Below are positions 1 through 39,499 of a DNA stretch of 39,499 bases, one piece after another. Made by a program: the position numbers and the translations under genes. Below the pieces are notes generated by a model that saw only the letters and a program-made list of their open reading frames with translations, did no database searches and had not been told where the DNA came from. This stretch comes from Pseudomonadota bacterium. Lineage in GTDB: Bacteria; Pseudomonadota; Gammaproteobacteria; Arenicellales; UBA868. The stretch lies in contig PBDS01000079.1 of NCBI GenBank assembly GCA_002718155.1, positions 1 to 39,499 of the forward strand. The letters run 5' to 3'. Position 1 is the first letter of the stretch. Each line of letters begins with the position of its first letter.

Positions 1-97
1 ATGGCCTCTTGCAGTTCTTCGCTGGAAAAGAGTTCGGGAGGATAACGTTTCATTGGCACTGCGGCCGGACCGGGGGGGCACTCCCCATTCGTGCGCT

Positions 98-1927
98 CTA
101 TTCGACAGTCACAGACTTTGCGAGATTGCGTGGTTTGTCCACATCGGTACCCTTGATGAGCGCCGCATGGTAAGCCAGTAGCTGCAACGGTAGTGTGTAA
201 ATAATCGGCGCCACTGCACTGTCCGCCTGTGCCACATGAATCAACTCAAGGTCCTGCCGGGGCTCGAATCCGCAATCCGGGTCAGCGAACACGAACAGCC
301 GACCACCCCGAGCCGAAACCTCGGCCAGGTTCGATTTGAGTTTCTCTAAAAGAGTGTCGTTAGGAGCCACCGCTACCACCGGCATCCGGTCATCGACCAG
401 TGCAAGTGGGCCATGCTTGAGTTCCCCGGCCGGATAGGCTTCAGCATGAATATAGGAGATCTCCTTCAGTTTCAGCGCCCCTTCCATGGCGATCGGGTGG
501 TGTGCCCCGCGGGCTAGGAACAGCGCGTGCTGCTTATCGCCGAATGCCTTGGCCATACGCGCGATCGCAGCCTCCATGTCCAGGACCTTTTCCAGAGCGC
601 TTGGCAGCATTCTCAACTGGCTGACCACATGAGCCTCAAAGCCGGTGTCAAACCCGTGGCGCCGGGAGAGCACCAGCGCCAGCATCATCAGTGCAGTCAA
701 TTGGGTAGTGAACGCTTTGGTCGAGGCAACACCGATCTCAGGGCCGGCATGGGTCATAAATGAGAGGTCGGACTCACGGACCAGCGAGGATTCCGGAACA
801 TTACAGATCACCAGCGAGCCGACGATCCCCAGGTTCTGTGCTTCAGCGAGCGCGGCCAGGGTATCCGCTGTTTCCCCTGACTGCGAGATCGTCACAACCA
901 GCGTGCCTTTACGGGTAACGTGACGACGGTAACGGTATTCGCTCGCGACCTCGACCTCGCAGGGCACACCGACGTATTCCAGCCAGTACTTGGCCACCAA
1001 TCCTGCGTGATAGCTGGTACCACAGGCGATGATCTGGACCTGTTGGGTGTGGTCAAAGATCTTCCCGGCGCTGGGACCGAACGCCTGTTCCAGAACCCGG
1101 TCACCAGCAAGACGGCCTTCGAGCGTATCGGCGATGGCCCGGGGCTGTTCGTGGATTTCCTTCTGCATGAAGTGGTCATATTCCCCTCGGGTCGCAGCAT
1201 CGCTGGACTGACTGCTTTGCCGCTCGGCCCGCTCCACCAGGTTACCGTTACGGTCTCGGATGGTGCAGCGGCCATCGCAAATATCGGCGATGTCACCGAT
1301 CTCTAGTACACGATAGCGCCGGGTTACCGGGACCAGGGCTGCGATGTCTGAGGCGATAAAGAAAGCATCCTCACCAATTCCCACCAGCAGCGGCGGCCCG
1401 TTTCGGGCGGCAACCAAACGTCCGGTGGCTCCGGCCTGCACGACACCCAGGGAATAACTGCCTTCTAGTTCGTCCATGGTGGTTCTGACAGCAGCTGCGA
1501 GGTCCATACCGGCATCCAGATGAATGTAGACCTGATGGACAACCACTTCGGTATCTGTCTCTGACGTGAATGGCAAACCAGCCGTTTCCTGGGCCTGACG
1601 AAGTGTGGCGTGGTTCTCGACGATGCCGTTGCAGACCAGTGCCAGGGCATCACGACAAATGTGGGGGTGGGCATTGGGCTCGGTCACGCCGCCATGGGTA
1701 GCCCAGCGGGTATGCGCCAGTCCCGTGCACCCACTGAGCTCGCGACCCGCCATGACCTGCTCCAGCGCTTCGACTTTGCCGACGCTGCGGGTACGGTCCA
1801 GCTCTCCGGAGTCCTTGATCACCACCACGCCTGCAGAGTCGTATCCGCGATACTCCAGGCGGCGTAGTCCCTCCAATAGGAACGGGGCCACATCTGCCCC
1901 TGAAACAGCCCCGACTATTCCGCACAT
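98..1927 (-). CDS. glmS: Glutamine--fructose-6-phosphate aminotransferase (isomerizing)
   Basis: 609 aa; N-terminal MCGIVGAV...LRRLEYRGYDSAG glutaminase motif, SIS domains, C-terminal DVDKPRNLAKSVTVE. Confidence 0.98.
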   Translation of the reverse strand: MCGIVGAVSGADVAPFLLEGLRRLEYRGYDSAGVVVIKDSGELDRTRSVGKVEALEQVMAGRELSGCTGLAHTRWATHGGVTEPNAHPHICRDALALVCNGIVENHATLRQAQETAGLPFTSETDTEVVVHQVYIHLDAGMDLAAAVRTTMDELEGSYSLGVVQAGATGRLVAARNGPPLLVGIGEDAFFIASDIAALVPVTRRYRVLEIGDIADICDGRCTIRDRNGNLVERAERQSSQSSDAATRGEYDHFMQKEIHEQPRAIADTLEGRLAGDRVLEQAFGPSAGKIFDHTQQVQIIACGTSYHAGLVAKYWLEYVGVPCEVEVASEYRYRRHVTRKGTLVVTISQSGETADTLAALAEAQNLGIVGSLVICNVPESSLVRESDLSFMTHAGPEIGVASTKAFTTQLTALMMLALVLSRRHGFDTGFEAHVVSQLRMLPSALEKVLDMEAAIARMAKAFGDKQHALFLARGAHHPIAMEGALKLKEISYIHAEAYPAGELKHGPLALVDDRMPVVAVAPNDTLLEKLKSNLAEVSARGGRLFVFADPDCGFEPRQDLELIHVAQADSAVAPIIYTLPLQLLAYHAALIKGTDVDKPRNLAKSVTVE

Positions 1928-1987
1928 GCTTTGTTTCGCACCTCGCCCTTTATCTGCAATCGGTCCCTGATTTCCATGAACCCCGGA

Positions 1988-3364
1988 TCAGGTTAGCGGA
2001 CCCTTTTTCTTTGGTCTTTGCCAGTTCTCAAACGTGACCTGCTTGCTTCTGGTTAGTGTCAGCTTACCTTTTTCAGCGTTACGGCTGATCGTAGAGCCGG
2101 CACCGATGGTAGCTCCGGCACCGATCTCAACGGGAGCCACCAGTTGGCTGTTCGAGCCAATAAACGCGTCATCCCCGATCACTGTCTTATGTTTGTTGGC
2201 ACCGTCGTAGTTACAGGTAATGACACCGGCACCAATGTTCACGTGGTTCCCGACATCAGCGTCACCAACATAGGCCAGGTGATTAGCCTTGGATCCGTGG
2301 CCGAGCCGGGCCGCCTTGAGTTCGACAAAGTTGCCGACCCGTGCCTTTTCGGCCAATTCGGTCCCGGGGCGCAACCGGGCAAACGGCCCGATACTACAGC
2401 CGGCACCTACCGTCGCCCCTTCGAGCACACTGTTGGCGTTGACCGTCACGCCATCTCCCAGAGTACAGTCTCGCAGGAAACAGTTTGCACCGATCGAGAC
2501 CCGTTCACCAAAGGTCACACTCCCGGCAATCACAACATTCACATCGATGCTGCAGTCCGCCGCGAATACCAGTGTACCGCGCACGTCGAAGCGGGCCGGA
2601 TCCCGGAGCGATAGCCCGTTATTCATGAAGCGCTCAGCCTGACGAAGCTGGTAGACCCTTTCCAGCCGGGCAAGCTCACCCTGGGTGTTGACCCCGCGGA
2701 TCTCATCACGATCAGAGGCGCTGCAGGTCACTACTTCTATCCCAGCCGCAACCGCGTGGCTGACGATATCAGTGAGGTAGTACTCGCCTTGTGAATTGTT
2801 GTTATCAACGACGTTCAGCCACTCCTTGAGGCGTGCTGCCGGCGCCGCAAGGAACCCGGTGTTGATCTCGCTGATCGCCTGTTGTGCCGGACTGGCATCT
2901 TTCTCCTCGACAATGCCAGTCACGCGCCCATCCGGATTACGCAAAATCCGGCCGTAGCCGGTGGGGTCGGACAACTCACAGGTCAAAACGGCCAGATGTT
3001 CTCTGCCGGCCGCCTGCATAACCGCCTTCAAGGTCTGACTACGGATCAGGGGCACATCCCCGTAGACGACCAGGATCTGTGCGCTGTCGGCGACTGCCGG
3101 CAGCGCCTGCAGCACAGCGTGACCCGTCCCGAGTTGCTGCGCCTGGCACACCCAGTTGATGCCGGGCCAATTCTCCGAAAGCGCAAGGATCTGCTCCGCG
3201 CCGTGTCCGTAAACCACATGAACGCGAGAAGTCTCCAGGGTGCCGAGCGTGGTGATGACGTGTTCGAGCAGTGGCCGGCCGGCGAGGTCCTGCAGCACTT
3301 TGGGCCGGTTGGACGACATACGCGTGCCCTTACCCGCGGCCAGTACAATCACTTCGACAGTCAT
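1988..3364 (-). CDS. glmU: Bifunctional UDP-N-acetylglucosamine pyrophosphorylase / glucosamine-1-phosphate N-acetyltransferase
   Basis: 458 aa; LAAGKGTRM nucleotidyltransferase motif and C-terminal left-handed beta-helix hexapeptide repeats; adjacent to glmS. Confidence 0.98.
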   Translation of the reverse strand: MTVEVIVLAAGKGTRMSSNRPKVLQDLAGRPLLEHVITTLGTLETSRVHVVYGHGAEQILALSENWPGINWVCQAQQLGTGHAVLQALPAVADSAQILVVYGDVPLIRSQTLKAVMQAAGREHLAVLTCELSDPTGYGRILRNPDGRVTGIVEEKDASPAQQAISEINTGFLAAPAARLKEWLNVVDNNNSQGEYYLTDIVSHAVAAGIEVVTCSASDRDEIRGVNTQGELARLERVYQLRQAERFMNNGLSLRDPARFDVRGTLVFAADCSIDVNVVIAGSVTFGERVSIGANCFLRDCTLGDGVTVNANSVLEGATVGAGCSIGPFARLRPGTELAEKARVGNFVELKAARLGHGSKANHLAYVGDADVGNHVNIGAGVITCNYDGANKHKTVIGDDAFIGSNSQLVAPVEIGAGATIGAGSTISRNAEKGKLTLTRSKQVTFENWQRPKKKGPLT

Positions 3365-3424
3365 GGCGGCGATATTACTGCAAACGACCGGGTGGTTGCC
3401 GATCCTGTCGGGCCTTTAGGAACC

Positions 3425-3901
3425 TCAATGCACGAACTGCTTCGCCTGCCGGCTGATCTCCTCCCCAGTGGCATCACGTATGTCTGCTACGCGGGCCGAA
3501 AAGGTGATGTCCTGGCCCGCCAGCGGATGGTTCGCGTCGACGGTAATCTGGCCGTCATCTATGCGGGTGACGCGAAAGTGAAGCACGTCGCCTTGATCGT
3601 TTTCCGCGTCAAGTTCCGCACCAACGAAGTGCAACTCTTCAGGTGTATTATCGATCTCTTCGGTGTAGATCAGGCTGGGATCATGCTCGCCAAACGCTTG
3701 GTCAGCTGTCAGAAAAACCTCGATTCGATCACCCATGGCCAGACCCTCGAGCGCTGTTTCAACCTTGGGAAACAAAGGGCTGCTGTTGACACCGTGCACA
3801 TAGGAGATGGGTAGATCACTGTGTTCAACAATCGTGCCATTGACGTCGCGTATCGTGTAGGCGACGGAAACCAGCTTGTTGTCGGTAATCAGTGCGGGCA
3901 T
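3425..3901 (-). CDS. FKBP-type (SlyD-like) peptidyl-prolyl cis-trans isomerase
   Basis: 158 aa; VSVAYTIRDVNGTIVEHS...GLAMGDRIEVFLTADQAFGEHDPSLI...DANHPLAGQDITFSARV, SlyD/SlpA-like FKBP with IF insert. Confidence 0.9.
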   Translation of the reverse strand: MPALITDNKLVSVAYTIRDVNGTIVEHSDLPISYVHGVNSSPLFPKVETALEGLAMGDRIEVFLTADQAFGEHDPSLIYTEEIDNTPEELHFVGAELDAENDQGDVLHFRVTRIDDGQITVDANHPLAGQDITFSARVADIRDATGEEISRQAKQFVH

Positions 3902-3934
3902 TTTGGACAGCCAGCTATTGTCGGCAGAAAGACG

Positions 3935-4360
3935 TCAAGCGCGGCCTTTTCCTCGAAGTTTCTGTATGGCCCGGAGTTGGGCAGCAGCCTGAATCAGTTC
4001 CGCCTTTGCCTTGGCCAGCTCCATGTCACCCGTCCGATCAGCCAGCGCCTGCTCTGCCCGGCGCTGTGCTTCTAGCGCGGCGGCCTCGTCAAGGTCGTCG
4101 GCCCTTACCGCAGTGTCGGAAAGAACTGTTACCAGATGACCCTGAACCTCCAACAGTCCGCCGGACACGTAGAAAAACTGCTCGTCGCCTGAATCCTGCT
4201 GTACCCGGATCTCACCTGGTTTTAGCCGTGTCAGTAGTGGTGCATGCTGAGGGGCGATACCGATCTCACCCATTTCTGCCGGTGCAAAAACCATAGTCCC
4301 TTCACCGGACCACACGTCTTCCTCCGCGCTGACAATCTCGACTTTGATAGTGTTGGCCAT
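3935..4360 (-). CDS. atpC: F1Fo ATP synthase epsilon subunit
   Basis: MANTIKVEIVSAEEDVWSG...; the ORF track extends to 4426, but the internal Met at 4360 fits family N-termini and avoids overlap with atpD. Confidence 0.95.
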   Translation of the reverse strand: MANTIKVEIVSAEEDVWSGEGTMVFAPAEMGEIGIAPQHAPLLTRLKPGEIRVQQDSGDEQFFYVSGGLLEVQGHLVTVLSDTAVRADDLDEAAALEAQRRAEQALADRTGDMELAKAKAELIQAAAQLRAIQKLRGKGRA

Positions 4361-4379
4361 GTTCCGGGTCTGCCTTCGA

Positions 4380-5795
<1,416 letters not shown>

Positions 5796-5807
5796 CTAGG
5801 TCAGTAG

Positions 5808-6671
5808 TTAAACAGCGGCCGCACCGCTGACGATTTCTGATATTTCCTGGGTAATGGACGCCTGGCGGGCCTTGTTATAGACCAACTGCAACTCGTCTAT
5901 CAGGTCACCGGCATTGTCCGAGGCAGACTTCATCGCCACCATCCGCGCCGCCATCTCGCAGGCAATGTTCTCGACTACACCCTGATAGATCAGGGACTCA
6001 ACATAGCGTGTCATCAAGGCGTCAACCACATCACGGGCGTCGGGTTCGTATAGATAATCCCAGTGGCGGGTCAAACTCTCGTCGGGTTCATCGGCGTGAG
6101 TAGGCAAGAGCTGTTCCACCTTTGGCTGCTGCGACATGGTCGATATGAACTGATTGTGCACAAGATACAGACGATCAATCCGCCCGTCGGTGTAAGCATC
6201 CAGCATCACTTTCATGGCCCCGATCAGTTCAGTTAGTTGCGGGGCATCACCCAGCCGGGTCGCTTCAGAGACGACGTTAGAGCCGATCCGCCTGAAGAAT
6301 CCGAGGCTTTTGGAACCGATCGTTGTCACGTCGATCTCGGCGCCGCGATCCTGCCAGTCTGACAGTGCATTGACTGTCTCTCTGAACAGGTTGATGTTCA
6401 GGCCGCCGCAAAGACCCCTGTCGCTGGAGACGATAATAAAGCCCACCCGTTTGACATCGCGTTCCAGGGTGAAACTGTGTTTGTATTCCAGATTGGCCTG
6501 GGCTAGGTGTGCAATGACGTTACGCATTTTCTCGGCATACGGGCGGGCCAGTTGCATCCGCTCCTGGGCGCGGCGCATTTTGCTGGCCGCGACCATTTCC
6601 ATGGCCTTGGTGATCTTCTGAGTATTCTGGATACTCTTGATCTTGTTACGTATTTCCTTACCACCCGCCAT
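5808..6671 (-). CDS. atpG: F1Fo ATP synthase gamma subunit
   Basis: 287 aa; [47 protein letters not shown]. Confidence 0.99.
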
Positions 6672-6706
6672 TGTCTACCGCCTGTTGTCGTGATGTCCTT
6701 TTTTGT

Positions 6707-8254
6707 TTACCAGCTGCCGGTCGCCTTGAAGTCTTTCAGTGCTGCGTGCATCTTCTCGCCCACCTCATCGTTATAGACTTGGTCACGATTGAGTTCTTCG
6801 ATCAACTCGGCGTGCTGGCTTTTTATGTGGCTCTGCAGGGCCTGTTCAAAGTCCACCACCTTGTTTGTATTGACATCGTCGAGGTATCCCTCGTTAACAG
6901 CAAACAGACTGATGCCCATCTCGGCCACCGACATGGTCGAGAATTGTTTCTGTTTCATAACCTCTGTCGCCCGTTCACCGCGTTCCAGTTGCCGGCGGGT
7001 GGCCTCGTCAAGATCTGACGCGAACTGTGAAAACGCGGCCAGTTCCCGGAATTGTGCGAGTGCGAGACGGATGCCACCACCGAGCGTCTTGACCAACGGG
7101 CATTGCGCTGCTCCGCCAACACGGGACACAGACAATCCAGCGTTGATCGCGGGCCTTATCCCTGCGTTAAATAGATCTGTCTCGAGAAAAATCTGGCCAT
7201 CCGTAATCGAGATGACATTGGTGGGCACAAACGCCGAGACATCGCCAGCCTGTGTCTCGATGATTGGCAATGCGGTCAAGGAGCCGGTCTTGCCTTTGAC
7301 CTCTCCGTTGGTTCTTTTTTCAACCTCTTCAGCGTTGATCCGGGCCGCCCGCTCCAGTAATCGTGAATGGAGATAAAACACGTCGCCAGGATACGCCTCG
7401 CGCCCAGGTGGTCGACGTAACAGCAGGCTGACCTGCCGATAGGCCCAGGCCTGTTTGGTCAGGTCGTCATAAATGATCAGGGCATCTTCGCCTTTGTCGC
7501 GAAAATACTCACCCATGGTGCAGCCGGAATAGGGTGCGATGTACTGCATGGCCGCCGATTCAGCTGCCGAGGCGGACACCACGATAGTGTGTGCCATAGC
7601 ACCATGCTCTTCTAATTTGTTGACCACGGTGGCAACCGACGAGGCCTTCTGGCCGATGGCCACGTAAATGCACTTGATGCCTTTTCCTTTCTGATTGATG
7701 ATGGTATCAATCGCGACCGCTGTTTTACCGGTCTGGCGATCACCGATGATGAGTTCGCGCTGGCCACGCCCGATCGGCACCATCGAATCGATGGACTTGA
7801 GACCCGTTTGAACCGGCTCAGACACAGATTGGCGGCTGATTACCCCGGGGGCTACCTTTTCGATCGGTGATGTGCCCTCTATTTCAACCTCGCCCTTGGC
7901 GTCTATGGGGTTACCCAGCGAATCCACCACCCGACCGAGTAATCCATCTCCTACGGGTACTTCCAGTATTCGCCCGGTGCACTTGACCGTGTCACCTTCG
8001 ACTATGTGCTCATAATCGCCGAGGATCACGGCACCGACAGAATCCTGTTCCAGATTCAGCGCCAGACCGAATGTCTCGTTCGGGAACTCAAGCATCTCAC
8101 CCTGCATGGCATCAGCCAGGCCGTGGATGCGGGCGATACCGTCAGTCAGGCTGACGACCGTGCCCTCGGTTCGTGCTTCGGCGCTGGCATCAAAATCCTT
8201 GATCCGCTCCTTGATCAGTTCACTGATTTCGGAGGGGTTTAGCTGCATAGACAT
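6707..8254 (-). CDS. atpA: F1Fo ATP synthase alpha subunit
   Basis: 515 aa; GDRQTGKTA Walker [23 protein letters not shown]. Confidence 0.99.
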
Positions 8255-8292
8255 ACCTAAATTCCTCTGAGTTACACCTGTTTGATGACCGC

Positions 8293-8829
8293 TCAGCCGC
8301 CGATGGCGACAGCCAGTTTTTCCAGTCTAGCCCGGACCGAGCCGTCGATGACGAGATCGCCTGCGCGGATCACAGCACCGCCGAGAAGCGCCTCGTTGGT
8401 CTTGCATACCAGTTCCACCTTGCTTCCCAAGCGGGCCGTCAACGCATCCGCGATACGCTGTTGCTCGGCGTCACTCACGGGTAGCGCGGATTCCAGTTCT
8501 GCTTGCACTGTCCGCTCAGCCTCAGCACGGAGATTCTCGTACTGTTCTGCGATGGCTGGCAGTGCGTGCAGCCGGCGGTTTTGTGCCAGCAGCCGCAGCA
8601 GATTCTTACCCTTTTCATCAATCTGGGTGCCGCACACGTCGACGATCACCTGAGCGATTTCCTGCCTTGATACTTTGGGGTTATGGATAAGCGCTTTCAT
8701 GTCAGGGTCTCGAGAAACCAGGGCCATAGCGCCAAGAGATTGCGACCAGTCGTTGTAATCACCGCTTGCCCTAGCCAGTTCAAATACCGCCTGGGCGTAA
8801 GGTCGGGCAATACTGAATAGTTCGGCCAC
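8293..8829 (-). CDS. atpH: F1Fo ATP synthase delta subunit
   Basis: 178 aa; [13 protein letters not shown]-terminus, [24 protein letters not shown]-terminus. Confidence 0.97.
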
Positions 8830-8864
8830 GGGGTTAAACGGTCAAAATAAGGTTAGGGGATGTT

Positions 8865-9335
8865 TTAAAGTTGCCGGGTCAGATCGTCGATCATCTGTGA
8901 ATGCGCCGCGGCATCCACCTCCCGGCCGAGTATCTGCCCGGCACCAGCGACAACGAGTGTTGCGAGTTGCTTGCGAAGCTCGTCTCTTGCCTGATGGACT
9001 TCCTTGTCGATCTCACTGCGGGCGGCCGTCAGGATTCGTTCTCCTTCGCTACGTGCTGTACCTTTGGCTTCTTCGACAATTTCAGTCTCCCGGCGCTCCG
9101 CCCGCCGGATAATTTCCTGAGCCTGCCCCTTCGCCTCGTCCAGCACCTCCGTTGCGTGTTCTTGCGCTCGGGCTTTTTCGCGCTGGCCCTCATCTGCAGC
9201 TGCCAGGCCATCAGCAATTCGAGTTTTGCGTTCGTTGAGTGCCGTAATGACCGGCGGCCAGACGAACTTCATGCAGAACCAGACGAAAACAGCGAAAGCT
9301 ATGGTCTGCCCGATAAGCGTCAAATTGATATTCAT
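8865..9335 (-). CDS. atpF: F1Fo ATP synthase b subunit
   Basis: 156 aa; [28 protein letters not shown] followed by charged helix. Confidence 0.98.
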
Positions 9336-9365
9336 AACCTGTTTCCGCCGGATTAACCCGGTTAT

Positions 9366-9608
9366 TTAACCACCAACAACTGCGAACATGATGTAAAGCG
9401 CGATGGCGACACCAATAATCGGGATGGCATCCACCAAACCCATGACAATAAAGAACTGTGTCCGCAGCATCGGCAACAGTTCTGGCTGACGGGCTATGCC
9501 CTCCAGAAAGCGTGCGCCGAGCACACCCACACCCACACCGACGCCCACACCGGCCAGGCCCAGCAGAACCCCGCCAGCCACGTAGAGTAAAGCAATTTCC
9601 AATGTCAT
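9366..9608 (-). CDS. atpE: F1Fo ATP synthase c subunit
   Basis: 80 aa; glycine-rich TM1, [28 protein letters not shown] with conserved TM2 carboxylate. Confidence 0.97.
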
Positions 9609-9670
9609 GAGTTTCTCCTATTAAGCAAAGTCAACTTGATACGACAATTTTGTAGCTTGATCAGACCTGG

Positions 9671-10946
<1,276 letters not shown>

Positions 10947-11055
10947 GCTCGCAAGGTTTCTGCTGCAGCCACGGACACTCTCGACATGGCCAGACTCCGG
11001 GACCTTTGTTCGTCAGCGACATCCTTATACATGTCCGCCGCGGCAAAGGCCGGGC

Positions 11056-11084
11056 AGTATAGGTGAGCGCTAAAACCCGGTCAA
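11056..11084 (-). promoter_or_regulatory. Putative sigma70 promoter of the atp operon
   Basis: Minus strand TTGACC - 17 nt - TATACT, about 110 nt upstream of the atpI start. Confidence 0.7.
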
Positions 11085-11472
11085 TATCCGCTTTCCCAAT
11101 GGCTGTACTTAGGAAAAACGCCCCGGCTTTGGCGGCCAACGACTTCTTCTGGAGGTCTTGTGCCACCGCCGGATTATCGGGAAGACCCGCCTTCACCCCG
11201 ATCGGCTACGAGACCTCACCAACGGGCAACCAAACCGGCCGGTTCGCAGTATCCGCCTGCAAGCTACTCAAAGCGCTCATCGTGCGACGTGTTCCGGACA
11301 TCCCGAGAATAGTCCAGCGCTACGGCCTCAATCATCGCGGCCTGGCTATTTCATTTGATTATGGGGTCTGACTAGGAACAAAGTCAGGCGCGGCATACTG
11401 TGGACAAGGTCTCTGGGTGCTTGACTCGCCTGTGCTAAACTTTTTGCCGTCCAACACGGCCTGCGTCTCAAG

Positions 11473-12126
11473 ATGGATATCGAACTCGCCCGTTTCAACA
11501 TGATCGAACAGCAGATCCGCCCGTGGGAGGTTCTGGATCCTTCGGTGCTGGCGCTGTTCAAGCAAATTCCCCGAGAACAATTCGTGCCGCCCGAGTACAG
11601 TTCAGCCGCTTTTGCGGATTTCTGTGTTCCGCTCACCCACGGCCAGTGCATGATGCAGCCTAAAGTCGAAGCGAGGCTTCTGCAGGCTCTCGCGCTGACG
11701 GCCCAAGACCGGGTACTCGAAGTCGGGACCGGAACAGGCTACATGACCGCTCTGTTGTCAAGCCACTGTGCGCATGTCACCAGCATTGATATCCACGGCG
11801 ATTTTCTTCGACCCGCTGCGGCCCGTCTCGAAACGCTCGGGATAAACAATGCCACACTCGAAGAAGGTGACGGGGCAGACGGATGGAACGCCACCTCGGA
11901 CTGGGACGCGATTCTGCTGACCGGCTCCGTGCCGGTGCTGCCCGATGCCTACTGCCAAATCCTGGCACCCGGCGGCCGGCTGACCGCTATTGTCGGCCAG
12001 CAACCGATTATGGAAGCGATGCTCTATTGCCAAAGTATTGACGGACAATGGTCGGAACAATCTCTTTTTGACACCAGCCTGCCGCCATTGATCAACGTAA
12101 AAACACCTTCAGCGTTCACGTTCTAA
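11473..12126 (+). CDS. Protein-L-isoaspartate O-methyltransferase (PCMT) family protein
   Basis: 217 aa; MIEQQIRPWEVLD, VLEVGTGTGYMTALLS SAM motif. Confidence 0.85.
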   Translation: MDIELARFNMIEQQIRPWEVLDPSVLALFKQIPREQFVPPEYSSAAFADFCVPLTHGQCMMQPKVEARLLQALALTAQDRVLEVGTGTGYMTALLSSHCAHVTSIDIHGDFLRPAAARLETLGINNATLEEGDGADGWNATSDWDAILLTGSVPVLPDAYCQILAPGGRLTAIVGQQPIMEAMLYCQSIDGQWSEQSLFDTSLPPLINVKTPSAFTF

Positions 12127-12150
12127 GCTAACACGCCAGGAACCATCCTC

Positions 12151-13716
12151 ATGTACACGATCCGACTGTTGCGAACCACGCGGTTCGCCATGCTGGCCCT
12201 GTCCAGCCTGGCAGTTACGACACCCGCTTTCTCTAATACGGACTACATCGTCCAGCCCGGTGACACTCTGTGCGAAATCGCTGAACGCTTCGAGGTCCGC
12301 TGTGCTGATCTCATGGCCCGTAACGGGCTGAAAAAAGCATCGCTGATCTATCCCGGGCAGATCCTGTCGATTTCGAACGCCCCTTCGATACCCGCCACAG
12401 ATCCGGTCACACCGGCGCCAGCTGAAGCAGAGTCGGTACCGGTACCGGCTGTAGCACAGCCCACCGTCGAACCGGCGGTGAAAGAGGTTCCCGCGCCCGA
12501 GTCACCCGGAGTCGACCTTCTGGCGGTCTATCAACTGGCGCGATCTGGAGACCCGGTAATTGCCGCCGAAGCTTTCAGCCGCGATGCCGCTCAGGAATTC
12601 ATACCCCAGGCCAAGGCGGCCCTCCGGCCACAAATCAGTGCCGCCACAGGCTATACCCTGAGCTCTAAGGACCTATACAACGAGGCAGCGTCTGCCTCCG
12701 TGTCGTTGAGTCAGTCCCTGTACAACCGTGCTAGTCGGCTGACCGTCGACCAGGCCCGTCAGCTAGCAGACCGCGCGCAGATTGATTATGCGATCGCCGC
12801 GGAGTCGTTGATCCAGCGCGTCGCTGCGAGTTACTTCGCGGTACTGGCCACCCAGGATAATCTGGAACTATCCGAACGAAATCAGCGGGCAATTGGCCGG
12901 CAGCTGGAACTGGCCGAAGAGCGGCTGGAGGTCGGTCTGGGTACCCGTACCGACCTTTACGATGCCCGGGCGCGTTTTGAAAACGCCGTTGCTGAAGGCA
13001 TCGAGGCCCGACGGCTCCTCGATGATGCCCGCCAGGCTTTGGTTGCGCTCGTCGGTGACGACCCTGGTCATTTACGATCGCTCTCTGCCGCCGCCCCCCT
13101 GGCAAAACCAAATCCCGACAATGCCGAGATATGGGTGGCCCGCGCCCTCAACGAGAACCGGGGCCTCGCGACGTTACAACAGGCGGCTGATCTCGCGGCC
13201 TTAGAAATCGACCTGCAAAAGGCGGAGCGGTTCCCCACTGTTGGTCTCGGTCTGTCGGCTGCATACACCGACAGCGCTGTGTCGGATGGCACCGATACCA
13301 CTCTGACCTTTTCTTTGAGCCTGCCGTTCTACCAGGGCGGGCTGGTTAACGCTCGCATCCGCAAGGCTGCTTTTGAACTCAACGCTGCTCGAGCCAGTTA
13401 CGAGTCGGCTCGCCGCAACATTCAGCGCCAGACCCGGCAGGCTTTTCTCGGTGTCAACAGCCAACTCCGGCGTGTCCAGGCGCTGGCCGAAGCCGTCCGG
13501 GCGGGTGAAAGCGCTTTACAGGCCAAGGAAGAAGGGTTTGCCGCCGGGCTGACCACGAATATTGAGGTTCTCGACGCCCAACGTGATTTGTTCCGGGCCG
13601 AGCGTGATTATCTAAAAGCGCGCTACGATTATGTCCTGCAGGTCCTATTGCTCGAACAACTCGCAGGTCAACTCGACGAATCCGACGTTGCCCGTATTAA
13701 CCGCTGGCTGGGCTGA
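12151..13716 (+). CDS. TolC-family outer-membrane protein with N-terminal LysM domain
   Basis: 521 aa; signal peptide to about aa 28, LysM aa 31-75 (DYIVQPGDTLCEIAERF...IYPGQILSI), Pro/Ala/Glu linker, then TolC-type repeats (YQLARSGDPVIAAEAF...; AGLTTNIEVLDAQRDLF...). Confidence 0.88.
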   Translation: MYTIRLLRTTRFAMLALSSLAVTTPAFSNTDYIVQPGDTLCEIAERFEVRCADLMARNGLKKASLIYPGQILSISNAPSIPATDPVTPAPAEAESVPVPAVAQPTVEPAVKEVPAPESPGVDLLAVYQLARSGDPVIAAEAFSRDAAQEFIPQAKAALRPQISAATGYTLSSKDLYNEAASASVSLSQSLYNRASRLTVDQARQLADRAQIDYAIAAESLIQRVAASYFAVLATQDNLELSERNQRAIGRQLELAEERLEVGLGTRTDLYDARARFENAVAEGIEARRLLDDARQALVALVGDDPGHLRSLSAAAPLAKPNPDNAEIWVARALNENRGLATLQQAADLAALEIDLQKAERFPTVGLGLSAAYTDSAVSDGTDTTLTFSLSLPFYQGGLVNARIRKAAFELNAARASYESARRNIQRQTRQAFLGVNSQLRRVQALAEAVRAGESALQAKEEGFAAGLTTNIEVLDAQRDLFRAERDYLKARYDYVLQVLLLEQLAGQLDESDVARINRWLG

Positions 13717-13854
13717 GCGGATCCAAGCTGACCCGTAGTACGCCGTCCGCTTATTGGCCGGCTCTCTGCTACAATAACTGTCATCTCAAGGCGTCACTCT
13801 GATTCATGATGTTGGCATGACATGGCACGTTCATTTTTGAGCTTTAGCTGAAGC

Positions 13855-14280
13855 TTGGCACGTCTGACCATAACCGAGGCGAGCCGTCGTTTTGGAGTGG
13901 CCACCAACACCATCCGCCGGCGAATCAGTCGGGGCGAACTTACACCGATACAGGCTAGCTCGACCACTGGTAGAGGCCGTCGCCTATTTGATATATCAGA
14001 TCTGATCAGGGTGTTTGGTGAACCCAGTGGCACATTCCCCAAAGAAGACCCGGCGTCATCTGCCTGGAAACCCGTTCAAATACCCGATCCCACGGACAGC
14101 TCCCCCCAGATGGTCGCCGAGAACGCCGCACTGAGAGCTCGGTTGGAGGCTCAGGAACGCCACCTGGAGGACCTTCGGCAGCTGCTCACCCCGCGCCTCA
14201 AAGGTCCAGACACGCTGGGTGTCCGGGCTGCTCGCTACGTTGCCGAAGTGGTTCGAGCATTAAAGAGCGGGGCGGGATGA
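13855..14280 (+). CDS. HTH (MerR/HTH_17-like) DNA-binding protein with coiled-coil C-terminus
   Basis: 141 aa, TTG start; LTITEASRRFGVATNTIRRRISRGELTPIQ...GRRLFDISDLIRVFGEP, then ENAALRARLEAQERHLEDLRQLL; overlaps mlaA by 4 nt. Confidence 0.75.
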   Translation: MARLTITEASRRFGVATNTIRRRISRGELTPIQASSTTGRGRRLFDISDLIRVFGEPSGTFPKEDPASSAWKPVQIPDPTDSSPQMVAENAALRARLEAQERHLEDLRQLLTPRLKGPDTLGVRAARYVAEVVRALKSGAG

Positions 14281-15059
14281 CCCGGCGACCTGCGATACAG
14301 TTGGTTGGTCGGTCGATCCGGGCGACCCTAGCGACAGTCTTCGCTACCCTTTTATTGGGCTGCGCCACTGTGCCCAGCATAACCGAAACACCCCCTGCTC
14401 TTTCACTGGTGGATCCACTTGAACCCTTTAATCGAGCCATTTTTAGCTTCAACGATGTTGTCGACCGCGGTTTTTTGCGCCCGGTAGCCAACGTGTATCA
14501 GCGTGCCCTTCCCCTGGGTCTGCGCGCCAGTGTCGGCAACTTCTTTGACAACCTACGCGGTCCCACCACCATTATCAACGACCTGTTACAGGGTGATTTC
14601 ACCCAGGCCGTCAGGGACTTTGACCGTTTTACCATCAACACGACCCTCGGTATTGCCGGCCTATATGACGTCGCGACACCCCTTGGCCGACCATACCACC
14701 AGGAAGACTATGGCCAGACTCTGGCGATCTGGGGTCTCTCCTCGGGGCCTTATCTGGTGCTACCGCTAGTGGGCCCGAGCACACCGCGTGACGCTTTTGG
14801 ACTCCTGCCGGAATTTTTCTATTCGGACCCGCTGGCTAGCAATGCTTCCACCCACCAGCAGGTATTTCGTTACACACTGCGCGCTATTGACATTCGGGCC
14901 AGCCTGCTCAAAACCGATCGGCTTCTACAGCTACAGATCGACCCCTACCTGTTTGTCCGGGAGGCCTACCGCCAGCAACGGCAAGCCGAGATCTATGACG
15001 GCCGGCCACCGGAATCGGTTGAGATGCTCGATCTTGAGAAGGCGCTCTTCAATGACTGA
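14277..15059 (+). CDS. mlaA: MlaA/VacJ-family outer-membrane lipoprotein
   Basis: 260 aa; lipobox LLLGC, DPLEPFNRAIFSFND, VGNFFDNLRGPTTIINDLLQG, EDYGQTLAIWGL. Confidence 0.93.
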   Translation: MTRRPAIQLVGRSIRATLATVFATLLLGCATVPSITETPPALSLVDPLEPFNRAIFSFNDVVDRGFLRPVANVYQRALPLGLRASVGNFFDNLRGPTTIINDLLQGDFTQAVRDFDRFTINTTLGIAGLYDVATPLGRPYHQEDYGQTLAIWGLSSGPYLVLPLVGPSTPRDAFGLLPEFFYSDPLASNASTHQQVFRYTLRAIDIRASLLKTDRLLQLQIDPYLFVREAYRQQRQAEIYDGRPPESVEMLDLEKALFND

Positions 15060-15095
15060 GACGTCGCCTGGGGCGATGCTCGCCTGGCGTGACTC

Positions 15096-15914
15096 GTGGC
15101 GACCTGGGCCATAGGTGACGTTCAGGGCTGCCTGGACTGCCTCGACCGATTACTGGAAAAAATCCGGTTCGATTCAACCCGGGATGTGCTGTGGTTTGTC
15201 GGTGATCTGGTCAACCGGGGTCCGGATTCGGCTGGCGTTCTACGACGGGTCATAGGCCTTCAGGACCGCGCAATAGCCATTTTAGGTAATCACGACCTTC
15301 ACCTGCTTGCCATCGCCGCTGGGCTTCAGTCGGACCGCCCCGATTACCGGCTCGGGGAATTGCTCAGGGCTGACGACCGTGATGCCCTAATCGACTCAGT
15401 TCGCCAGCGACCCTTGATTCACCATGATCCAGAGTTAAACACGGTCATGGTCCATGCGGGCCTTTTTCCGGGCTGGTCTCTGTCCCAAGCCTGCGCTCTA
15501 GCCCTCGAAGTACAGAATGTGCTGAATTCCAATCGCTGGATGAGTTTTGTACAGAATATGTACGGCGACGAGCCTTGCCGCTGGAACGAGTCCCTGAAGG
15601 ACTGGGAGCGGTTGCGTTTTATTACCAATGCCTTTACTCGCATGCGCTTTTGCCGGGGTGACGGCAGTCTGGATTTCTCTCAAAAGGGCCCTATTGTCAA
15701 CTCGCCCAGTCATCTGCATCCTTGGTTCGAAGTGCCGGCTATCACCGATGCTCCGTACCGTATCGTCTTTGGCCACTGGTCCGACCTCGGCGTGCATCGC
15801 CACCACAACGTCATTTGCATTGACAGTGGTTGCGTCTGGGGTGGTCAGCTGGCAGCCCTGCAGCTCGAAGCGCAAACCAGAAACCTTGAGATGGTAGACT
15901 GCCCTCGAGTCTAA
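15096..15914 (+). CDS. apaH: Symmetrical bis(5'-nucleosyl)-tetraphosphatase
   Basis: 272 aa; WAIGDVQGCLDCLDRLL, VGDLVNRGPDS, ILGNHDLHLLA. Confidence 0.97.
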   Translation: MATWAIGDVQGCLDCLDRLLEKIRFDSTRDVLWFVGDLVNRGPDSAGVLRRVIGLQDRAIAILGNHDLHLLAIAAGLQSDRPDYRLGELLRADDRDALIDSVRQRPLIHHDPELNTVMVHAGLFPGWSLSQACALALEVQNVLNSNRWMSFVQNMYGDEPCRWNESLKDWERLRFITNAFTRMRFCRGDGSLDFSQKGPIVNSPSHLHPWFEVPAITDAPYRIVFGHWSDLGVHRHHNVICIDSGCVWGGQLAALQLEAQTRNLEMVDCPRV

Positions 15915-15931
15915 GCACAAGGCCGGTCTAA

Positions 15932-16309
15932 ATGGAAAATCCCTACGACATCGATGTCCAGGTCGAGACGACGTACGTTGCCGAACACTCAGAGCCGGAT
16001 GAAGACCGATTTGTCTTCGCGTACACCATCACGCTGGTCAACCGCGGATCCGTCACAGCGCAACTGATCTCAAGACACTGGTACATCACTGACGCCGAAG
16101 ACCGTACCGAAGAGGTCGAAGGAGAGGGTGTCGTCGGTGAACAACCGATATTGAAACCAGGCGAGGGTTTTCGTTACACCTCTGGTGCGGTCATCGAAAC
16201 ACCGGTCGGCACCATGCATGGCACCTATCAGATGATCGCTGATGATGGCCGGGAATTCGACGCGACCATTCCCCGTTTCGTACTCTCTGCTCCTCGCACT
16301 TTACATTGA
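15932..16309 (+). CDS. apaG: ApaG protein (Co2+/Mg2+ efflux protein ApaG)
   Basis: 125 aa; FAYTITLVNRGSVTAQLISRHWYITDA...GEGFRYTSGAVIETPVGTMHGTYQM. Confidence 0.96.
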   Translation: MENPYDIDVQVETTYVAEHSEPDEDRFVFAYTITLVNRGSVTAQLISRHWYITDAEDRTEEVEGEGVVGEQPILKPGEGFRYTSGAVIETPVGTMHGTYQMIADDGREFDATIPRFVLSAPRTLH

Positions 16310-16326
16310 TAACTTGTTGTTTTTAT

Positions 16327-18855
<2,529 letters not shown>

Positions 18856-18884
18856 CCATACTTTTCGTGAGACCAGGCGAACCT

Positions 18885-18900
18885 GGTTTCACGTGAAACA
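18885..18900. promoter_or_regulatory. parS centromere-like site 2
   Basis: GGTTTCACGTGAAACA, 15/16 to the parS consensus. Confidence 0.9.
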
Positions 18901-18943
18901 AACGAGTGGAAGAACGAGGTTCTAGGGCGCTTTAGCCGTGGCC

Positions 18944-20044
18944 CTACAGCCGCATCGGCATAATGAGGTAGAGCGTGTCTTCGTCACCGGGGACATGAAG
19001 CATACAACCGCTGTTGACGTCCTCCAGTTCGGCTTCGATCTGTTCCGTGGGCATCGCTCGCAGGGCGTCCATAAGGTATGTGACGTTAAAGCCGATCTCG
19101 AGATTCTCGCCCCCGTATTCGACCGCAATCTCGTCGCTCGCCTCTTCCTGATCCGGGTTGTGCGCAGACACCTTCAACGACCCCTTGGATAGATCTAACC
19201 GAACCCCTCGGTATTTCTCATTGGTTAAGACTGACGTCCGGGCCAACACCTCATGCAGCAGAGTCCTGTCCGCGACCATTTTCTGAGACAACACTTGTGA
19301 CATGACAGCCTTGTAGTCGGGAAACTTTCCGTCGATCAGTTTGGTTGTCAACACTGCGCCCGGGCGACTGAATCGAGCATGGTTAGCGTTAAGTTCAATC
19401 GTGATCTCATCGCCACCGTCACCGAGAAAACGGCTGAGTTCGAGCACCGCCTTACGAGGAATAATCGCCTGGCGGTGTTCTCCCGCAGGGCTAGGCAAAA
19501 CCGCCCGGCTCCTCGCGAGCCGATGCCCGTCAGTGGCGACCGCGACCATGGTGGTACCATCTAGCTCCAGCAGGACGCCGTTCAGGAAATAACGCACATC
19601 CTGCTGTGCCATCGAGAACGCAGTTTTCTCAAATAACCCCCGGAGCACCGGTTGCTCAAGTTGAACTCGTTCTTCCCAATTGTCAGTTTCCAGACGAGGA
19701 AAATCCACGGCGGCTAGGGTCTGCAGGCTGAATCTGCTGCGCCCCGAGCGGATTTTTAGACGGCTGTCTACCGTCTCCAGTTCTACGGTTGCTTGCTCTG
19801 GTAATGCCCTACAGATATCCAGTAATTTCCGTGCTGCGACCGTACACTGTCCATCAGAGCCTTTCAGTGCTTCAGCCTCTATGCTCGCTTCCACTTCCAG
19901 GTCGGTACCCACTAGTGTGAGGGTGTTCGCCTCAAGCAAAATCAGCACATTGGCTAATATGGGTAAAGTCTGGCGGCGCTCGACCACGCTGGTTACCGCT
20001 ATCAAAAGATTTAAGAGTTGATCTCGTTCTATTAATAATTTCAT
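18944..20044 (-). CDS. dnaN: DNA polymerase III beta clamp
   Basis: 366 aa; MKLLIERDQLLNLL...VVERRQTLPILANVL, C-terminal YLIMPMRL. Confidence 0.99.
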   Translation of the reverse strand: MKLLIERDQLLNLLIAVTSVVERRQTLPILANVLILLEANTLTLVGTDLEVEASIEAEALKGSDGQCTVAARKLLDICRALPEQATVELETVDSRLKIRSGRSRFSLQTLAAVDFPRLETDNWEERVQLEQPVLRGLFEKTAFSMAQQDVRYFLNGVLLELDGTTMVAVATDGHRLARSRAVLPSPAGEHRQAIIPRKAVLELSRFLGDGGDEITIELNANHARFSRPGAVLTTKLIDGKFPDYKAVMSQVLSQKMVADRTLLHEVLARTSVLTNEKYRGVRLDLSKGSLKVSAHNPDQEEASDEIAVEYGGENLEIGFNVTYLMDALRAMPTEQIEAELEDVNSGCMLHVPGDEDTLYLIMPMRL

Positions 20045-20255
20045 AAGTAATCAGGTAATTAAGATAATAAGAGTAGTTGATAACTCGAGTATAGAAAAAT
20101 ATATCTTTTAATACCGTAAGTTAAAGAAATATTAACTTGTGAGTAAAGGTGTGCTTTGAATGTGGATAGTCACTGAGTACGAGAGTCGGTGAAGGAAACT
20201 TGTGTGGAAAACAGTCGGTTTGTCGACAAATTACCCACACCTTATCCACTCAATA
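20041..20255. other. Candidate oriC segment (dnaA-dnaN intergenic): AT-rich DUE-like stretch plus degenerate DnaA boxes
   Basis: AT-rich about 20041-20140; one-mismatch DnaA boxes TGTGGATAG (20161-20169), TGTGGAAAA (20203-20211), TTACCCACA (20231-20239), TTATCCACT (20242-20250). Confidence 0.6.
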
Positions 20256-21579
20256 ACCGGTGTAGATTCTGGTAATCCTCGTTAATCTTGGGGTCAGTTT
20301 TGAGCAACTCGACGACCTTGCGCTGTGCATGCAGAACCGTCGTATGATCACGGCCCCCAAAGGCGTCGCCGATCTCGGGCAGGCTCATTCTGGTGAGATC
20401 CTTGGCCAATGCCATAGCGATCTGCCGCGGTCGAGTAATCTGCCGGTTTCTCCGTTTAGAGTGGAGGTCTGACACCCGCATTTTAAAATACTCGGCAACC
20501 ACTTTTTGGATGTTCTGGATCGTGACCTGCCTTTCCTGGAAAACCAACAGGTCGCGCAGAGCTTCCCGGGTTAGATCTAAATCTATGGTCCTGCCGGTAA
20601 AGCTGGCGCTGGCCACAATCCGGTGCAACGCCCCTTCGAGTTCTCGCACATTGGACCGGATCTGCTGAGCGATAAAGAAGCAGACGTCCTCGGGCAACGT
20701 AACACCCTTCTGCCCGGCCTTGTTTTTGAGGATCGCGACCCGAGTCTCCAACTCCGGCGGGTCGATAGGCACGGTTAAGCCACTGCCAAAACGCGAAATC
20801 AGTCGTTCCTGGACGCCCGAGATTTCTCTTGGGAAGCGATCACTGGTGATGACGACCTGTCGTTGGCCCTCTAATAACGTATTGAAAGTATGAAAGAATT
20901 CCTCTTGCGAGTGTTCCTTACCAGAAAAGAACTGTATGTCATCAATTAGCAGAGCATCCAGCGATCTGTAGTAGCGCTTGAATTCGTTAATGGCGTTATG
21001 CTGCAGGGCCTTAACCATATCCGCGACGAAGCGTTCCGAGTGAACATAAACAACCTTGGCATCTCGTTTTCGTTGGGTGGTCAGGTTGCCAGCGGCCTGC
21101 ATCAGATGGGTTTTGCCTAATCCCACACCGCCGTAAAGAAACAAAGGGTTGTAAGCAAGACCCGGGTTTTCACCGACTTGTTGTGCCGCGGCCCGGGCCA
21201 GTTGATTCGATTTGCCCTCAACATGCCTGTCGAAGGTAAAAGCGGGGTTCAGGCGGCCCTCAAAACCGAGGCCCATGGGGCTACTGGATGCTTTGCTGGG
21301 CCTGCGGGTACCGGCTTTGCCGGTGGTTTGAGACGGGTTGTCGCTGCCAATCCCAAGCCGAACAGCGATCTCCCCGGTACCGAAATTCTCAGCCAGGCCC
21401 GAAATACGGGCCAGGTATTCTTTGTGGACAAAATCCCGAACAAACCGGTTGGGCGCGAGTAATGTCAGGCCCTCTTGATTCTCCACAGCATGCAGGGGTC
21501 GGATCCAGGTGTTGAACTGTTGGGCGGACAGGTCATCTTCCAATCTGCTCAGGCAGAGCTTCCAGAGAGCAACGGACAC
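20242..21579 (-). CDS. dnaA: Chromosomal replication initiator protein DnaA
   Basis: 445 aa; [45 protein letters not shown]. Confidence 0.99.
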
Positions 21580-21701
21580 CTGTGGCGACCTCCCGGGATA
21601 AAGTTTCAGGTCGGGACCCTTACAGCGTGCAAAATTAGTGCGTCCGCTCGTTCGTCCAGGCCAATTTGTAACCTTCGATAGTGTAACCTGGAACGAGACA
21701 C

Positions 21702-21738
21702 TTATCCACAGATAAATACCTAAAATAAGTTATCCACA
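21702..21738. other. Two consensus DnaA boxes between dnaA and rpmH (second oriC candidate)
   Basis: TTATCCACA at 21702-21710 and 21730-21738, same orientation, 28 bp apart. Confidence 0.75.
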
Positions 21739-21752
21739 GGCTTGACTAAACA

Positions 21753-21782
21753 TTGACAATACAGGTTTAAAACGATTAAAGT
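21753..21782 (+). promoter_or_regulatory. Putative sigma70 promoter for rpmH-rnpA
   Basis: TTGACA (21753-21758) - 18 nt - TAAAGT (21777-21782). Confidence 0.6.
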
Positions 21783-21829
21783 CCGACGCCTTTTTGGGTC
21801 CAGCCGCAGCAAAAAAGGGATGACATCAG

Positions 21830-21964
21830 ATGAAGAGAACCTTTCAACCTAGCGAAGTCAAGCGTAAACGGAGGCATGGCTTTCGGGCGAGAATGAAAAC
21901 GCGCGGCGGTCGGGCCGTGATCAGTGCCCGTCGAGCCAAGGGGCGCACGCAACTCAGCGCCTAA
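21830..21964 (+). CDS. rpmH: 50S ribosomal protein L34
   Basis: 44 aa read directly (below ORF-track cutoff): [44 protein letters not shown]. Confidence 0.98.
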
Positions 21965-21994
21965 GCAACACCGACCCATCCGAAAGTTGCGCTT

Positions 21995-22354
21995 GTGAAT
22001 GACGCCGGGTTCTCCCGTAGTCTGCGACTGCTTCGTCCAGAGGAGTACCGAGCAGCAATTGCCCAACGCTGTCGTAGCGACGATCGGTTGTTTACCGTTT
22101 TCGCTGTTAGTAACGATCTTGATCGGGCCCGGTTGGGTATTACGGTGTCGAGAAAAGTCTCTGCCCGAGCCGTTTATCGCAACCGCCTGAAGCGTCTGGT
22201 CAGAGAATCGTTTCGCCACCACAAGCAATCACTGAACGGTATGGATCTGGTCGTGGTGGCGCGAAGAAACGCGAGCGACACCAAACGGTCTGAGATCGAT
22301 CGAAGTCTTGTTCGGCACTGGATGATCGTGGAACGCAAATGCACAAGACATTAA
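21995..22354 (+). CDS. rnpA: Ribonuclease P protein component
   Basis: 119 aa, GTG start; RLGITVSRKVSARAVYRNRLKRLVRESFR. Confidence 0.97.
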   Translation: MNDAGFSRSLRLLRPEEYRAAIAQRCRSDDRLFTVFAVSNDLDRARLGITVSRKVSARAVYRNRLKRLVRESFRHHKQSLNGMDLVVVARRNASDTKRSEIDRSLVRHWMIVERKCTRH

Positions 22355-22584
22355 CCACAGTACTACGGGGCTATCGTTACCTCATCAGCCCCATGCTTGG
22401 ACCGTGTTGCCGGTTCTATCCAAGTTGTTCGACTTACGCGATCGAGGCAATTGAGCAACATGGTACAACCAGTGGTCTTTGGTTGGCCTTGAGGCGGCTT
22501 GTGAGGTGTAACCCCTGGAATGAAGGTGGCGTAGACCCCGTGCCGCAGTCGGCAGGTCGGGCTACTCAACACCACGAATGCTGA
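22339..22584 (+). CDS. yidD: Membrane protein insertion efficiency factor YidD
   Basis: 81 aa; GYRYLISPMLGPCCRFYPSCSTYAIEAIEQHG; overlaps rnpA. Confidence 0.96.
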   Translation: MHKTLTTVLRGYRYLISPMLGPCCRFYPSCSTYAIEAIEQHGTTSGLWLALRRLVRCNPWNEGGVDPVPQSAGRATQHHEC

Positions 22585-22594
22585 GCACGACGTT

Positions 22595-24310
22595 TTGGAT
22601 ATTCAACGACTGATTCTGTTTACCGGCCTGGCACTGGTTCTGGTGCTGATCTGGCAGGCGTGGATCGAGTACGACGGGAAGCAGCAACCGATAGAGACGG
22701 TAGCCGAGAGAGCGGATCAGGGCGGTTCGGATCAGAATCAGGCGGTGTCTGCCCGACCCGGCAGTAGTGTGCAGCCCGAGCAAGATGTACCAAGCGCGCC
22801 AGCTTCCCCTGACAAGCCGGCAACCCAAGCGCCGGTACTCCTTGCCAGTGCGTTAGCGAGCACGAACACAGTGACGGTGGAAACTGATCTTGTCAGGGCA
22901 CAGATCGATACCTACGGCGGTGACCTCCGACACCTTGAGCTGCTGACCTACCCGGTGACACTGGACCAACCCGACCAATCCTTCAGCCTGTTACACGACA
23001 AAGGAGCAGATATTTTTGTCATACAAGGGGGATTACTGGGGGTACAGGCCGACCTGCCAAATCACCACACGCCGTATACCAGCGAGCGTAGGAATTATCT
23101 CCTTATGCCTGGGACTGACAGTATCGAAGCTGTGCTGGAATGGCAGGGGCCTGAAAACGTCGTTTACCGCAAGGTCTACACTTTTAAACGCGACAGCTAT
23201 TACATCGCCGTACGCTATGAAGTAACCAACAATGGTAGTACGCCTTGGCAGGGATACATTTACAACCAGATACTGCGTACCGAGGTAAAGACAAAATCCA
23301 GCGGGCTGGGTTTCTTTGGCCGGCTACCCAGTTACACCGGTGGTGTCATTTACACCCCCGAAGACAAATACCAGAAAATTGATTTCGACGACATGCGGGA
23401 GGCAAACCTCGCGCGATCGACCCCGACCGGCTGGGTTGCGATGCTGCAACACTATTTCGTTGGTGCCCTGCTGCCGCGCGGTGGTACCGCATACGAGTTC
23501 TACTCAAACGTAACCGCCCGCGACAGCCAGCCGCGTTATCACATTGGCTACAAAAGTGTTGAGCCTACCGTAGTGCCGCCGGGGGAAAAAGGTGAGCTGA
23601 GCGCTCGCTTTTATGTCGGTCCCAAAGAACAGCACCGCCTGGTCGAAGTGGATCAGCAACTGGAGCTGACGGTCGATTATGGCTGGCTGACACCGGTCTC
23701 GTCACCATTATTCTGGTTGTTGACCAACATCAACAAAGTCGTTGGGAACTGGGGTGTCTCCATCATCCTGTTGACCCTGTTGGTTAAGTTGGTCTTCTAT
23801 CCTTTGTCGGCGGCCAGCTACAAGTCGATGGCCAGGATGAAGAACCTGCAGCCAAGAATGAAAACGCTTAAGGAGCGTTTCGGTGATGACAAGCAGAAGT
23901 TCCAGCAGGCGATGATGGAGGTGTACAAGAAAGAGAAGATCAATCCGTTTGGCAGCTGTCTGCCGATCGTTATTCAGATCCCCGTTTTCATCGCGCTTTA
24001 CTGGGTTCTGCTTGAAAGTGTCGAGCTTCGCCAGGCCCCGTTTGCGCTGTGGATCAAAGATCTTTCTTCACAGGATCCCTATTATGTTCTGCCGTTGTTG
24101 ATGGGCGCTTCGATGTTCGGCCAAACACTACTTAATCCGACACCAGTGGATCCGATGCAGAAGAACCTCATGATGGCAATGCCGGTAGTGTTCACAGTGT
24201 TCTTTCTCTGGTTTCCAGCCGGGCTTGTTTTGTATTGGCTGGTGAACAATATCCTGTCCATCACCCAGCAGTGGGTGATCACCCGCAAGATTAAGGCAGC
24301 CGGCGGATAA
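22595..24310 (+). CDS. yidC: Membrane protein insertase YidC
   Basis: 571 aa, TTG start; MDIQRLILFTGLALVLVLIWQAW, NWGVSIILLTLLVKLVFYPLSAASYKSMARMK. Confidence 0.98.
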   Translation: MDIQRLILFTGLALVLVLIWQAWIEYDGKQQPIETVAERADQGGSDQNQAVSARPGSSVQPEQDVPSAPASPDKPATQAPVLLASALASTNTVTVETDLVRAQIDTYGGDLRHLELLTYPVTLDQPDQSFSLLHDKGADIFVIQGGLLGVQADLPNHHTPYTSERRNYLLMPGTDSIEAVLEWQGPENVVYRKVYTFKRDSYYIAVRYEVTNNGSTPWQGYIYNQILRTEVKTKSSGLGFFGRLPSYTGGVIYTPEDKYQKIDFDDMREANLARSTPTGWVAMLQHYFVGALLPRGGTAYEFYSNVTARDSQPRYHIGYKSVEPTVVPPGEKGELSARFYVGPKEQHRLVEVDQQLELTVDYGWLTPVSSPLFWLLTNINKVVGNWGVSIILLTLLVKLVFYPLSAASYKSMARMKNLQPRMKTLKERFGDDKQKFQQAMMEVYKKEKINPFGSCLPIVIQIPVFIALYWVLLESVELRQAPFALWIKDLSSQDPYYVLPLLMGASMFGQTLLNPTPVDPMQKNLMMAMPVVFTVFFLWFPAGLVLYWLVNNILSITQQWVITRKIKAAGG

Positions 24311-24339
24311 AGACCGGCGAGCTGCCCGGTTGTTCAGGG

Positions 24340-25695
24340 TTGGGTTCCGTGCAACACCTTCAAGAGGACACCATCGCTGCAGTCGCAACCCCGACCGGTG
24401 CCGGCGGAATCGGAATAGTCCGGGTGTCGGGGCCGAAGTCTGCCGGTATCGCGAAGGCGCTGACGGGCCGGGTGCCCGATCCACGGCGTTTGCTGCGGAC
24501 GCGTTTTTGTGATGCCACCGGTGCCCCACTGGACGACGGTATCGCGCTGTTCTTCCAAAGCCCCGCGTCCTACACCGGAGAGGACGTACTCGAACTGCAG
24601 GGCCACGGTGGCCCAATGGTGATGCATCAGTTGCTAGAAGAGGTCACCACCTTGGGTGCGCGTCTGGCCCGCCCGGGTGAATTTACCGAGCGGGCTTTTC
24701 TGAACGGTAAACTCGATCTGGTCCAGGCGGAGGCCGTTGCCGACCTCATCGGGAGCCAGACACAGGCTGCAGCCCGCGCTTCACTGCGCTCACTATCCGG
24801 TGAGCTTTCGAGCATATTAACAGCAATATCGAAGGAGATAGAAGAACTTAGGACCTATATCGAAGCTGATATAGATTTTTCCGAAGAGCCGCTAGACCCG
24901 CTATCCGAGACCGGAACAGCAAACAGGCTGGCTGGTGTACAGCGAGACCTGGCCCGCGTACTCGAGCAGGTGCGAACTGGGGTACTGCTCGGTCGAGGCG
25001 CCGCTGTTGTGTTGGCCGGGGTGCCCAACGCGGGAAAGTCCAGCCTGATGAACACGCTGTCAAAGGCCGATCGAGTGATCGTGAGTGAGGAACCAGGGAC
25101 TACCCGGGATGTGGTTGAGGTGACCATTGACTGTGCAGGTTTGGCCATTCACCTGACCGATACCGCCGGCCTGCGTGACTCGCAGGACAAAATAGAAGGT
25201 GAAGGTGTCCGCCGTGCCAAAGCTGCCATGACGCAGGCTGATCTGGTACTGGCAGTCATTGATGACCTGGTGCCGTTTGCTGGGCAACAAGCGGTTTTTT
25301 CCGGCCTGCCCGATGACATACCCAGACTGATGGTCTACAACAAGTGCGACCTGAGCGGCCGGAAGACGGGTATCGTGTCGGGGCAGGCTCAGCATGCCGT
25401 AGCTGTGTCTGCTAAGACGGGTGAGGGCCTGTCAGCGCTTGAGGATCAAATCAAGGTCATCTTGGGCTGGACTGGGGATTTTGTCGAGACGTTCATGGCC
25501 AGGCGGCGCCATGTCGATGCGCTGGACGGGGCCAAGACACACCTGGCTGTAGCATCGGGCCACGTCGGCGGTGCAGCGGAGTTGCTTGCCGAAGAACTGC
25601 GTCTGGCACAGGTGACACTGGGCGGAATAACCGGCGAGGTGACTACCGAGGATCTGCTGGGTGAGATATTTTCGACGTTCTGTGTCGGCAAGTAA
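24340..25695 (+). CDS. mnmE: tRNA modification GTPase MnmE
   Basis: 451 aa; DTIAAVATPTGAGGIGIVRVSG, GVPNAGKSSLMN, C-terminal FCVGK. Confidence 0.99.
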   Translation: MGSVQHLQEDTIAAVATPTGAGGIGIVRVSGPKSAGIAKALTGRVPDPRRLLRTRFCDATGAPLDDGIALFFQSPASYTGEDVLELQGHGGPMVMHQLLEEVTTLGARLARPGEFTERAFLNGKLDLVQAEAVADLIGSQTQAAARASLRSLSGELSSILTAISKEIEELRTYIEADIDFSEEPLDPLSETGTANRLAGVQRDLARVLEQVRTGVLLGRGAAVVLAGVPNAGKSSLMNTLSKADRVIVSEEPGTTRDVVEVTIDCAGLAIHLTDTAGLRDSQDKIEGEGVRRAKAAMTQADLVLAVIDDLVPFAGQQAVFSGLPDDIPRLMVYNKCDLSGRKTGIVSGQAQHAVAVSAKTGEGLSALEDQIKVILGWTGDFVETFMARRRHVDALDGAKTHLAVASGHVGGAAELLAEELRLAQVTLGGITGEVTTEDLLGEIFSTFCVGK

Positions 25696-25848
25696 CGGCA
25701 GACAAGAACCAGCTGGGTGACGAAGGAGCCTGCCCGATAGACGGCGGGCCGCCCCAACGATTGGGCGTCACACACACCATGGAGTTCAGTCGTGCGGTAA
25801 TGCATTATCCCTGGGTCCAGGCCCGTAGATTGAGGAGGACGAGGTCAT

Positions 25849-26658
25849 CTAAACAGGACAATCCTTTGAGAAACTAGGCTGACGCTTTTCTTTGTGTGAG
25901 GCGAGGCCCTCTTTCACTTCCGCACCGGTGAAGCCAAGCATCTCCAGCGCAGTCGACGTGTCAAATGTTGGCCCGGCCATCCTCAGCCAGTTATTCAGGG
26001 CATATTTGGTCCAGCGAATCGCGCTCTGCGCGCCGTTGGCCAGTTCGATAGCAACCTCCAGGGCCGTGTCTTGCAACTGGTCGTCTTCTACGCACATCGA
26101 GACGAGACCGATGCGTTCGGCTTCTTCCCCTTTCAAAGGCCTGCAGGTCAACAGGTAATACTTCGATTTCGCCATGCCACACAACAGCGGCCAGATCAGG
26201 CAGGCAACATCACCGGCGGCCACGCCAAGACGAGTGTGGCCATCCACGATCCGAGCTGCTTTAGCGGCAATGGACACATCGGCCAGTAACCCAACGACCA
26301 GCCCCGCGCCGACTGCCGGACCATTGATAGCGGAAACGATCACCTTGTTGAAATTGACAATGTTGTAGACCAGGTCGCGCGCCTCCCGCCACATCTGCAT
26401 CCGTGTTTGCGGGTCTTCTATGATCTTCTCTATCAGGTCGAAGTCGCCGCCGGCTGAGAATGCTTTTCCGGCTCCAGTCACGAGTACTACACGCACAGTC
26501 GGGTCAGCATCAATGTCCCGCCATATCGTCGTCAGCTGGGAGTGGGTTTCGGCATCGACCGAGTTGTAGCTTTCGGGTTTGTCAAAGGTGATCTTCAGGA
26601 TGCCCTCGGCCGGCTGTTCGAGGGAAAGGGCATCGTAGGCGGTGTATCGGTCAGACAT
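25849..26658 (-). CDS. Enoyl-CoA hydratase/isomerase family protein
   Basis: 269 aa; [41 protein letters not shown]. Confidence 0.93.
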
Positions 26659-26738
26659 GGGTCTACTCCAGGATTTTCAGGTGGTTAATTTGTGGGCTAC
26701 CAGGCGTGAAGAGAAGTACAGAAACCGCAGAATATCGT

Positions 26739-27416
26739 TCAGTTTCCGCTGAAACGTTCTGCTCCAAAGTGCTCCTTGAAAGTGAATTCCTCGACGGTCA
26801 GTCGCTTAAGACGGGTCAACTGTTTTACCGGTCGGCCAAGCGGGACAACAGCCGCCAGGGCAAAAGACGGTGGGATTTCCAGCAACGCCTTTACCTGCGG
26901 TTCTGTCGCCGCACTGATCGTGGTTAGCGTGCCACCAAAGCCCGCGGCCCGCGCAGCCAGCAAGGTATTCCAGACCAATGGGTAGATTGAAGCACCCCCA
27001 ATGATCCCGACTCGGTCAAGCAATTGGTCGGTAACCGCCAAAACTCGAAGGTCCACGACAAAAACGAGCAGGACGTCGGCTTGACGTAACGGCTCGGTCA
27101 GCCGCGCTGGCACCGGGGTCTGACGGATGGTTTCCTCGCTAACGGTAGTCGGTACAACTGGATTCCAGGGATTTTCTCCGGCCGCAACCTGTGCGGCATA
27201 ACGTTTCGAAGCCGGTTCCACCAAGCGGGCCATTTGGTCCTTGGTTGCAGCATCGCGAACAACAATCACTCGCCCACCCTGCCGATTACCGCCGCTCGGC
27301 GCAAATCGGGCGTGATCCAGGATCTCGTAAAGCACTGTATCGGGAATTGGCTCGCCCGTGAAGTCTCTCGCGGCGAAGGTGGTTCTCATAACTTCCTGGT
27401 AATCCATGTCTGTCAC
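26739..27416 (-). CDS. Nitroreductase family protein
   Basis: 225 aa; RDFTGEPIPDTVLYEILDHARFAPSGGNRQ, C-terminal VPLGRPVKQLTRL. Confidence 0.9.
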   Translation of the reverse strand: MTDMDYQEVMRTTFAARDFTGEPIPDTVLYEILDHARFAPSGGNRQGGRVIVVRDAATKDQMARLVEPASKRYAAQVAAGENPWNPVVPTTVSEETIRQTPVPARLTEPLRQADVLLVFVVDLRVLAVTDQLLDRVGIIGGASIYPLVWNTLLAARAAGFGGTLTTISAATEPQVKALLEIPPSFALAAVVPLGRPVKQLTRLKRLTVEEFTFKEHFGAERFSGN

Positions 27417-27538
27417 CCTTGGTAATGTGTCATGCGTGGTTCGAGCCTATGCAATACTCAGAGGTAGATGGTTTGCGGTTGTTTTTCGGACCAATGCCCT
27501 GATGGAACTGGTCTTACCCTGATCACTCGACAACGCCA

Positions 27539-28402
27539 TTGAATCCTCCGCTTTCTGACACGACCCGCGGCGTCGTCTGCATGGTGCTGGGTAGTGCCCT
27601 ATTGACCACAAATGATGCGGTCTCCAAATGGCTGACCCAAGAGTACCCCATATCCCAAGTATGGTGTCTACGTACCGTGTTTGCAGTGGTGCTGATTATC
27701 CTGCTTGCCCCGCGCTATGGCGGATACCGGGCGCTGTTGCCGAACCGAATCCCAGCGCAACTGCTGCGGGCTGTTCTTTTCTTTTCGACCACGCTGCTGA
27801 TCGTTACCGGACTGTCATTACTACCGTTGGCCCAGATGGTCGCGATCGTTTTTGGTAGCCCGATTTTTGTCGCTGCGCTGGCACCTGTTGTTCTCCGGGA
27901 ACAAGTCAGCCGAGCTCGCTGGCTGGTGATCGGAATCGGCTTTGTCGGCGTTTTGTTCATCCTGCGCCCGGATCCCGCCAGCATCGGAATCGCTACGCTG
28001 ATTGCGCTTGCGGCCGCCGTGTCAAGTGCCGTGCGCGATCTCGCGACACGGCGGATCTCAAGCACGGAGAGCTCTATTTCGATACTGTTCTGTTCGAGTA
28101 TGTTCGTGGTAGTCATAGCGCTGCCCGCCGCGCCCTGGTTGGGCTGGGTCGCTGTGCAGCCGGTAGGCTGGATCCTGTTGATGGTCAACGGTATTCTCAA
28201 CGGAGCCGCCCACTTCCTCATTATCGAAGCACTGCGCTTGGGAGAGGCGTCGGTAGTTACGTCGTACCGGTATTCAGCACTGCTCTGGGGCGCACTTCTC
28301 GGCCTTGTCATCTGGGGTGATGTGCCCGATCTTTGGGTCATCGGTGGTGGAATCCTGATAGCCGGGAGCGGGCTTTATCTGCTGTACCAGGAACGGAGCT
28401 GA
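27539..28402 (+). CDS. EamA/DMT-family transporter
   Basis: 287 aa, TTG start, about 10 hydrophobic helices in two EamA-like halves. Confidence 0.88.
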   Translation: MNPPLSDTTRGVVCMVLGSALLTTNDAVSKWLTQEYPISQVWCLRTVFAVVLIILLAPRYGGYRALLPNRIPAQLLRAVLFFSTTLLIVTGLSLLPLAQMVAIVFGSPIFVAALAPVVLREQVSRARWLVIGIGFVGVLFILRPDPASIGIATLIALAAAVSSAVRDLATRRISSTESSISILFCSSMFVVVIALPAAPWLGWVAVQPVGWILLMVNGILNGAAHFLIIEALRLGEASVVTSYRYSALLWGALLGLVIWGDVPDLWVIGGGILIAGSGLYLLYQERS

Positions 28403-28535
28403 ACAAGTGAAATGCCCATTGCGATGAGTAGCCTGCTGAAGACAGACGAAAACCTACGAGTCACGGCGAGGTGTCTGCCAACCGAGCCTCAGTTTTGTAT
28501 CGGGGTTCGGGAAAGGTCTTCTATCGGCTCTGCTA

Positions 28536-29252
28536 TCAAGATTCGCCCCGGATAAGCATTCCAGATCGGATCACGCTGATTGGTGGTGGGGTACCAATCG
28601 CATAGCAGAGTTCAGCCGGCGAGGTGACATCAAAGAGCGCGAAATCGGCCCGTTTGCCCGGCGCGAGGATGCCGCGGTCAGTCAGGCCCAGTGCCCGGGC
28701 AGCGTGGTAGGTGACACCCGCGAGCGCTTCCCGGGGTGTCAGGCCGAACAGTACGCAGCCCATGTTGAGGACAAGCAGCAGCGAATCCAGTGGTGAACTG
28801 CCGGGATTACAGTCTGTCGCAAGGGCTATCGGCACAGCGTGTTTACGCAGAAGTGCCAACGGTGGCTGCTGGGTCTCATTGAGATAATAGAAAGCGCCGG
28901 GCAGCAGAACCGCGACGGTCCCCGAGCGAGCCATAGCCTGCACTCCCGCCTCGCTGGTGTATTCCAGATGATCCGCGGAGAGCGCGTCGAACTGCGCCGC
29001 GAGGGCTGCACCGCCGCCGTCACTCAGCTGGTCGGCGTGCAGCCGCACGGGCAAATTCAATTCTCGAGCCTTGCCAAATACCCGGCCAACCTGGCCCGCG
29101 TCGAAGGCGATGGTCTCGCAGAAAGCATCGACGCTGTCAGCAAGTGCGTCTTTGGCGATGGCCGGTAGCATTTCTTCGCACACGAGGTCGATGTAGGCAT
29201 CGGTCCGACCCTCGAATTCCATTGGCACTGCGTGAGCACCAAGGAAGTTCAT
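28536..29252 (-). pseudogene. hutI: Imidazolonepropionase, N-terminally truncated (C-terminal about 240 aa only)
   Basis: Matches the C-terminal part of HutI from (F)[13 protein letters not shown]...[10 protein letters not shown] through [26 protein letters not shown] to the C-terminus; about 165 N-terminal aa including the HxH metal-binding strand are absent. Confidence 0.75.
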
Positions 29253-29276
29253 GGGGGTTTGCTTTGGGTGTGATCC

Positions 29277-30113
29277 TCAAGAATTCCGACTGGTTGTCGG
29301 TAGCTTGGGGTGGAGAACCGGGAACTCTTCACCTTGAAAAGGTGCGCCGTCTTCAAATTCGAGATCCGGGAAGTCCGGTGAGGTTTTCGAATTCCGCTTG
29401 ATAAAACGCGCGTCGTCGCCGACCCAGCGGATCGACGTGACCCGGCGGCGGGTTGTCGAGTTGTTGGCTGGTGCCCCGTGCAGCGTGCGAAAGTCGAATG
29501 CCACGGCATCACCCGGCTGCATTTCCCAGCCTCGGATATCGAACTGATCCCGGTTCGAGTCGATGTCGGGCACCGATTCATAGGGGTCATCCGGGTACAG
29601 GTCGGTACCGTCGAAGCGTTTGGGCCTGAAGGTTTTGCCCCATCGGTGAGACTTTGCGATGTATTCGATGCTCCGCTCCCGGGGTACGGGGTCGACGGGA
29701 ACCCAGAAACTGACTGACTGTTCACCATCGACAAGGTAGTACGGCTGATCATGGTGCCAGGGAGTGATGACCGCGTTGCCGGGCTCTTTGACGAGGACGT
29801 GATCATGGAATACCCGGGCAGTATCAGAGTGCATCAGCCGCGCCGCAATTGCGGCCATGGGGGACTCCTCAACCAGCGCCCGGTATCCCGGGAACTGTGA
29901 CCAGACACAATAATCCTGAAAGAAAACCGCACCGCCCCCGTTATCGGGCCGGTAGGTCCGCTCACGCCAACTCGGGGATGCTTTGTTCTGCTCAATGGCC
30001 TCGCGCACACCTTCTACCCAGGGGGTGAAAACGCCCCTTAGGGGTACGACACCGTCACGCTGGAACGAACTGACTGTATCGTCGGTGACGAAAAGTTTTG
30101 CTGCAGCCGTCAT
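29277..30113 (-). CDS. Phytanoyl-CoA dioxygenase (PhyH) family protein
   Basis: 278 aa; WHHDQPYYL (HxD) and FRTLHGAPANNS distal His, RWVGDDARF. Confidence 0.88.
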   Translation of the reverse strand: MTAAAKLFVTDDTVSSFQRDGVVPLRGVFTPWVEGVREAIEQNKASPSWRERTYRPDNGGGAVFFQDYCVWSQFPGYRALVEESPMAAIAARLMHSDTARVFHDHVLVKEPGNAVITPWHHDQPYYLVDGEQSVSFWVPVDPVPRERSIEYIAKSHRWGKTFRPKRFDGTDLYPDDPYESVPDIDSNRDQFDIRGWEMQPGDAVAFDFRTLHGAPANNSTTRRRVTSIRWVGDDARFIKRNSKTSPDFPDLEFEDGAPFQGEEFPVLHPKLPTTSRNS

Positions 30114-30203
30114 CGGTGGGGCTCCTTCTCCGTGAGCATATAGAAAAATTAAACGGGAAAGCCTATTCTGAACGAGATCAGCACGAGGAAATTGCCGATC
30201 TTA

Positions 30204-30812
30204 TTATCTGTGTGACCAGTCATCCGGATCATCTGAATTGTTTGGAGACAGTCCAATGATATCTCCCGCCGTAGAACAACCCAGACCGAGCACCGTTCGG
30301 TTGGCATAACAAAAATAGGCAGACACCTGGTTAATCTCCAGGATCTCGCCGTCGTCAAAGCCCGCCGCCCGTAGATTTGCGACCATCGTTTCGCTGGTAT
30401 CCGAAGGAGACTGGGACAGGATCTCGGCGTAGTGCATCGCAAGTTTTTGTTTTTGATCCAGCGGAGCGGCAGAGATATCTCTTGCGTCTATGGCGGTTTT
30501 GATGGCATTGGCCTTGTGATCATCGGCTAATAGCCGTTTCAAGCCAGCAAAGTGATGATCGACACAATAGGCGCAATTGTTTAAGGAACTCACCCAGACA
30601 CCCAGAGTTTCGAGAAACCACTTCGGAATCGTGTTGTCGGGGTGATGAAGGACGTATTTGTAGATTGCCATATGGCCTTCCAGGGTATGAGGGCGCAAAG
30701 AATGCATCATCATGATGTTGTCTACGTTGTTGTCTGGGCCTTTTATCCGGTCATAAAGCTGTTTCAGTCGCCCTTTGGCATCCTCATATGACACTGTTTC
30801 GATCCACGGCAT
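30204..30812 (-). CDS. AhpD-like / carboxymuconolactone decarboxylase family (peroxidase-related) protein
   Basis: 202 aa; NNCAYCVDHHFAGLKRLL CxxC motif. Confidence 0.88.
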   Translation of the reverse strand: MPWIETVSYEDAKGRLKQLYDRIKGPDNNVDNIMMMHSLRPHTLEGHMAIYKYVLHHPDNTIPKWFLETLGVWVSSLNNCAYCVDHHFAGLKRLLADDHKANAIKTAIDARDISAAPLDQKQKLAMHYAEILSQSPSDTSETMVANLRAAGFDDGEILEINQVSAYFCYANRTVLGLGCSTAGDIIGLSPNNSDDPDDWSHR

Positions 30813-31149
30813 TTCCTGATCTCCTTAAGTTATTCGGGTTACTGAACGCGGTCCAATCTCCACTTGAGGTGGGTATATGAAGCCTTCGGTCACCAAGTTT
30901 CACTTTGTCCTGAGGGCGGCTTTGCAGAACGTAAAGATTAGCAAGAAAAAGATAATCAAGGATCAAATCAGCCAAAGGGTTCATTTTGGGTTGGCCAATC
31001 AGGTTAGGATATAGAGGATACAGCTGTGCCTGGCTGTACTGGATAGGAGAAGGTTTTGATTCAAAGTGGAGTAAAGATATGTCCATGAGTGAAGTCGACG
31101 ACATTGTTTCTTCATCGACTACCGGGGGGATCGCCAGAGTTCGGCAACT

Positions 31150-32547
31150 GTGAAACCGGCGGCACAGCGCTTGAGCAGAATCCGCTGTGCCCGGGCGCTG
31201 ACGCCGGAGGGCTGGTGCGAACACTGCGTTATTCAGGTGGATGCCTCAGGTCGTATCACTGCAGTCGTAAAGGACGATAGCCTTTCGGTGGATCTCAGCC
31301 TCACCGGCACCGTGATACCGGGGCTGCCCAATCTGCACTCCCACGCACACCAGCGGGCCATCGCCGGCCTCACGGAACACAAGCTGGCCGGCTATGACGA
31401 TTTCTGGGGTTGGCGCGAACTGATGTACCGTGCAAACGCCCGGCTCGGCCCAGACGAGCTGCAGGCAGTGGCCCGTTATCTCTATTCCCAGATGTTGCAG
31501 AGCGGCTACACCGCGGTAGCTGAATTTCACTACCTGCACCACGACCCGGCTGGTAACCGGTATGCTGATCCTGCCGAGTTGTCGGCACGGCTTCTGGAAG
31601 CTGCGTCGGAGGCCGGTATCGCTATCACGCTGCTGCCGGTGCTGTATTGCCGGGGCGGTTTCAACGGTCAAGCCGTACAAGGGGTACAACAGCGGTTTTT
31701 CTGCTTGCCAGAGCACTATCTTGAATTGGTTCAGGCGTGCGCTTTGCACTGCGCAGATGATCCGAACAGAGCCTTCGGATTTGCAGCCCACTCCCTACGC
31801 GCGGTGGCCCCGGAGGTGCTGACCAGAACGTTGCAGGACGCCGGGGATCTCGCCTCTGGCGTACCCGTTCACATCCACGTCGCTGAGCAGCGAAAAGAAG
31901 TGCTGGAATGCCAGGCACTGAACGGCCGGACCCCCATTGCCTGGCTGCACGAGGCGTGTCCGGTAGATGAGAACTGGTGCCTGGTGCATGCGACTCACGC
32001 AGACCCGAATGAACTTCGAGCGATCGTCAAAAGCGATGCTACAGTGGGCCTGTGTCCGACGACAGAGGCCAACCTTGGTGACGGTATTTTTCCCACAGAA
32101 CAGTTCATGATCGATGGCGGACATTTTGGGATCGGTTCTGACAGCCAGATCTGTACCGCACCAACTGAGGAACTCAAGCTGTTGGAATATACACAAAGGC
32201 TCACTCTGCAGCGGCGCACGGTGCTGGTAAAAGACGATGAAGGCAGTGTCGGGCGTTCACTCGTCGAGTTCGCACTGGCAGGCGGCAGCCGCGCTATGGG
32301 TAAGGCCACCTGTGGTCTCGTTGCCGGCGCCAGGGCAGACTTCCTCGAACTTGACAATAGTCAGGTGGACCTCGCAGCACTCTCTCCAGACCAAGTGCTC
32401 GACAGCTGGATATTTGCCGGACAGGGGATCGCTGTGCACAACGTCATCGTCGGCGGCCGGCACGTGGTGGTAGATGGCGTCCATTCCCTGCTGGAGGTGG
32501 CCGCCAGACCCTTCCAGCAAGTCGTTGCGACCCTTAATGAGGCCTGA
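31150..32547 (+). CDS. hutF: Formimidoylglutamate deiminase
   Basis: 465 aa, GTG start; amidohydrolase NLHSHAHQRAIAGLTE, HIHVAEQRKEVLEC, LVHATHAD, GIGSDSQICTAPTEELKLLEYTQRL. Confidence 0.93.
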   Translation: MKPAAQRLSRIRCARALTPEGWCEHCVIQVDASGRITAVVKDDSLSVDLSLTGTVIPGLPNLHSHAHQRAIAGLTEHKLAGYDDFWGWRELMYRANARLGPDELQAVARYLYSQMLQSGYTAVAEFHYLHHDPAGNRYADPAELSARLLEAASEAGIAITLLPVLYCRGGFNGQAVQGVQQRFFCLPEHYLELVQACALHCADDPNRAFGFAAHSLRAVAPEVLTRTLQDAGDLASGVPVHIHVAEQRKEVLECQALNGRTPIAWLHEACPVDENWCLVHATHADPNELRAIVKSDATVGLCPTTEANLGDGIFPTEQFMIDGGHFGIGSDSQICTAPTEELKLLEYTQRLTLQRRTVLVKDDEGSVGRSLVEFALAGGSRAMGKATCGLVAGARADFLELDNSQVDLAALSPDQVLDSWIFAGQGIAVHNVIVGGRHVVVDGVHSLLEVAARPFQQVVATLNEA

Positions 32548-32583
32548 CGGGGTCTGTTACCAGTAGCCAACAGAGATTTAAGA

Positions 32584-34125
32584 ATGAATGAAATGAAACT
32601 GGAACCAGCGGGACTGACCCTCGATCAATTGAGAAATCTGGGAGCAGGTCCGGTACGGGTCAGTATTCCGGATAGCGCCTGGGCAGTCACCCGAGAGAGC
32701 CATGCTCACGTGGAGGCCGTGGTCGCCTCCGCCAACCCGGCCTACGGCATTAACACCGGGGTCGGGAAACTTGCCCAGACGCGGATTGCGGCGGCCGATG
32801 TCACGACTCTGCAGAAAAATCTGGTACGGTCGCACGCGGCCGGTGTCGGTGACCCGCTACCAATACCCGTTGTGCGCCTCGCTCTGGCGCTCAAGGCGCT
32901 GAGCCTCGCGCAGGGTTACTCCGGGGTACGCCCCGAGATCATCGTGTGGCTTCTGCAAATGCTGGCGGAGGACATCGTCCCGGTGATCCCGGAAAAGGGC
33001 TCGGTCGGAGCCTCCGGTGACCTCGCCCCGTTGGCGCACCTCAGCCTTCCGCTCATGGGTGAGGGTGAGGTTTTCTACGATGGCGATCGATTACCTTCGG
33101 CTGAGGTCCTGCAGGCGATAGGCTTGGAACCCCTGCTGCTGGAGGCAAAGGAAGGGCTCGCGTTGGTGAACGGTACCCAGATCTCCACTGCTCTTGCCAT
33201 TGAGACACTTTTTGCTGCTGAGCGAAATCTGGCCTCAGCGCTGGTGACAGGGGCCATGGCTGTCGACGCGGCGCTTGGTAGTTATGTGCCTTTCGACGAG
33301 CGCATTCACAATATTCGCCCGCACCCAGGACAACGGCAGATCGCAACGCTATATCGCACCCTTCTGTATGACAGCGAAATCAATCGCTCTCATGCAACCT
33401 GTGACAGAGTCCAGGATCCGTACTCCCTACGTTGTCAGCCCCAGGTGCTTGGGGCCTGTCTGGATCAACTGGTTCACGCGGCACAGGTGCTGGAACGGGA
33501 GGCCAATTCGGTGTCTGACAATCCGCTGATCTGCCACCAGACCGGTGAAGTCCTATCCGGTGGTAATTTCCACGCCGAACCTGTCGCCATGGTCGCCGAC
33601 AACATGGCACTTGCCATTGCTGAGACGGGTGCTCTCGCCGAACGCCGCATCGCAATGCTGATCGATTCCAGCATCAGTGAGTTGCCACCCTTCCTCACAC
33701 CACGAGCAGGTCTCGATTCCGGCTTCATGATGGCTCACGTAACGGCAGCGGCGCTCGCATCGGAGAACAAAAGCCTTGCCCACCCGGCTTCGGTCGACAG
33801 CCTACCCACCTCGGCCAATCAGGAGGATCATGTCAGTATGGCCACGTTCGCTGCCAGACGACTGATGGCCATGAACGACAACACCGCTTCGATCATCGCC
33901 ATCGAGTATCTGGCAGCGGCTCAGGGTATCTCCCTGCGCCGACCTCTGACCTCTTCGGCTGCGATAGAGAAGGCCCACGCGACCCTTCGTCGCTTTGTGC
34001 CTGAATGGATCCGGGATCGCGCGCTGCACCCGGATATCCTTTCGGCCCGTTCGCTGATTGATACCGGCAGATTGGCAGCGCTACTACCGGTTGCGTTACT
34101 GGATGCACCATGCTCCGATGGCTAA
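32584..34125 (+). CDS. hutH: Histidine ammonia-lyase
   Basis: 513 aa; GSVGASGDLAPLAHLSLPLMGEG (MIO Ala-Ser-Gly), YGINTGVGKLA, QEDHVSM. Confidence 0.97.
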   Translation: MNEMKLEPAGLTLDQLRNLGAGPVRVSIPDSAWAVTRESHAHVEAVVASANPAYGINTGVGKLAQTRIAAADVTTLQKNLVRSHAAGVGDPLPIPVVRLALALKALSLAQGYSGVRPEIIVWLLQMLAEDIVPVIPEKGSVGASGDLAPLAHLSLPLMGEGEVFYDGDRLPSAEVLQAIGLEPLLLEAKEGLALVNGTQISTALAIETLFAAERNLASALVTGAMAVDAALGSYVPFDERIHNIRPHPGQRQIATLYRTLLYDSEINRSHATCDRVQDPYSLRCQPQVLGACLDQLVHAAQVLEREANSVSDNPLICHQTGEVLSGGNFHAEPVAMVADNMALAIAETGALAERRIAMLIDSSISELPPFLTPRAGLDSGFMMAHVTAAALASENKSLAHPASVDSLPTSANQEDHVSMATFAARRLMAMNDNTASIIAIEYLAAAQGISLRRPLTSSAAIEKAHATLRRFVPEWIRDRALHPDILSARSLIDTGRLAALLPVALLDAPCSDG

Positions 34126-34203
34126 CGAATTGGGCAAGGACCGCCCCGCCCCAATAAGGCGTGCATTGATTAATCGCCCTCTTTAAACTTCGGTTTTTAT
34201 CCC

Positions 34204-34223
34204 GCGACCCATTTTCGGGTCGC
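34204..34223 (+). terminator. Possible terminator hairpin after hutH
   Basis: GCGACCC-ATTTTC-GGGTCGC followed by TTTGCTC; weak T-tract. Confidence 0.4.
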
Positions 34224-34292
34224 TTTGCTCACCATGGAGCACAAAGATGACCGGTTGGTGTGCCGGTCTTACAGTATCGAGAGGATGACAAC

Positions 34293-35291
34293 ATGACAAA
34301 GACAGACCACCGCTCGTTTTACCAGAGGACGGATATCACCGGCCAAACCTACGAGCCCATGCAGGGACTTCGCTTCAGTGAAGTTGCGACGTTCATGCGG
34401 ACACCACTGGTGAGCGAACTTGACGACGTCGACATCGGCATTATCGGTGTGCCCTATGATGGTGGTCTTACCTGTCGTACCGGGGCACGCTACGGGCCGC
34501 GCGAGGTGCGCAATGAATCCACCCTGATGCGGGCTATCAACGTGGCCACCGGTGTCCGTCCTTTTGAACTTGCTCGGATCGCCGACCTTGGTGACGTACG
34601 GTTTAATGATTTTTTTAACCTGGATCGCGCAGTCGAAGACATCAAACGCTTCTTCACGGTAATTGCCGGGACAAACGTCTTGCCCCTGGCGGTCGGTGGA
34701 GACCACTCGGTGACGTATCCGATTTTGAAGGCGCTCGCTCAACGGTTCGATCAACCGCTCGGGCTGGTGCATATCGATGCCCACACGGATACCTGGCCGC
34801 CTTTTGCCGGCTCCAAGTTTCACCACGGAGCCCCGTTCCGGCTGGCCGTGGAGGAAGGCTTGATCGACCCACACCGAACCGTACAGATCGGTATTCGGGG
34901 CGGGCAGAACTTCGCCGACGGCCTCGACTACTCGCACGAACAGGGTATGCGGGTCATCTCTATCGAGGAATTCGAGGATCTAGGTTGGAAGGCGGTGGCC
35001 GCACAGGCCCGAAAGGTCGCCGGTACCGGGCCGGTTTATTTAAGCTTCGACGTCGACGGTCTGGACCCGGCATACACCCCAGGGACCGGTACACCCGAAG
35101 CCGGGGGCATCACCATGCGGGAGGCCCAAAGGCTCATCCGTGAGTTGGCTGATCTTGAACTGATTGGGGGCGACGTCGTCGAGGTCTCCCCGCCGCTGGA
35201 CCCCAGCGGGGTCACCGCGCTGAACGCGGCTACAGTCCTTTTTGAGATGCTCTGCCTGCTGGCGGTTCGGGTATCTTCTGATCGGTCCTGA
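34293..35291 (+). CDS. Ureohydrolase (agmatinase/arginase family)
   Basis: GGDHSVTYP, HIDAHTDTW, SFDVDGLDPAYTPGTGTPEAGG metal-binding motifs; start taken as the ATG of MTKTDHRSFYQ (the ORF track starts upstream at 34260). Confidence 0.92.
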   Translation: MTKTDHRSFYQRTDITGQTYEPMQGLRFSEVATFMRTPLVSELDDVDIGIIGVPYDGGLTCRTGARYGPREVRNESTLMRAINVATGVRPFELARIADLGDVRFNDFFNLDRAVEDIKRFFTVIAGTNVLPLAVGGDHSVTYPILKALAQRFDQPLGLVHIDAHTDTWPPFAGSKFHHGAPFRLAVEEGLIDPHRTVQIGIRGGQNFADGLDYSHEQGMRVISIEEFEDLGWKAVAAQARKVAGTGPVYLSFDVDGLDPAYTPGTGTPEAGGITMREAQRLIRELADLELIGGDVVEVSPPLDPSGVTALNAATVLFEMLCLLAVRVSSDRS

Positions 35292-35396
35292 GTGATCGGG
35301 AGACAGGAGGCGGTGGTCAGGTACGGGCCGCTGGTACAGTCGACTCTAAAATCATGATTGACCTAGTATGTAGTACGTTTCGGCCTCAGTTCGATC

Positions 35397-35621
35397 TTAA
35401 TTAGACAATGAACGAAATCGAAGCCGTCGGACGGCCCAGGTCTTCGAAAGCCGGCGATAATCCTTATTTGGGAGAATTTCAGCCGTTTTTTGCGCTGCCA
35501 GATAAGCCTGATCCGCGCTCAGGCCGGCTTCTGCAAGCTGTCGCAGTAGTGCCTGAGGCTGATACTGGGCCAGGTACCCCAGCAGCCACCATGGAGGAGG
35601 AATCTTTCGTTGGGCCGGCAT
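35397..35621 (-). CDS. Small hypothetical protein
   Basis: 74 aa, MPAQRKIPPPWWLLGYLAQYQPQALLRQLAEAGLSADQAYLAAQKTAEILP...; protein-like composition, palindrome just upstream of the start. Confidence 0.45.
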   Translation of the reverse strand: MPAQRKIPPPWWLLGYLAQYQPQALLRQLAEAGLSADQAYLAAQKTAEILPNKDYRRLSKTWAVRRLRFRSLSN

Positions 35622-35644
35622 CGCGGGGCCTTCTTTGTTTATTG

Positions 35645-35659
35645 TACTACAACGTAGTA
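35645..35659. promoter_or_regulatory. Operator-like palindrome TACTAC-AAC-GTAGTA
   Basis: Perfect 6-bp arms, 3-bp spacer, 24 bp upstream of the minus-strand 74-aa ORF start. Confidence 0.4.
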
Positions 35660-35870
35660 TAACTTAGATCAGATACCTTGGGGTAAAAAGTAGATACCGA
35701 GTAGAGATACCAGGCATACGGATTCGGCACGAAATTCAGGTCAGGATGAGCTCGGGCCTGGCTTGCTGAGAGAACACGAGATTCAAAGGAATCATGGGAT
35801 AATCGACGCAGAACCCGCCCGATACAATTTTGGGATGTGGGAGAGATAACCCTTTTCTGGAGCACCTGAT

Positions 35871-36800
35871 TTGGCTGTTAAAGAGAACCAAACGAGTTAT
35901 ATCCGGCCTATTCTGACGCAACTGGTTGTGTTGGTGCTGATCTGCCTGGGGGTAGCGTTCTGGCAGCGTGACTTTCTGGCCGAGGTTTACCTGCGTAATC
36001 AGCTGACTCAGGTGGGTTGGTTTATCAACAGCGGGATCTTCGTACTGTTTCTGGCCGGCATGGTCAAGCTGGTGCGCCTTTTCGTCAGCTATAGCCAGGA
36101 AGAACAGGCGATTAACCGGTTTCTGGCTAACCTCGATCTCGCTGTGGAACCCGAATCGGGGCTCACCGGAGAGTCGATCATTGTGCATCGGTATCGGACC
36201 CTGCGTGATCTGCACCAGCGCCGGTCCCCCATTAACCACAACGCCTTAGCGGCGACTCTTCTGGCTCACCAGTCCAGCCGCAACACCTTCCCAAAGTTCA
36301 TTCACAACATTCTCATCCTGACGGGCGTCTTCGGGACCATCGTATCGCTGGCTATTGCGCTCTTCGGGGCCTCGAACATGATTGTCACGGCATCCGAGGC
36401 CGGCAGCCTGGGTATGGTCATTCACGGCATGTCAGCGGCGCTCTCCACCACCATGACCGCTATTCTCGCGTATCTGTTTTTCGGCTATTTTTATCTTCGG
36501 CTGATGGATGTGCAGACCCACGTGATCAGCCGAGTCGAGGAGGCTACGACGACGATCCTGCTGCCGCGGTTCCAGACCCAGCCCGAGACCGTTATCGAAG
36601 ATTTCGCTGACATCATTCGGGCTGCGGCAGCGCTGGTCAAGAGACTCGACGCCTCGCAGGCACAGTATGCTGACGTGGCGGACGAACTCAAGGACCTGCT
36701 GTCGAGTTATCGCGACGAGATGCAGCGCAACAGCGCAGCGCTGGAGAAGATGATCGAGCTGCTCAGGGAAGGGTTCCGCCTCCACCAACCACCGCAATGA
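35871..36800 (+). CDS. MotA/TolQ/ExbB-like proton channel family protein (stator A)
   Basis: 309 aa, TTG start; four predicted TMs, with TM3 ILTGVFGTIVSLAIALFG and TM4 GMSAALSTTMTAILAYLFFGYF resembling MotA_ExbB; helical C-terminal tail. Confidence 0.78.
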   Translation: MAVKENQTSYIRPILTQLVVLVLICLGVAFWQRDFLAEVYLRNQLTQVGWFINSGIFVLFLAGMVKLVRLFVSYSQEEQAINRFLANLDLAVEPESGLTGESIIVHRYRTLRDLHQRRSPINHNALAATLLAHQSSRNTFPKFIHNILILTGVFGTIVSLAIALFGASNMIVTASEAGSLGMVIHGMSAALSTTMTAILAYLFFGYFYLRLMDVQTHVISRVEEATTTILLPRFQTQPETVIEDFADIIRAAAALVKRLDASQAQYADVADELKDLLSSYRDEMQRNSAALEKMIELLREGFRLHQPPQ

Positions 36801-39322
36801 TTCGTACGGAGGGATTTGTTGACCTGAGGGTCTCGCCGTCAGGGCAGATCGGCACTGACGAGGACAGTGTTTGGCCGTCTTTTACCGACATCATGATGGT
36901 CGTCGTGATGATTTTCCTGATGGCGCTGGTGGTCATTCTGATTCGCAACGTCGATCTGGTTCGTCAGTTGCGCGCGACCCTCGACTACGGTGAACAGGCG
37001 GCGACCGAGCGCACGGCACTTGCCTTGAGGGCCGCCTCGCTGGGTGATGAGCTGGCGGCCCTGCAACTTAAACTGGGTGCGACCTCGGCCAGGAAGGAAC
37101 AGGCAGAGGCGACGTCGGCACAGCGGCAGAAGCAGATAAGCCAACTGCTCGGTGACGTTGCAGCCCTGGAACAGGTGCGCGACGACCTGGTTGGTGAGCG
37201 GGACAAGCTGACACTGCAACGCGATAACCTCGAGGGCGATCTGCTCTCCCTGGAGCAGAAACACTTGTCGCTGGAGGCGTTACGGTTGGAACTTGAAACT
37301 GAAGTGGTAGCATTGAGCGGCGATCGAACAGCCCTTCAGGATGAAAAAACAGATCTGATTTCACGAAACACTGGGCTCGCCGCAGAGCGCGAACAGCTGC
37401 TTGTGGACAAAGCTGGGCTGTTGGACGTAGAGCGTACTCTGGAGGCCAGGATTGCAGGGCTCACAGATGAGATCTCCACTCTTCAGGATCGATTGTTCCA
37501 GATCGGCACTGACCGGAATCAGGTCCGTAAGGTTGCGGCCGAGAGAAAGTCACGTATCGAGGCTCTTTCACGGGACATCGCTTCGCTGGAACAGATCCGT
37601 GACGATCTCCAGGGCGACAAGCGTAAGCTGACCACATTGGGTGATGACCTTACCGGAAAGCTCCAGTCGCTCGATGACAAACACAACGCCCTGATCGCAC
37701 TGCACCTTGATCTTGAAAACCAGTTGGACGGGTTGCTTGGCGATCGCAAGCAACTGGCTTTGGACAAGGCGCAGCTGCTTCAAACCAAGGCAGCGCTTGA
37801 GAAAAAGATCACGACTCTGGATGATCAGCTCGCAGAGCTCACGAGTGATAAGAGCGCGTTACAGCAGGAAAAACAATCACTGCTAACGCAAACCGCCACA
37901 CTCACGGAAGACAAGCTCGCACTGGTGGGTCAGCTTGCTGAGTTGACAGCGCTGAAGGTGCTGCTGGAGCAGAACTTGGGACAGATCACTTCAGAGCGCG
38001 ACGGGCTGGTCTCGGAAAAACAGGCACTGGTCCAGGACAAGCTTGCCCTGGCATCGCAGCACACAGCACTGTCAAAAGAAAAGCGATCGCTGGTTCAGCA
38101 ACTGGCGGAAGTGGTGACTCTAAGAAAAGCGCTTCAAACGCAGTACGAAGCGCTTGCCGCCGACAAGACGACACTGGAACAGGAAAAAGCGGTACTCGCG
38201 GAGGCAAGTGCCGGACAAGCCCGTCGGCTGGTGGATCTTCAAAAGGTTCGTGAGCAACTCGAGGGACAGATCAAAAGTCTGACCAGCGCCCTCTCCGCGC
38301 TGCAAAAAGACAAGAGCGGGCTCGGCGAGCGCAACACAGCGTTGCGCACAGAACTGGCCACACTAGGGACGCTTAAAAGCGCGCTTGAGCGCGAGTATGA
38401 TCGGCTACAGAGTGAGCATCAGGACGCGGCCGCAAAGATCACAACGCTTGCGGCCGGGCGCAGTGATCTGCAGATCGAGATCGTCAAGCTGAGAAACGAG
38501 ATCCAGTCACTGCGTGAGGCCTATGCTGCGCTGACCGAGAATGCGGCGCAGAGCCAAGCCGATAAAACCACGCTCGAAGAAGACACGCTGGACCTTTCCA
38601 GGCGCTTGAACGTGGCCGAGCAGCTCAAACGTGAACTGCGGTTCAAACTGACGCTGGCCACCGACAAGAATGAGGATCTGGCTCGCAAACGTGATGAGTT
38701 GTTCCAGAAGAACTCGACCTTGGGCCTGCAGGTAGAGCAACTGGCCAGACTGCGTGACGATCTGGCAACCGAAAGAAAGCAGCTGATGGCGTCAAGAGCC
38801 GATCTTAAACAGGATGTCTCACGTCTTTCTGAAGAAAAAGCCTCACTTGCCGGTGAGCTCAAACAGACCGATGAGCAGTACAGGCTGACCAAGGAAGAGA
38901 TCGAATATTTGCGTGCCGAGCACGCCGACGAGGTAGCTGAATTCAAGCAAGAACGCGAACTTCTGAAAGAGGAACTCGAGGCCCTTGAGATCCTGAAGGT
39001 GCGTTATACAGAGCTTGAAAGCGATTACAATCGGTTAGTCAGACCTGCCCGCAGCAAGGTAGGCCGACATGTGGTGCGGATTCTTTTCTCGAAGGACGAT
39101 AGCGGATACCGCTACTCGCTAAAAGAGCCGCATGAGGCTCATCATATAGAAGTGGGCCTGTCTGAGTTGCACGAGCGGTTGAAAGCGCTCAAGCAGAAGT
39201 ATGGTAGCAAGCTCTACACAGCTGTTTGGTTTCCAGACGGGGCCAACCTGTCTCAGGATGAGGCATGGTCGTTTCAAACCAGTATTAACAGCAAATACGA
39301 CTACTACTACAGTAAGAATTAA
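36797..39322 (+). CDS. MotB-like single-TM protein with very long coiled coil and unassigned C-terminal domain (stator B)
   Basis: 841 aa; VWPSFTDIMMVVVMIFLMALVVILI (Asp31 at the start of the TM, as in MotB), about 690-aa heptad-rich region, C-terminal KVGRHVVRILFSKDDSGYRYSL...YDYYYSKN; ATGA overlap with the preceding gene. Confidence 0.8.
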   Translation: MIRTEGFVDLRVSPSGQIGTDEDSVWPSFTDIMMVVVMIFLMALVVILIRNVDLVRQLRATLDYGEQAATERTALALRAASLGDELAALQLKLGATSARKEQAEATSAQRQKQISQLLGDVAALEQVRDDLVGERDKLTLQRDNLEGDLLSLEQKHLSLEALRLELETEVVALSGDRTALQDEKTDLISRNTGLAAEREQLLVDKAGLLDVERTLEARIAGLTDEISTLQDRLFQIGTDRNQVRKVAAERKSRIEALSRDIASLEQIRDDLQGDKRKLTTLGDDLTGKLQSLDDKHNALIALHLDLENQLDGLLGDRKQLALDKAQLLQTKAALEKKITTLDDQLAELTSDKSALQQEKQSLLTQTATLTEDKLALVGQLAELTALKVLLEQNLGQITSERDGLVSEKQALVQDKLALASQHTALSKEKRSLVQQLAEVVTLRKALQTQYEALAADKTTLEQEKAVLAEASAGQARRLVDLQKVREQLEGQIKSLTSALSALQKDKSGLGERNTALRTELATLGTLKSALEREYDRLQSEHQDAAAKITTLAAGRSDLQIEIVKLRNEIQSLREAYAALTENAAQSQADKTTLEEDTLDLSRRLNVAEQLKRELRFKLTLATDKNEDLARKRDELFQKNSTLGLQVEQLARLRDDLATERKQLMASRADLKQDVSRLSEEKASLAGELKQTDEQYRLTKEEIEYLRAEHADEVAEFKQERELLKEELEALEILKVRYTELESDYNRLVRPARSKVGRHVVRILFSKDDSGYRYSLKEPHEAHHIEVGLSELHERLKALKQKYGSKLYTAVWFPDGANLSQDEAWSFQTSINSKYDYYYSKN
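36887..36889 (+). other. Codon for Asp31, candidate ion-carrying residue in the TM of stator B
   Basis: Position within SFTDIMM aligns by eye with the MotB Asp in YADFMTA. Confidence 0.5.
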
Positions 39323-39334
39323 GAGCACGATCCG

Positions 39335-39499
39335 ATGCAGCATCCAGAGCGATTCGACGTGATCGTGGTCGGTGGCGGTCACGCTGGTACCGAAGCTGCA
39401 CTGGCCTCCGCCCGGGTCGGCGCGCGGACGCTGCTGGTGACTCACAATCTTGAGACCATCGGGCAGATGTCGTGTAACCCAGCCATCGGCGGTATCGGC
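39335..39499 (+). CDS. mnmG: tRNA uridine-5-carboxymethylaminomethyl modification enzyme MnmG (5' partial, runs off window)
   Basis: [55 protein letters not shown]. Confidence 0.98.

Follow-up and report, generated by a model that had tools for sequence, protein, structure and literature searches.

Whether the B subunit rotates or stays fixed is, outside the flagellar stator, still a matter of debate for 5:2 motors. Described B subunits are joined to their C-terminal domain (CTD) in different ways: TolR and ExbD connect the transmembrane (TM) helix to the CTD by about 20 disordered residues (PMC12905483), while the GldM shaft is made of four folded domains, measures 18 nm and has been proposed to transfer orientation or twist (PMC9389320). 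Recently recognised but uncharacterised motor families include the TolQ-like proteins with von Willebrand A (vWA) transducers, featuring an alternative B subunit (Williams-Jones et al. 2025; PMC12204202). The pair of genes described here, A and B, was not found in the open-licence papers on uncharacterised MotA/TolQ/ExbB systems, 5:2 motors and the mnmE/mnmG locus, where surveys mention other undescribed families. A first-pass annotation had proposed an undescribed stator-like pair, and this is supported by the fold of A, an invariant Asp in B and a conserved pairing of the two genes.

The pair is located close to one end of the window, the whole 39,499-nucleotide stretch of DNA that was analysed; its features are collected in Table 1. 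The limits originally assigned to the two genes, 35871-39322, are correct, as is their overlap, an ATGA at 36797-36800 shared by the stop codon of A and the start codon of B. Immediately upstream of A, the opposite strand carries a small ORF that is conserved in the family and has no match in Pfam. Nothing of note came out of scans for promoters, tRNAs and Rfam families.

Table 1. Features of the A-B locus, in window coordinates
Feature	Position	Strand	Description
Small ORF	35397-35621	-	72-80 aa, PPPWWLLGYLAQYQPQ...
Gene A	35871-36800	+	MotA/TolQ/ExbB/ZorA-type channel subunit, 309 aa, TTG start, 4 TM helices
A TM3	36285-36386	+	aa 139-172, LILTGVFGTIVSL motif, near-invariant (family alignment, AlphaFold2 model)
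A TM4	36399-36500	+	aa 177-210, GMS.ALSTT.TAI motif, near-invariant (family alignment)
A cytoplasmic C-terminal helix	36582-36782	+	aa 238-302, length nearly fixed
A GFRL tip	36771-36782	+	aa 301-304, conserved end of cytoplasmic tail
Gene B	36797-39322	+	putative axle/shaft subunit, 841 aa, ATG start
B TM helix	36878-36961	+	aa 28-55, invariant Asp31 (codon 36887-36889)
B coiled-coil shaft	36962-39043	+	aa 56-749, 694 residues, no proline
B CTD	39044-39319	+	aa 750-841, about 90 residues, conserved PAR[ST] start and YDYY end
mnmG (gidA) start	39335-39499	+	12 nt past the B stop, truncated by the contig end

In a Pfam search the A protein matches PF01618 (MotA_ExbB) with an E-value of 1.7e-4, one bit under the curated cut-off; in the genome-wide profile search the score, 24.4 bits, is above it. 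The AlphaFold2 model (38 sequences, pLDDT 83) features four long hydrophobic helices of membrane length, in keeping with the initial description of a four-TM protein, plus a C-terminal helix of 65 residues. When this model was compared with the PDB by Foldseek, ExbB, TolQ, ZorA, MotA and PomA were retrieved at a probability of about 1.0, and the leading matches are A subunits of 5:2 motors, with the only exception of one chemoreceptor. Searching PDB sequences with a profile of A gave coiled-coil or chance matches only. By its modelled fold, A is a divergent subunit of the MotA/TolQ/ExbB type, and the threonines of TM4 are presumed to be pore residues by comparison with TolQ and ExbB (PMC12905483).

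The single TM helix of B carries Asp31 within the motif WPSFTDIMMVVVMIFL. The initial description of one TM helix with an Asp is correct, the residue being present in 94 out of 94 homologues with a readable N terminus; in a profile alignment with the TolR helix, Asp pairs with Asp (P=0.0027). At the other end, TolR/ExbD had been named as the expected fold of the CTD before the structure search. The AlphaFold2 model of this domain (41 sequences, pLDDT 88) has a strands-helix-strand-helix topology and matches E. coli TolR (5by4) with a Foldseek probability of 0.91, a TM-score of 0.55 both ways and an E-value of 0.16; no other of the 50 PDB matches listed exceeds a probability of 0.6. Profile comparison by hhalign revealed no significant sequence link of the CTD to TolR/ExbD (probability 0.2%), no PF02472 (TolR/ExbD) match was found in B by Pfam, and the PDB sequence search with the CTD profile returned coiled-coil or chance matches only. 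Given this E-value and the missing profile link, we claim for the CTD a TolR-like fold, which the model makes probable, and not membership of the TolR family. B had been first described as MotB-like: this has to be revised, since no OmpA-like peptidoglycan-binding domain was detected by Pfam and the topology modelled at the C terminus is that of TolR. Pfam did not reveal a vWA match in B either, and searches of this type retrieved coiled-coil models only, besides a weak PADLOC match, discussed below.

A and B very probably constitute a motor of the 5:2 type. In the model that we propose, five A subunits would enclose a dimer of B TM helices, and a flow of ions, probably protons, past Asp31 would make one part turn relative to the other. 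The two B chains would leave the membrane as one continuous, parallel, two-stranded coiled coil, ending on the periplasmic side in a dimeric TolR-like domain; the coil would act as a rigid shaft linking motor to domain and carrying twist, or a fixed orientation, from one to the other. The sequences and models show the fold class of A, the invariant Asp, the resemblance of the CTD fold to TolR, the conserved register of the coil and vertical inheritance; we infer the 5:2 stoichiometry, the ion flow, the rotation, the periplasmic side and a role in envelope mechanics, by coupling to the cell wall or the outer membrane. The model as a whole, in which a 5:2 motor driven by ions bears a rigid periplasmic shaft locked in phase, is in our judgement the reading towards which the evidence inclines, with a fair amount of doubt.

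The shaft is the most distinctive part of the pair. B had been noted to be mostly coiled coil, with the long tail of the system on this subunit, and the analysis agrees: the window shaft has a heptad period of 3.50, with a power of 12.9 against a shuffle maximum of 1.96, and runs in a single heptad register from end to end, without prolines, of which only one in total occurs over 95 family shafts. Core position d is Leu in 80% of cases and position a is mostly Lys, Arg, Leu or Ile, a composition usual in parallel two-stranded coiled coils. The B gene contains no tandem or direct DNA repeats, and its long shaft therefore did not arise by recent simple expansion.

Family members have shafts of anything between 123 and 960 residues, yet the interval between the TM Asp and the PAR motif at the start of the CTD equals 5 modulo 7 in 41 out of 57 representatives and in 20 out of 35 distinct lengths (P about 3e-8, corrected for the seven classes); the same test with moduli 3-6, 8, 9, 11 and 13 shows no effect. 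The remaining distances fall in classes 2, 6 and 3, the values expected from one, two or three stutters of 11 residues, while classes 0, 1 and 4 are never seen. Mapped on the A tree, about 49 changes of shaft length are accompanied by 7 changes of register, to be compared with a mean of 36 and a minimum of 26 in 1000 random relabellings. In 11 of the 12 sister pairs that differ in length, the difference is an exact multiple of seven, between 7 and 294 residues; in the twelfth it is 18, i.e. 7 + 11. Shaft length thus evolves almost only in whole heptads, as expected of a rod keeping both ends in a fixed rotational register, and we know of no other heptad-locked linker of such length.

Because the coil is in heptad register with both the Asp and the domain, we take it as a rigid shaft, able to carry orientation. 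The disordered linkers of TolR and ExbD indicate that their action needs no stiff coupling; here a stiff, in-register coupling has survived dozens of changes in length, most simply read as a sign that twist or orientation is passed along B. Selection for simple coiled-coil stability would, however, also leave heptad-length changes, and that the shaft transmits torque or orientation, being more than a mere spacer, seems to us almost an even question, with doubt slightly prevailing. A shaft which has changed in length up to about eightfold, with its rotational register kept, amounts in any case to a natural experiment on the rotation of B.

The commonest shafts, 148-197 residues, would measure 22-29 nm if straight, about the depth of a periplasm; such shafts, found in most of the family, would be long enough to reach the cell wall or the outer membrane. 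In the lineage carrying the pair between mnmE and mnmG, to which the window belongs, straight shafts would measure 70-140 nm, and would have to lie obliquely, run along the wall, bend or fold. These lengths are beyond any usual periplasm and are not accounted for by a drive shaft that is strictly radial. The most complete version of our proposal would be a rotary motor powered by protons, with a single phase-locked coiled coil of 20 to 140 nm as its axle and drive shaft, transmitting torque or orientation across or along the envelope in a large unnamed gammaproteobacterial family; this version is put forward as tentative and on balance unlikely, and is more doubtful than the general model.

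The constancy of A differs from the length freedom of B. In 74 out of 104 A proteins exactly 108 residues separate TM4 from the tip, and the tail ends with GFRL, or a close variant, in 101 out of 104; the sequence of the tail is otherwise more variable. Near-constant length and conserved tip point to a likely contact at GFRL, with either a cytoplasmic partner or A itself. Tail length and tip are far better conserved than B length, and this would suit a different arrangement, in which the TolR-like domain grips the wall, B is an adjustable anchor with the coil as a passive spacer, and the A pentamer rotates, performing cytoplasmic work through its fixed-length tail and tip, like MotA on FliG. 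MotB and ZorB are anchored in such a manner (PMC12905483, PMC11890865), and a spacer would be free to vary widely in length. A passive spacer, however, would also accept loops, prolines and out-of-register changes, which are almost absent from the shafts, and no cytoplasmic partner has been identified; we regard the anchor as unlikely, though it is the strongest competitor of the rigid shaft.

A register-locked coil might also relay signals rather than force. The CTD would sense the state of the envelope, and the coil would convey it to A, which would gate ion flow or pass the signal on to a partner in the cytoplasm. Signalling proteins such as the phytochrome diguanylate cyclases have heptad-locked linkers too, within short ranges of length (PMC9587094), and the CTD is the one part in which two strain variants of the pair differ sharply, as would suit a sensing domain. 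The second variant, on contig C72 (L033), comes from a sister strain, with the same flanks and 98.6% DNA identity over 10.4 kb, and for this reason a paralogue in the genome was rejected. At the DNA level, A is 99.4% identical and B residues 1-750 about 99%, while residues 751-841, exactly the CTD, are only 72-74% identical; 24 silent and 29 amino-acid-changing codons are found in the CTD, compared with 7 and 2 respectively in the remainder of B. A comparable excess of CTD divergence is absent from other close pairs, and the difference may be due either to an exchange of alleles at the edge of the domain or to a chimeric assembly close to the end of the contig. As signalling linkers span few heptads of variation, not over 100, and no effector or regulator gene is constantly linked to the pair, a transducer appears improbable, more so than the anchor.

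In the window's order, and in some other lineages, the pair is inserted in the arrangement dnaN-dnaA-rnpA-yidD-yidC-mnmE-[A-B]-mnmG-rsmG-parA-parB. The spacing between B and mnmG, mostly 9-30 nt in relatives of the order, defines a tight and conserved site, upstream of parA-parB, which could suggest a machine tied to chromosome segregation or division. In the window itself an arginase-family gene stands upstream in place of mnmE, the neighbours of the pair being arginase-family, aromatic lyase, amidohydrolase and mnmG genes. Since mnmE/mnmG is a stable housekeeping block, the position of the pair says little, and the gene-neighbourhood survey shows that outside this lineage the pair lies elsewhere, without constant neighbours. 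A general association with the origin of replication was rejected, the pair being located 0.15-1.2 Mb from dnaA outside the mnmE lineage, in single-contig or well-assembled genomes. A role in segregation or division is improbable and, if anything, slightly less credible than signal transduction.

A is found in 43 out of 61 relatives searched, with B nearly always directly after it. A scan of one genome per species yielded 349 relatives, the best 80 of which are all from Gammaproteobacteria, including Sedimenticola, Candidatus Thiodiazotropha, tubeworm symbionts, Arenicellales, Acidiferrobacterales and Methylococcales MAGs. The CTD profile of B matches in 55 out of 369 genomes of the class and in 29 out of 399 of the phylum, among them two families outside the class, which may be Acidithiobacillia. 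E-values are either below about 1e-22 or there is no match at all, so the family has a sharp edge: the A-B pair is a discrete family, its pairing kept in dozens of genera. The distances between A proteins track those of MnmG (r=0.84) and MnmE (r=0.85) nearly as the latter two track each other (0.87), and, judged from these sequences, the pair is inherited vertically, unlike a mobile defence island.

This bears on the Zorya comparison and on the defence role suggested at first. PADLOC gives weak matches of ZorB to the B N terminus (5.6e-5) and of ZorA to A (0.023), and ZorA structures are among the Foldseek matches of A: of the comparison, only the shared 5:2 motor core stands. The reported absence of Zorya nuclease or helicase genes extends to all the neighbourhoods, more than 100, read by gene order, where no partners of the ZorC/ZorD or ZorE type were recognised (PADLOC was run on A and B only). 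No OmpA-like domain was detected on B, and the A tail is short. No match was obtained in plasmids, where the queries were A from a relative and the window's B, or in phages, where the query was A from a relative. Lack of partner genes, vertical inheritance at a housekeeping locus and no trace in phages or plasmids make an anti-phage system a very improbable reading.

No flagellar, Tol or Ton genes were found in the parts of the window examined, as first reported. Elsewhere, the genome contains both a complete Tol-Pal cluster (ybgC-tolQ-tolR-tolA-tolB-pal) and an exbB-exbD pair beside msbA/lpxK/kdsB; the A-B pair thus comes on top of these two as a third motor and does not replace either. MotA_ExbB matches are limited to A, its strain-variant copy and the Tol-Pal and ExbBD proteins, and the bacterium, whose genome is 86% complete, appears to be without a flagellar MotA. 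Many sulfur-oxidising and symbiotic Gammaproteobacteria gain with the pair a third motor in their envelope. SoxB was found in 46 out of 55 genomes with the pair and in 110 out of 314 without it, in the class-wide sample; a link with sulfur oxidation was rejected, because members lacking the pair in the same families still keep SoxB, and the excess is probably due to shared ancestry.

Other MotA-like genes were encountered along the way. Five loci (L061, L062, L064, L235 at 3577-4903, and L236) carry a second uncharacterised MotA/ExbB-like gene with a one-TM partner of 203-222 aa, containing a 'DIDLWVRDP' domain with no Pfam match, and often followed by a third small membrane gene. At L237 (3879-6836, minus strand) a MotA-like gene has two one-TM coiled-coil partners encoded next to it, of which one matches vWA; the set is probably of the TPH-vWA kind (PMC12204202).

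Compared with known systems, the pair shares with the flagellar stator MotA-MotB a four-TM A and a TM Asp on B, but neither the OmpA-like domain nor the flagellar context was detected. ZorA-ZorB is alike in the motor core and in having a cytoplasmic tail on A; in Zorya, however, the long tail is on A, B has an OmpA-like domain and effectors are present, whereas here the long part is on B, which ends in a TolR-like CTD, and no effectors were recognised. The TolQ-like systems with vWA transducers differ in the vWA domain of their B subunit. TolQ-TolR and ExbB-ExbD are similar in the fold of A, in the one-TM B with a conserved Asp and in the CTD, whose fold is closest to TolR; yet TolQ and ExbB have three TM helices, A four plus the long C-terminal helix, the short disordered linker is replaced in B by 123-960 residues of in-register coiled coil, and a TolA/TonB-like partner gene does not accompany the pair. 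In GldL-GldM, the motor of type IX secretion (T9SS) and gliding, the inner subunit is likewise lengthened into a periplasmic shaft, built from folded domains rather than from a coiled coil, and no gliding or T9SS genes were seen at A-B loci; by analogy, it is the GldM shaft that the B shaft would most resemble in principle.
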